The notes under the pieces: model-generated
What the model was told of the DNA's origin: nothing
What the model saw: the letters and a program-made list of their open reading frames with translations, nothing else
Database searches by the model: none
Made by a program: the position numbers and the translations under genes
In this document: positions 1-56,817 of the stretch, one piece after another
How positions within the stretch are numbered: the stretch's first letter is position 1
How the letters are laid out: each line of letters starts with the position of its first letter
Assembly (NCBI GenBank): GCA_007693835.1
Contig: RECW01000130.1
Coordinates: forward strand, 1 to 56,817
Source of the DNA: Paracoccaceae bacterium
Lineage (GTDB): Bacteria; Pseudomonadota; Alphaproteobacteria; Rhodobacterales; Rhodobacteraceae
Direction of reading: 5' to 3'
DNA length: 56,817 nt

Positions 1-35
1 GCCCGCGTAGCGCTCGACGGATTGAAGCCGGCTCA
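1..35 (-). CDS. Start of an unidentified protein, cut by the left edge
   Basis: On the minus strand an ATG at 35 opens a frame that runs off the left edge without a stop and reads MSRLQSVERYAG. A purine-rich stretch (GGGGGCGGG on the coding strand) lies just upstream and could act as a ribosome binding site. Twelve residues are too few to identify a family. The gene would be transcribed in the same direction as tRNA-Thr. A perfect LexA-like repeat sits about 200 bases upstream. It may equally be a chance frame, so the call rests only on the start context and position. Confidence 0.35.
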
Positions 36-316
36 TGCGCCCGCCCCCGCCGCACGAGGCGTCGTCTCGTCAAGCGGGATGGGCGATGACGCGCGCGGAG
101 CTGCGCGGCGCGTATCTTGAGCGCCGTCGGCTGTTTGCGCAGCGGCGGCGCTTTCGTTTTCGGGGCTTCGCGACTCGGAACAGACGTGAACGGTCTCCCC
201 GCGTTTTCCCCCGCTAAGGAGCTTCTGCTTGGGGGCCGTTCCGTTTCGGTTCGCTTCTATGCGTCGGGACGCCGCGGCGGTGGCGGTCGAATAACGCTTT
301 TCCGTCAGGCGTTTGC
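36..316. other. Non-coding stretch with SOS-like repeats
   Basis: About 280 bases lie between the edge gene and tRNA-Thr with no convincing gene. The track ORFs here (33..431 minus, 35..217 and 117..338 plus) have no recognisable domain. The stretch contains a perfect GTTC-N7-GTTC at 238-252 and a second GAAC-N6-GAAC at 178-191 with off-by-one spacing. It probably holds the 3' end processing region of the tRNA and the promoter of the edge gene. Confidence 0.4.
238..252. promoter_or_regulatory. Candidate LexA (SOS) box, GTTC-N7-GTTC
   Basis: The sequence GTTCCGTTTCGGTTC matches exactly the direct-repeat LexA operator known from alphaproteobacteria (GTTC-N7-GTTC, equal to GAAC-N7-GAAC on the other strand). 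The recA box at 30062-30076 is of the same form. The only candidate target is the minus-strand gene at the left edge, about 200 bases away. Eight fixed bases can be expected by chance about once in a window of this size counting both strands, so this is a candidate only. Confidence 0.35.
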
Positions 317-391
<75 letters not shown>

Positions 392-402
392 GTCGCGCGA
401 GG

Positions 403-431
403 CGGATACGGCCTCGGTCGCGCCGTTGCAA
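403..431 (-). promoter_or_regulatory. Putative sigma70 promoter of tRNA-Thr
   Basis: Reading the minus strand, a -35 box TTGCAA (426-431) is followed by exactly 17 bases and a -10 box TATCCG (403-408). The predicted transcription start falls a few bases before the 5' end of the tRNA at 391, which suits a tRNA gene with a very short leader. The boxes match the consensus only partly. Confidence 0.5.
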
Positions 432-635
432 CCCCCCATCGCTGGACGCGGCGCGGCGTCGCCGCTAGAGGGACCGGATGACACGCCGCCCGCCCGAGGA
501 CGACGATCGCCGGCAGCGACTCGCCGAGGCGTTGCGCGCGAACCTGCGACGGCGAAAGGCGCAGAGCCGCGCCCGCGCCGATGGGGAGGCGCCCGAAGGT
601 CCCCAAGCAGTCGACGCCGAAGAGCCGGAGACCCA

Positions 636-3000
<2,365 letters not shown>

Positions 3001-3006
3001 TGCTGG

Positions 3007-3030
3007 GCCGCCGCCTGTTCGGGCGGCGGC
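3007..3030 (+). terminator. Hairpin directly after ilvC
   Basis: GCCGCCGCC (3007-3015) and GGCGGCGGC (3022-3030) form a perfect 9-bp stem with the loop TGTTCG, starting 6 bases after the ilvC stop. No T-run follows, so it may attenuate, protect the ilvC mRNA 3' end, or act with Rho rather than be a classical terminator. Confidence 0.45.
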
Positions 3031-3053
3031 GCTTCGACCCTGGGGAGAGACCG

Positions 3054-3341
3054 GTGAAGATCGTCACGTCGCTAGCGATCTCCTTCTTCGTGTTCGCCGT
3101 GATGAACGGCGTGCGCGTCGCCACGGGCCTCGGCTCGCCGGAGGCCGGGCCGCTGCTCGCCTCGGTGATCGGGTGGATGATGTTCTGCATCTCCGTCGCG
3201 CTCTGCGGCGTCGGTTTGCTCTACATCTTCGACATCACCGAAAAGGGCCGGCTGAAGGAAGGCTTCGCCCGCTACAACCTCTATGCGACCGGCGTCTTCG
3301 CGCTCTGGATCGCCGTGTCGCTGATCCCCGAAGCCGCCTGA
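3054..3341 (+). CDS. Small membrane protein of unknown function
   Basis: This 95-residue protein has about three hydrophobic segments (near residues 3-25, 32-58 and 75-90) separated by a basic loop (TEKGRLKEGFARYN). I do not recognise a family. The GTG at 3054 follows GGGGAGA at good spacing and is preferred. An in-frame ATG at 3000 overlapping the ilvC stop would add 18 residues, but these would be encoded by the hairpin after ilvC. It lies between ilvC and the RraA-like gene and may share their transcript. Function is unknown. Confidence 0.65.
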   Translation: MKIVTSLAISFFVFAVMNGVRVATGLGSPEAGPLLASVIGWMMFCISVALCGVGLLYIFDITEKGRLKEGFARYNLYATGVFALWIAVSLIPEAA

Positions 3342-3366
3342 GCGCGCCCGCCGCCACGGAGACGCC

Positions 3367-3873
3367 ATGGCCCCGCTTCCCATCTCCCAGCCGGTCGCCG
3401 ATCTCTGCGACGCGCACGCCGACCGCGTGCGGGTTCTCTCCGCCGGTCCCCGCTTCTTCACCAGCGCCGTGCGCTTCGCGGGGCCGGCGCGGCTGATCGC
3501 GCTGCATGCCGCCGACCGGTCGCTCGCGGACAGCCTCAAGCGGCCGTGCCCCGGCGCGGTGGCCGTGGTCTCCGTGTCCGCGCGGGACGTCGCGGTGTTC
3601 GGCGACGGCATGGCGCGCGACGCCGAGGCGAACGGCTGGGCGGGGGTGGTGATCGACGGCTGCGTGCGCGACGTGGCGCTGATCCGCCCGCGCTCGATCG
3701 GCGTCGTCGCCGCCGGCGTCGCGCCGCGGATCGCGCGCGACGGCCCGCCGGGGGGCGAAGTCTCGGCGATGCGCGCCTTCGACGCGTGGGTTCAAGCCGG
3801 CGACTGGATCGTCGCCGACGAGGACGGCGTGATCGCGCTGGATGCCGCGCTGGCGGCGAGCCTCTGCGGGTGA
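3367..3873 (+). CDS. RraA-like family protein (ribonuclease E inhibitor or HMG/CHA aldolase fold)
   Basis: The 168-residue product has the RraA/DmpA-like core. A variable N-terminal half leads to GWAGVVIDGCVRD around residue 90, matching the family signature VDGxVRD where Arg and Asp bind substrate or metal. The end is ADEDGVIAL, also typical. E. coli RraA binds RNase E, while many relatives are 4-hydroxy-4-methyl-2-oxoglutarate aldolases; the sequence alone does not decide. Its stop codon overlaps the GTG of the hemerythrin gene, so the two are probably translated together. Confidence 0.85.
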   Translation: MAPLPISQPVADLCDAHADRVRVLSAGPRFFTSAVRFAGPARLIALHAADRSLADSLKRPCPGAVAVVSVSARDVAVFGDGMARDAEANGWAGVVIDGCVRDVALIRPRSIGVVAAGVAPRIARDGPPGGEVSAMRAFDAWVQAGDWIVADEDGVIALDAALAASLCG

Positions 3874-4424
3874 GCCTCGCGCTCGGCGCGCGGGTCGGTC
3901 TGCCCGACGATCTGCTGTTCCTGCTGGCCGCCCACCCGCGCGAGACGTGGGAGGGCGGCCTCGGCGACGTCGGCCGCTTCTGGCTTTCGCGCCACGGGAT
4001 GTTCCGTCAGGCGCAGGCGATGCTGCTCTCCGAGGCGCGGGGTTTCGTCGCGACGCCCGACGTCGCGCGCTTCCGCCCGCGGTTCGCGCGCCTCGCCGGC
4101 TTCCTGCTCGGCGAGCTGGAGACCCACCACACCGTCGAGGACCACCACTATTTCCCGCGCCTCGCGCTGCTGGAGCCGCGGCTGCAGCGCGGCTTCGACC
4201 TGCTCGACGCCGACCACCACGCTTTGCACGACACGCTGGCGGCGACGGCTGACACGGCGAACGCGGTGTTGCGCGCGGATGGCGAACGCGACGCGCGCGA
4301 GGCGGCGCTGCGGGCCGAGGCGGCGATCGATCGGCTCGGCGGCCTGCTCGACCGGCATCTGGCGGACGAGGAGGACATCGTCGCGCCGCTGCTCATCGCC
4401 CGCGGCGAGGAGACGCTGCGCTAG
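3870..4424 (+). CDS. Hemerythrin HHE-domain protein
   Basis: The 184-residue frame starts with a GTG that overlaps the RraA stop (GTGA). Histidine and acidic ligands of a di-iron hemerythrin four-helix bundle are visible: HHTVEDHHYFP, DADHHALHD and RHLADEED. This suggests oxygen, NO or oxidative sensing or iron handling in the cytoplasm; no membrane segment or signal peptide is seen. There is no separate ribosome binding site outside the RraA gene, which supports coupling. It ends facing pepA with about 120 empty bases between. Confidence 0.85.
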   Translation: MSLALGARVGLPDDLLFLLAAHPRETWEGGLGDVGRFWLSRHGMFRQAQAMLLSEARGFVATPDVARFRPRFARLAGFLLGELETHHTVEDHHYFPRLALLEPRLQRGFDLLDADHHALHDTLAATADTANAVLRADGERDAREAALRAEAAIDRLGGLLDRHLADEEDIVAPLLIARGEETLR

Positions 4425-4547
4425 CGGCTGCGCATCGACCGTCCGCCTGGCCTCACCTCCACCGCTCCGCGACCGGCTTCCGCAGCGCGCCGCCGCGCCC
4501 CTTGCCGTCAGGCGCAGGCCGCCCCGGCACGGGCGACCGCGGGCCGC

Positions 4548-6020
4548 TCAGCGTTCGTAATCGCGCACCAGCCTGTCGAGCGCGCGCACGCCCCAGCCGG
4601 TCGCCCCGCCGGGGGCGAGGTCCGAGCCTTCCTTCATCAGGGCGACGCCGGCGATGTCGATGTGGATCCAGGGCGTGCCGTCCTTGACGAAGCGCTTCAG
4701 GAACTGCGCCGCCGTGATCGAGCCCGCCGGCCGGCCGCCGGTGTTCTTCATGTCGGCGAGACGCGACTTCAGCGCCTTGTCGTACTCGGGGCCGAGCGGC
4801 AGGCGCCACGCGGCTTCGCCCGCGTCCTTGCACGCCTTCTCGAACTGCGCGGCGAAGCCGTCGTCGGTGGCGAAGTAGCCGGCGGTGTGATGGCCGAGCG
4901 CGATGATCATGGCGCCGGTCAGCGTCGCGAGGTCGACCATGGCGGCGGGCTTGAACGTCTCCTGCACGTACCAGAGCACGTCGGCGAGCACGAGGCGGCC
5001 TTCGGCGTCGGTGTTGATCACCTCCACCGTGTCGCCCTTCATCGACTTCACGATGTCGCCGGGGCGCTGGGCGCGGTCCGACGGCATGTTCTCGACCAGG
5101 CCGACGACGCCGACGACGTTGGCCTGCGCCTTGCGCAGCGCCAGCGTGCGCATCACGCCCGCCACGACGCCGGCGCCGCCCATGTCCATGGTCATCTCCT
5201 CCATGCCCGCCGCGGGCTTGATGGAGATGCCGCCGGTGTCGAACACCACGCCCTTGCCGATGAGCGCCAGCGGCGCGTCGCCGGGCCGCCCGCCCATCCA
5301 CTTCATGACGACGACCTTGGATTCGGACGCCGAGCCCTGGCCGACCGCGAGCAGGCACCGCATGCCGAGCTTCGCCAGCTCGTCCTCGCCGAGGATCTCC
5401 ACGTCGAGCCCGAGTTCGCCCATGGCGCCGAGGCGGGCGGCGAAGTCGTCGGTGGTCAGCACGTTGGCGGGCTCGTTGACGAGATCGCGGGTGAAGAACA
5501 CGCCCTCGGCGAGCGCGGCGTGCGGCTTCGAGAGCTTGGCCACGGCCTCTGGCGTCTCGGTGGCGAAGCGCAGGCGACGCGGCTTGTCGTCGGCGGTCTC
5601 CTCGTCGCGCTTCTTGTAGGCGTCGAAGTCGTAGAGGCGCAGCGCCGCGCCGAAGGCGATCTCGGCCTGGATCTCGGCGGCGCCGTCGCCGTAGACGGTG
5701 GCGACCGCCGAGGCGAGCTTGCCCGCCGCCGCGCCGCCCGCGCGCCGCGCGTCCGCCGCCGTCTCGCCGAGCGCCGCCACGACGAGACGGTCGGCCTTCA
5801 GACCCGATGGGAACGCCAGCACCGCCGCGTCGCCGGGCTTGTTGCGGAAGCCCTTGGAGGCGACGAGCCGCGACACCGCGCCGCCCGTCGCCTCGTCCGC
5901 CGCGCTCGCCGCCGGCCCGAGCGACCCGTCAGGGCGCACGAACACCACCGCGGCGCCTTCGGCGGCGTCGAGCGGCGCTTCGTCGAGCGCGAGGCAGGCG
6001 ATCTCTACGGGGCTGGTCAT
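4548..6020 (-). CDS. pepA: Leucyl aminopeptidase PepA (M17)
   Basis: The 490-residue protein has the M17 cytosol aminopeptidase layout: a variable N-terminal domain, then the catalytic domain. The domain shows GKGVVFDTGGISIKP, with metal-binding and catalytic Lys/Asp, and the family signature NTDAEGRL with metal-binding Asp and Glu, followed by GHHTAGYFAT. It removes N-terminal residues from peptides using two metal ions. The ATG at 6020 (MTSPVEIACL) was chosen over the track start at 6101, which would run into the divergent lptF start. The 79 bases to lptF form a divergent promoter region. Confidence 0.95.
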   Translation of the reverse strand: MTSPVEIACLALDEAPLDAAEGAAVVFVRPDGSLGPAASAADEATGGAVSRLVASKGFRNKPGDAAVLAFPSGLKADRLVVAALGETAADARRAGGAAAGKLASAVATVYGDGAAEIQAEIAFGAALRLYDFDAYKKRDEETADDKPRRLRFATETPEAVAKLSKPHAALAEGVFFTRDLVNEPANVLTTDDFAARLGAMGELGLDVEILGEDELAKLGMRCLLAVGQGSASESKVVVMKWMGGRPGDAPLALIGKGVVFDTGGISIKPAAGMEEMTMDMGGAGVVAGVMRTLALRKAQANVVGVVGLVENMPSDRAQRPGDIVKSMKGDTVEVINTDAEGRLVLADVLWYVQETFKPAAMVDLATLTGAMIIALGHHTAGYFATDDGFAAQFEKACKDAGEAAWRLPLGPEYDKALKSRLADMKNTGGRPAGSITAAQFLKRFVKDGTPWIHIDIAGVALMKEGSDLAPGGATGWGVRALDRLVRDYER

Positions 6021-6099
6021 GGACGTCTCCGGGTGCGAATGTTCCTCGCAAGCCCTAGCCCCTCCGGCGTCGCGCGCCAAGAAGGAGAGACTGTCCGGC

Positions 6100-7314
6100 A
6101 TGGACGACCGGTCGGCCCGCCCACACGATCAGAAGCCGTCCAACCCGGCCGAAGACCTGCCGCACGGCGGCGACGTGAGGGCGGATGCGCGGCCCGGCCG
6201 CTCGCCGCGGATCACCCGGTATGTGCTCCGCGAGCTTTTCCGGCCGTTCGTCTTCTTCATCGTCGTGCTGACCGGCGTGATCTGGCTGGCCCAGTCGCTG
6301 CGCGTCGTCGACACGGTCGTCGCCAGCGGCCAGGCGGCGGTGGTGTTTCTCGAGTTCTCCGTTCTGCTGATGCCGCGCGTGATGGGGCTGGTGCTGCCGC
6401 TCGCGGCGTTCGGCGCGGCGCTCTACACGATCAACCGGCTGTTCGCCGAAAGCGAGATCGTCGCGATGATCGCCGCGGGGATGAGCGGCTTGGCGCTCGC
6501 GCGGCCCATCGCGCTGTTCGGCGGAACGGTCGCCGCCATCGCGGCGGTGTCGTCCCTTTGGCTTGAGCCGAACGCGTCGACGGCCTTCCGAGACCGGCTC
6601 TCGGACATCCGCAACGACATCGCCGGCGCGCTGATCGTCGAAGGGCGGTTCCTGCACCCCGCCGAAGGGCTGACGATCTTCGTGCGCCGCAACCTCGGCG
6701 ACGACGGCATGCGCGGCGTCTTCGTGCATGACCGCCGGGACGGCGACGGCGTGACCTACACGGCGCGCGAGGCGGTGCTGACGGCGGGCGAGGACGGGCC
6801 GCGGCTGGTGATGCTCGATGGCGCGGCGCAGCGCGTCGAGCCGGGCGGCGGCCTGTCGCTGCTGCGTTTCCAGTCGCTCGTCTACGATCTCGGTCGGTTC
6901 ATCGACACGGCGCGGGACCGCCGCCGCGCGCCGTCGGAACGCTACTTCTTCGAACTCGTCGCGCCGACCGATGAACAGCTTGAAGGGTTCGCCCGCGGCC
7001 GCTTCGTCGCCGAGGGGCACGAGCAGCTCAGCGCGCCCCTCTACGCCCTGACGCTGCCGCTGGTCGCGACCGCGGGCATTCTCGGCGCCGGGTTCAGCCG
7101 GCGCGGCTACGGCCCGCGCATCGCGGCGGCGCTGGCGGCGGGGGCGGGGCTGCGGCTGCTGGGGTTCCTGTTGAAGTCGGCGACCACCGCGAACCCCGCG
7201 CTCTGGCCGCTGATGTACGCGCCGCCGGTGCTCGGCGCGCTCGCCGCCCTCTGGGTGCTCGACCGCGGCGCGCTGCTGCGCCGCCGGCGTCCCCCGAAGA
7301 TCGCGGAGGTCTGA
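6100..7314 (+). CDS. lptF: LPS export ABC transporter permease LptF
   Basis: The 404-residue YjgP/YjgQ-family protein has the expected layout. After a 35-residue polar N-terminal extension comes RYVLRELFRPFVFFIVVL with the first membrane helix, two more helices, a large periplasmic domain (about residues 150-300), and three C-terminal helices. It pairs with LptG in the inner membrane LptB2FG complex that extracts lipopolysaccharide. The ATG at 6100 follows AAGGAGAG. The track ORF extends upstream across the divergent pepA start, which is not credible. It is followed 4 bases later by lptG. Confidence 0.93.
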   Translation: MDDRSARPHDQKPSNPAEDLPHGGDVRADARPGRSPRITRYVLRELFRPFVFFIVVLTGVIWLAQSLRVVDTVVASGQAAVVFLEFSVLLMPRVMGLVLPLAAFGAALYTINRLFAESEIVAMIAAGMSGLALARPIALFGGTVAAIAAVSSLWLEPNASTAFRDRLSDIRNDIAGALIVEGRFLHPAEGLTIFVRRNLGDDGMRGVFVHDRRDGDGVTYTAREAVLTAGEDGPRLVMLDGAAQRVEPGGGLSLLRFQSLVYDLGRFIDTARDRRRAPSERYFFELVAPTDEQLEGFARGRFVAEGHEQLSAPLYALTLPLVATAGILGAGFSRRGYGPRIAAALAAGAGLRLLGFLLKSATTANPALWPLMYAPPVLGALAALWVLDRGALLRRRRPPKIAEV

Positions 7315-7318
7315 GGGC

Positions 7319-8422
7319 GTGGGTTGGACGTTGTGGCGCTATGTGGCGAGGCGCTTCTTCGGCGCCGTGCTCGGCGTGGCCGCCATCGTGGCGACCATGG
7401 CGGCCCTCGGCGCGCTCGCCGAGCTTCTGCGACGCAGCGGCGGCGGCGAACCGGGCGTGCTTGTGCTGCTCGGCATGTCGCTGCTCGCCGCGCCCCAGAT
7501 CGCAATGACGGCGCTGCCCTTCATCGTGCTGCTGGCCGCGCTCGCCGCCTTCGCGCGCCTCTCCCGCGGGTCCGAGATCGTGGTGACGCGGGCGGCGGGC
7601 GTTTCGGTCTGGGCGCTCACCGCGCCCGGCGCGGCTGTCGCGGCGGCGGTGGGCGTGGCCGGCTTCGCGGCGCTCAACCCGCTCGTCGCCGCCTCGACGC
7701 TGCGCTACGAGACGCTCGAAGCCCGCCACCTTTCGGGACGCGCGAGCCTGCTGTCGGTATCCCGCGAGGGGTTGTGGCTGCGCCAGCCGGAAACCGAGGG
7801 CGGACAGACGGTCATCCGCGCCCGCGCCGCCAGCGCGGACGCGAGCGAACTGCGCGGCGTCACCTTCTTCGTCTCCGACCGCGCCGACGAGACGACAGGC
7901 CGGATAGACGCCGCTTCGGCCATGTTGCGCCCGGGCGCATGGGTTCTGTTCGACGCGATCGAGCGGCGGTTCGCCGACGAGGCGGCGACGGTCGACACGA
8001 GGCGCCACGCCCGCCTCGAACTGCCCACCGCGCTGACGAGCGCGCAGATCCTCGACAGCTTCGCCCCGCCCGAGACCATGTCGTTCTGGAGCCTTCCCGG
8101 TTTCATCGCGGCGCTCGAGGCGGCCGGGTTCTCGTCGGCGCGCCACCGCACCCATTGGCACGGGCAACTGGCGCAGCCGGTGCTGTTCGCGGCGATGGCG
8201 CTGATCGGCGCGGCCTTCGCCATGCGGCATCACCGTTTCGGCGGGCTCGGCGCGATGGCCTTCGGCGCGGTGCTGACCGGCTTCGGCTTCTACGTGATCG
8301 CCGATGTCGCCAAGGCGCTCGGGGCCTCCGGCGCGGCGCCGGCGCCGCTGGCGGCATGGGCCCCGCCGCTCGCCGCGCTCTGCGTCGCCGCCGGCCTGCT
8401 GCTTCAGCGTGAGGAGAACTAG
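7319..8422 (+). CDS. lptG: LPS export ABC transporter permease LptG
   Basis: This 367-residue YjgP/YjgQ-family permease begins with GTG (MGWTLWRYVARRFFGAV). Three N-terminal helices, a periplasmic domain with GLWLRQPE and later a LPTALTSAQILD segment, and three C-terminal helices match LptG. It is the partner of LptF, and the gene starts 4 bases after the lptF stop, so the two are cotranscribed. The outer-membrane component lptD follows after 41 bases, giving an lptF-lptG-lptD order seen in other alphaproteobacteria. Confidence 0.92.
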   Translation: MGWTLWRYVARRFFGAVLGVAAIVATMAALGALAELLRRSGGGEPGVLVLLGMSLLAAPQIAMTALPFIVLLAALAAFARLSRGSEIVVTRAAGVSVWALTAPGAAVAAAVGVAGFAALNPLVAASTLRYETLEARHLSGRASLLSVSREGLWLRQPETEGGQTVIRARAASADASELRGVTFFVSDRADETTGRIDAASAMLRPGAWVLFDAIERRFADEAATVDTRRHARLELPTALTSAQILDSFAPPETMSFWSLPGFIAALEAAGFSSARHRTHWHGQLAQPVLFAAMALIGAAFAMRHHRFGGLGAMAFGAVLTGFGFYVIADVAKALGASGAAPAPLAAWAPPLAALCVAAGLLLQREEN

Positions 8423-8463
8423 GCGATGGCGCTTCACGTTTCGCGACGCGTTCATGGGCTTCC

Positions 8464-10707
8464 GTGCTGACTCCGACTGCGATCCGCCCACCGCGCGGCC
8501 GACCGATCGCGCGCGGCGCGCCGTGGCGCGGCGTGCTCGCGGCCTGCCTCATGCTGCTGACGGCCTACGCCGCCGCGGCGCAGGACCGCGCAGGGCCGTT
8601 CGCCCTGCCCGAAGACACGCCCGTGGCTCTGGTCGCCGATCGCGTCTCGTTCGACGAGCGGGCCGGGACGGTCACCGCGAGCGGCTCGGTCGTCGTGCAC
8701 TACGGGCCCCGCAGCCTGACGGCGACGGAGATCGTCTACGACAGCGTCACGGGGCGGATCACCGCCGTCGGGCCGCTGACGCTGCGCTCGGAGGAGGGGA
8801 GCGTGATCGTCGCCGACGCGGCCGAACTCGACGCCGACCTGACGCAGGCGGTGGCTACGGGCGCGCGAGCCCTGATCGCCGACGGGGCGGGACGGCTGGC
8901 CGCGGTCGAGGGACGGCGCATCGACGGGCGCTACACCGTGCTGTCGAAGGCGGTCTATTCGTCCTGCGAGGTCTGCCCGGCCGCCCCGACGCCGCTCTGG
9001 GCCGTGCGCGCGAGGCGGGTTATCCACGACGAGGTCGAGCGGGTCGTGCACTACGAAAACGCCGTCTTCGAAGTCCTGGGAGCGCCGGTCGCATGGCTGC
9101 CGTTCTTCTCCCACCCCGACCCTACGGTGCGGCGGCGCACGGGGCTCCTGCCGCCGACTTTCCGAAACGCCTCCACCTACGGCTTCGCCGTTCAGATCCC
9201 CTATTTCATCGTGATCGACGACAGCCGCGACGCGACGCTGACGCCGTTCGTCACCTCGGACGACGGGCCTATTCTGATCGGCGAGTACCGGCAGGCCTTC
9301 AGGAGCGGCGATCTCAATTTTCTCGGCTCCGGCGGCTGGCTCGACACAGCGTCGGACGGGGGCGGCGAATGGCGTGGGTCTCTGGCCGGCGAGGGCCGCT
9401 TCGCCGTCTCGGGGGTCGGCGGCATCTCGTTCCTGCCCGGCACGGTCGCGGGGTTCGAAGGGGCGGCGGCGAGCGACAAGGGCTATCTGCGCCGCTACGG
9501 CTTCGACGACGACGACCGGCTCGAGAACCGCGCCTTCGTCGAGCGCTGGGGCGAACGGGGCTTCGAGAGCCTGTCCGCCTTCTATGTCCAGACCTTGCGC
9601 GAGGACGAGGCGCAGGGGACGATCCCCGTGGCGCTGCCCGAGTTCGCCTTGCGCCGCGAGGTTGCGGACGAGGCTTTCGGCGCCGTCGGCTTCGAGACGA
9701 ACGCGGTCTATCTGGCGCGCTCGGACGGGCGCGACGTCGGGCGGTTCTCGGCGCAGATCGACTGGGAGAACACCGTGATCCTCGACGAGGGCCTGCTCCT
9801 GCGCGGGTTCGGCCTTGCCCGCGCGGACGTCTACGACGTGGCCGACGACCCGGCGTTCACCGACAACCAGCCGACCCGCCTGTTCCCCATCGGCGGCGCC
9901 GAAGCCCGCTATCCGCTCGTCGCCGCCGGCCCGGGCTGGGATAGCGGCGCGCGCCACGTGATCGAACCGGCCGCGCAGGTGGTGTTCGCGTCGACCGGGA
10001 TCAATTCCGCCGACATTCCCAACGAGGACAGCGGGATCGTCGAATTCGACGAGACCAACCTGCTCGACATCAACCGTTTTCCGGGTTTCGACCGCGTGGA
10101 GAGCGGCTCGCGCGTCAACCTCGCCCTGCGCTACGAACGGATGGCCGACGACCCGCTGCGTCTCGACGCCATCGTGGGTCGGGTCTTCCGGCTGTCCGAC
10201 GAAGGCGCCTTCTCGGGCCGCTCCGGCCTCGCGGAAAGGCGATCCGACTACGTGTCCGCGCTGACGGTCGGCTTCGCCCCCTGGGTCGAGGCCTCCCATC
10301 GGCTGCGGCTCTCCGAAGATTTCGGCTTGAACCGCAACGAGGTCGGCGCGACGGTCGATCTCGGGCGCGCCCGCATGAACGGGCGGTACGTGTTCCTCCG
10401 CGAGGACGCGACAGCCGGGGCGCTCCGCGACCGCGAGGAGGTCGCGCTGACGGCCGAGGTCGACCTGATCCGCAACTGGACTTTCGGGGCGGCGGCGCGG
10501 CGCGACCTCGCGGAGGACGAGTGGGTGCGCGTCGGCGCGAGCCTTGGCTACGCCGACGAATGCGCCGAACTCGAATTCGGTCTCGGCCGCGACTTCACCG
10601 GGACGGCGGACGCGCCGGCGTCGACCAGCGTGAGCCTCAGGGTGCGGCTGTTCGGCGTTGCGGATGGCGGACGCCGGGGATCGGGCGTATGTGCGACCCG
10701 ACGCTGA
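8464..10707 (+). CDS. lptD: LPS assembly outer membrane protein LptD
   Basis: The 747-residue product has a signal peptide (hydrophobic core GVLAACLMLLTAYAAAAQ). An OstA/LptA-like beta-jellyroll follows (roughly residues 50-160, repeated ADRVSFDERAGTVTASGSV patterns), then a large C-terminal beta-barrel domain. The Cys pair SSCEVCPAAP near residue 165 sits where the family often has cysteines. It inserts LPS into the outer membrane. The start is GTG. The next gene, a SurA-like chaperone, assists barrel folding, so the neighbours fit one envelope operon. Confidence 0.92.
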   Translation: MLTPTAIRPPRGRPIARGAPWRGVLAACLMLLTAYAAAAQDRAGPFALPEDTPVALVADRVSFDERAGTVTASGSVVVHYGPRSLTATEIVYDSVTGRITAVGPLTLRSEEGSVIVADAAELDADLTQAVATGARALIADGAGRLAAVEGRRIDGRYTVLSKAVYSSCEVCPAAPTPLWAVRARRVIHDEVERVVHYENAVFEVLGAPVAWLPFFSHPDPTVRRRTGLLPPTFRNASTYGFAVQIPYFIVIDDSRDATLTPFVTSDDGPILIGEYRQAFRSGDLNFLGSGGWLDTASDGGGEWRGSLAGEGRFAVSGVGGISFLPGTVAGFEGAAASDKGYLRRYGFDDDDRLENRAFVERWGERGFESLSAFYVQTLREDEAQGTIPVALPEFALRREVADEAFGAVGFETNAVYLARSDGRDVGRFSAQIDWENTVILDEGLLLRGFGLARADVYDVADDPAFTDNQPTRLFPIGGAEARYPLVAAGPGWDSGARHVIEPAAQVVFASTGINSADIPNEDSGIVEFDETNLLDINRFPGFDRVESGSRVNLALRYERMADDPLRLDAIVGRVFRLSDEGAFSGRSGLAERRSDYVSALTVGFAPWVEASHRLRLSEDFGLNRNEVGATVDLGRARMNGRYVFLREDATAGALRDREEVALTAEVDLIRNWTFGAAARRDLAEDEWVRVGASLGYADECAELEFGLGRDFTGTADAPASTSVSLRVRLFGVADGGRRGSGVCATRR

Positions 10708-10729
10708 GGCGCGACGAAAGGAGACGCCC

Positions 10730-11635
10730 ATGAACCGCTTCGCTCTCGCGCTGTGCGCGACGATCGCCTTCGCGGCCGTCGCCCCGTCGGCCGCGCAGGA
10801 ACCTTTCCAGGCGGCGATCGTCGTCAACGATCAGGTCGTGACCTTCTTCGACCTCGACCAGCGCATGCGCCTGCTCGCCATGACCGGCGCGCCGCAGGAC
10901 GCGCAGCTGCGCGCCTTGGCGGAGGAGCAGTTGATCGAGGACCGCCTGCGCCGAAGCGCGGCCCATGCGGCCGGGCAGCGCGCGGGCCCCGGCGACATCG
11001 AGGCCGGTATCGAGGACTTTCTGGCGCAGCGCGGCATGTCGGAGGCCGCGCTGAACCAGGAGCTGGCGCGCTTCGGCGTGGCCCGCGGCGCGCTCGAGGA
11101 GGCCCTCGCCGCGGAGATCGAGTGGCGCAGCGTTGTCCGCCGCCGGTTCGGCTCGCGCGCCGAGCCGAGCGAGGCCGACATCGACCAGGAGATCGCGCTC
11201 GGCCGCGCGCCGCAGGAAGTGCGGATCGCCGAGATCGCCCTGCCCAACGCGGTCCGCGGCGAAGCCGAGACCCGCCGCTTCGCCGAGACGCTCGCGGCGC
11301 GCATGGCCGACGGCGGCGACTTCGCCGACGCCGCGCGCCGCTACAGCGCCTCGCCGAGCGCCGCCGGCGGCGGCGACGTCGGCTGGGTGCCCGAGGGCGC
11401 GCTGCCGCCCGAAGCGGCGCAGGTGTTGGGCGCGCTGCCCGTGGGCGGCGTAACCCCGCCCATCGACTACGGCCCGGGCGTGCTGATCCTCAAGCTGGTG
11501 GATCGGCGCGCCGTCGAGACCGGGCCTGCGGATCGCGACGAGGTCCGCGCCCGTCTGCGCAGCCAGCGCCTGTCGCGCTTCGCGGCGACGTGGCTGCAGG
11601 AGCTGCGCGCGGAAGCGGTGATCGACCGGCGATGA
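10730..11635 (+). CDS. surA: SurA-type periplasmic peptidyl-prolyl isomerase/chaperone
   Basis: The 301-residue protein begins with a signal peptide ending near AAPSAAQ. A SurA N-terminal domain ([19 protein letters not shown]) and one parvulin PpiC domain (about residues 155-260, with [23 protein letters not shown]) follow. It folds outer membrane proteins such as LptD encoded just upstream. E. coli SurA has two parvulin domains; the single one here is usual in alphaproteobacteria. The ATG at 10730 follows AAAGGAGA. Its stop overlaps the pdxA start (ATGA). Confidence 0.88.
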
Positions 11636-12609
11636 CGGCGCCGCTCGCCCTCACCATGGGCGACCCCGCCGGCGTGGGCGGGGAGATCGCGGTCGCCGCG
11701 TGGCGGGCGCTGCGCGCGAGCGGGCCGGCCTTCGTGTGCGTCGACGATCCCGACCGGCTGTCGGCGCTGGGCGCGCCCGTCGCGGCCGTCGACGACCCCG
11801 CCGAGGCGGCGACGGTCTTCGCCGAGCGCCTGCCGGTGTTTCCCGAGCCGCTGGCCGCGCCGGCGCCGCCGGGCCGACCCGATCCCGCCAACGCGCCGGC
11901 CGTCGTGCGCGCCATCGAGCGCGCCGTCGCCTTGGCGCAGGCGGGCCTTGCGGCGGCGGTCGTCACCAATCCGATCAACAAGAAGGCGCTGAAGGACGGC
12001 GCGGGCTTCGCCTTTCCGGGCCACACCGAGTTTCTGGCCGCGCTCGGCGGCGCGCGGCGGGCGGTGATGATGATCGCCTCGCCCCTGCTGCGCGTCGTGC
12101 CGGCGACCATCCACGCCGGGCTGGTCGAGGCCGCGCGGGGGCTGTCGGCCGAGGTCATCGAGGACACGGCGCTGATCCTCGACGCGGCGCTGCGCCGCGA
12201 CTTCGCCATCGCCGCGCCGCGCATCGCGGTGGCGGGCCTCAACCCCCATGCCGGGGAGGGCGGGACGATGGGGCTCGAGGAGCAGGCGATCATCGCGCCG
12301 GCGCTGGCGCGGCTGCGGGCGCAGGGCCTCGACGTGCGCGGGCCGCTGCCGGCCGACACGATGTTCCATCCGCGGGCGCGGGCGACCTACGACGCCGCGC
12401 TCTGCATGTATCACGATCAGGCGCTGATCCCCGCCAAGACGCTCGCCTTCGACGAGGGGGTGAACGTGACGCTCGGTCTGCCGTTCATCCGCACCTCTCC
12501 GGACCACGGCACCGCCTACGACATCGCAGGGCAGGGCGTCGCGCGGCCCGACAGCCTGATCGCGGCGCTGCGGCTGGCGCGGGCGATGGCCGACGCCCGC
12601 GCGGCATGA
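11632..12609 (+). CDS. pdxA: 4-hydroxythreonine-4-phosphate dehydrogenase PdxA
   Basis: The 325-residue cytoplasmic enzyme oxidises 4-phosphohydroxy-threonine in pyridoxal phosphate synthesis. Clear family features are the N terminus [40 protein letters not shown] with substrate-binding residues, and metal-ligand histidines in TIHAG, DTMFH and [11 protein letters not shown]. The start overlaps the surA stop and the end overlaps the rsmA start, both as ATGA, so the surA-pdxA-rsmA block is translationally coupled. This order resembles the E. coli surA-pdxA-rsmA operon. Confidence 0.97.
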
Positions 12610-13460
12610 CGGTCGCCATGACGGGGCCCGACGGCCTGCCGCCGCTCCGCGACGTCATCGCCCGCCACGGCATCGCGGCGCGCAAGGCGCTCGGCCAGAA
12701 CTTCCTGCTGGACCTGAACCTCACCGCCCGCATCGCCCGCGCAGCCGGCGACCTGAGCGGGACCGACGTGCTCGAAGTCGGCCCTGGCCCCGGCGGCCTG
12801 ACGCGCGCGTTGCTCGCGGCGGGCGCGCGCCGGGTGGTGGCGGTCGAGCGCGACCCGCGGTGTCTCGGCGCGCTGGCGGAGGTGGCGGCGCGCTGGCCGG
12901 GGCGGCTCGAGGTGGTGGAGGGCGATGCTTTGGCGGTCGACGCCGCGGCGCTGCTCGGCCGGCCGGCGGCGGTGGTGGCGAACCTGCCGTACAATGTCGG
13001 GACCGAATTGCTGGTCCGCTGGCTGCGCGTCGACTGGCCGCCGTGGTGGTCGGGGCTGACGCTGATGTTCCAGCGCGAGGTGGCCGAGCGCGTCGTCGCG
13101 GCGCCGGGTTCCGGGGCCTACGGGCGGCTCGGGGTGCTGGCGGGCTGGCGGACGACGGCGCGCATCCTGTTCGACGTGCCGCCGCAGGCCTTCGCCCCGC
13201 CGCCCAAGGTGACCTCTTCGGTCGTCTCGCTGACGCCTCGGCCCGAGCCGCTTGCCCCGGCGCCGCTGGAGGCGCTGGAGCGGGTGACGGCCGCCGCCTT
13301 CGGCCAGCGCCGCAAGATGCTGCGGCAGGCGCTGAAGCCGCTCGGCGTCGATCCGCTCGCGCTGCTGGAGGCGGCAGGGATCGACCCCACGCGCCGCGCG
13401 GAGACGCTCGACGTCGCCGCCTTCTGCGCGCTCGCGCGGGCCTACGCCGCCCGCGCGTGA
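12606..13460 (+). CDS. rsmA: 16S rRNA dimethyladenosine transferase RsmA (KsgA)
   Basis: The 284-residue SAM-dependent enzyme dimethylates two adjacent adenines in helix 45 of 16S rRNA. Seen are GQNFLLD near the N terminus, the SAM motif [11 protein letters not shown], the acidic loop AVERD, and the catalytic NLPYN. The start chosen overlaps the pdxA stop (ATGA); a second ATG four codons later is possible. The stop codon abuts the stop of the convergent GTPase gene with no base between (TGATCA). Confidence 0.96.
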
Positions 13461-14933
13461 TCAGCGCAGCTTCACGCCGCGGGCGAGGCGGGCGGCCTGC
13501 CGCGCGAGCCCCGGCACGCTGAGCGCCGCGTCGCGCGCCCGCGCCGCCCAACCTGCGGGGCCGAGGGCGCGCTCCAGCTTGCGCCGCTCGGCGTCCGGCG
13601 CTGCGGCCGCCAGCGCCGCGCGGAGCGCGTCGAGGTTCCACGCCGCCTCGGGGCTCGACACCGAGACGGGGATCGCCGGCGCCGCGCCGAGCGCGGCCTC
13701 CGCCGCCGCCGCCGCCGCGCGCATCGCCTGCTCCTTCGGCCGCTCGCCCGCGGGGTCGTAGGGCGGCGCCCATTCGGCCGGCGGGTCGAGCCGGTCGGCG
13801 CAGGTCAGCGCGACCACCACCGGCGGGCGGCGGCGGGCGGGGTCGGCCGCCCACCGCTCCCGCAGCGCGTCGAGCGCGGCGCGGTCGGGGCCGCGGGCGG
13901 GATCGTGGGCGCGCACCGCCCACAGCACCAGATCGGCCGACGCCGCTTCGTCCAGCCACGCGCGCGAGGGTTTCCCGTCGACGCCCGGCGCTTCGAGCAG
14001 CACGGTCTCCGCCCCGTCGGCGGCCAGCGGCCACGCCTCGAACCGCTCGACGGGCGCGACCAGCCCCTCCGGCGCGCGCAGCCGGCCCGAGAGCGCGTTG
14101 ATCAGCGCCGACTTGCCCGCGCCGCGCCGCCCGGCGACCAGGATCGTCGTCGGCCCCGGCGCGCGGTCGGCGACCGGGGCGGGGGGCGCGAGGTCGTCGG
14201 CCGCGCGGGCGAAGTCGCCGGCGTAGAGGCTGATGGCCGCCTCGCCGGCCTCGCGGACGAGGATCGCCGCCGCCTGCGCCTTCCCGGCTGCGGTCAGCCG
14301 CGTCACGGCGGCGTTGACGATGGCCGCCCGCGCCTCCTGGAGCAGCGCCGACACCGGATCGGCGAAGCGCAGCACCCGCCAGGCGTCCCACAGCGTCCGC
14401 CCGCGCCGGCCCATGGCGAGGCCCTGAGGGATCAGCGTCAGTTCGAGATGGGCGAGGATCGGCAGCTCCGCCGACAGGCTGCGCCGGATGCGCCCGGCGA
14501 AGCTCTCGGTCATCAGCAGGAGTTCGGGCAGCGTCACGCGGAGCGGCGCGTGGGGGTCGTCGGGGTGGTAGGCGTTGGCGACGGCGCGCACGGCCCGTTC
14601 GAGCAGCAGGCGCGCGGCCGCGGCGTCGGCGACGTCCTCGGCCGAGACGCCGGCCGCGATCTCTGCGAGCGCCGCGCGGGCCGCCTTCTCCGCCGCCGCG
14701 GCGCTTTCCGGCGCGGCGGGCAGCGCGGGCGGCGCGTTTGCGCGCCGGGGCAGGAGGCGCAACCCCGCCGCGAGGGCCGACAGCGCCAGCAGACCGCCGA
14801 GCCACCAGAGCGCGAGCCCCTGCTCCAGCAGCCAGAGGAACCCGAGGACCGGCAGCGCCGCGAGCGGCAGGACCACGGCGACGAGGGTCGCGATCTCCGG
14901 CCAGTAGAGCTTCAGCCACCCCCAGCGCGTCAT
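13461..14933 (-). CDS. Membrane GTPase, second of a tandem pair
   Basis: The 490-residue protein has two hydrophobic helices at about residues 13-36 and 40-60, and a helical, alanine-rich region. A GTPase domain follows with P-loop GRRGAGKSA (268-275), a G3-like LLEAPG and a weak G4 (TCADR). The order of anchor then G domain differs from its upstream neighbour. I place it loosely with YcjF/DUF697-like or dynamin-like GTPases. The ATG at 14933 overlaps the stop of the upstream gene (ATGA); an ATG four codons earlier is also possible. Function is unknown; cotranscription suggests the two proteins act together at the inner membrane. Confidence 0.72.
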   Translation of the reverse strand: MTRWGWLKLYWPEIATLVAVVLPLAALPVLGFLWLLEQGLALWWLGGLLALSALAAGLRLLPRRANAPPALPAAPESAAAAEKAARAALAEIAAGVSAEDVADAAAARLLLERAVRAVANAYHPDDPHAPLRVTLPELLLMTESFAGRIRRSLSAELPILAHLELTLIPQGLAMGRRGRTLWDAWRVLRFADPVSALLQEARAAIVNAAVTRLTAAGKAQAAAILVREAGEAAISLYAGDFARAADDLAPPAPVADRAPGPTTILVAGRRGAGKSALINALSGRLRAPEGLVAPVERFEAWPLAADGAETVLLEAPGVDGKPSRAWLDEAASADLVLWAVRAHDPARGPDRAALDALRERWAADPARRRPPVVVALTCADRLDPPAEWAPPYDPAGERPKEQAMRAAAAAAEAALGAAPAIPVSVSSPEAAWNLDALRAALAAAAPDAERRKLERALGPAGWAARARDAALSVPGLARQAARLARGVKLR

Positions 14934-16027
14934 CGTCGCCGCCATGCGTCGCGCGCTTGGGCGACGCCGGTCGCATAGGCCGCCGACAGGGCGGCGGGGT
15001 CGGCGTCGCCGCCGGCGGCGCGGGCGCGCACGAAGGCGAGGGCCGCTTCGCCGAGGCCCCAGGTGGTGGTGAAGCTCCACGCCGCCGCCGCCGCGCTTCC
15101 CAGCACCGGGGCGAGCTTGGCGGCCTGCCGGGCGGCGAAGCGGCCGGCGTAGCGCAGCGCGAAGCCCGCCCCCATCGCCGCGGCGAACTCCGCCCAGAGG
15201 CGCGGGCCGGCGTCGAGCCCGTAGCGCCGCGCGATGGCGCGCAGCATCGCCGCCTGAAGGCTGGTCGCGCCGAGGCCGCCGAGCACCGGGACCGGCGTGG
15301 CTTCGGCCGCGGCCGCGGCGACGGCGAAGGGAAAGATGATCTTCTCGCGCAGGCCGCGGGCGGGGTCGGGCGCGAGCGAGGCCGCCATGGCGGGGGCGGC
15401 GTCGGCGAGCGCGCGCCACAGCGCCTCGGCGCCGTAATCGGCGGGCGGCAGGCCTTGCGAGGGCTGCGTGAAGTCGAGGGGGACGAAACGCGGCGGCGCG
15501 CCCTTCAGCCCGGCGAAGAGCCGCCGCTGCGCGAGCAGCCCGCGCCCGAGCGCCGGCGGCGCGCCGGGCCGGTCGAGATCGCCGGAGGCGCCGTCGAACG
15601 GGTAGGGGTCGAGATGGCGCGCGCCCGGCGGATAGAGGTCGTGCAGCCGCGTCTGCGCCACGATCACCGGCAGGTCGGGCCGGCGCGCGCGGGCCGCGCG
15701 CAAGGGCGTCAGCACCGCGCCGAGGGCGAGGTCGTCGGCGCGCACGACCGCGAGGATCAGCGCCGCGCGCCGCTCGGCGTAGGCGATCTCGCCCGCGTCG
15801 TCGCCGGCGGGGTCGTCGAGGCCGCGGGTGTCGAGAAAGCCGAGCGTCGGCGCGTCCGGCGGAAAGGCGTAGAGGCGCGCCTTGCGGGTGGCGGGCGCGT
15901 AGCCCTCGCCCACATCGTCGCGCGCGGCCCCCGTCAGCGCGGCGACGACGCTCGTCTTGCCTGCGCCGGTCTTGCCGAGCAGCCAGGCGACGGGGAGGAC
16001 GCCGGCGCTGTCGACAAGGGGGCCCAT
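14930..16027 (-). CDS. GTPase with C-terminal DUF697-like membrane domain, first of a tandem pair
   Basis: The 365-residue protein has its G domain first: P-loop GKTGAGKTS (residues 18-26), G3 LDTRGL (D66), and a G4-like VAQTRLHD. A C-terminal hydrophobic domain follows (IIFPFAVAAAAAEATPVPVLGGLG, then ARRYGLDAG...AAMGAGFALRYAGRF), which resembles the DUF697 domain of YcjF-type proteins. It lies 4 bases after hslU and overlaps the next GTPase gene by ATGA, so it is probably in the hslVU transcript. Substrate and role are unknown; envelope stress is a guess from the neighbours. Confidence 0.75.
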   Translation of the reverse strand: MGPLVDSAGVLPVAWLLGKTGAGKTSVVAALTGAARDDVGEGYAPATRKARLYAFPPDAPTLGFLDTRGLDDPAGDDAGEIAYAERRAALILAVVRADDLALGAVLTPLRAARARRPDLPVIVAQTRLHDLYPPGARHLDPYPFDGASGDLDRPGAPPALGRGLLAQRRLFAGLKGAPPRFVPLDFTQPSQGLPPADYGAEALWRALADAAPAMAASLAPDPARGLREKIIFPFAVAAAAAEATPVPVLGGLGATSLQAAMLRAIARRYGLDAGPRLWAEFAAAMGAGFALRYAGRFAARQAAKLAPVLGSAAAAAWSFTTTWGLGEAALAFVRARAAGGDADPAALSAAYATGVAQARDAWRRR

Positions 16028-16031
16028 GGCG

Positions 16032-17330
16032 TCACAGCACGTAGCGCGAGACGTCGGCCGAGCGGGCGAGGTCGGCGAGACGGCTCTCGACGTAAGGACG
16101 GTCGATCTCCACCGTCTCGCCGCCCTTGTCGGGCGCGGCGAAGGACAGCTCCTCGAAGACGCGCTCCAGCACGGTGTGGAGGCGGCGGGCGCCGATGTTC
16201 TCGACCGTGCGGTTCACCTCCGCGGCGATCTCGGCCAGCGCCTTCACGCCTTCCTCGGTGAAGCCGACCTCGACGTTCTCGGTGCCCATCAGGGCGGTGT
16301 ACTGTTTCGTCAGCGCGTTGTCGGGTTCGGTGAGGATGCGCACGAAATCGGCCTCCGACAGCGCCTTGAGCTCGACGCGGATCGGCAGGCGGCCCTGAAG
16401 CTCGGGCAGCAGATCCGACGGCTTGGCGATGTGGAAGGCGCCCGAGGCGATGAACAGGATGTGGTCGGTCTTCACGGGGCCGTGCTTGGTGGCGACCGTG
16501 GTGCCCTCGATCAGCGGCAGCAGGTCGCGCTGCACGCCCTCGCGGCTGACGTCGGCGCCGCGGGTCTCGGCGCGGGCGCAGACCTTGTCGATCTCGTCGA
16601 GGAACACGATCCCGTCGCTCTCGACCGAGGCCACCGCGTCGCGCGTGATCGCCTCCTGGTCGATCAGCTTGTCGGCCTCCTCGGCGATCAGCACCTCGTA
16701 GCTGTCGACCACCCGCATCTTGCGCCGCCGCGTGCGCCCGGAGAACGCCTTGCCGAAGATGTCGGCGATGTTGACCATGCCGCCCTGCTGACCGGGAAGG
16801 TCGAGGGCGGCGAGGGGGTTGGAGGCGTCGGCGACGTCGATCTCGATCTCCTTGTCGTCGAGCAGCCCGTCGCGGAGCTTCTTGCGGAAGCTCGACCGCG
16901 TCGCCTCCGACGCGCCGGGGCCGACGAGCGCCGTCACCACGCGATCCTCCGCCGCCTGATGCGCCTGCGGCTTCACCGCCTCGCGCATCTTCGCGCGCTG
17001 CATGACGATGGCGCTCTCGACCAGATCGCGCACGATCTGCTCGACGTCGCGGCCGACATAGCCGACTTCGGTGAACTTCGTGGCCTCGACCTTGAGGAAC
17101 GGCGCGTTGGCGAGCTTGGCGAGGCGGCGGCTGATCTCGGTCTTGCCGACGCCGGTCGGGCCGATCATCAGGATGTTCTTCGGATAGACCTCCTCGCGGA
17201 TGCCGTCGGGCAGCTGCCGCCGCCGCCAGCGGTTCCTCAGCGCCACGGCGACGGCGCGCTTGGCCTCGGCCTGGCCGATGATGAAGCGGTCGAGTTCGGA
17301 GACGATCTCGCGCGGGGTCAGCTCGCTCAT
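16032..17330 (-). CDS. hslU: HslU ATPase subunit of the HslVU protease
   Basis: The 432-residue AAA+ unfoldase feeds proteins to the HslV peptidase. Visible are the N terminus [17 protein letters not shown], Walker [10 protein letters not shown], the pore-loop region [13 protein letters not shown], and Walker [10 protein letters not shown]. The C-terminal tail SADVSRYVL fits the tail that docks into HslV. The start overlaps the hslV stop by 4 bases. Length and order (hslV then hslU) are standard. Confidence 0.98.
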
Positions 17331-17887
17331 CCGGCGTCTCCGATCAGTTCCACGGATATGTTCTCGTTGGTGTAGACGCAGATCTCCGCGGCGATCTTCA
17401 TCGCCTTCCGCGCGATCGCCTCCGCGTCCATGTCGGAGTCATAGAGCGCCCGCGCCGCGGCCAGCGCGAAGGAGCCGCCCGAGCCGATGGCCGCCACGCC
17501 CCCTTCGGGCTCCAGCACGTCGCCGGCGCCGGTGATCACCAGCAGGTCGTCGCCGTCGGTGACGATCAGCATGGCCTCCAGATTGCGCAGATACTTGTCG
17601 GTGCGCCAGTCCTTCGCGAGTTCGACCGACGCGCGGCGCAGCTGGCCGGGCGCCGCCTCCAGCTTCTTCTCCAGCCGCTCGAACAGGGTGAAGGCGTCGG
17701 CGGTGGAGCCGGCGAAACCCGCCACCACGTCGCGCCCGCCGGGGCTGAGGCGGCGGACCTTCCGCGCCGTGCCCTTGATCACCGTCTGCCCGAGGCTCAC
17801 CTGCCCGTCGCCCGCGACGCAGACGCGCCCGCCCTTGGCGACGCCGATGATGGTGGTGCCCCGCCAGCCGGGGAAGTTCTCGGCCAT
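17327..17887 (-). CDS. hslV: HslV peptidase subunit of the HslVU protease
   Basis: The 186-residue protein is a proteasome-beta-like threonine peptidase. A short propeptide ([10 protein letters not shown]) precedes TTIIGV, so Thr11 is the likely catalytic N terminus after processing. [12 protein letters not shown] and the glycine-rich [11 protein letters not shown] follow as expected. It is the first gene of the hslV-hslU-GTPase-GTPase run and is divergent from hisB across 112 bases, where I could not recognise a heat-shock promoter. Confidence 0.97.
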
Positions 17888-17999
17888 GGTCCGCCCTCCC
17901 GCACTTCGCCGTCGACATAAGCGCGGGCGCCGCGGAACGCCAGCCGCGCTTGGCGCCGCGGCCCCGCCCGCCTAGAAGGGCCGCCGGAGGACGAGCCCG

Positions 18000-18587
18000 A
18001 TGCGCAAGGCCGAGATCGCCCGCGACACCAACGAGACGAAGATCGCCGTCGCCCTCGATCTCGACGGCGCCGGCGCGCACGAGATCGCGACCGGCGTCGG
18101 CTTCTTCGACCACATGCTGGCGCAGCTTTCGCGGCATTCGCTGATCGACATGCGGGTGAAGGCCGAAGGCGACCTCTGGATCGACGACCACCACACGGTC
18201 GAGGACGTCGGCATCGCCCTCGGCCGCGCGCTTCGCGAGGCGCTGGGCGACAAGGCGGGGATCCGCCGCTACGGCGCCTGCCTGCTGCCGATGGACGAGG
18301 CGCTGACGCGCGCCGCGCTCGACCTCTCGGGCCGCCCCTTCCTCGTCTGGAACGTCGCCTTCCCGGCGGCGAAGATCGGCGCCTTCGACACCGAGCTCGT
18401 GCGCGAGTTCTTCACCGCCTTCGCGATGAACGCGGCGATGACGCTGCATGTCGACCTGCTCGCCGGCGCCAACGCCCACCACATCGCCGAAAGCGCCTTC
18501 AAGGCGGTCGCCCGCGCGTTGCGCGAAGCGGTGGAGCCCGACCCGCGTGCGGGCGGCGCCGTGCCCTCCACGAAGGGGACGCTCTGA
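18000..18587 (+). CDS. hisB: Imidazoleglycerol-phosphate dehydratase HisB
   Basis: The 195-residue protein is the monofunctional HisB found outside enterics. Metal-binding histidine motifs are present: [22 protein letters not shown] and later GANAHHIAE. It dehydrates imidazole glycerol phosphate to imidazole acetol phosphate in histidine synthesis. The ATG at 18000 follows GGAGG. It opens the operon hisB-DUF2628-hisH-hisA-hisF-hisE; hisG, hisD, hisC and hisI are not in the window. Confidence 0.97.
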
Positions 18588-18590
18588 GCC

Positions 18591-18977
18591 ATGGAGGAGC
18601 GGCTGCACAGCTTTCACCTCAAGCCGGGGCGCGACCCGGCGGAGACGGTGGTGATCGCCGACCGCTGGCGCTGGGGGGCGTTCGTCGCGCCGGTTCTCTG
18701 GTCGCTGTGGAACCGGCACTGGCTGGCGGCGCTCGCCTTGATCGCGGTGGCGGCGGCGACCGGCGCTGTGGCGGCCACCGGATGGACGACGCTGGCGGCG
18801 GCCATCGACCTCGCCGTCCGCCTCGGCATGGGGTGGGAGGCCGCGAGCCTCGCGCGGCTCGACCGGCGGTTGCGCGGGTGGCGCGACCTCGGCGCCGTCA
18901 GCGCGGTCGACGAGGAGTCCGCCGAGATCGCCTGGTTCTCGCGCCAGGCCGACGGCCCCTGGGGAGCGACGGCGTGA
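18591..18977 (+). CDS. DUF2628-type small membrane protein inside the his operon
   Basis: The 128-residue protein starts 3 bases after hisB and overlaps hisH by GTGA. It has a polar N terminus with [21 protein letters not shown], then hydrophobic stretches (about residues 28-45, 45-72) and a charged C-terminal tail. The pattern of a sensitive Trp/Arg segment before the helices is that of DUF2628 proteins. Similar genes occur between hisB and hisH in other alphaproteobacteria as far as I recall, but the function is unknown. Its tight overlaps mean it is made along with the histidine enzymes. Confidence 0.72.
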
Positions 18978-19609
18978 CGACGGTCATTCTCGACTACGGC
19001 TCGGGCAACCTGCGCTCCGCCGAGAAGGCGTTCCAGCGCATGGCCGCCGAGACCGGGCGCGGCGGGCCGATCATCGTCACCGCCGACCCCGAGACCGTTC
19101 TCGCCGCCGAGCGCGTCGTGCTGCCCGGCGTCGGCGCCTTCGCCGACTGCGCCCGCGGGGTCGAGGCGGCGGGGCTGCGCGAGGCGCTGGAGGAGAAGGC
19201 GATCCGCCGCGGCGCGCCCTTCCTCGGCATCTGCGTCGGCATGCAGCTGATGGCGACGGTGGGGCGCGAGCACGGCGACTGGCCGGGCTTCGGCTGGATC
19301 CCCGGCGAAGTGCGCCGCCTGACCCCCGCCGACCCGAGCCTCAAGGTGCCGCACATGGGCTGGAACGCCATCGAGCCGGTCGATCATCCGGTCTTCGCGG
19401 GCGTCGCCCCCGGCTCGGACGTCTATTTCGTGCACTCCTATCATCTCGTTCCCGAGAATCCGGCGCACATGCTGGCGACCGCCGACCACGGCGGCCCCTT
19501 CGCGGCGGCGGTGGGGCGCAACGCGATGGTCGGGACGCAGTTCCACCCCGAGAAGAGCCAGGCGGCGGGGCTGCGCGTGATCGCGAATTTCCTCGGGTGG
19601 CGGCCGTGA
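18974..19609 (+). CDS. hisH: Imidazole glycerol phosphate synthase subunit HisH
   Basis: The 211-residue protein is the glutaminase half of the synthase and passes ammonia to HisF. The triad is visible: the nucleophile Cys in GICVGMQLM, and His and Glu in QFHPEKSQ. The start is a GTG overlapping the stop of the DUF2628 gene, giving [12 protein letters not shown], the normal N terminus. Its stop overlaps the preferred hisA start as GTGA. Confidence 0.97.
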
Positions 19610-20334
19610 TCCTCTATCCCGCCATCGACCTGAAGGGCGGCCAGTGCGTGCGCCTGCTGCGCGGCGACATGGAGGCCGCGACCGTGTTCGGCGACGACCC
19701 CGCGGCGCAGGCCGCGGCCTTCGTCGCGGCGGGTTGCCGCTGGCTGCATGTGGTCGATCTCGACGGCGCCTTCGCCGGACGCAGCGCCAACGCCGAGGCG
19801 GTGGCGGCGATCCTGTCGCGCGTCGCCGTCCCGGTGCAGCTCGGCGGCGGCGTGCGCGACATGGCCGCCGTCGAGCGCTGGCTCGGCGCCGGGGTCGCGC
19901 GGGTGATCCTCGGCACGGCGGCGGTGCGCGACCCGGATTTCGTGCGCGAGGCCGCGCGCGCCTTTCCGGGCCGCGTCGCCGTCGGCGTCGACGCCCGCGG
20001 CGGGCGCGTCGCCGTCGAAGGCTGGGCGGAGACCACCGATCTCTCCGCGCTCGACATAGGCCGACGGTTCGAGGACGCCGGCGTCGCCGCGCTGATCTAC
20101 ACCGACATCGACCGCGACGGCGCCATGCAGGGCCCGAACGTGGCGGCGACCGCGGCGCTGGCGGAGGCCGTCGCGATCCCGGTGATCGCCTCGGGCGGCG
20201 TCTCCTCGCTCGACGACCTGCGCGCGCTCAAGGCCTGCGGCGCGCCGCTCGACGGCGCGATCTCGGGCCGCGCGCTCTACGACGGCCGGATCGACCTCGC
20301 CGAGGCGATCGCGGCGCTGGAGGGCGCATGCTGA
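19606..20334 (+). CDS. hisA: Phosphoribosylformimino-5-aminoimidazole carboxamide ribotide isomerase HisA
   Basis: The 242-residue (beta/alpha)8 barrel isomerises ProFAR to PRFAR. Asp in YPAIDLKGG and Asp in YTDIDRDG are the acid/base pair; the phosphate sites GGGVRD and ASGGVSS are intact. The track starts at the GTG at 19597, but the GTG at 19606 gives [10 protein letters not shown], the usual N terminus, and makes the GTGA overlap with hisH seen elsewhere in this operon, so I prefer it. It overlaps hisF by 7 bases. Confidence 0.95.
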
Positions 20335-21089
20335 AAGTCCGCGTCATCCCCTGCCTCGACGTCAAGGACGGGCGCGTGGTGAAGGGCGTCAACTTCGTCG
20401 ACCTGCGCGACGCGGGCGACCCCGTCGAGCAGGCCGCGCTCTACGACCGCGAGGGCGCGGACGAGCTCTGCTTCCTCGACATCACCGCCTCCCACGAGAA
20501 CCGCGGCACCATCCTCGACATCGCCCGCCGCACCGCCGAGCGCTGCTTCATGCCGCTGACCATCGGCGGCGGCGTGCGCACGCTCGACGACATCCGGGCG
20601 CTGCTGCTGGCCGGCGCCGACAAGGTGTCGATCAACACCGCCGCCGTGCGCGACCCCGACTTCGTGCGCCGCGCCGCCGAGAAGTTCGGCGAGCAGTGCA
20701 TCGTCGTCGCCATCGACGCCAAGCAGGCAGGCGAGGGGCGGTGGGAGATCTTCACCCACGGCGGCCGCACGCCGACCGGGATCGACGCGGTGGCCTTCGC
20801 GCGCAGTGTCGCCGACCTCGGCGCCGGCGAAATCCTGCTCACCTCGATGGACCGCGACGGCGCCCGCACCGGCTACGACCTCGCGCTGACGCGGGCGGTG
20901 GTCGACGCCGTGCCGATCCCGGTGATCGCCTCGGGCGGGGTGGGGACGCTGGATCATCTCGTGGAGGGCGTCACCGTGGGCGGCGCGAGCGCGGTGCTCG
21001 CCGCGTCGATCTTCCACTTCGGCGAGCACCCCGTCGCCGCCGCCAAGGCGCGGCTCGCGGCGGCGGGCGTGCCGGTGCGCGCGGCATGA
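20328..21089 (+). CDS. hisF: Imidazole glycerol phosphate synthase cyclase subunit HisF
   Basis: The 253-residue (beta/alpha)8 barrel uses ammonia from HisH to make imidazole glycerol phosphate and AICAR. Catalytic Asp residues are in [18 protein letters not shown] and LLTSMDRDG; phosphate sites are GGGVRT and ASGGVGT. The ATG at 20328 overlaps the end of hisA. The stop overlaps the hisE start (ATGA). It is paralogous to hisA next door, as expected. Confidence 0.97.
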
Positions 21090-21421
21090 GCGCGGGCGAC
21101 CCGGCGGTGCTCACCCGCCTCGCGCTGACCATCGCGGCGCGGCGCGGGGCCGATCCCGCGACCTCGCACACCGCGCGCCTGCTCGCCGAAGGCCCGGCGC
21201 GCTGCGCGCAGAAGTTCGGCGAGGAGGCGTTCGAGACTGCGATCGCCGCCGCCACAGGCGACCGCGAGGGGCTGACGGCGGAGGCGGCGGACGCGCTCTA
21301 TCACCTGCTCGTCACGCTGGAGGCCGCGGGCGTCTCGTTCGACGCGGTGCTTGCGGAGCTCGCGCGGCGCGAGGGCGTTTCGGGCGTCGCCGAGAAGGCG
21401 TCGCGCGCGAAAGGCGCCTGA
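21086..21421 (+). CDS. hisE: Phosphoribosyl-ATP pyrophosphatase HisE
   Basis: The 111-residue all-alpha MazG-like enzyme hydrolyses phosphoribosyl-ATP. The signature [14 protein letters not shown] carries the metal-binding glutamates, and [13 protein letters not shown] gives the second helix with Glu and Asp. The ATG overlaps the hisF stop. It is the last gene of the his operon; a separate hisI is not present nearby. Confidence 0.95.
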
Positions 21422-21508
21422 CCGCGCGCCGACGCCGCGGCTTTCGCCGTTGACCGTCGTCCCGTCGCCGCGCACGGTGCGCGCGTCGAAGGCCAGACCG
21501 GGGACCGG

Positions 21509-23023
21509 GTGAGCAGTCGAGACGGCTTTCTGCTGGGCGCGCGACCGTCCTTCGCGCGGCGCGCGACCGGCGACGGGCGAATCGCCGTGATCGACGTGGG
21601 GTCGAACTCCGTCCGTCTGGTGGTGTTCGACCGCGCGGCGCGGACGCCCGCCTACTTCTTCAACGAAAAGGCCAGTTGCGGGCTCGGCGCGAAGATCGCC
21701 GAAACCGGCCTGCTCGACCCCGCCGGCGTCGAGCAGGCGCTGGCGACGCTGCGCCGCTTCGTGGCGCTCGCCGACCGGATGCACGTCTCGGCGCTCGATG
21801 CGGTGGCCACGGCGGCGGTGCGCGAAGCCCGGGACGGCGCGGCCTTCGTCGCCCTCGTCGAGCGCGAGACCGGCCTGCGCCTGCGCGTGATCGACGGCGA
21901 CGAGGAGGCGCGGCTGTCGGCGCTCGGCGTGCTGCTCGGCCTGCCGGACGCCGAGGGTGTCGCGGTCGACATGGGCGGCGCCTCGATGGAGATGGCGCAG
22001 ATCGCCCGCGGCGCGGTGGGGCGGCGGATCACCCTCGCGCTCGGGCCGCAGCGGCTGTCGGGGCTGGCGGGCGCGGGCTTGCGCAAGCGCATCGACGCCG
22101 AGATCGCGCGGGGGATGGCGGTGGTCTCCGGAGAGGGGCTGCCGCTCTATCTCGTCGGCGGCTCGTGGCGCGCCTTCACGAAAATCCACATGGCGCGCGC
22201 CAGGCACCCGCTGCGCGTCATCCACGCCTACCGCATCGCGGCCGACGAGGCGGCCGCCTTCGCCGAGTGGGTCGCCGGACAGACGCCGGAGGCGCTCAAG
22301 GCGGCGTCCGACATCTCGGGCGGTCGGGCGGCGACGGCGCCCCTTGCGGCCGCCGTGCTCGCCCGGGTGATCGCGGCGCATCGGCCGTCGGCGGTCGTCT
22401 CCTCCGCCTTCGGCCTGCGCGAGGGGGTGTATTTCGAGCGTCTGCCGCGCGACCTGCGGCTGCGCGATCCGCTGATCGAGGCGGCGCGCGCGCTGGAGGC
22501 GACGCAGGCCCGGTTCCCCGGCTTCGGCGAGGAGCTCGCCGCCTTCGTCGCGCCGGTGACGGCGACGTGGGACGCGGCGGAGCGGCGGCTCGCCCATGCC
22601 GCCTGTCTGCTCAACGATGTGAACTGGCGCGCGCACCCCGACTACCGCCCGGTCAGCTGCTTCGAGACGGTGACGCGGGCGAACCTCGCCGGGCTCGACC
22701 ATCCCGGCCGCGTCTTCATCGGCTTCGCGCTGCTGAACCGCTACGGCGGCGGCAAGCGCAGCGCCGACGTCGCCGAGGCGCTGGCGTTGCTGGCGTCGGG
22801 GCCGCGGGAGCGCGCGAAGGCGCTGGGTCTCGCGCTGCGGCTCGGGGCGATGCTCTCCGCCTCCGCGCCCGGCGCCTTGTCCGACGCGCGGCTGACGATC
22901 CTCGACGGCGCGCTCGACCTCACGCTCGGCGCGGATTTGGCGGATCTCGGCGGCGGCGTGGTCGAGAAGCGGTTGAAGGCGCTGGCGTCGGCGCTCGGTC
23001 TCGCCCCGCGCCTGTCGTCCTGA
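21509..23023 (+). CDS. ppx: Ppx/GppA-family phosphatase (exopolyphosphatase or pppGpp phosphatase)
   Basis: The 504-residue protein belongs to the sugar-kinase/HSP70-like superfamily. Motifs seen are IDVGSNSVRLVVFD near residue 27, VATAAVREARDG, DGDEEARLSALG with the catalytic Glu, and AVDMGGASMEM. A C-terminal HD-like region (LLNDVNWRAHPDY) follows. It cleaves polyphosphate ends or the 5' phosphate of pppGpp. The start is GTG 87 bases after hisE. A hairpin terminator lies about 45 bases after its stop. Confidence 0.9.
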   Translation: MSSRDGFLLGARPSFARRATGDGRIAVIDVGSNSVRLVVFDRAARTPAYFFNEKASCGLGAKIAETGLLDPAGVEQALATLRRFVALADRMHVSALDAVATAAVREARDGAAFVALVERETGLRLRVIDGDEEARLSALGVLLGLPDAEGVAVDMGGASMEMAQIARGAVGRRITLALGPQRLSGLAGAGLRKRIDAEIARGMAVVSGEGLPLYLVGGSWRAFTKIHMARARHPLRVIHAYRIAADEAAAFAEWVAGQTPEALKAASDISGGRAATAPLAAAVLARVIAAHRPSAVVSSAFGLREGVYFERLPRDLRLRDPLIEAARALEATQARFPGFGEELAAFVAPVTATWDAAERRLAHAACLLNDVNWRAHPDYRPVSCFETVTRANLAGLDHPGRVFIGFALLNRYGGGKRSADVAEALALLASGPRERAKALGLALRLGAMLSASAPGALSDARLTILDGALDLTLGADLADLGGGVVEKRLKALASALGLAPRLSS

Positions 23024-23364
23024 AAGGCTTCTGCGCCGTCGCCCTGCCGGCGCGCGGCCGCCAAAGAAGAAACGGCCCGCCGCAGCGAGCCGTTTCCCTC
23101 CCCAGACTTGGACCGTCTCCGAGCGTCTCTCCCGCGTCGGGTGTGCCCCCGACTTTCGTCTAAGGTGACTGTTAACGCATGTCGGCCTTGCGAGTCGAGG
23201 GGTTGAATTTCCGGAATGTCCCTTTTTTGACCAAAGGCAGTGTTGGTTCGATGGTCGGGCGGGCGCCGCATGTTCCGCCGCGGCCCGCGTTGCGCGGCGG
23301 GGCGTCCTCGCCTAAACCCTCGCGCCATGGGCGCGGCCAGCGCCGGCGAAGGGAGCCCCGCGCG
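23024..23364 (+). other. Intergenic region between ppx and proS
   Basis: About 340 bases without a gene. It holds the terminator at 23069-23096, then an AT-richer patch (23160-23255). TTGACC at 23227-23232 with GATGGT 17 bases on is a weak promoter candidate for proS. The track ORF of proS runs back to 23179, but the extension is low in complexity and not like any ProS. No RNA structure beyond the terminator is obvious. Confidence 0.5.
23069..23096 (+). terminator. Hairpin terminator after ppx
   Basis: GAAACGGC (23069-23076) pairs perfectly with GCCGTTTC (23089-23096) around a 12-base loop, about 45 bases after the ppx stop. A-rich sequence before and T residues inside the right arm give the look of a Rho-independent terminator working in the forward direction. 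Confidence 0.65.
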
Positions 23365-24702
23365 ATGCGCTACACCCGCTATTTCCTGCCCGTGCTGAAG
23401 GAGACGCCCGCCGAGGCGCAGATCGTCTCGCACCGGCTGATGCTGCGGGCGGGGATGGTCCGGCAGGCGACGTCGGGCATCTACTCGTGGCTGCCGCTCG
23501 GCCTGAAGGTCCTGCGGCGCATCGAGCAGATCGTCCACGAGGAGCAGCAGGCGATGGGGGCCGTGCCGCTGCTCATGCCCACCATCCAGTCGGCGGATCT
23601 CTGGCGCGAAAGCGGGCGCTACGACGACTACGGGCAGGAGATGCTGCGCATCAAGGACCGCCACGACCGCGACATGCTCTACGGGCCGACCAACGAGGAG
23701 CTGATCACCGACATCTTCCGCGCCAGCGCGTCGAGCTACCGCGACGTGCCGCGCATCCTCTACCACATCCAGTGGAAGTTCCGCGACGAGATGCGCCCCC
23801 GCTTCGGCGTGATGCGCGGGCGCGAGTTCCTGATGAAGGACGGCTACTCCTTCGACATCGACAAGGCGGGCGCGATCCACGCCTACAACAAGCACATGGT
23901 CGCCTACATCCGCACCTTCGAGCGGATGGGGCTGAAGGCGGTGCCGATGAAGGCCGACACCGGCCCCATCGGCGGCGACCACTCCCACGAGTTCCTGATC
24001 CTCGCCGACACGGGCGAGTCGGAGGTGTTTCTCGACCGCGCCGTGGTCGACCTCTCCCTCGGCGACCGGCGCATCGACTGGGACGACCGCGCCGCGGTGC
24101 AGGCGCTCGTCGACCAGTGGACAGGACCGTACGCCCGCACCGACGAGACCCACGACCCCGCGGCGTTCGAAGCGGCCGTGCCGGAGGGACGGCGCGAGAG
24201 TCGGCGCGGCATCGAGATCGGACACATCTTCTATTTCGGAACCAAGTACTCCGAGCCGATGGGGGCGACCGTCAGCGGGCCGGACGGCAAACCCGCGACG
24301 CTTCACATGGGCTCCTACGGCATCGGCGTGAGCCGGCTCGTCGGCGCGCTGATCGAGGCGAACCACGACGAGCAGGGCGTGATCTGGCCCGAGAGCGTCA
24401 CGCCTTTCCACGCCGGGATCGTCAACCTGAAGCAGGGCGATCCGGAGGCCGACGCCGCCTGCGAGACGCTCTACGAGACGCTGACGGCGGCGGGGCTCGA
24501 ACCGTTCTACGACGACCGCGACGAGCGCGCGGGCGCCAAGTTCGCCACCATGGACCTGATCGGTCTGCCGTGGCGGGTCACGGTCGGCCCGCGCGGGTTG
24601 AAGAACGGCGTGGTCGAACTCACGTCGCGGCGCACGGGCGAGAGCGAGGAGCTGTCGCCGGAGGCCGCCGCCGCGAAGCTGCGCGCGATCTACGGGCGCT
24701 GA
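23365..24702 (+). CDS. proS: Prolyl-tRNA synthetase, short alphaproteobacterial type
   Basis: The 445-residue class II synthetase charges tRNA-Pro. The N terminus [15 protein letters not shown], motif 1 region [14 protein letters not shown], motif 2 around [21 protein letters not shown] and motif 3 [16 protein letters not shown] are clear. The length of about 445 rather than 570 shows that the large editing insertion of E. coli ProS is missing, as is known for alphaproteobacteria. The ATG at 23365 with GAAGGGAG upstream gives the standard start; the 62-residue upstream extension in the track was dropped. Confidence 0.97.
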
Positions 24703-24744
24703 GGCGGCGGCGCGACACCGGAACCCGCAGGCGGAGCGGCAGGC

Positions 24745-26007
24745 ATGGCGAACGCGGCGACCGCGCCTTTCGCGCGGTTCGAATGGGTGATCGCAGGGCG
24801 CTACCTGCGCGCGCGCCGGCGCGAGCGGGCGATCTCGGCGATCACCGGGTTCTCGCTCGTCGGCATCATGCTCGGCGTCGCCACCCTGATCGTCGTGATG
24901 AGCGTGATGAACGGGTTCCGCGACACGCTGGTCTCGCGGATTCTCGGGGCCAACGCCCATGTGATGGTCCTGCCCGTCGCCGGCGGGTTTCAGGACCCGG
25001 ACGGGATCGCGGCGCGGGTCGCCGCGCTGCCGGGCGTCGCGCGCGCCGCGCCGATCATGGAGGGGCAGGCGCTGGCGAGCGGCCCGCGCGGGTCGGGCGG
25101 GGTGCTGATCCGCGCCTACGCGCCGGAGCATCTCATGTCCCTGCCGGCGCTCGCGAACCCGGAGGAGGCCTTCGGGTCGCTCGACGCGGTGACGGAGGGC
25201 GTCGCCGTCGGCGCCGAGCTGGCGCGCGAACTGGGCCTGCGCGTCGGCGACGCGATCACGCTGATCTCGCCGCGGGGGCTCTCGACGCCGTTCGGGCGGT
25301 CGATCCGGTCGCGCAGCTATACGGTCGAATATGTTTTCCGCATCGGCATGCACGACTACGACCGGGTGTTCGTCTACATGCCGATGGCGATCGCCGACCT
25401 CTTCCTCGACAAGGGCGGCGCGCCCGACGGGGTGGAGGTGATGGTCGACCGCCCCGACGCCCTCGACCCCATGCTCGGCCCCATCCGCGAGGCGGCGGGC
25501 GAACCCGTGCGGCTCTGGGACTGGCGGCAGGCGCACGGCGGGTTCCTCGACGCGCTGCGGATCGAGCGCAACGTGATGTTCCTGATCCTGACGCTGATCA
25601 TCCTCGTCGCGGCGCTCAACATCATCTCGGGCCTCATCATGCTGGTGAAGGACAAGGGGCGCGACATCGGCATCCTGCGCACCATGGGGCTGACGCGCGG
25701 CGCGATCCTGCGGGTGTTCTTCCTGTGCGGCGCGACCATCGGCGTCGCCGGCACGCTGCTCGGCGTCGCGCTCGGCGTCGTGTTCACGCTGAACATCGAG
25801 ATCATTCAGGGCTGGGTCGAGGCGCTGTCGGGGGGCTCGGTGTGGGATCCGTCGGTGCGCGTGCTCTCCACCCTGCCGGCGGAGCTGCGCGCCCGCGACA
25901 TCCTCGTCACCGCGGGGCTGGCGCTCGGGCTCTCGTTCCTCGCGACGCTCTATCCTGCCTGGCGCGCGGCGCGGCTCGATCCGGTCGAGGCGCTGCGCCA
26001 TGAGTGA
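24745..26007 (+). CDS. lolC: Lipoprotein-releasing ABC permease LolC/LolE family
   Basis: The 420-residue protein has the MacB/LolCE layout. The N-terminal motif [16 protein letters not shown] and first helix [27 protein letters not shown] are followed by a large periplasmic domain to about residue 265 and three C-terminal helices. With LolD it releases lipoproteins from the inner membrane to LolA. Only one permease gene is present, as in alphaproteobacteria where LolC/E form a single homodimeric LolF-like subunit. It overlaps lolD by 8 bases. Confidence 0.92.
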
Positions 26008-26674
26008 GCCGGCGCTCGCGCTCTCCGGCGTGAAGAAGGGCTACGGCGCGGGAGCGCAGCGGATCGAGGTGCTGCGCGGGGTCACGCTCGCGGTCGCGGC
26101 GGGAGAGATCGTCGCGCTGGTGGCGCCGTCGGGGGCGGGGAAGTCGACCCTGCTCCAGATCGCCGGGCTGCTCGACCGGGCTGACGCGGGCGGCGTCGCC
26201 ATCGGCGGGCGCGACGCGGCAGGGCTGGATGAGGCGGGAAGGACGGCGCTGCGGCGCTCCGGGATCGGCTTCGTCTACCAGTTCCATCACCTGCTGCCCG
26301 AGTTCTCGGCCGTCGAGAACGTCGCCATGCCGCAGTGGGCCGCCGGAACCGCGCGGCCTGCGGCCGAGGCGCGGGCGCGGGCGCTGCTCGAATCCGTGGG
26401 CCTCGGCCACCGCGTCGGGCACCGCCCGGCCGAGCTTTCGGGCGGCGAGCAGCAGCGGGTGGCGGTCGCCCGCGCGCTGGCCAACCGCCCGGCGCTGATC
26501 CTCGCCGACGAGCCGACCGGCAACCTCGACCCCGAGACGGCGGAGCGCGTGTTCGCGGTGCTCCTCGGCGTGGTGCGGGAGGAAGGCGCCGGCGCGCTGA
26601 TCGCCACCCACAACCCCGATCTCGCCGCCCGCATGGATCGCGTCGTCCGGTTGCGCGACGGCCTCGCCCTGTGA
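26000..26674 (+). CDS. lolD: Lipoprotein-releasing ABC ATPase LolD
   Basis: The 224-residue ATPase has Walker [10 protein letters not shown] (Ala replaces the usual first Gly, which I have seen in alphaproteobacterial LolD), the Q-loop [20 protein letters not shown] typical of LolD, signature LSGGEQQR, and Walker [13 protein letters not shown]. It powers lipoprotein release by the LolC/E permease encoded just upstream, with which it overlaps. Cytoplasmic face of the inner membrane. Confidence 0.96.
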
Positions 26675-26714
26675 GGCGCCGGCCGCTTGCGGGTCGGGTC
26701 GCCGGGGCGCGCGG

Positions 26715-27899
26715 ATGACGCCCGCCGCGCGGCTTCAGGCGGCGATCGACGTCCTCGCCGCAATCGATGCGGGTGCGTCGACGGCGGAGCGCGCGCTGGC
26801 GGCGTGGGGCCGCGCCAGCCGGTACGCAGGCGCCAGGGACCGCGCCGCTGTATCCGACCTTGTGTATCAGGCGCTTCGGCGGTGGCGCTCGCAGGCGTGG
26901 CGGGCCGGCGGGGAGGGGCCGCGCGCGGCGATCCTCGGCGGCGCGGCGGAGGCCGGCGAGGACGTCGCGACGCTGTTCGCCGGGTTGAGGCATGGGCCGT
27001 CGCCGCTGACCGACGCGGAACGCACGGCGCTGACGGCGGCGCGCCCGGCTCCCGCTCCTGTGCGTCTCGACTATCCGGACTGGCTCGACGCTCCGCTGCG
27101 CGAGAGCCTCGGCCCATGCTTCGAGGCGTCGATGGCCGCGCTGCGCGACCGCGCGCCGGTCGATCTGCGCGTCAACGCGCTGAAGGCGACCGTGGCGGAG
27201 GCGCGCGCCGCCCTCGCCGCCGAGGGCGTCGAGACGACGCCCGTCGACGTCGCGCCTGGCGCCCTCCGTGCGGCGCCGGGCGCGCCCGTGGCGCGGACCC
27301 GCGCCTTCGCCGAGGGGTTGGTCGAGCTTCAGGACGCGGCGAGCCAGGCGGCGGCGGCGCTCGCGGACGCGCGCGCTGGAGAGACGGTGCTCGACTTCTG
27401 CGCAGGGGCGGGCGGCAAGGCGCTGGCGCTGGCCGCGGCCATGGGCGGGCGGGGCCGCGTGTTCGCCCACGACGCCGAGCCGCGACGGATGCGCGATCTT
27501 CCCGGCCGCGCCGCGCGGGCCGGGGCGCGCGTCGAAACGCTCGACGCCGCCGGCCTCGAGGCGTTGCGCGGCGCCTGCGACCTCGTCTTCGTCGACGCGC
27601 CCTGTTCGGGGTCGGGCTCGTGGCGGCGCGACCCTCTCGGAAAGTGGCGCCTGACGCCGTCGCGCCTCGCCGCGCTTGCGGCGCTGCAGGCGGAGATCCT
27701 TCGCTCGGCGGCGCAGCGCCTCAGACCCGGCGGCCGCCTCGCCTACGCCACCTGCTCGGTGCTGACCGAAGAGACGGACGCGCCCGTGGCGGCGGCGTTC
27801 GGCGACGCCGCCCGCACCGTCGCCAGCCTGACGCTCACCCCGGCGGACGGCGCCGACGGCTTCTCCTGTCGCATCTTGCAGGTCGCGCCGTCCCCTTAA
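26715..27899 (+). CDS. rsmB: RsmB/NOP2-family rRNA (cytosine-C5) methyltransferase
   Basis: The 394-residue protein has an N-terminal NusB-like helical region with RYAGARDRAAVSDLVYQALRR. The SAM domain includes DFCAGAGGK (motif I), DAPCSGSG (motif IV with the release Cys) and ATCSV (motif VI with the catalytic Cys). VDLRVNALKA is the usual start of the catalytic part. It methylates a cytosine in 16S rRNA; the exact position (967 for RsmB) is inferred from the family. It lies between lolD and cckA on the same strand. Confidence 0.88.
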   Translation: MTPAARLQAAIDVLAAIDAGASTAERALAAWGRASRYAGARDRAAVSDLVYQALRRWRSQAWRAGGEGPRAAILGGAAEAGEDVATLFAGLRHGPSPLTDAERTALTAARPAPAPVRLDYPDWLDAPLRESLGPCFEASMAALRDRAPVDLRVNALKATVAEARAALAAEGVETTPVDVAPGALRAAPGAPVARTRAFAEGLVELQDAASQAAAALADARAGETVLDFCAGAGGKALALAAAMGGRGRVFAHDAEPRRMRDLPGRAARAGARVETLDAAGLEALRGACDLVFVDAPCSGSGSWRRDPLGKWRLTPSRLAALAALQAEILRSAAQRLRPGGRLAYATCSVLTEETDAPVAAAFGDAARTVASLTLTPADGADGFSCRILQVAPSP

Positions 27900-27972
27900 T
27901 TTGCGAGTTGCAAACCAAACGGTCTCGCCGCACCGTCTCCCGCAGGAGGTGTGCGCAGGGAAGGCGAAGACC

Positions 27973-30021
27973 ATGGCGAATGCGCGGATCTCGGCGCGGG
28001 GGCGGCGACGGCTGGCGCTGCTCCTCGCAACGGCGGCGGCCTGCGGCGGCGGCGTCGCGGCGGCGGCGGCGGGAATCGCGCCCGATGCGCCGGGGCCGAC
28101 GGTCTGGGCGAGTTCGGGCGGTCTGGCCGTGCTCGCCGCCACCGTCTTTCTGCGGAAGGGGCGGCAGTCCGGCGTTTCCGCCGACGCGGCGGCGTTCGAA
28201 ACCCTTTTCGGCGACTCGGCGCAGGCCTGCGCGCTCAGCGACGCGCACGGCGCGGTGCGCGCGGTGAACGCGGCGCTCGCGGTCGCATCCGCCTCGACAG
28301 GCGAACCGGCGCCGCGCTCGATCGCCGAGGCGCTGGCCCTCTGGAGCGATGCGCCCGAAGCCCTCGCCTACCGTTTGATCCGCGCCGCCGTCTCGCGCGG
28401 CGTGGCGGTTGAGGAGCTGCCCGGCGCGGGGACGGCCCCCGGTTACAGGATAAGCGCGCGGCGGGCCGGGCGAGACGCGTTGTTGTGGACCGTCCACCTC
28501 TGCGACGCGACGGTCTCGCACGCCCGCAACGACGCCAACGCATTGATCGAGAGGTTGCCTGTGGCTCTCGCCCGTCTGGCGCCCGACGGCACGATCCTGT
28601 TCGCGAACGCGGCCGCCCGCGCCCTGCTGGGCCCGGAAGCCGCGCCGGGGGCCGTCATCGGCCGCCTGGTCGAGGGTTTGGGGCGATCGATGGAGACCCG
28701 CATCGCCGAAGCGATGCGCGGCGACGCCAGCGGCCGTCCGGAGATCGCCCGCGCCGAGACAGGCGGTCGAGAGGTGTTCCTGCAAGTGTCGCTCACGCGG
28801 CTCACCATCGACGGAAAGGACTCGCTCGTCGCCGTCTTCGCCGACGCGACCGAACTCAAGACGCTCGAGGCCCAGTTCGTCCAGAGCCAGAAAATGCAGG
28901 CCGTCGGCCAGCTCGCCGGCGGGGTCGCCCACGACTTCAACAATCTTCTGACGGCCATCTCGGGCCATTGCGACTTGCTGCTCCAGCGTCACGAACAGGG
29001 CGACGCCGACTACGCGGACCTCATCCAGATCAACCAGAACGCCAACCGCGCCGCCGCGCTGGTGCGCCAGTTGCTCGCCTTCGGCCGCAAGCAGACCCTG
29101 AAGCCGAAGGTCGTGAACCTGGTCGACGCCCTCGCCGAGATCAGCCACCTGCTCAACCGCCTGCTCGGCGAGCGCGTGTCGCTGCGCATCGTTCACGCCG
29201 ACGATCTGCACCTCGTGAAAGTCGACGAGCGCCAGTTCGAGCAGGTCATCATGAACCTCGTCGTCAACGCCCGCGACGCGATGGCGGGCGAGGGCGAGGT
29301 GACGATCCGCGCCGCCAACATCCGCGTCGCCGCCGAGACGCGCCGCGGCCGCGCCGTGATGCCGCGCGGAGACTATGTGCGTCTTGACGTCATCGACCAG
29401 GGTTCGGGGATACCCGCCGAAAAGATCGACCAGATTTTCGAGCCTTTCTTCACCACGAAGAAGCAGGGGGAAGGCACGGGTCTGGGGCTGTCGACGGTCT
29501 ACGGCATCATCAAGCAGACCGGCGGCTTCATCTTCGTCGAGAGCGAACCCGGCAAGGGCGCCACCTTCTCCATCTATCTTCCGCGCTGCGAACGCGAAGT
29601 TCAACCCGTCGCGGAACCGCGCCGTGTCGCGCCCCCGGAGACCGATCTCACCGGGCGCGGCGTCGTGCTCCTGATCGAGGACGAGGCGCCGGTGCGCGCC
29701 TTCGCCGCCCGGGCGCTCAAGCTCCGCGGCTACGAGGTGCTCGAGGCCGCGAACGCGGAGGAGGCGCTCGACCTGCTCGAAGATCCGTCGCTGCGCGTCG
29801 ACGTTCTCGTCTCCGACGTGGTGATGCCGGGCATGGACGGCCCCTCCTGCGTGCGCGAGGCGCGCCGCGCCCGGCCGGACGTCAAGGTGGTGTTCGTGTC
29901 CGGTTACGCCGAGGATTCGCTCAAGCGCAGCATGGACGGGCTGGACAACTGTCATTTCCTGCCCAAGCCGTTCTCGCTCAACGAGCTGACCGCCAAGGTG
30001 AAGGAGTGCGTCGCGTCCTGA
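27973..30021 (+). CDS. cckA: Cell-cycle hybrid histidine kinase CckA
   Basis: The 682-residue protein has two N-terminal membrane helices (about 12-34 and 44-61) and two weak PAS-like regions (about 75-150 and 175-285). The HisKA box [14 protein letters not shown] follows with phospho-acceptor His320. The HATPase boxes are [30 protein letters not shown] and [18 protein letters not shown]. The C-terminal receiver has Asp615 in [10 protein letters not shown] and [11 protein letters not shown]. The whole pattern is CckA, which phosphorylates CtrA and CpdR through ChpT. The ATG at 27973 follows GGGAAGG; a TTG start 24 codons earlier is less likely. The cckA-recA-alaS order occurs in other alphaproteobacteria. 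Confidence 0.9.
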
Positions 30022-30061
30022 GACGCGGATTTTCGTTCCCTTTCCGTTTCCGTTTTGCTAG

Positions 30062-30076
30062 GAACGTCCAGCGAAC
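30062..30076 (+). promoter_or_regulatory. LexA (SOS) box of recA
   Basis: GAACGTCCAGCGAAC is an exact GAAC-N7-GAAC, the direct-repeat LexA operator of alphaproteobacteria, 45 bases before the recA ATG. A near match in the opposite orientation, GTTCCCTTTCCGTTT, lies at 30035-30049. Position, orientation and target make this a confident call. Confidence 0.88.
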
Positions 30077-30121
30077 GCTCCGGCCCATGGTGGGCCGTTG
30101 ATCCGGACGGGGAAATCCGCG

Positions 30122-31189
30122 ATGACGCAACCAGTGCTCACCCTCGTCGAAAGGCGCGAGATGGACAAGCAGAAGGCCCTCGACAGCGCGCTCGCCCAGA
30201 TCGAGCGGGCCTTCGGCAAGGGCTCCATCATGAAGCTCGGCGCCCGCGACGCCGCGATGGACATCGAGGCGATCTCCACCGGCTCCATCGGCCTCGACGT
30301 GGCGCTCGGCATCGGGGGATTGCCCAAGGGCCGGATCATCGAGATTTACGGCCCCGAGAGCTCGGGCAAAACGACGCTCGCGCTGCATGTCGTCGCCGAG
30401 GAGCAGAAGAAGGGCGGCGTCTGCGCCTTCGTCGACGCCGAGCACGCGCTCGACCCGGCCTACGCCCGCAAGCTCGGCGTCGACATCGACGAGTTGCTGA
30501 TCTCCCAGCCAGACGCCGGCGAACAGGCGCTGGAGATCACCGATACGCTGGTGCGCTCGGGCGCGGTCTCCGTTGTGGTGGTCGATTCGGTCGCCGCGCT
30601 CACGCCGCGGGCCGAACTCGAGGGCGACATGGGAGACGCGCAGGTCGGCGCCCAGGCGCGGCTGATGAGCCAGGCGATGCGGAAGCTCACCGGCAGCATC
30701 TCGCGCTCGCGCTGCATGGTGATCTTCATCAACCAGATCCGCCAGAAGATCGGCGTGATGTTCGGCAGCCCCGAAACGACCACCGGCGGCAACGCGCTGA
30801 AGTTCTACGCCTCCGTGCGGCTCGACATTCGCCGGATCGGCGCGATCAAGGATCGCGACGAGGTGGTGGGCAACACCACGCGGGTGAAGGTCGTCAAGAA
30901 CAAGGTGGCGCCGCCGTTCCGGCAGGTCGAGTTCGACATCATGTACGGCGAGGGCATCTCCAAGACCGGCGAGTTGATCGACCTCGGCGTGAAAGCCGGC
31001 GTGGTCGAGAAGTCGGGATCGTGGTTCTCGTTCGCCGATCAGCGGATCGGCCAGGGACGTGAGAACGCGAAGGGTTTTCTGCGCAACAACCCCGACGTCG
31101 CCATGGTGATCGAGGACAAGATCCGCGCGGCGCACGGGCTCGATTTCGCCCTCGCGGAAGACGATGGCGCGGTGACGGAGGACGACTGA
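30122..31189 (+). CDS. recA: Recombinase RecA
   Basis: The 355-residue protein forms filaments on single-stranded DNA, drives strand exchange and triggers LexA cleavage. Visible are [22 protein letters not shown], Walker [10 protein letters not shown], Walker [11 protein letters not shown], and the loops [19 protein letters not shown] and [21 protein letters not shown]. The ATG at 30122 gives [12 protein letters not shown]; the track's TTG start 8 codons earlier is less likely. A LexA box precedes it. The acidic C-terminal tail (DDGAVTEDD) is normal. Confidence 0.98.
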
Positions 31190-31280
31190 CCGACGCGCGC
31201 AGATGGACAGAGGCCCACCGCGTCGATACATGGCGGAGCCGCGCAGGTCGGGCCGAAGCCCGGCCGGCCCTGGAGTTCAC

Positions 31281-31299
31281 CGCCGCGCCGAGCGCGGCG
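31281..31299 (+). other. Hairpin in the recA-alaS gap
   Basis: CGCCGCGC and GCGCGGCG form a perfect 8-bp stem with a 3-base loop, ending 17 bases before the alaS ATG. Without a T-run it may end recA transcripts or shape the alaS leader. Its closeness to the start codon suggests an effect on translation. Confidence 0.35.
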
Positions 31300-31316
31300 C
31301 CTGACGGAGCGCGGCG

Positions 31317-33980
31317 ATGACGTCCCTGAACGACATCCGGTCCACTTTTCTCGACTACTTCGCGCGCCATGGGCACGCGGTCGTCGAAAGCTCGCCGCTG
31401 GTGCCGCGCAACGACCCGACGCTGCTCTTCACCAACGCCGGCATGGTGCAGTTCAAGAACGTCTTCACCGGCGTGGAGAAGCGGGATTATGTGCGGGCCG
31501 TCACCTCGCAGAAATGCGTCCGCGCCGGCGGCAAGCATAACGACCTCGATAATGTCGGCTACACGGCCCGGCACCACACCTTCTTTGAAATGCTGGGTAA
31601 TTTCTCCTTCGGCGATTACTTCAAGGAAATGGCCATTCCGCTGGCGTGGGACTTGATCACCAAGGAGTTCGGTCTGCCGAAGGACCGTCTGCTCGTGACC
31701 ATCTACCACGACGACGACGAGGCCGCCGAGATCTGGCGCAAGCACGCCGGGCTTTCAGACGACCGCATCATCCGCATCGCGACGTCCGACAATTTCTGGT
31801 CGATGGGCGCGACCGGCCCCTGCGGTCCGTGCTCCGAAATCTTCTACGATCACGGCGACCACATCCCCGGAGGCCCGCCGGGGAGCCCCGACGAGGACGG
31901 CGACAGGTTCATCGAAATCTGGAACCTCGTCTTCATGCAGTTCGAACAGATCGATGAGAACCGTCGCGAGAACCTGCCGCGTCCGTCGATCGACACCGGC
32001 ATGGGGCTCGAGCGCATCGGCGCGGTGCTCCAGGGCAAGCACGACAACTACGACACCGACCTGCTCCGCGCGCTGATCGAGGCGTCGGCCCAGGCGACCG
32101 GCGCCGACCCCGACGGCCCAGGCCGCATCCACCATCGCGTCATCGCGGACCACCTGCGCTCATCGGCCTTCCTCCTCGCCGACGGTGTGACGCCGTCCAA
32201 CGAGGGGCGCGGCTACGTGCTGCGCCGGATCATGCGCCGGGCCATGCGCCACGCCCATCTGCTCGGCGCGACCGATCCCGTGATGCACAAGCTGGTGCGG
32301 ACGCTGGTGGCGCGCATGGGGCAGGCGTTTCCGGAACTCGGCCGCGCGCGGGCGCTGATCGAGGAGACGCTGCGGCTCGAGGAGGCGCGGTTCCGTACCA
32401 CGCTCGATCGCGGGCTGCGTCTTCTCGAGGACGAGTTGGCGACGCTCGCCGACGGCGCGCCGTTGCCGGGCGAGGCGGCGTTCCGGCTTTACGACACCTA
32501 TGGTTTCCCCCTCGACCTCACTCAGGACGCCTTGCGTGAGCGGGGCCGCGCCGTCGATCTTGCAGGTTTCGAACAGGCGATGGCGGCGCAGAAGGCGCGC
32601 GCCCGCGCGGCTTGGGCGGGTTCGGGCGAGGCGAGCGACGAGGAGATCTGGTTCGACCTGCGCGAGGAGATCGGGGCGACCGAATTTCTCGGCTACACCG
32701 CCGAGACCGCTGAGGGGGTCGTGCGCGCGTTGGTGGCGGATGGCGACCGCGTCGGCTCGGCGCAGGCGGGCGGATCGGTGCGTCTCGTCGCGAATCAGAC
32801 GCCGTTCTACGCGGAGTCCGGCGGTCAGGTCGGCGATCAGGGCGAGATCCGCACGGCGACGGGCCGCGCGCGGGTGACGGATGTGCGCAAGCGCGCGGGC
32901 GATCTCTTCGTCCATGACGCCGAGGTCGTCGAAGGCGAGATCGTGCAGGGCGAGAGCGCGATCTTCGTCGTCGACCCGACGCGGCGGTCGGCGATCCGGG
33001 CGAATCACTCGGCGACGCACCTTCTGCACGAGGCGCTCCGCGCCGCGCTCGGCGAGCATGTCGCGCAGCGGGGGTCTCTGGTCGCGCCGGACCGGCTGCG
33101 GTTCGACTTCGCCCACGGCAAGGCGATGGCGGCGGCGGAGCTCGCGGCGGTCGAAGCGGCGGTCAACGCCTACATCCGGCAGAACGCGCCGGTGTCGACG
33201 CGCATCATGACGCCGGACGAAGCGCAGGCGCTCGGCGCGCGCGCGTTGTTCGGCGAGAAATACGGCGACGAGGTGCGCGTCGTCGCCATGGGCGAGCGTC
33301 CCGCGGGTGAGACGGGCCCCGCGGGACGGACGTACTCCCTCGAGTTGTGCGGCGGCACCCATGTGGCGCGCACGGGCGACATCGGCTTGTTCAAGGTGGT
33401 CGCCGAGAGCGCTTCCTCCGCCGGCGTCCGACGTGTCGAGGCGCTGACGGGCGCGTCGGCCCTCGCCTTCGTCGACGCGCAGGAGGCGCGGTTGCGTGAA
33501 GCGGCGCAGCATCTGAAGTCGGCGGTGGAGGATGTGCCGGAACGGGTCGCCGCCCTTCTCGACGAGCGGCGCAAGCTGGCCGCCGAGGTTTCGGACCTGC
33601 GCCGGAAGCTCGCGCTTTCGGGCGGCGGCGCGGAGCCTGAGGCGCGGCCTGTCGGCGGCGTGCCGTTCCTCGCTCAGGTTCTGAAGGGCGTGTCGGGCAA
33701 GGATCTCCGCGCCTTGATCGACGCGCACAAGGCGCGGCTCGGATCGGGCGCGGTGCTGCTGATCGCCGACAGCGACGGCAAGGCGTCGGTCGCGGTCGGC
33801 GTGACGCCTGATCTCACGGCGCGTGTCTCGGCCGTCGAGCTGGCGCGCGTCGCGGCTGAGGCGCTTGGCGGCAAGGGCGGCGGAGGTCGGCCGGACATGG
33901 CGCAGGCCGGTGGGGCGGACGCCGCGAAGGCGCCTGCGGCGATCGCTGCGGCCGAGGCGCTGCTGGCCAGCGCCGTCTGA
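31317..33980 (+). CDS. alaS: Alanyl-tRNA synthetase
   Basis: The 887-residue class II synthetase is full length. It has the aminoacylation domain ([42 protein letters not shown]) and tRNA recognition helices. The editing domain has zinc ligands in [12 protein letters not shown] and [11 protein letters not shown]. The C-terminal C-Ala domain includes [15 protein letters not shown]. It charges tRNA-Ala and clears mischarged Ser and Gly. No frameshift or missing motif was seen. Confidence 0.98.
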
Positions 33981-33989
33981 GCAAGGCGC

Positions 33990-34007
33990 GCCGCCCTGAG
34001 GCGGCGG
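33990..34007 (+). terminator. Hairpin after alaS
   Basis: CGCCGCC, loop CTGA, GGCGGCG: a perfect 7-bp stem 9 bases after the alaS stop. There is no clear T-run, so this is a likely but not classical terminator. Confidence 0.5.
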
Positions 34008-34285
34008 TCGGGGCCGCGCCTGATCCGCCGAAGCAGCCCGCCCGGGGCCGTCGCCCGTCGGAGGGTCGGCAGGCGGGATGGCGCGGGCGACCGCCGCTTT
34101 TCGCGCCGTGTTCGACGAACCGCGCGCCGTTATCGCATCCATGGCGCGCTGTCGTCGATTTGGCGCGACGGTTGCGTCCCTTCAGGCGCTTTGGCGCGGC
34201 GCGCGCCGGCGTCGAGACGGCGTCGCGTCGGCCGCCCTTTCGTCAGAGCCGGAGAGGGTTCATGGAGCGGGCCTGCCGACCTGGC
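34008..34285. other. Non-coding stretch between alaS and the small membrane genes
   Basis: About 280 bases between convergent genes with no convincing ORF; the plus-strand track ORFs here (34078, 34160, 34191) have no domain and cross into the opposite-strand genes. It contains a short palindrome GTTCGACGAAC at 34110-34120. I see no RNA gene. Confidence 0.4.
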
Positions 34286-34561
34286 TCAAGGGTCGCGACG
34301 GTCGAGGGCCGCGACGGCGACTTCGATGCGCGCCAGATGCTCGGAGAGCTTTTTCTCCACGATCCAGATCGTCCGGTTCGTGTGTTCGGCTTCCTCGCGC
34401 AGAATGGGCGCGAGGTCCGGCTTGGCGCTGTCCTCGTCGGCTGCGGCGCGGCGCAGCCGTAGTGGTTCGGGCTTGCGCAATTCCGCGATCACCGCGACGA
34501 CGCCGCCGAAGAGAGCGCCGAGGAAGACCGAAAACGCGGTCACCATCTCTGCGTTGATCAT
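34286..34561 (-). CDS. Small single-pass membrane protein with helical tail
   Basis: The 91-residue protein has one N-terminal membrane helix (MVTAFSVFLGALFGGVVAVIAEL) followed by a charged helical tail (EHTNRTIWIVEKKLSEHLARIEVAVAAL) with heptad-like spacing that could form a coiled coil. It starts 4 bases after the stop of the four-helix protein and is the last gene of the BLUF operon. I do not recognise a family. The arrangement would fit a membrane-anchored effector or assembly partner, but no function can be assigned. Confidence 0.7.
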   Translation of the reverse strand: MINAEMVTAFSVFLGALFGGVVAVIAELRKPEPLRLRRAAADEDSAKPDLAPILREEAEHTNRTIWIVEKKLSEHLARIEVAVAALDRRDP

Positions 34562-34565
34562 CGCC

Positions 34566-34982
34566 TCACAAACCGTATGTGCCGAGCTTCATCTTGGCGA
34601 CGTCCTGGCCCGCCGCGACGGCGCACCACGCGAAGCCGAGCGCGAAATAGCCGTAGGTCATCGCCGCCGGGCCGACATCGGGGGAATAAAACAGGATCGC
34701 CGCGATCCACGCGAAAAAGCCCGCGTTGGCCGACGTCGTGACGAGGCGCAGGATGGGCGTCCACCAGGCGGTCCCGTTGACCAGCAGAGCGATCATGTGG
34801 ACCGCGCCGAGCGCCATCGAAATGGCGGCCCACTGCACGGTCGTGAGCCGATCGAGCATCTGCAGATAGGGAGCGAGGCTGAACAGCCCCGAGGTGAACA
34901 GCGCCGAGCCGCCCCACACGGCGCTGAACCCGGCGAGGAACCACTCCAGCGGCCGATCCGCCCGTCGATGCGTCGTCATCAT
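34566..34982 (-). CDS. Four-helix membrane protein of unknown function
   Basis: The 138-residue protein has four predicted membrane helices (about 13-35, 48-70, 75-98 and 104-125) with short polar loops and several Trp and Tyr residues. The N terminus is basic (MMTTHRRADR). It starts 10 bases after the BLUF gene stop and is followed 4 bases later by the 91-residue protein, so the three are one transcript. It was not recognised; a phage holin-like or small transporter-like role cannot be excluded. Confidence 0.72.
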   Translation of the reverse strand: MMTTHRRADRPLEWFLAGFSAVWGGSALFTSGLFSLAPYLQMLDRLTTVQWAAISMALGAVHMIALLVNGTAWWTPILRLVTTSANAGFFAWIAAILFYSPDVGPAAMTYGYFALGFAWCAVAAGQDVAKMKLGTYGL

Positions 34983-34992
34983 GGTCCGCGCC

Positions 34993-35394
34993 TCAGGCGA
35001 CCGCAGGAAGACGGCGCAGCTCGTTCATCAGGAACAGCAGCCAGTTCGCCGTGGTCGCCGCGTCGTGGGTTGCGTCGGTCAGCAAGCCCCATGGGCCGCG
35101 GGGAGAGAGACGCCGGCTCGCCATCGACCACTCGGAAAACAGGCGCTGGTCGATGCGCCAACGCGAAAGAAGACGCAAGTTGCTGTGGCGAGGATCGGTC
35201 TGGAGGCGGGCGTAAAGAATGTCGAGAGCGTTCGACGGGCCTTCGAGCATCTGGGCGAAGGTCATGTCCGACCAGAGGAGCATGCCGGTCAGGTCGAGCG
35301 CCGGGTTGTTGCGGTGCGATGCGTCGAGGATGCGGTCGATCATGCGCTGATTGGGCAGTTCGGTCGCCGTCGACACATAAATCAGGGCTTCCAT
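34993..35394 (-). CDS. BLUF-domain blue-light sensor
   Basis: The 133-residue protein is a stand-alone BLUF domain binding FAD, with a short helical C-terminal tail. Tyr6 (LIYVSTA), Asn30 (NNPALDLTG), Gln48 (FAQMLEG), Trp89 and Met91 (RLFSEWSM) keep the spacing of Tyr21, Asn45, Gln63, Trp104 and Met106 in AppA, so the photocycle residues are intact. The ATG at 35394 follows AAGGAG with 7 bases spacing; the track start 13 codons earlier lacks this. There is no output domain, so signalling must go through a partner, possibly the two membrane proteins downstream. Confidence 0.93.
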   Translation of the reverse strand: MEALIYVSTATELPNQRMIDRILDASHRNNPALDLTGMLLWSDMTFAQMLEGPSNALDILYARLQTDPRHSNLRLLSRWRIDQRLFSEWSMASRRLSPRGPWGLLTDATHDAATTANWLLFLMNELRRLPAVA

Positions 35395-35572
35395 CAATGT
35401 GCTCCTTCCTCGAATTGATGTGGATATAGACAATCGAGCTTAATTTTGCGTGATCGTGAGGCGCTGTCCGCCCAGGCGACCGGCGCCGCGCCCGGCGCGC
35501 GCACGCGGGGGTTTCGATACCGCGCGTGGGCGCTCTATCTTCCGCAAAGACTCAGCAGCGGAGAATGCCCCC

Positions 35573-37873
35573 ATGGCCAAGTTCGGCGTCAGCCAGCCCG
35601 TCAAGCGCGTCGAGGATGCGCGCTTCCTGAGAGGCAAGGGCGCGTATGTCGAGGACATGGCCTTGCCCGGCGAGGCCCGCGCGGTGTTCGTGCGCGCCAC
35701 CGTCGCCCATGGCGAGATCGTGGCGATCGACACGGCCGCGGCGGTCGAAGCCGAAGGGGTGCTCGCGGTCTACACCGGCGCCGATCTCGACGGCGCGATC
35801 GACAACAGCCTCGACACCGCGCCGATCAAGAACCGCGACGGCTCGACCTGCGCCCTGCCGCGCCGCCCGCTGCTCGCCACAGGACGGGTGCGCCATGTCG
35901 GCGAGCCTGTCGCCGTCGTCATCGCCGAAACGCTGGCCGCGGCCAAGGATGCGGCGGAGATGATCGTGGTCGACTACGCCGATCTCCCGGTCGTGACCGA
36001 CACGGCCGAAGCGCTCCATGCCGGCGCGCCGGAGCTCCATCCGGAAGCGCCGGGCAACCTCTGCTTCGACTGGGGGATGGGCGACGAGGCGCAGGTCGAG
36101 GCCGCGTTCGCCAAGGCCGCTCGCGTCGTCTCGCTCGATCTCGTCAACAACCGCGTCGTCGCCAACCCGATGGAGACGCGCGGCGTGATCGCGAACTGGG
36201 ACGGCGCGCGGTTGCATGTCTTCGCCAACGGGCAGGGGCCGTGGGATCTGAAGGGGGAGTTGTCGCGCAAGCTCGGGCTCGACGAGGCGAAGGTGCGGGT
36301 CACCCACCCCGACGTCGGCGGCGGCTTCGGCATGAAGGCGGTGAACTATCCCGAGCAATTGGTCTGCGCCTACGCCTCGATCCAGATCGGCCGGCCGGTG
36401 AAGTGGATCTCCGAGCGCGCGGAAGGCATCGCCTCCGACAGCATGGGGCGCGACCACGTCACCCGCGCGCAGGCCGCCTTCGACGCGGACATGAAGCTGA
36501 CGGCGGTGCGCGTCGACTGCGTCGCGGCCATGGGCGCCTACCTTTCGCCCTTCGCCGTCTACATCCCCTCCGTGCTGGCGTCTAAGGTGCTGACCGGCGT
36601 CTACGACGTGCAGACCTACTTCTTCGGCGTGAAGGGCGTCTTCTCCAACACCACGCCGACCGACGCCTACCGCGGCGCCGGCCGGCCCGAGGCGATCTAC
36701 GTCATCGAGCGCCTGATGGACTACGCCGCCCGCGAGATGGGCGTCGACCCCGTCGATCTGCGCCGCAGGAACTTCATCCGGGAATTCCCTTACGTCTCCG
36801 CCACCGGCGAGACCTACGACGTCGGCGACTTCGACCGTGTGCTCGACCGCGCCATGGTCGAGGCGGACGTGGCGGGGTTCGCCGCACGCAAGGCCGAGAG
36901 CGCGAAGGCGGGCAAGCTGCGCGGCCTCGGCCTCTGCTACTACATCGAGTCGATCCTCGGCGATCAGAACGAGACCACCGAGATCAAGTTCCTCGAGGAC
37001 GGGGCGATCGAGCTCTACGTCGGCACCCAGTCGAACGGGCAGGGGCACGAGACGGTTTTCGCGCAGTTCCTCAGCGGCCGTCTCGGCGTGCCGTTCGAGA
37101 ACATCCGGCTGGTGCAGGGCGACACCGACCTGATCGCCCACGGCGGCGGCACCGGCGGGTCGCGGTCCGTCACCATGCAGGGCTCCTCGATCTGGGGCGC
37201 GGCCGACGCCTGGGTCGAGAAGGTGAAGCCCTTCGCGGGCGAGGAGCTGGAGGTGTCGGCGGCGGACGTCGAGTTCGTCGAGGGCGCGTTCCGGGTGGCG
37301 GGCACCGACCGCGCGCTCGACGTGATGGAGGTCGTCGCCCGCGCCCGGGCCAAGGGTCACGGCGAACTGCTCGGCGAACGGCGCGAGACGGTGACGCCAG
37401 GCCGCTCCTACCCCAACGGCGCGCACTTCTGCGAAGTGGAGATAGACCCCGACACCGGCGTCACGCAGGTGGTCAAGTACACCGTCGTCGACGACTTCGG
37501 CGTGCTGATGAACCCGATCCTCGCCGAGGGCCAGGTGCACGGCGGCGTGGTGCAGGGGCTCGGTCAGGCGCTCTGCGAGCATGTCGTCTACGACGAGGAC
37601 GGCCAGCTCGTCTCGGCGACGTTCATGGACTACGCGATGCCGCGCGCCGGCGACGCGCCGATGATCCCGTTCCACCACGAGGGCGTGCCGTCGACCGCCA
37701 ACGTGATCGGCATGAAGGGCTGCGGCGAGGCGGGCACGGTCGGCGCCTGCGCGGCGGTGGTCAACGCGGCGCTCGACGCGGTGTGGGAGGCCGGCGTGCG
37801 CCACGTCGACATGCCGATGACGCCGCTGCGCATGTGGGGCTGGCTGAACGCGGTGCGGCGCGAGGCGGCCTGA
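35573..37873 (+). CDS. Form II CoxL-like molybdenum hydroxylase large subunit
   Basis: The 766-residue protein is the molybdopterin-binding subunit of the xanthine oxidase/aerobic CO dehydrogenase family. It has an N-terminal a/b hammerhead domain (VKRVEDARFLRGKGAYVEDM) and the Mo-cofactor domains with GGGFGMKA. The active-site loop is AYRGAGR (365-371), the form II signature rather than AYXCSFR of true CODH. The catalytic-Glu motif GCGEAGTVGA lies near residue 730. Small (2Fe-2S) and medium (FAD) subunit genes are not adjacent. The substrate is unknown. The ATG at 35573 replaces the track start 41 codons upstream. Confidence 0.88.
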   Translation: MAKFGVSQPVKRVEDARFLRGKGAYVEDMALPGEARAVFVRATVAHGEIVAIDTAAAVEAEGVLAVYTGADLDGAIDNSLDTAPIKNRDGSTCALPRRPLLATGRVRHVGEPVAVVIAETLAAAKDAAEMIVVDYADLPVVTDTAEALHAGAPELHPEAPGNLCFDWGMGDEAQVEAAFAKAARVVSLDLVNNRVVANPMETRGVIANWDGARLHVFANGQGPWDLKGELSRKLGLDEAKVRVTHPDVGGGFGMKAVNYPEQLVCAYASIQIGRPVKWISERAEGIASDSMGRDHVTRAQAAFDADMKLTAVRVDCVAAMGAYLSPFAVYIPSVLASKVLTGVYDVQTYFFGVKGVFSNTTPTDAYRGAGRPEAIYVIERLMDYAAREMGVDPVDLRRRNFIREFPYVSATGETYDVGDFDRVLDRAMVEADVAGFAARKAESAKAGKLRGLGLCYYIESILGDQNETTEIKFLEDGAIELYVGTQSNGQGHETVFAQFLSGRLGVPFENIRLVQGDTDLIAHGGGTGGSRSVTMQGSSIWGAADAWVEKVKPFAGEELEVSAADVEFVEGAFRVAGTDRALDVMEVVARARAKGHGELLGERRETVTPGRSYPNGAHFCEVEIDPDTGVTQVVKYTVVDDFGVLMNPILAEGQVHGGVVQGLGQALCEHVVYDEDGQLVSATFMDYAMPRAGDAPMIPFHHEGVPSTANVIGMKGCGEAGTVGACAAVVNAALDAVWEAGVRHVDMPMTPLRMWGWLNAVRREAA

Positions 37874-37874
37874 G

Positions 37875-38453
37875 ATGGCGATGGGGGTCGAACGGCTCGG
37901 CCCCCGTCTCTGGCGCGTCGTGAGCCGTTCGGGCCGGGTGTTCCACATGCGCCCGATCCGACCGGAGGACGCCCCGGCCTTGCAGCGGGCCTTCGTGGCG
38001 CAGAAACCTGAGGACCGCAAGCTCCGGCTGCTCTCGGCCATCCCGCGCCTGCCGGACCGCATGGCGCTGCGGTTCTGCACGGTCGACGGCGTGCGCGACG
38101 CGGCGCTGGTGCTGGTCGACGACGCGGCGCCGGGCGAGCTTTTCGGCGGCGCGCGGCTGATGCGCGACGGCGAACCCGGAACGCAGGCGGGCGAGCGGGC
38201 GGAGTTCGCGGTCTCCGTCGCGTCCGGCCTTCAGGGCGAGGGTCTCGGCCGCATGGCGCTTGAGACCGTGTTCGCACTCGGCGCTGAGATGGGGATACGC
38301 CGCGTCTGGGGTTCGGTCTCGCGCGGCAACGAGGGGATGCGCGCGCTGGCGCGCCGCCTCGGCATGACCGAACGCGCCGACCCCGACGACCGGACGCTGG
38401 TGATCTGCGAGAAGACCCTCGCACCCGATGGCGGCGCGGCGACGGCGGGTTAG
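37875..38453 (+). CDS. GNAT-family N-acetyltransferase
   Basis: The 192-residue protein shows the GNAT fold. The N-terminal FHMRPIRPEDAPALQRAF and motif A region FAVSVASGLQGEGLGRMALETVF give the acetyl-CoA pyrophosphate loop (QGEGLG), and motif B is RVWGSVSRGNEGMRALARRLGM. It resembles the acetyltransferase modules associated with patatin/Pat-like regulators. The substrate is unknown. It starts 1 base after the CoxL-like stop, so both are one transcript; it is convergent with citF. Confidence 0.82.
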   Translation: MAMGVERLGPRLWRVVSRSGRVFHMRPIRPEDAPALQRAFVAQKPEDRKLRLLSAIPRLPDRMALRFCTVDGVRDAALVLVDDAAPGELFGGARLMRDGEPGTQAGERAEFAVSVASGLQGEGLGRMALETVFALGAEMGIRRVWGSVSRGNEGMRALARRLGMTERADPDDRTLVICEKTLAPDGGAATAG

Positions 38454-38466
38454 CGCGCGCCGCGCC

Positions 38467-39960
38467 TCACAGGCGGTCGAGCAGCACGCCGTCGCGACGC
38501 TCGACATGGATGCGCGGCGCGCCGGCCTCCTCGAAGGGCGCGGCCCGCCGCGCGGCCAACGCCGCGGCCGTCTCGGCCAGCGCGGCGATGTCGACCACCG
38601 GCAAGCCTGCGGCGGCCAGATCGGCCCTGAGGTCCGGTCGGCGGTCGGAGACGGCGACGCCCCGCTCGGTGACCACCAGATCGACCGAGGCGCCTTCGGT
38701 CGCCACCGTCCTGACCTTCGGCACGATCTTGGCGTAGCCGCCGCCGGTCAGCGTCGTCGTCACGATGCTGAGGCGCGCGCCCTGCGCCGCGTCCGGATGG
38801 CCGCCCGGTCCGCCCAGCACGCGCCCGTCTGCGCCCGAGACGACGTTGACGTCGAACGCAAGATCGACCTCGGCCGCCCCGAGCAGCATCGCCGACAGCC
38901 CGTTCACCACGGCGTCGGGGTTCAGCGGGCTGGCGTAGTCGCTCGCGCTCATCATCCGGTGGGCCGGGTTGCGCATCGAGGAGGAGACGGCCCGCAGGTC
39001 GAAGCACTGCACGTCGAAGGCGCGCTCGAAGAGCCCGGCCTCCAGCAGATCGACGTGCGCGCCGGCGATCCCGCCGGACAGGAAGCCCCCGCGTACGCCC
39101 CTCTCCGCCATGCGGCGTCCGATGACGGGCGCCGCCGCGAGGGAGTAGCCGCCGGCGCCCGTCTGCAGGGAGAAGCCGTCCCGCAACAACCCGGCGGCCT
39201 CGATGCAGGCCGCCGTCAGATCCGCGATGGCCCGGGCCTCGGGCGACGACGACGGCAGCGTCGTGCCCGACTGGATGCCCGAGACGTCGCCGGGGTTCGG
39301 GAACGGCGCGACGCGGTCGACGAAGCGGGCCTCGATGTCGACGTGGGGCAGGGGCTCGGCGATGACCTCATGCGCCGCGACGACGGTGCGGCGGGCGTGG
39401 CGGCAGTCGACCGCCGCATAGCCGAGCGGCCCGCAGGCGAGCGCGCCGCCGCGCCCGGTCGCCGCCCCGTCCGGCCGGGCGAGCGCGGCGCCGATGAAGG
39501 CTGCGTCGATCCGCAACTGGCCAGCCGAAATCGCCCGCGCCCGCCCGCCGTGGGACTGGAGGAGCGCCACCCCGTCGAGCGCGCCGCCGGCGATCGCGTC
39601 GGCGACCGGCCCGCGCATGTAGTCGGTGACGACATGCGCCACGGTCCCGTCGCGGATGGCGTCGACGAGAGGCGCATGGACCGGGAAGACGGAACTCGGG
39701 CAGAGGACGAGGCGCTTCAGCCCGCGCGCCCGCGCCAGCGCCACGACCGCGTTCATCAGCCGGTCGCCGTTGCGGTAGTGGTGATGGAACGACAGCGCCG
39801 CGCCATGGTCGAGGTCGAGCGCGTCGAAGGCCGCCGCGAGGCTCGGCGCCAGCTTGTCGCCCGAGGGCGCGTCGGAGCGTGGAGGTTTGAGGTCGAGGGC
39901 CGGCGGCGGCGCGCCGCGCCACCGGAGCAGGCCGAGGGGCGTCGCGACGGCCTCAGCCAT
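38467..39960 (-). CDS. citF: Citrate lyase alpha subunit-like CoA/acyl-carrier transferase (CitF family)
   Basis: The 497-residue protein matches the CitF layout: SFHHHYRNGDRLMNAVV near residue 57, LCPSSVFPVHAPLVDAIRDGTV, TDYMRGPVADAI, and SGIQSGTTLPSSS. LTGGGYAKIVPKVRTVATEGASVDLVVTERG follows, with the CoA-transferase Glu region. CitF swaps acetyl for citrate (or citramalate) on the acyl carrier CitD before CitE cleaves it. Neither citD, citE nor citG/citX is nearby. It overlaps the class I fumarase gene by 8 bases, so the pair is coupled. The substrate is not decided by sequence. Confidence 0.85.
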   Translation of the reverse strand: MAEAVATPLGLLRWRGAPPPALDLKPPRSDAPSGDKLAPSLAAAFDALDLDHGAALSFHHHYRNGDRLMNAVVALARARGLKRLVLCPSSVFPVHAPLVDAIRDGTVAHVVTDYMRGPVADAIAGGALDGVALLQSHGGRARAISAGQLRIDAAFIGAALARPDGAATGRGGALACGPLGYAAVDCRHARRTVVAAHEVIAEPLPHVDIEARFVDRVAPFPNPGDVSGIQSGTTLPSSSPEARAIADLTAACIEAAGLLRDGFSLQTGAGGYSLAAAPVIGRRMAERGVRGGFLSGGIAGAHVDLLEAGLFERAFDVQCFDLRAVSSSMRNPAHRMMSASDYASPLNPDAVVNGLSAMLLGAAEVDLAFDVNVVSGADGRVLGGPGGHPDAAQGARLSIVTTTLTGGGYAKIVPKVRTVATEGASVDLVVTERGVAVSDRRPDLRADLAAAGLPVVDIAALAETAAALAARRAAPFEEAGAPRIHVERRDGVLLDRL

Positions 39961-41476
39961 GGGGCGCCGCGGCCCGATGACGGCCGCGCCACGCGGCGGG
40001 GCCGGCGGCGTGGACGGACTCGCCGTCGGCGCTCACCGCCACCGTCACCGGCATGTCCTCGACCACGAATTCGCGGATCGCCTCCATGCCGAGGTCCTCG
40101 AAGGCGACCACCCGCGCCGCGCGGATCGCCTTCGCCACGAGCACCGCCGCGCCGCCGACCGCGATCAGATAGGTCGCCCCGCGCGCGGCGATGGCGTGCG
40201 CCGTCTCGGGGCTGCGCTCGGCCTTGCCGATCATCGACAGCACGCCCTGATCGAGCAGCGCCGGGGTGAACGGGTCCATCCGCGTCGCCGTCGTCGGGCC
40301 GGCGGGGCCGACGACCTCGTCTCCCACCGGATCGACGGGACCGACGTAGTAGATCACCCGCCCGTCGAGCGGGACGGGCGGCGGCGCGCCGCGCGCGAGC
40401 CCCTCGACGATGCGCCGGTGCGCAGCGTCCCGGGCGGTGAGGATGCGGCCCGACAGCAGCAGCGTCTCGCCGACGCGCCAGTCGGCCATCTCGGCGCGGG
40501 TCAGCGCGTCGACGTTCACCCGTCGCGGCGCCAGGCGGGGCGGCGCCGCCTCGATCTCGGGCCACGCCGACAGGGGCGGCGGATCGAGATAGGCGGGCCC
40601 CGACCCGTCGAGCGTCACCCTGGCGTGGCGGTTGGCGGCGCATTGCGGGACCAAGGCGACGGGCAGGGAGGCCGCGTGCGTCGGCCGCGTCGCGATCTTC
40701 ACGTCCACCACCGTCGTCATGCCGCCGAGCCCCTGCGCGCCGACGCCGAGGCTGTTGATCCGGTCGTAGAGCCTGAGGCGCATCGCCTCCTCGGGCGTCG
40801 CCGGGCCGCGCGCGATCAGCTCGCCCATGTCGATCGGGTCGAGCACCGCGCGCTTGGCGAGCAGCATCGCCGTCTCCGCCCCGCCGCCGACCCCGACGCC
40901 GATCACCCCCGGCGGGCACCAGCCGGCGCCGAGGGTCTCGACCGTCCGCACCACCCAGTCCTCGACCGAGTCGGCGGGGTTCAGCATCGCGGCGCGGGCC
41001 TTGTTCTCCGACCCGCCGCCCTTGGCCGCGATCACCATCTCCAGCGCCCCGCCGAGGCCGAGCGAGACGTGGGTGACCGCAGGCGTGTTGTCGCCGGTGT
41101 TGCGCCGCGAGCCGAGCGGGTCGGCGACGATGGAGGCCCGGAGCGGGTTGCCCGCCTCGGCCCACGCGAGGCGGACGCCTTCGTCGACGAGTTCGGGCAG
41201 CGTCCGGTCGCCGGCGATCACCGCCGACTGGCCGAGGGTGGCGAACACCGTCACGAGGCCGGTGTCCTGGCAGATCGGCCGACGGCCGAGCGCGGCGAGA
41301 CGGCTGCTCTCAAGGATTTGCCCCATCGCCGCCTTGGCCGCCGGGCTCTCCTCCCGCCGCCAGGCCGCGACGAGGTGCGCGAGATAATCGGGCGCATGAT
41401 GGACCGCGATGTGCTGGAGGGCGGCGCGGACCGTCTCTATGATGTCGTCGGCCTTCAGAACGATGATGTCGGGCAT
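39953..41476 (-). CDS. fumA: Class I (Fe-S) fumarate hydratase or related hydro-lyase
   Basis: The 507-residue single-chain enzyme has the 4Fe-4S hydro-lyase alpha domain followed by the beta domain. Cluster cysteines are seen in RPICQDTG (Cys69), GAGWCPPGVIG and PQCAANRHARVTLDGSGPA. The beta part has GRVIYYVGPVDP and the substrate motif GPTTATRMDPF. Class I fumarases hydrate fumarate and often mesaconate (methylfumarate) to (S)-citramalate. The ATG at 41476 is preferred over the track start 7 codons upstream. It is the first gene of the pair with citF, which favours a role linked to citrate or citramalate. Confidence 0.88.
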   Translation of the reverse strand: MPDIIVLKADDIIETVRAALQHIAVHHAPDYLAHLVAAWRREESPAAKAAMGQILESSRLAALGRRPICQDTGLVTVFATLGQSAVIAGDRTLPELVDEGVRLAWAEAGNPLRASIVADPLGSRRNTGDNTPAVTHVSLGLGGALEMVIAAKGGGSENKARAAMLNPADSVEDWVVRTVETLGAGWCPPGVIGVGVGGGAETAMLLAKRAVLDPIDMGELIARGPATPEEAMRLRLYDRINSLGVGAQGLGGMTTVVDVKIATRPTHAASLPVALVPQCAANRHARVTLDGSGPAYLDPPPLSAWPEIEAAPPRLAPRRVNVDALTRAEMADWRVGETLLLSGRILTARDAAHRRIVEGLARGAPPPVPLDGRVIYYVGPVDPVGDEVVGPAGPTTATRMDPFTPALLDQGVLSMIGKAERSPETAHAIAARGATYLIAVGGAAVLVAKAIRAARVVAFEDLGMEAIREFVVEDMPVTVAVSADGESVHAAGPAAWRGRHRAAAPHG

Positions 41477-41574
41477 CGCCTTCTTCCGTCCCCGCATTCA
41501 TGGCGCCTCGTGGCGCGCGGTTCTGTCGGCGGGTGGGCGAGGGCGTCAACCCTGCGCGTCGTCGGCCGCGCGCC

Positions 41575-41603
41575 TTGACACCCTGCGCCGCGCGCCGTAG
41601 CAC
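41575..41603 (+). promoter_or_regulatory. Promoter of rpsD
   Basis: A perfect -35 TTGACA (41575-41580), a 17-base spacer and a -10-like TAGCAC (41598-41603) lie about 120 bases before the rpsD GTG in the divergent gap to the fumarase gene. This is the best-looking sigma70 promoter in the window, as expected for a ribosomal protein gene. Confidence 0.6.
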
Positions 41604-41721
41604 CCGCCATCCGTCCGTTGGGGCGGGGTTTTCGACGCGCGCGGGCGCCGCAAGGCGAAGCCTGTCGCCCCCTCGGGGGAGAAGGAGCGCGTCTCGCACA
41701 GGTTGAAGAAGGAGACGGCCG

Positions 41722-42342
41722 GTGACCAAGCGCACCTCCGCCAAGTACAAGATCGACCGCCGCATGGGCGAGAACATCTGGGGGCGGCCGAAGTCCCCGG
41801 TGAACCGCCGCGAGTACGGCCCCGGCCAGCACGGCCAGCGGCGCAAGGGCAAGATGTCGGACTTCGGCACCCAGCTCCGCGCCAAGCAGAAGCTGAAGGG
41901 CTACTACGGCGACCTGACCGAGAAGCAGTTCCGCCGCATCTTCGCCGAGGCCGAGCGCCGCAAGGGCGACACCGGCGAGAACCTGATCTCGCTGCTCGAG
42001 CGCAGGCTCGACGCCGTCGTCTACCGCGCGAAGTTCGTGCCGACGGTCTTCGCCGCCCGCCAGTTCGTGAACCACGGCCACGTGACGGTGAACGGCCGCC
42101 GCGTCGACATCCCGTCCTATCAGGTCTCCGAAGGCGACGTGATCGAGGTTCGGGAGAAGTCGAAGCAGCTCGCCCTCGTGCTCGAAGCCGCCCAGTCCCC
42201 CGAGCGCGACACGCCCGACTATCTCGAAGTCGACCACCACAAGATGTCGGCCACCTACCTGCGCGCCCCGTCGCTCGCCGACGTGCCCTATCCGGTGCAG
42301 ATGGAGCCGAACCTCGTCGTCGAGTTCTACGCGCAGAACTGA
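41722..42342 (+). CDS. rpsD: 30S ribosomal protein S4
   Basis: The 206-residue protein is full-length S4 of the alphaproteobacterial kind, without the N-terminal zinc cysteines (C-minus form). [21 protein letters not shown] and the S4 RNA-binding domain [35 protein letters not shown] are present. It starts assembly of the 30S body on 16S rRNA. The start is GTG after AAGGAGAC. The gene stands alone here rather than in the alpha operon. Confidence 0.98.
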
Positions 42343-42453
42343 CGCGCGGTCTTCGCTGAACGCCGCGGCGCGATCTTAACGAACGCGGCGCGGCGTGGCG
42401 CTATGCTCCCGCCGCCCGCGCGCCGCCGGGCCGACCGACACGGAGACGCGCCG

Positions 42454-43338
42454 ATGGACCCGACCCCGTCCCCCGCCACCATCCTGCTCGGCCTGCTGGT
42501 CCTGTTCGTCGTGCTGGTCGTTGTGCGCGGCGTGCGGGTGGTGCCGCAGGCGAACGAATGGGTCGTCACGCGGCTCGGCGCGTACAACCGCACGCTGCGC
42601 GCCGGCGTGAACCTGATCATTCCCTTCGTCGAGAACGTCGATTCCAAGGTCTCCATCGCCGATCAGGTGGTGAGCGACGTCGCACTCGACGTCGTGTCGA
42701 AGGACAACGTGGTGTTCACCATCGAGCTTCTGGTGGTGTTCCGCATCGTGAAGCCCGAGCTCGCCGTGTTCCGCGTCAACGACGTGCGCGAACTGGTCAT
42801 CGGCCTTGTGAAAAGCCTCGTCCGCTCCGAGATCGGCAAGGTGGAGCTCGACGCCGTGCAACAGGACCGCGAAAGCCTCAACGTCGCCATCCGCGTGGCG
42901 CTCACCGAAGCCGGCGACGACTACGGCCTCGTCATCTCGCGCTCCGAGATCACCGACGTGCGCCTGACCGAGAGCACCCAGCGCGCCATGGCCGAAGTGC
43001 TGGAGGCCGAGCGGCAGCGCCGCGCCGCCATCACCCGCGCCGAAGGCGAGAAGCGCGCCGTGGAGCTCGCCGCCGACGCCGACCTCTACCGCCAGCAGCG
43101 CGAGGCCGAGGCGGTGCGCGTCGCCGCCGACGCCACGGCCTACGCCAACGGCGTGATCGCCGAGGCCATCGCCAAGCACGGCGAGGCGGCGGCGAAGTTC
43201 CAGATCGCCGAGCGCCAGATCGAGGCCGTGCGCGCCCTGTCGGCCAGCCCCAACGCCAAGCTGGTGCTGGTGCCGGGCGACGTCTCGGACGGCTTCACCC
43301 GCGCCGCCGCGATCCTCGCCGACACGCGCGCGCCATGA
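42454..43338 (+). CDS. SPFH-domain membrane protein (stomatin/QmcA-like)
   Basis: The 294-residue protein has an N-terminal membrane helix (about residues 8-26). An SPFH/Band 7 domain follows (VPQANEWVVTRLGAYNRTLRAGVNLIIPFVENV, to about residue 180), then a long Ala/Glu-rich coiled coil (EAERQRRAAITRAEGEKRAVELAADA). Such proteins form large membrane rings linked to membrane quality control. The ATG at 42454 follows GGAGACG; the track start 17 codons earlier is less likely. Its stop overlaps the start of an NfeD-like gene, the classic partner. Confidence 0.92.
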   Translation: MDPTPSPATILLGLLVLFVVLVVVRGVRVVPQANEWVVTRLGAYNRTLRAGVNLIIPFVENVDSKVSIADQVVSDVALDVVSKDNVVFTIELLVVFRIVKPELAVFRVNDVRELVIGLVKSLVRSEIGKVELDAVQQDRESLNVAIRVALTEAGDDYGLVISRSEITDVRLTESTQRAMAEVLEAERQRRAAITRAEGEKRAVELAADADLYRQQREAEAVRVAADATAYANGVIAEAIAKHGEAAAKFQIAERQIEAVRALSASPNAKLVLVPGDVSDGFTRAAAILADTRAP

Positions 43339-43631
43339 TCGAGCAATGGATTTACGACCCTTGGGCGTGGCTCGCGGTCGGCGTGGCGATGATGCTGGGC
43401 GAACTGCTGCTGCCCGGCTTCCTGCTCCTCGGCTTCGGTCTGGCGGCCGTGGTGATCGCGGGCGTGGCCCTCTTCCTCCCGGTCGAGGCGAGCGTCAACG
43501 GCGCGCTGCTGCTGGTGGTGTGCTACGCGGTGCTCGCCCTTGGCGCGTGGTGGGCCCTCGCGCGGCGCTACGGCCGCACGGCGCGCAGGCCCGAGGACGG
43601 GCGCGACATCAACGACTTCACCAACCGCTGA
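43335..43631 (+). CDS. Short NfeD-like membrane protein
   Basis: The 98-residue protein overlaps the SPFH gene by ATGA. It has two to three membrane helices (WAWLAVGVAMMLGELLLPGFLLLGFGLAAVVIAGVALFL, then GALLLVVCYAVLALGAWWAL) and a short polar tail, RYGRTARRPEDGRDIN. This is the short NfeD form (YbbK-type) whose OB-fold is missing or minimal. SPFH and NfeD proteins act together at the membrane. The stop lies 6 bases before the stop of the convergent reductase gene. Confidence 0.82.
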   Translation: MIEQWIYDPWAWLAVGVAMMLGELLLPGFLLLGFGLAAVVIAGVALFLPVEASVNGALLLVVCYAVLALGAWWALARRYGRTARRPEDGRDINDFTNR

Positions 43632-43637
43632 GACGCT

Positions 43638-44849
43638 TCACGCCAACGTCTTGAAGTCGCTCGCCGGATCCGCGAGCCGGTCCGGGTCGGGCGAGACGCC
43701 CGCCTCCAGCCACCTTTTGCCGGTCATGTAGGCGCGCGGGTCGTTCATCGCGTCGACGGCGATCAGCCGGCCCTCCGCGAAATACCACACCGATCGGGTC
43801 CCCTCCCGCGCGCCGGGCCGGACCACCGTGCGGTCGAACCCGGCGTTGAGCCCTGCGATCTGGAGCTTCACGTCGTACTGGTCCGACCAGAACCACGGCG
43901 TCGGGTCGTAGGGCGCGCCGCGGCCGAGCATCGCCGCAGCGACCGCCTTCGCCTGGTCGATGGCGTTCTGCACCGACTCGAGCCGGATGCGCCGGCCACG
44001 CCACGGAAAGCTCGCGCAGTCGCCGGCGGCGAAGATCGCCGGGTCGTCGGTGGCGCCGAAGGCGTCGACGGCGATCCCGTTCTCGACGCTCAGGCCGGCG
44101 GCTTCGGCCAATTCCGCGTTCGGCGTCACGCCGATGCCGACGAGCGCGAAGTCCGCAGCGACGCGCGCGCCGTCGCTCAGCGTCGCGCCGGTCGCGCGTC
44201 CTTCGCCTTCCAGCCGCTCAAGGCCGACGCCCTCTCGGATCTCGACGCCATGACTCGCGTGGAGCGCGCGGAAGAAATCCGCCGTCTCCGCCGCCGCAAC
44301 CCGCTGCAGGATGCGCGGCGCCGCCTCGATCAGCGTGACGCGAAGCCCCCTCGCCGCCGCCACCGCCGCCGCCTCGAGCCCGATGTAGCCCCCGCCCACG
44401 ATCAGCGCGCGTCGCCCCGCCGCGAACTCGGGCGCCATGGCGTCGACGTCGGCGAGCGTGCGGACGGGATAGACGCCGGCCAGATCGCCGCCCATCGCCG
44501 GCGGCAACAGGCGCGGGCGCGCGCCGGTCGTCAGCGCGAGCTTGTCGTAGGCCACGGCCCGCCCGTCGGCGAGGCGCACGGCGCGCGCGTCGCGGTCGAT
44601 CGCGGCGACTGGCGCGCCGGTGATCAACTCGATGTCATGCTCGGTCCAGAAGGCGTCCGGCTTCAGCCACAGCCGTTCGGCGTCCATTTCGCCGAGGAGG
44701 TATTTCTTCGAGAGGGGCGGGCGCTGGTAGGGCGGCGCCGCCTCCTCGCCGATCAGGGCGATCGGGCCGTCGTGCCCGCCTGTCCGCAGCGCCTCGGCCA
44801 GCGACGCGCCGGCCTGGCCCGCGCCCACGATCACGATCCGCTCCGCCAT
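43638..44849 (-). CDS. NAD(P)H-dependent ferredoxin/rubredoxin reductase, FAD-containing
   Basis: The 403-residue flavoprotein matches putidaredoxin- or rhodocoxin-reductase-type enzymes. The FAD motif is IVIVGAGQAGASLAEAL, followed by PPYQRPPLSKKYL, then the NAD motif LIVGGGYIGLEAAAVAAARG, and the second FAD motif IFAAGDCAS. The C-terminal PWFWSDQYDVKLQIAG is typical. It passes electrons to a ferredoxin for an oxygenase or P450. No ferredoxin or P450 gene lies next to it. It is divergent from the SDR gene across 80 bases. Confidence 0.9.
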   Translation of the reverse strand: MAERIVIVGAGQAGASLAEALRTGGHDGPIALIGEEAAPPYQRPPLSKKYLLGEMDAERLWLKPDAFWTEHDIELITGAPVAAIDRDARAVRLADGRAVAYDKLALTTGARPRLLPPAMGGDLAGVYPVRTLADVDAMAPEFAAGRRALIVGGGYIGLEAAAVAAARGLRVTLIEAAPRILQRVAAAETADFFRALHASHGVEIREGVGLERLEGEGRATGATLSDGARVAADFALVGIGVTPNAELAEAAGLSVENGIAVDAFGATDDPAIFAAGDCASFPWRGRRIRLESVQNAIDQAKAVAAAMLGRGAPYDPTPWFWSDQYDVKLQIAGLNAGFDRTVVRPGAREGTRSVWYFAEGRLIAVDAMNDPRAYMTGKRWLEAGVSPDPDRLADPASDFKTLA

Positions 44850-44929
44850 CCGCGCCTCCTCCGTTCCCGCCTTGCTTAGTCGCGCGCGGGCGGCGTTAAA
44901 AGGGGCGGCAACGACGGGAGGGGGACCCC

Positions 44930-45697
44930 ATGAAGATCGGAGCGCAGACGCCGGCGGTGGTGACCGGCGCGGCGAGCGGGCTCGGCGAGGCCACGGCGCG
45001 GATGCTGGCGGCGGCGGGGGCGAAGGTCGCCGTGCTCGACCGCGACGCCGCCCGCGGCCCAGGCGTAGCCGCGGAGATCGGCGGCCTGTTCCACGAGACC
45101 GACGTCACCGACGACGCGAGCGTCCGCGCCGCCCTCGCCGCGGCGGCCGAGGCGCACGGACCCGCCCGCATCGCCGTGAACTGCGCCGGGATCGCGCCGG
45201 CGGCGCGCACGGTGGGCCGTGACGGCGCGCACCCGATGGCGGTGTTCGAGAAAGTGATCGCCGTGAACCTCGTCGGCACCATGCGCGTCATGGCCGAGGC
45301 CGCCGCCGCCATGGCGACGCTCGACCCGCTCGACGGCGACGGGCTCCGCGGCGTCGTGGTGAACACGGCCTCGGTGGCGGCCTTCGAAGGGCAGATCGGG
45401 CAGGCGGCCTATGCGGCGTCGAAGGGCGGCGTGGCGGCGCTCACGCTGCCGGCGGCGCGGGATCTCGCGCGCCACGGCGTGCGCGTCTGCGCCATCGCGC
45501 CCGGCCTCTTCGGCACGCCGATGCTGCGCGGCCTTCCGGAGGACGTGCAGGAAAGTCTGGCGAAGCAGGTGCCGTTCCCCGCGCGTCTCGGCGATCCGGC
45601 CGAGTACGCCGCGCTGGTGCGGTTCATCGTCGAGACCGACTACATGAACGGCGAGGTGATCCGGCTCGACGGCGCGATCCGCATGGGACCGCAGTAG
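44930..45697 (+). CDS. SDR, HSD10-like 3-hydroxyacyl-CoA dehydrogenase type II
   Basis: The 255-residue short-chain dehydrogenase has the cofactor motif TGAASGLG, NCAGIA, catalytic Ser in NTASVAAFEGQIGQ, and Tyr and Lys in YAASKGG. The end LNGEVIRLDGAIR-like stretch (MNGEVIRLDGAIRMGPQ) is nearly the same as in mitochondrial HSD10. HSD10 oxidises short branched 3-hydroxyacyl-CoA such as 2-methyl-3-hydroxybutyryl-CoA from isoleucine. Other branched-chain degradation genes lie at the far right of the window, but not adjacent. It ends in a strong palindromic terminator. Confidence 0.9.
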   Translation: MKIGAQTPAVVTGAASGLGEATARMLAAAGAKVAVLDRDAARGPGVAAEIGGLFHETDVTDDASVRAALAAAAEAHGPARIAVNCAGIAPAARTVGRDGAHPMAVFEKVIAVNLVGTMRVMAEAAAAMATLDPLDGDGLRGVVVNTASVAAFEGQIGQAAYAASKGGVAALTLPAARDLARHGVRVCAIAPGLFGTPMLRGLPEDVQESLAKQVPFPARLGDPAEYAALVRFIVETDYMNGEVIRLDGAIRMGPQ

Positions 45698-45699
45698 AG

Positions 45700-45723
45700 C
45701 GGGAGGGGCCGCGGCCCCTCCCG
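45700..45723. terminator. Bidirectional terminator between the SDR and fasciclin genes
   Basis: A perfect 24-base palindrome (CGGGAGGGGCCG paired with CGGCCCCTCCCG) sits between the convergent stop codons at 45697 and 45731. It can fold as a strong hairpin on either transcript. There is no T-run. Confidence 0.7.
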
Positions 45724-45730
45724 AACGGCG

Positions 45731-46213
45731 TCACTCGGGCAGGATGACGGCGTCGATCACGTGGATCACGCCGTTCGACGCCACGATGTCGGCGGCGACC
45801 ACGTTGGCCCCGTCCACGGTGACGCCATCGGTCGCGTCGATGTCGACGGTGGAACCCTGCACGGTCTCGGGGCTCAGCGTCTGGCCGGCGATGTCGGCGG
45901 ACATCACGGCGCCGGGCAGCACGTGGTAGGTCAGCACGGCGACGAGCTGGTCGCGGTTCTCCGGCAGCAGCAGCGTCTCGACCGTGCCCTCGGGCAGGGC
46001 GGCGAAGGCCTCGTCGGTCGGCGCGAACACGGTGAACGGGCCGTCGCCGCGCAGCGTCTCGACCAGACCGGCGGCCTCGACGGCGGCGACCAGCGTGGTG
46101 AAGTTTCCGGCCCCGATGGCGGTGTCGACGATGTCGAGCTCGGCGGCCGAGGCGGAGAAGGCGGCGGCGGACATGGCCGCGCCGACGGCGGCGGAAGCGA
46201 AGGTGCGAAGCAT
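45731..46213 (-). CDS. Secreted fasciclin (FAS1) domain protein, copy 1
   Basis: The 160-residue protein has a signal peptide ([25 protein letters not shown]) and one FAS1 domain with H1 motif [23 protein letters not shown] and H2 motif [16 protein letters not shown]1 domains act in cell adhesion or surface interactions; the bacterial role is unclear. It is paralogous to the gene at 46404-46889 on the same strand, and the core [20 protein letters not shown] is shared exactly. The ATG at 46213 gives the signal peptide; the track start 17 codons earlier was dropped. Confidence 0.9.
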
Positions 46214-46267
46214 CGCGGGCGTCCTCTCTGTTTGCGATCCAGTGCCGGATCGATGCTGCGACATTTA

Positions 46268-46299
46268 GCACGGCACGGCGGCGCGCCACCGTGCCGTGC
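46268..46299. other. Perfect 11-bp inverted repeat between the two fasciclin genes
   Basis: GCACGGCACGG (46268-46278) and CCGTGCCGTGC (46289-46299) are exact inverse copies with a 10-base spacer. On the minus strand it follows the second fasciclin gene and precedes the first, 55 bases before its start. It could be a terminator for copy 2, an operator, or a leader hairpin of copy 1. No T-run follows on either strand. Confidence 0.55.
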
Positions 46300-46403
46300 C
46301 CAAAAGATTGTGTCTGTCCAAAGGGTTGACCCGAGGGTGCGGCGGCTTAGGCCATGCTTTCGCCATGTTTGCGCCGCGGCCTGAGGGTCAATCCCCCAGC
46401 ACT

Positions 46404-46889
46404 TCAGGAGGCGTCGAGCAGCACGCTGTCGATGACGTGGATCACGCCGTTCTCCGCCTCGATGTCGGCCGCGACCACCTGCGCCGAGCCGACGCGGACC
46501 GCGGCGCGGTCCTCGTTGTCGATCACGATGGTCTCGCCCGAGAGCGCGCCGGCGCCGAAGGCGAGCCCCTCGATCTCGGCCGAGGGCAGCGCGCCGCGCA
46601 CCACGTGCCGCCCGACCAGCGCACGCAGCTCGTCGCGGTTGGCGGGGTCGAGCAGCGACTCCACCGTCCCTTCGGGCAGGGCGGCGAAGGCCTCGTCGGT
46701 CGGCGCGAACACGGTGAAGGGACCGTCGCCGCGGAGCGTCTCGGCGAAGCCGGCGGCCTCGGCGGCGGACAGCAGCGTCTGGAAGGTTCCGGCCGCCTCG
46801 GCGGTCTCCAGGATGTCGCCGCGGGCGGCCATGGCCGCTCCGGCCGAAAGAACGCTCACGCTCAGCGCGGCGAGCAGGGTCTTCTTCAT
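46404..46889 (-). CDS. Secreted fasciclin (FAS1) domain protein, copy 2
   Basis: The 161-residue protein has a signal peptide (MKKTLLAALSVSVLSAGAAMAA) and one FAS1 domain with H1 [26 protein letters not shown] and H2 [13 protein letters not shown]. It is a diverged tandem paralogue of copy 1. The ATG at 46889 has GAGGAGG at good spacing; an ATG 5 codons upstream is possible. The two genes are separated by about 190 bases, so each may have its own promoter. Confidence 0.9.
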   Translation of the reverse strand: MKKTLLAALSVSVLSAGAAMAARGDILETAEAAGTFQTLLSAAEAAGFAETLRGDGPFTVFAPTDEAFAALPEGTVESLLDPANRDELRALVGRHVVRGALPSAEIEGLAFGAGALSGETIVIDNEDRAAVRVGSAQVVAADIEAENGVIHVIDSVLLDAS

Positions 46890-47189
46890 GGTCAACCTCC
46901 TCATGGTGGCGATCCGCGAGTCCGTCGCGGTCGTCGCCCATGTGGCGGTCGGCGCGGACGGACCAAGACCGCCGGGGCCGCACGCTCGTAACGAGAGCGT
47001 GAAGTCATTGAAGTAAATGGATAAACTGTGGCGCACACAGGGTGCTTGGGGCGATTTCGCGACAGGCGCCGGAAAATCGCCGCGGCGTCGTCGCGATCGG
47101 TGCAGAAAACTATTTCCGACAGGAATGGTCGCGCTAAAACCACGCAGCGCGACGGTCGTCGCGCGACTCTCGAAGAAGGATCGACGCCC
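46890..47189. promoter_or_regulatory. Divergent regulatory region between fasciclin copy 2 and the peroxiredoxin
   Basis: These 300 bases have no gene and an AT-rich patch (47005-47030). Three inverted repeats are visible. CACGCTC-N7-GAGCGTG lies at 46981-47001, CTGTG-N5-CACAG at 47026-47040, and GCGCGACG-GT-CGTCGCGC at 47147-47164 just before the peroxiredoxin ribosome binding site. None matches a known operator that I can name, and I could not fix the promoters. Confidence 0.45.
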
Positions 47190-47675
47190 ATGCCCATCGC
47201 CGTCGGCGACACGCTTCCCGCCGCCACCTTTCGCCTGAAAACCGACGCCGGCCTCGGCGAGATGACGTCGGCCGACGCCTTCGCCGGCAAGGTCGCCGTC
47301 TTCGCCGTGCCCGGGGCCTTCACGCCGACGTGCCACAACGCCCACGTGCCGAGCTTCGTGCGCAACGTCGCCGCCCTTCAGGCCAAGGGCGTGGAGCGGA
47401 TCGTCTGCATTTCGGTCAACGATCCGTTCGTGATGGCCGCCTGGGGCGACGCGACCGGCGCCAGCGCCGCCGGTGTGATGATGCTCGCCGACGCCGACGC
47501 ATCCTTCGTCGCGGCTGTCGGGCTGGAGTTCGACGGCTCGGGCGCCGGCCTCGGCATGCGGTCCAAGCGGTGGTCGATGCTCGTCGAGAACGGCGTGGTC
47601 AAGGTGCTGAACGTAGAGGAGAGCCCGGGTCAGGCGACCTGCTCGACCGGCGACGCCCTGCTCGACCAGATCTGA
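47190..47675 (+). CDS. Peroxiredoxin, Prx5 type
   Basis: The 161-residue thiol peroxidase has the peroxidatic Cys48 in PGAFTPTCHNAHVPSF, the Prx5/type II hallmark. Later are SVNDPFVMAAWG and the conserved Arg/Trp of RSKRWSMLVENG. It reduces peroxides with glutaredoxin or thioredoxin. A further Cys (ATCSTGD near the end) may resolve. The ATG at 47190 follows GAAGAAGGA; the track start 54 codons upstream crosses the regulatory region. It converges on the TRAP permease gene with 4 bases between stops. Confidence 0.94.
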   Translation: MPIAVGDTLPAATFRLKTDAGLGEMTSADAFAGKVAVFAVPGAFTPTCHNAHVPSFVRNVAALQAKGVERIVCISVNDPFVMAAWGDATGASAAGVMMLADADASFVAAVGLEFDGSGAGLGMRSKRWSMLVENGVVKVLNVEESPGQATCSTGDALLDQI

Positions 47676-47679
47676 CCGA

Positions 47680-49779
47680 TCAGACCGGCGCGCGCGCGCG
47701 CTTTGCGAGGGCGATGCTGAGCGCCAGCATCGCGAGAACGCCGGCCGCGCCCGCACCGTTCGCGACGGGCGCGGCGGGCCACAGCGCCGCCGCGCCGGCG
47801 GCCCCGGCCGCGACGCGCAGGGGCCAGGCCAGCCGCGACTCCATCCACCCCTCCATCGAAGCCGCCAGACCGTAGACGCCGACGGCGGCGAAGGCGGTGA
47901 TGCGCAGCGCCTCGGCCCAGTCGCCCGAAAGGATCGGCGTGAAGGCGAAGAGCAGCGGCACGATGTAGAGGCCCTTCGCCAGCTTCCAGCTGGTGAAGCC
48001 CGTCGCCATCGCCGGCGCGCGCGCGATGGCCGCCGCGGTGAACGCCGCGAGGCAGACCGGCGGGGTGACGTTCGAATCCTGGCTCAACCAGAAGATGATC
48101 ATGTGCGCCGACAGGAGCGCGGCCATCGCCGTCTCCCGCGCGATGGCGGCGTCGCGGAGCGGCCGCAGCGCCTCGATCGGCAGCGACCCGATCAGCGCCC
48201 GCGCCTCCGCCGTCGGGATCGGCCCGGCCATCGCCGCGGCGGCCGCCTCGGGCGAGGCCAGCATCAGGATCGGCGCGGCGGTCTGCGGCAGGGTTCCCGT
48301 CGCGAGCATCGTCACCAGCGTCGCGTCGGAGATCATGCCTGCGAGCGCGGGGGCGGAAAGCGTCGCAAGCACGATGTAGGCCGCGGTGACCGGCAGCCCC
48401 ATGCCGAGCACCAGCGAGGCGACGGCGATCAGCGCGATGGCGACCAGCACGTTCCCGCCCGCCCACTGCGCGATCATCAGCGAGAACACGTTGCCGACGC
48501 CCGCCGTCGAGATCACGTTGACGACGACGCCGACCGCCACCAGCAGCACCGCCGTCATGATCATGTTGCGCGCGCCGAGCGCCAGCGCCTCGACCACCGC
48601 CCGCGGCCCCATCCGCCGTGCGCCGAGCCAGCTCGCCGCCACGGTCGCGCCGATGCCGATCACGGCGGCGTAGGAGGGGGTGTAGCCCGAGAGCAGCGCC
48701 CAGATCACGGCGCCGATGGGCAGGAAGAACGCGGCGCCGCCCGCCTTCATCGCGTCCCACAGCGACACCGCGACCCCCGGCATGGCGCCGAGGCCCTGCC
48801 GCTTGGCCTCGATTCGCACGAAGAAGGCCACCGACAGGAAGTAGAGCAGCGCCGGCAGCGCCGCGACGGCGACGATCCGGTCGTAGGGAATCCGCGTGTA
48901 GCTCGCCATCACGAAGGCGCCGGCCCCCATGATCGGCGGCATCACCTGACCGCCGGTGGAGGCTGCGGCCTCGACCGCGCCGGCGAACTTCGGCGGGAAG
49001 CCCGCCCGCTTCATCAGGGGGATGGTGATGACGCCGGTCGAGGCGGTGTTGGCGACCGCCGAACCCGAAATCGTGCCGGTCAGCCCCGAGGCGATCACCG
49101 CGACGAGCCCCGGCCCGCCGATCATCCGCCCCGCCACCGCCCGCGCCAGCGCGATCACGAAGTCGCCCGCGCCCGAGCGCAGCAGGAAGGCGCCGAAGAT
49201 GATGAACGGAAAGACCGTCGCGGCCGAGATGCGCGCGATCGAGCCGAACATGGCGTCGTCGCCGTAGAGGCTGCGGAACAGCACGGTCTCGGGGCTGAGT
49301 CCGGGGAAGTTGAACACGCCCCCGACGAAGCGTCCCCACCACGCCACATAGCCGAGGGCGAGGATCATCAGGACCGGAATCACCGGCCCCGCCGCGCGCC
49401 GGGCGAACTCCAGCGCGCCGACCAGCACGACGCAGCCGGCGACCCAGTCGAGCGTCGAGAGCCGCACGCCGCGGGCGTAGATCGCGCTCTCCGCCCGCGC
49501 CACGTAGAGCGCCGCGGCGGCGACCGCGAGGCCGAGCGCCAGGTCGACCCACAGCCATCCGCGCCCGCGCATTCGCCGCGAGGCGGGCGTCCAGAGCGCG
49601 CAGAGCAGCGCGAAGCCGCCGAAGTGGATGACGTTGCGCTCTATGTCGCTGACCAGCGGGGTCAGCGCCGCCGCGAGATGGAAAACCGAGAGCGCGACGG
49701 CGAGCCCCGTCGCGCCCCAGAGCCACGGCCCCGCCAGCTGGCGCTGGGCGTCGCCGCCGATCTCGTCCTCGGGCGTCAT
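47680..49779 (-). CDS. TRAP transporter fused permease (4TM/12TM)
   Basis: The 699-residue membrane protein joins the small DctQ-like part (N-terminal about 150 residues, four helices) to the large DctM-like part. The DctM part has family motifs GSGLTGTISGSAVANTASTGVITIPLMKRAGFPPKFAGAVEAAASTGGQVMPPIMGAGAF-like stretches, quoted here only in outline (GTISGSAVANTAS, STGGQVMPPIMGA, QDSNVTPPVC). It imports an organic acid with Na+ or H+ using the TAXI receptor encoded just upstream. Substrate unknown. Confidence 0.95.
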   Translation of the reverse strand: MTPEDEIGGDAQRQLAGPWLWGATGLAVALSVFHLAAALTPLVSDIERNVIHFGGFALLCALWTPASRRMRGRGWLWVDLALGLAVAAAALYVARAESAIYARGVRLSTLDWVAGCVVLVGALEFARRAAGPVIPVLMILALGYVAWWGRFVGGVFNFPGLSPETVLFRSLYGDDAMFGSIARISAATVFPFIIFGAFLLRSGAGDFVIALARAVAGRMIGGPGLVAVIASGLTGTISGSAVANTASTGVITIPLMKRAGFPPKFAGAVEAAASTGGQVMPPIMGAGAFVMASYTRIPYDRIVAVAALPALLYFLSVAFFVRIEAKRQGLGAMPGVAVSLWDAMKAGGAAFFLPIGAVIWALLSGYTPSYAAVIGIGATVAASWLGARRMGPRAVVEALALGARNMIMTAVLLVAVGVVVNVISTAGVGNVFSLMIAQWAGGNVLVAIALIAVASLVLGMGLPVTAAYIVLATLSAPALAGMISDATLVTMLATGTLPQTAAPILMLASPEAAAAAMAGPIPTAEARALIGSLPIEALRPLRDAAIARETAMAALLSAHMIIFWLSQDSNVTPPVCLAAFTAAAIARAPAMATGFTSWKLAKGLYIVPLLFAFTPILSGDWAEALRITAFAAVGVYGLAASMEGWMESRLAWPLRVAAGAAGAAALWPAAPVANGAGAAGVLAMLALSIALAKRARAPV

Positions 49780-49798
49780 GCCGCCCGCGTCGCGCCCG

Positions 49799-50812
49799 TC
49801 ACTCCGCGATCAGGCGCGCCGGCACGTCGACGCCGATCTCCTGAAAATACCGCAGCGCGCCGGGATGGAGCGGCAGCGGCAGCCCGTTCAGCGCCGTCTC
49901 CAGCGTGAATTCTTCGGTGGCCGGGTGGATGGCGCGGAGGAAGGCGAGGTTCTCGAACATCGTCCGGGTGATCTGGTAGACGTGCTCCTCCGGCACGTCG
50001 GCGTTCACCGCGAGGAAGTTCGGCTGCGCGATGGTCACGACATCGTAGTCCTGCCCCGGATAGGTCCCGGCCGGGATGTCGTAGGCCGTCCAGAGATTGA
50101 AGCCGCCGTCGGCCTCCTCGACCTGCTCGGGCGAGAAGGTCAGCAGGCGCACCCGGTCGGACGCGGCGGCGAACAGCTGCGTCAGCGCGCCCACCGGCAC
50201 GCCGGCCGGCGTGGAGATCCCCGCGACCTGGCCGTTCTGCAGCGCCTCCGCCGCCGGCCCGTAGCCGCCGTAGACCAGCGTGAAGTCCTCGTCGATGTTC
50301 ACGCCGAGATTGCCGAGGATGATGCGGTTCGAGCCGATGGTGCCCGAGTTCTGCGCGCCGAGCGCCGCGCTGCGGCCCTTGATGCCGACGAAATCCGCGA
50401 TGGTGCCGGTCTCGGCGTGGTCGGCGCCGACGACGAAATGCTCGACGTTCGGCCAGAGCCCCGCCACCGAGCGCAGGTTCTCCTGCGGTCCGTCCGCCTC
50501 GACTGGCCCGACGCCCTCGGCGGCGAAATAGCCGAACAGGCCCTGCAGGATCGAGAACTGCGCCTCGCCCTCGCGCATCAGCCGGATGTTCTCGCCCGAT
50601 CCGGCGGACGAGATCGCCGACATGCCGATGCCTTCCGAGGGCTCGAGCCGCACCTTGGTCAGCGTCGCGATGGCGACGCCGACAGGGTAGTAGGTGCCGC
50701 CGGTGGAGGCGGTGGCGAGGATGTAGTTCGCGCTCTGCGCGCCTGCGCCCGATGCCGAGACGACGGCGGCGAGAGCGGCGCCGGCGATGGCGGCGCGACG
50801 TGTCATGGACAT
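49799..50812 (-). CDS. TAXI-family TRAP solute receptor
   Basis: The 337-residue periplasmic protein has a signal peptide (TRRAAIAGAALAAVVSASGAGAQ). The TAXI N terminus YILATASTGGTYYPVGVAIATL follows, then SAGSGENIRLMREGEAQFSILQ and GAQNSGTIGSNRIILGNLGV. TAXI receptors work with fused permeases like the one encoded 19 bases downstream. Known relatives bind glutamate or other carboxylates; the ligand is unknown here. The double Arg in the leader may allow Tat export. The gene starts about 95 bases after the DUF5368 gene ends. Confidence 0.94.
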   Translation of the reverse strand: MSMTRRAAIAGAALAAVVSASGAGAQSANYILATASTGGTYYPVGVAIATLTKVRLEPSEGIGMSAISSAGSGENIRLMREGEAQFSILQGLFGYFAAEGVGPVEADGPQENLRSVAGLWPNVEHFVVGADHAETGTIADFVGIKGRSAALGAQNSGTIGSNRIILGNLGVNIDEDFTLVYGGYGPAAEALQNGQVAGISTPAGVPVGALTQLFAAASDRVRLLTFSPEQVEEADGGFNLWTAYDIPAGTYPGQDYDVVTIAQPNFLAVNADVPEEHVYQITRTMFENLAFLRAIHPATEEFTLETALNGLPLPLHPGALRYFQEIGVDVPARLIAE

Positions 50813-50907
50813 GGTTCCCCCCCTTGGGAAGCTGCGCTTTCCGCGCGTTGCGGCGTCAGCCTAGGAGAGCGCGCGGCGGAGGGCCAGCCCCCGCCGCGAA
50901 GCCGATG

Positions 50908-51270
50908 TCAGGCTTCCTCGGACTTGCCAGGATACAGCAGGCCGAGCGCCACGTAGGAGATCACCACCGCGCCGCCGGCGCCGAGCACGAAGACGCCTGC
51001 CAGCACCAGCCAGTCGATGGGCCCGCCGAACGCCGAGGTCGGCGTCGAGCTGGTGAAGTACTTGGTGAAGGCGACCGCCGCGACGCCGCCGAGCGGGGCC
51101 AGCAGCTCCGCCTTGACGAAGCGGCTGGTGCGCAGGCCCCGGTCGCGGATCAGCACGACGAGGAACGCCGCCGCGCCGACAACCGACACGATCACGATCG
51201 CCCACCACCAGAACAGGCCGAACATCTCCTGAAACACCGCGACCAGCATCCCGAGCGTGAGATCTTTCAT
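50908..51270 (-). CDS. DUF5368-type membrane protein
   Basis: The 120-residue protein has three membrane helices (about 15-42, 52-70 with a break, and 85-110). The opening MKDLTLGMLVAVFQEMFG is what I recall for DUF5368 proteins of Rhodobacterales. It starts 12 bases after the sulfide:quinone oxidoreductase gene, so both are one transcript. It might anchor the exported flavoprotein or pass quinone electrons, which is inference from position only. Confidence 0.75.
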   Translation of the reverse strand: MKDLTLGMLVAVFQEMFGLFWWWAIVIVSVVGAAAFLVVLIRDRGLRTSRFVKAELLAPLGGVAAVAFTKYFTSSTPTSAFGGPIDWLVLAGVFVLGAGGAVVISYVALGLLYPGKSEEA

Positions 51271-51282
51271 GGCGTCGTCTCC

Positions 51283-52659
51283 TCAGGCCTGACCGCGGAT
51301 CATGGCGAAGTAGGTCGGCTTCAGCGCCACCTTCTTCATCAGCCACGAGATCCAGAGCTCCTCCAGCGGCGCCACGACGCCGGGGAAGGAGGGAACGAGG
51401 TTGTCGTCGTAGTCGAACTCGATCAGCATCGCCCGGCCGATCCGCGTGATCAGCGGGCAGGAGGTGTAGCCGTTGTAGCTTTCGAGCGACTCGCGCCCGG
51501 CGATGTCGGCCACCAGATGATCGACCGCCACGGGCACCTGCCACTTGACGCTGGCCGCGGTCTTGCCCTTCGGCACGCCGGCCACGTCGCCGACCGCGAA
51601 GACCTCCGGATAGCGCAGGTGGCGCATGGTGTGGCGGTCGACCTCGACCCAGCCGTCGTTGGCCCAAGGCCCCTCCCGCCACGGCAGCGGGCTGTTGCGC
51701 ACGGGCTCCGGCGCGCGCATCGGCGGGATGACGTTGATGAAATCGTAGTCGCATTCCGCCGTGCCGTCGGGCGTGGTGAAGAAGGCGAGCTTCTTCACCG
51801 GATCGATGCCTTTCAGCACGTGGCTGCGGTGCACCTCGACGCCCTTGCGGTCGAACAGCATCCGCAGCTTCTCGTTGACGATCGGCACGCTGAACAGCGC
51901 GTTCGCATGGGCGAAATACTTGATCTCCGACTGCTCCCGCGTGCCGTTGGTGCGCAGGATGTCGTCGACGATCATGGTGTATTTCAGCGGCGCGCCGGCG
52001 CACTTCATCTCGGTGGCTGGTCGGCCGAACACGCCGACGCCGCCGCGCTCGGCGAAGCGCATCATCTCGGCGGCGGTGGCCGCCGCCTCCTCGGGGCCGG
52101 CGTAGACCGCGCCGACGCCGTCGCGGCCGATCAGGCGGCGCTCGAAGCCCTCGACCGCGTCGAAGTCGAGGGTCAGGCCCGCGGCCACGATGAGGAAGTC
52201 GTAAGGCACGCTTCTGCCGGAGGCGGTGACGACCTTGCGCCCGTCAGGGTCGATCTCGGCCGCGGCCTCCTCGATCCACGCGACGCCGTCGGGGACCCAC
52301 TCGGCGGTCGACGACAGCACGTAGTCGGCCGGCTGCAACCCGGCGGCGACCAGCGTGAAGCCCGGCTGGTAGTAGTGGCGCTTGCGCGGATCGATCAGCG
52401 TGATCTCGGCGCCGACGACCTCGCGCTTCAGCCGCGCCGCGCAGGAGAGGCCGGCGGCGCCGGCGCCGACGATCACGATGCGCGCCCGCGACGCGACCGG
52501 AGACACCGCCCGCGCCGCCGGCGGAGCGGCGAGGAAAAGGCTCAGCGCCGCGGCGCCCGCAAGCATGTCGCGGCGGGTGAGGCCGCGGCTTTCCAGCATC
52601 CGAATCACCGCGGAGTCGGCGGCGAACGGGGAGAACGTCCGTCCCGTCATGCGTTTCAT
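51283..52659 (-). CDS. sqr: Sulfide:quinone oxidoreductase, type II-like, with Tat leader
   Basis: The 458-residue flavoprotein has a twin-arginine-like leader (SRGLTRRDMLAGAAALSLFLAAPPAARA, about residues 25-51), then FAD motif IVIVGAGAAGLSCAARL and RHYYQPGFTLVAAGL. The two redox cysteines of type II SQR are Cys220 in MKCAGAPLK and Cys401 in NGYTSCPLITR, as in human SQOR. The enzyme oxidises sulfide to sulfane sulfur and reduces quinone. A Tat leader implies periplasmic location, unusual for this type. It is preceded by the Rrf2 gene and followed by DUF5368. Confidence 0.88.
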   Translation of the reverse strand: MKRMTGRTFSPFAADSAVIRMLESRGLTRRDMLAGAAALSLFLAAPPAARAVSPVASRARIVIVGAGAAGLSCAARLKREVVGAEITLIDPRKRHYYQPGFTLVAAGLQPADYVLSSTAEWVPDGVAWIEEAAAEIDPDGRKVVTASGRSVPYDFLIVAAGLTLDFDAVEGFERRLIGRDGVGAVYAGPEEAAATAAEMMRFAERGGVGVFGRPATEMKCAGAPLKYTMIVDDILRTNGTREQSEIKYFAHANALFSVPIVNEKLRMLFDRKGVEVHRSHVLKGIDPVKKLAFFTTPDGTAECDYDFINVIPPMRAPEPVRNSPLPWREGPWANDGWVEVDRHTMRHLRYPEVFAVGDVAGVPKGKTAASVKWQVPVAVDHLVADIAGRESLESYNGYTSCPLITRIGRAMLIEFDYDDNLVPSFPGVVAPLEELWISWLMKKVALKPTYFAMIRGQA

Positions 52660-52680
52660 CCCTTGGTCTGCAATTTGTTT

Positions 52681-53157
52681 CTACTGATACTCACTGTATA
52701 ATAATTCCGTCGCGTCACCCTGCGACCCAAGGCCCAACAAACTGCGCAAATCGTCGCTGTCCGTCGTCAGGTCGGCAAGCGAATGCCGGTCAAGTTCGGC
52801 GAAGAACGCCTCCAGCGCGGCGACGAACGCGCGGCGCAGGCGGCACGCCGGGGCGAGGACGCAGGTGTTGGGCTCCGGCCCGAGGCATTCGGTAAGGCCG
52901 ACTCCCGTCTCCATGGCGCGCAGCACAGCGCCCACCGTGATCGCCTCCGGCGGCTGCGCGAGCCGAACGCCGCCCCGCCGTCCCCGCGTCGTTTCGATGA
53001 AGCCGGCCGCGGCGAGGGCATGCGCGATCTTCGCAAGATGCGTTTCGGACATCCCGCAGGTTTCGGCGATGTGGGCCACCGTCACGAGACGCTCCGGGTG
53101 GAGCGCGCAGAACATGAGCAGCCGCATCGCGTGATCGGAACGGACCGTGAGGTGCAT
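52681..53157 (-). CDS. Rrf2-family regulator, NsrR-like
   Basis: The 158-residue DNA-binding protein has the Rrf2 winged helix (MHLTVRSDHAMRLLMF, HIAETCGMSETHLAKIAHAL, TRGRRGGVRLA). Three cluster cysteines follow: Cys91, Cys99 and Cys105 in ECLGPEPNTCVLAPACRL. The spacing resembles NsrR (91, 96, 102 in E. coli), which senses NO with an Fe-S cluster; the pattern could also sense sulfur or redox state. It is first in the operon with sqr, and divergent from the DsrE-like gene, so it probably controls both. SD GGGAGG precedes the ATG. Confidence 0.9.
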   Translation of the reverse strand: MHLTVRSDHAMRLLMFCALHPERLVTVAHIAETCGMSETHLAKIAHALAAAGFIETTRGRRGGVRLAQPPEAITVGAVLRAMETGVGLTECLGPEPNTCVLAPACRLRRAFVAALEAFFAELDRHSLADLTTDSDDLRSLLGLGSQGDATELLYSEYQ

Positions 53158-53220
53158 GGCGAGCCTCCCGCATTAGCGCCCTCGACAAGTCGAATTTTAG
53201 TCCTTTTGCGAAACTGTGAC

Positions 53221-53249
53221 TTGACGCCGATCATGTCAGCCGGAATATT
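53221..53249 (+). promoter_or_regulatory. Promoter of the DsrE-like gene with overlapping palindrome
   Basis: TTGACG (53221-53226), 17 bases, AATATT (53244-53249) form a good sigma70 promoter. A perfect palindrome GGAATATTCC (53242-53251) covers the -10 box and is a natural repressor site, most simply for the Rrf2 protein encoded divergently. The 5' leader to the ATG at 53368 is about 110 bases. Confidence 0.6.
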
Positions 53250-53367
53250 CCCCATCGGAAAAACGTGAAATTGTCGCAGGATGAGATCGAGGGCGCACCT
53301 TTCGCCGCACCCGCCTGAAGCAGGCGCCTTCTCTCGCCGCCCCGGCCGACCCAAGCAGGAGACATCC

Positions 53368-53799
53368 ATGCGCATGCTGATCGCCGCCCTCGCCGTCACG
53401 CTTCCGTTCGCCGCCGCCGCGGAGGAGGCGCCGTCGGAGAAGCTCGTGACCGTCGTCGCCACGGCCGAGCCCCAGACGCAGCTGATGGCGATGGTGCTGA
53501 CCATGGCTGCGGTTCAGCAGGGGGCCGAGGCGCACATCCTGCTGTGCGGCCCCGGCGCCGACATCGCCCTGATCGACGCCCCCGACAGCGCGACCGCGCC
53601 GCAGGCGCCCCGCGGGATGAGCCCGCAAAGCCTGATGATGGCGATCATGGAGACCGGCGTTCCGGTCGAGGTCTGCGCCATCTATCTGCCCAACCTCGGC
53701 GCCGGGCCGGAGGTGCTGATCGACGGAGTCGCCGTCGCCCAACCGCCGGCGATGGCCGCGAAGATCATGGCCGAAGGCGTCCGCGTCCTCAGCTTCTGA
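53368..53799 (+). CDS. Secreted DsrE-like sulfur-carrier-type protein
   Basis: The 143-residue protein has a signal peptide (MRMLIAALAVTLPFAAAAEE) and a DsrE/DsrF-like fold. LVTVVATAEPQTQLMAMVLTMAAVQQGAEAHILLCGPGA gives the first Rossmann half with Cys60, followed by GVPVEVCAIYLPN with Cys103 at the position of the usual active Cys, and ending MAEGVRVLSF. DsrE proteins carry persulfide sulfur. Export and divergence from the Rrf2-sqr operon suggest a periplasmic sulfane sulfur acceptor. The ATG at 53368 follows CAGGAG; the track start 29 codons upstream would bury the signal peptide. Confidence 0.85.
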   Translation: MRMLIAALAVTLPFAAAAEEAPSEKLVTVVATAEPQTQLMAMVLTMAAVQQGAEAHILLCGPGADIALIDAPDSATAPQAPRGMSPQSLMMAIMETGVPVEVCAIYLPNLGAGPEVLIDGVAVAQPPAMAAKIMAEGVRVLSF

Positions 53800-53822
53800 C
53801 GGACGGCGGCGGCAGAACAGGC

Positions 53823-53866
53823 CGGCGCACCGACCGTCGCCCCCGGGGGCGTCGCCCGGTGCGCCG
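53823..53866. terminator. Bidirectional terminator between the DsrE-like gene and hemB
   Basis: CGGCGCACCG (53823-53832) and CGGTGCGCCG (53857-53866) form a perfect 10-bp outer stem. The interior holds a second palindrome GCCCCCGGGGGC. The element lies between convergent stops. Confidence 0.68.
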
Positions 53867-53877
53867 CAGTCCCGCCG

Positions 53878-54885
53878 TCAGCCCCTCTGCCGCTCCCGCG
53901 CCAGCACGCGCGCGGCGTCCGGCGCGAAATAGGTCAGCACGCCGTCGCAGCCGGCGCGCTTGAAGGCGGCGAGGCTCTCCATCATCGCGCGCTCGCCGTC
54001 GAGCCAGCCGGCCTGCGCCGCCGCCTTGATCATCGAGTATTCGCCCGAGACATTGTAAGCGAAGACAGGCGCGTCGAAGGCTTCCTTGATGCGCCGTATC
54101 ACGTCGAGATAGGGCAGGCCGGGCTTCACCATCAGCATGTCGGCCCCCTCCGCGATGTCCATCGCCGTCTCGCGCAGCGACTCCGACCCGTTGCCGGGGT
54201 CCATCTGGTAGGTCTTCTTGTCGCCCTTCAGCGCGCCGCCCGAGCCCACCGCGTCGCGGAACGGCGAGAAGAAGCACGAGGCGTACTTCGCCGCGTAGGT
54301 CATGATCAGCACGTCGCAGTGGCCCTCGCGCTCCAGCGCGGCCCGCATGGCGCCGACGCGCCCGTCCATCATGTCGGAGGGGCCGAGGATGTCGGCGCCC
54401 GCCTCGGCCTGCACCAGCGTCTGGCGCACCAGCGCGTCGAGGCTGCGGTCGTTGTGGATCACCCCGTCGCAGACGATGCCGTCATGCCCGTCGGCGTTGT
54501 AGGGGTCGAGCGCCACGTCGAGCATGACGCCGATCTCGGGCACCGCCTGCTTGATCGCCCGCGTCGCGCGGCAGACGAGGTTCTCGGGGTTCCACGCCTC
54601 GCGGCAGTCGCAGGTCTTCAGGGCGGGGTCGGTGTTGGGGAAGAGCTCGATGCAGGGAATGCCGAGCGCCGCCGCCTCCTCCGCCGCGCGCACGGCGCGG
54701 TCGATGGTCAGACGCTCGACGCCGGGCATCGAGGGGACGGGCTCGGCGCGGTTCGTCCCCTCGATCACGAAGATCGGCCAGATCAGGTCGTCGACGGTGA
54801 GATTGGTCTCGCGCACGAGGCGGCGCACCCAGGGCGTGCGGCGCAGGCGGCGGGGGCGGGCGGCGGGGTAGGCGGGCGTGATCAT
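53878..54885 (-). CDS. hemB: Delta-aminolevulinic acid dehydratase (porphobilinogen synthase)
   Basis: The 335-residue enzyme condenses two 5-aminolevulinate molecules in tetrapyrrole synthesis. The two Schiff-base lysines are in [17 protein letters not shown] and [10 protein letters not shown]; the Arg/Gln-rich loop ([13 protein letters not shown]) is also present. The metal-segment position reads [15 protein letters not shown], with Cys92, Cys94 and Cys105, unlike both the classical zinc motif and the Mg-type motif. The ATG at 54885 lies 160 bases from the divergent acyl-CoA dehydrogenase. Confidence 0.97.
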
Positions 54886-55044
54886 CGTGCGGTCTCCTCC
54901 ACGGCGGCATTTGAGCGCGCGGGCGCGGGCCTGTCGATGCGACCCCCTGCGGCGGCTTTGCGCGCAGGCCCCGCCGCGTGCACAGTGTGGACCGGAAGCG
55001 GCGGGACCGATAATCTAACAGCCGTTCAATTCGGGGGAGACGTC

Positions 55045-56190
55045 ATGGATTTCGGGCTGACCGGGGAGCAGACGCAGATCCGCGAGATGGTCGACGCCTT
55101 CGCGGCCGAGAAACTCGCGCCCCACACCGCCGCCTGGGACCGGGACGCGCATTTTCCCCTCGACGTGATGCGCGAGGCGGCGGGGCTCGGTCTCGCCGGC
55201 GTCTTCGTCGATCCCGAATACGGCGGCTCGGGGCTCGGGCGGCTCGACGGGGCGCTGATCTTCGAAGGGCTCGCCAAGGGCTGCGTCTCGACCTCGGCCT
55301 TCATGACCATCCACAACATGGTCGCATGGATGATCGACCGTTTCGGCGACGCGGAGCAGAAGGCGCGCTTCCTGCCGTCGCTCTGCGCCATGGAGACGGT
55401 CGCCTCCTACTGTCTCACCGAGCCGGGCTCGGGCTCGGACGCCGCGGCGCTGCGGACCACCGCGCGGGCGGACGGGAACAGCCATTACGTGCTGAACGGC
55501 TCGAAGGCGTTCATCTCCGGCGCCGGTTCCTCCGACCTCTACGCCGTGATGTGCCGCACGGGCGAGGCCGGCCCCGCCGGCATCTCCTGCATCCTCGTGG
55601 AGAAGGGGACGCCCGGCCTCTCCTTCGGCAAGCTCGAAGCCAAGATGGGCTGGAACAGCCAGCCGACCGCCGTGGTCACCTTCGAGGACTGTCGCGTGCC
55701 CGCAGAGAACCGCCTCGGGCCGGAAGGCGACGGGTTCCGCTACGCCATGAAGGGCCTCGACGGCGGGCGGATCAACATCGCCGCCTGCTCGCTCGGCGGC
55801 GCGGCGTGGGCGCTGGACACGGCGCTGGCGCACGTCCGCGAGCGCATCGCCTTCGGCAAGCCGCTCGCGGCGCTTCAGGCGGTGCAGTTCAAGCTCGCCG
55901 ACATGGCGACGAAGCTGGAGGCGTCGCGGCTGATGACGTGGCGCGCGGCCGCCGCCCTCGACGCCGGCGCGCCGGACGCCACGATGCGCTCGGCCATGGC
56001 CAAGCAGTTCGTCACCGACGCCTGCTTCGAGGTGGTGGACGAGGCGCTGCAACTGCATGGCGGCTACGGCTACATCAAGGACTACGGGCTGGAGCAGCGG
56101 CTGCGCGACCTGCGCGTGCACCGCATCCTCGAAGGCGCCAACGAGATCATGCGCGTCATCGTGAGCCGGAAACTGCTGGACGCGGTTTGA
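55045..56190 (+). CDS. Acyl-CoA dehydrogenase, isobutyryl-CoA dehydrogenase-like
   Basis: The 381-residue FAD enzyme is close to mitochondrial ACAD8 along its whole length. Examples are [66 protein letters not shown] and [14 protein letters not shown]. The end is [14 protein letters not shown], with the catalytic Glu in the last motif region. It oxidises isobutyryl-CoA to methacrylyl-CoA in valine breakdown. The ATG at 55045 follows GGGGGAGA. The two genes after it fit the same pathway. The track ORF upstream extension overlaps hemB and was dropped. Confidence 0.94.
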
Positions 56191-56193
56191 GCT

Positions 56194-56679
56194 GTGCAGG
56201 GCTGGACGTACGTCGGATCGGGGCCGCCCTTCTGGTACTGGGTGGCTGCGGCCGTTTTCTGGTGGCGCGCCTGCGCGACGACGCTCGACGTGCCGAACGC
56301 GCTGCTGCTCGCGGCGGGGCGCTCGGCGGAGGACGCGGCGCTGTTCGACGCCCTCGCCCGCCGGCAGGCGGCGCGCGCGGCGGCGGGGTGGCGGCGGCGC
56401 GGGGCCACGCTCGTCGCGGTCGGCGCCTTCGCCATCGCCTTCGCGGTGGTCGCCGCGCTGACGCGCCGCGACGGGGTCGCCGCTGCGGCGGTCTGCCTGT
56501 TCGGGCCGGCCGCCCTCCATGCGGCCTGGGCGCGACGGACTGCGGAGGCCGTCGTCGCCGATCCGCCGGACGCCGAAGGGCTGCGCGTTCGGTTCCTGCG
56601 GCTGCGCGCAGGGGCCTTTCTCGCCGCGATGGTCAACGCCGCCGCGGCGACGCTGCTCGGACGCTTCGGGCTGCCATGA
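56194..56679 (+). CDS. Hypothetical membrane protein between valine-degradation genes
   Basis: The 161-residue protein starts with GTG 3 bases after the dehydrogenase stop. It has about four hydrophobic helices (PPFWYWVAAAVFWWRACA, TLVAVGAFAIAFAVVAAL, VAAAAVCLFGPAALHAAW, AGAFLAAMVNAAAATLLGRF). It resembles Rhodobacterales proteins annotated as a component of the SufBCD complex, an annotation I consider unreliable. It is in the middle of a valine-catabolic transcript, but a membrane protein has no known part in that pathway. Confidence 0.7.
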   Translation: MQGWTYVGSGPPFWYWVAAAVFWWRACATTLDVPNALLLAAGRSAEDAALFDALARRQAARAAAGWRRRGATLVAVGAFAIAFAVVAALTRRDGVAAAAVCLFGPAALHAAWARRTAEAVVADPPDAEGLRVRFLRLRAGAFLAAMVNAAAATLLGRFGLP

Positions 56680-56689
56680 GGGAAGGGCG

Positions 56690-56817
56690 ATGAGCGAGGA
56701 CGACATCCTGTTCGAGCGCCGCGGCCGGCTTGGCCTCGTGACGCTCAACCGGCCGAAGGCGCTGAACGCGCTGACGCACCCGATGGCGCTCGCGCTCGAG
56801 GCGCAGCTTCTCGCGTG
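56690..56817 (+). CDS. Enoyl-CoA hydratase/isomerase-fold protein, cut by the right edge (possibly 3-hydroxyisobutyryl-CoA hydrolase)
   Basis: An ATG at 56690 after GGAAGGG opens a frame with no stop before the edge: it begins MSEDDILFERRGRLG and goes on LVTLNRPKALNALTHPM. This is the crotonase-family N terminus. LNALTHPMALALEAQL fits 3-hydroxyisobutyryl-CoA hydrolase slightly better than a plain enoyl-CoA hydratase, and either would follow isobutyryl-CoA dehydrogenase in valine degradation. Only 42 residues are visible, too few to decide. Confidence 0.8.
   Translation, partial: MSEDDILFERRGRLGLVTLNRPKALNALTHPMALALEAQLLA

Follow-up and report, generated by a model that had tools for sequence, protein, structure and literature searches.

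Does the sulfide:quinone reductase (SQR) encoded in this Paracoccaceae genome act inside the cytoplasm or at the outer surface of the inner membrane, and which of its gene neighbours take part in its work? The window analysed here is the whole stretch of 56,817 nucleotides (contig RECW01000130.1), from a genome that is 95.9% complete. A preliminary description had read four adjacent genes in it as a regulated periplasmic sulfide-oxidation unit, in which the SQR hands sulfane sulfur to a secreted DsrE-like protein. An ORF check of the window found all four genes where that description had placed them, the start of the DsrE-like gene being most likely 53368 and not 53281. The features discussed below are as follows.

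50908–51270, minus strand: DUF5368 protein (PF17336), 120 aa, predicted N-terminal helix and three transmembrane (TM) helices
51283–52659, minus strand: type II-like SQR, 458 aa, Tat-type leader, redox Cys220 and Cys401
52681–53157, minus strand: Rrf2-family regulator (PF02082), C91-X7-C99-X5-C105
53221–53234, no strand assigned: one-mismatch FNR/Crp-type box, TTGACGCCGATCAT, between the Rrf2 and DsrE-like genes
53242–53251, no strand assigned: perfect 10-bp palindrome, GGAATATTCC, a putative regulator site
53368–53799, plus strand: putatively secreted DsrE-like protein, 143 aa, Cys60 (LLCGP) and Cys103 (VEVCAIYLP)

On the minus strand, the order of transcription is Rrf2, SQR and DUF5368. Rrf2 and SQR lie 21 nt apart and SQR and DUF5368 12 nt apart, spacings that fit a single operon. 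The DsrE-like gene is divergent from this run, across an intergenic region of 210 nt. A TAXI-type TRAP transporter lies 95 nt downstream of DUF5368 on the same strand, and hemB is found on the other flank of the locus. The transporter found no support as a member of the unit, as both genes occur near a match only in locus L162.

The closest solved proteins to the SQR are the human mitochondrial SQR entries (210 bits, residues 60–452 aligned), and its flavoprotein fold is recognised by Pfam (Pyr_redox_2, 60.6 bits). An FAD-binding pyridine-nucleotide-disulfide fold with solved type II SQRs as nearest kin makes the protein type II-like. Its cysteines are at positions 73, 220, 303 and 401. For comparison we used 79 DUF5368 loci, collected as approximately 14 kb of DNA around DUF5368 matches, plus four loci from a single-sequence scan of genome contigs that yielded only those four; 79 SQRs were drawn from this set. 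Cys220 and Cys401 are invariant in 79/79 of these SQRs and align with the redox pair of human SQR, which we take to be Cys201 and Cys379. Cys73 and Cys303 were discarded as extra redox residues, since they are not conserved among the 79 relatives.

The leader of the window SQR, LTRRDMLAGAAALSLFLAAPPAARA, carries a twin-arginine motif (R29-R30, in LTRRDML), a hydrophobic stretch and an A-x-A before the mature domain. The twin arginine is kept in 78 of the 79 SQR leaders, this being a motif reading rather than the output of a trained predictor, and TatC is encoded in the window's own genome (249 bits). Both the redox cysteine pair of a type II-like SQR and the Tat-type leader, as claimed in the preliminary description, were borne out, and export of the SQR by a Tat-type route is supported by these motifs.

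The SQRs with this leader form a clade of their own. In a tree of 98 sequences (quick search, LG+G4), 82 SQRs, hereafter clade A, fall on one side of a branch with SH-aLRT 100, and 16 other type II SQRs fall on the other. Clade A SQRs stop 56–57 residues past the second redox cysteine, whereas the other SQRs measured run 68–91 residues past it; the window SQR has the short C-terminus, ending ...MIRGQA. The other type II SQRs inspected have no Tat-type leader, and several have an extra N-terminal domain bearing a CRTGTRS-type motif.

The second mark of clade A is its neighbour. The DUF5368 protein of the window is a full-length member of its family (PF17336, 106.3 bits against a cut-off of 25, residues 1–112 of 120). 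A clade A SQR lies immediately upstream of DUF5368 in 78/79 DUF5368 loci, usually at a spacing of 9–36 nt, with a few gaps of 56–422 nt; spacings above 1300 nt are artefacts of a simple gene caller that split or misplaced the SQR. In a class sample of 289 alphaproteobacterial genomes, all 14 clade A SQRs are followed by a DUF5368-like protein, 11 of them recognised by Pfam and three as divergent members by profile (E 2e-13 to 1.5e-10). The same profile search gave 0/16 matches at the loci of the other type II SQRs, and DUF5368 matches were absent from all 26 genomes having only the other kind of SQR. The pairing is also present outside the class (G763/L157). The sole exception is genome G495, where the row reads cydDC-cydAB-DUF5368-SLAC1 and the clade A SQR is on another contig; DUF5368 may therefore have another partner. 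DUF5368 is thus a constant, nearly obligatory partner gene of the clade A SQR, as its description as a membrane partner of the enzyme had implied.

This constancy bears on another reading of the locus, in which the SQR is an ordinary detoxifying enzyme, its leader serves solely as an N-terminal membrane anchor and DUF5368 is a co-inherited neighbour with no functional tie to it. Detoxification is common among SQRs, and an RR motif by itself is no proof of Tat export. Co-inheritance would, however, have to explain the class-wide contrast between the two kinds of SQR and the recurrence of the pair in another class, and also why DUF5368 stays while the linkages of the optional companions change 9–16 times each on the SQR tree. 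We regard this reading as very improbable.

What might DUF5368 contribute? To our knowledge, PF17336 is a family without a described function, and no paper naming it was found in the literature searched, outside which most subscription papers fell. The AlphaFold2 model of the window protein (pLDDT 90.4) has helices at residues 6–17, 19–42, 48–56, 58–73 and 84–112, which would make an N-terminal helix followed by three TM helices. E15, G18, T73 and D86 are invariant in an alignment of 76 family sequences. Mean net charges of −2.6 at the N-terminus, +2.9 in loop 1, −1.4 in loop 2 and +1.5 at the C-terminus point to an N-out/C-in topology that also places loop 2 outside and loop 1 inside. E15, T73, D86 and a GGP motif would then face the periplasm, the expected location of the SQR. 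A Foldseek search of the PDB with the model gave no significant structural match. A relationship to aquaporins was dismissed, as the profile matches reached only E ~0.06, with no Foldseek match, and were treated as chance.

In other SQRs, the C-terminal region makes contact with the membrane. Given the shortened tail of the clade A enzymes and their constant membrane partner, DUF5368 may have taken over the anchoring of the SQR. A helper role would leave DUF5368 outside the enzyme; it would then assist in the export or assembly of the SQR or couple it, within the membrane, to quinol oxidation. A constant downstream position suits either role, helper or subunit, and the DUF5368 gene in a cydDC-cydAB operon with no SQR adjacent fits a helper too. 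The invariant polar residues on the predicted periplasmic side and the loss of the SQR tail in just the clade that bears DUF5368 favour a structural partner; neither is decisive. We consider the helper role unlikely and retain DUF5368 as the probable anchor. The constant pairing gives a first functional handle on DUF5368 and offers a testable role for this membrane family.

The two remaining genes of the window are far less constant. The regulator is an Rrf2-superfamily protein (PF02082, 112.6 bits, cut-off 30; TIGR00738, 95.1 bits, cut-off 73.3). Among the NCBIfam equivalogs, its best match is RirA (126.2 bits, below the cut-off of 193), with NsrR at 102.6 bits (below the cut-off of 182). The cysteines at 91, 99 and 105 fit an Fe-S Rrf2 protein, as had been proposed, with a C-X7-C-X5-C spacing that is presumably that of RirA rather than NsrR. 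The NsrR identity was rejected, since RirA scores higher and both equivalog cut-offs are missed. An Rrf2 gene is linked to the SQR-DUF5368 pair in 13/79 loci, and in 11 of the 12 other loci having one it is divergent from the SQR; the co-oriented order of the window is exceptional. Moreover, TTGAY-N4-RTCAA (FNR-type) boxes were found upstream of the SQR in 33/79 loci, against 0.015 expected from mononucleotide shuffles, in which dinucleotides are not preserved. In the window, a copy with one mismatch lies at 53221. The local Rrf2 gene here and the FNR/Crp-type boxes of relatives suggest that the SQR is used under low oxygen or sulfide exposure.

For the DsrE-like protein, the signal-peptide-like N-terminus and two cysteines (Cys60 and Cys103) were confirmed, and the leader and both cysteines recur in all 19 SQR-linked members of this DsrE family. 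The assignment to DsrE is weak: the window protein scores 18.5 bits against Pfam DsrE (PF02635), under the cut-off of 22.7, and just 2 of the 19 members reach E 0.01 against that model. TIGR04044 is matched by 13/19 members (best E 1.9e-8), and by the window protein at 25.3 bits, below the cut-off of 109.85. The structure model is of low confidence (AlphaFold, pLDDT 58.6), and Foldseek with it gave no match at E≤0.001, the DsrE entry 3pnx ranking 14th at E 0.84. No significant PDB match was found for the protein. Similarly, hhalign against E. coli TusD and TusC gave no significant match, an unrelated control protein scoring in the same range; one cysteine falls at a TusD-like position in that non-significant alignment.

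The preliminary description had treated all four genes as one dedicated unit, in which sulfane sulfur from the SQR must pass to DsrE in the periplasm. The genes are indeed adjacent in the window, the 19 linked DsrE members share the same leader and cysteines, and the family is present in 36/67 genomes with DUF5368 against 3/67 without (Fisher p ~1e-10, kinship ignored; the comparison genomes are from the same family, the first 67 in list order and not a random draw). Conserved four-gene synteny is nevertheless rejected for two of the genes on the 79-locus comparison: only the SQR-DUF5368 pair is constant, DsrE being linked in 19/79 loci and Rrf2 in the 13 noted above, and this DsrE family is missing from 31 of the 67 DUF5368-bearing genomes. 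DsrE also tracks cydA more closely, occurring in 16/19 loci with cydA and 3/60 loci without; on independent pairs, counting starred branches only, the direction is the same and the signal marginal (median p 0.06). Finally, in L166 and L168 an unlinked copy follows a second bd-type oxidase, accompanied by an Rrf2 gene, and the SQR is not adjacent. We therefore judge the dedicated four-gene unit unlikely and prefer to see DsrE as a plausible candidate for a periplasmic sulfur acceptor from the SQR, optional across the group. A further unlinked copy, in L181, has a SulP transporter and a secreted protein resembling rhodaneses as neighbours. As a whole, the earlier interpretation is partly supported, right on export and DUF5368 and too strong on DsrE, Rrf2 and NsrR.

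The comparison also brought out features beyond that description, namely cytochrome bd genes and a SLAC1/TDT-family permease near the SQR in relatives, and the FNR-type boxes before it. Cytochrome bd genes (cydAB) are found upstream of the SQR in 19–20/79 loci and the permease (PF03595, 175 bits) in 23/79. The number of changes on the SQR tree implies that such companion linkages were assembled or lost repeatedly. The bd oxidase of E. coli reportedly protects respiration from sulfide, according to work by Korshunov in 2016 cited in PMC9774590. Repeated linkage to cytochrome bd, together with the FNR-type boxes, suggests a sulfide-tolerant, low-oxygen respiratory route. No PF01654 match was detected in the window's genome, at its level of completeness, and cytochrome bd was rejected as a partner from its own genome; as an electron sink for the SQR it applies to relatives only. 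The Sox system is not supported as a sulfur sink in the window's genome, where the only SoxZ match sits in a PQQ gene cluster. Nine rhodanese matches are present in that genome, none within the fetched neighbourhood.

Read together, these features indicate that the gene unit probably lets the bacterium oxidise H2S at the outer surface of the inner membrane. The SQR would be exported via Tat and work on the periplasmic face, where DUF5368 most likely anchors it and helps to pass electrons to membrane ubiquinone, so that the two would make up a two-subunit sulfide:quinone reductase. Periplasmic H2S would be oxidised at Cys220/Cys401 via FAD. The resulting quinol could pass its electrons to cytochrome bd in those relatives whose loci include it; in the window's genome, other quinol-oxidising branches would take them. 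Sulfane sulfur would stay outside the cytoplasm, with the secreted DsrE-like protein as a candidate carrier, and transcription may be linked here to the Rrf2 Fe-S regulator encoded at the locus, and in many relatives to FNR/Crp-type boxes. We hold the core of this scheme, a Tat-exported periplasmic SQR that DUF5368 keeps at the membrane and that delivers electrons to the quinone pool, with DsrE as an optional carrier, to be reasonably probable. A broader proposal is more tentative, and we put it forward as a possibility short of our full belief: that DUF5368 is the membrane subunit of an unrecognised class of two-subunit, periplasm-facing sulfide:quinone reductases, which in many relatives shares an operon with cytochrome bd and forms with it a sulfide-tolerant respiratory module that has a secreted sulfur carrier of its own.

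How does this enzyme compare with known systems? With human SQOR and bacterial type II SQRs it shares the aligned redox cysteine pair (KCAGAP, TSCPL) and the FAD motifs, and it differs from them by its Tat-type leader, the missing C-terminal tail and its encoding together with DUF5368; leader and DUF5368 are both absent from the other type II SQRs sampled in Alphaproteobacteria. No description of a Tat-leadered SQR of such a kind was found in the literature searched by title and abstract, with subscription papers mostly outside it. The DsrE-like protein resembles the DsrE/TusD carriers in a weak profile match and the TusD-like cysteine of the non-significant alignment, and departs from them in being putatively secreted and below the Pfam cut-off.

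The SQR of Rhodobacter capsulatus is of a different type and is not known to have a cleavable Tat leader. The window SQR is set apart from it by an explicit leader and a membrane partner of its own. SQR activity facing the periplasm is already known from R. capsulatus (PMC9774590) and is in itself no novelty. The membrane sidedness of SQRs is often argued from indirect evidence, and the SQR of cable bacteria was placed on the cytoplasmic side because it has no signal peptide (PMC13047784); clade A, in contrast, carries an explicit export signal. A further parallel is flavocytochrome c sulfide dehydrogenase (FCSD), whose FccB is a homologous flavoprotein (57–82 bits); it is likewise an exported, FAD-dependent enzyme that oxidises sulfide and has a small gene as partner. 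In FCSD, electrons pass to cytochrome c via a heme partner, whereas the partner here, with no cysteine and thus no c-type heme motif, is a predicted three-TM protein.

The sole exception found to the placement of SQR beside DUF5368 was the locus L098 of genome G495, where SQR is on a different contig and does not adjoin the following run:

L098, 649-8389: cydDC-cydAB-DUF5368-SLAC1

This arrangement hints that DUF5368 is possibly also related to the bd oxidase.

At two other loci (L166 and L168), a second bd-type oxidase operon is followed by a DsrE of the family of the window member, with a divergent Rrf2 gene adjoining. A multi-TM protein of ~400 aa adjoins SQR-DUF5368 in five loci, among them L053, L056, L110 and L049; a Pfam scan of one member (L110) gave no match.

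In the window itself, the following genes were also mapped:

45734-46216, minus strand: secreted fasciclin-domain protein, one of a tandem pair
46404-46889, minus strand: secreted fasciclin-domain protein, the other of the pair
47190-47675, plus strand: peroxiredoxin, redoxin family (103 bits; start uncertain)
47680-50812, minus strand: TAXI-type TRAP transporter (fused permease and solute-binding protein)

The fasciclin domains of the tandem pair (45734-46889) scored 132 and 111 bits. The TAXI-type TRAP transporter lies behind DUF5368 on the same strand, separated from it by 95 nt, and is absent as a neighbour from SQR loci other than that of the window. Elsewhere, at L162, a TAXI-TRAP pair adjoins a DsrE not linked to SQR.

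The genome of the window holds a single SoxZ-like match, on contig C56:

L182, ~8405-9217: SoxZ-like gene, near pqqB/C/D/E-like genes

These neighbours suggest a SoxYZ-like carrier associated with a PQQ dehydrogenase, and not a Sox system.
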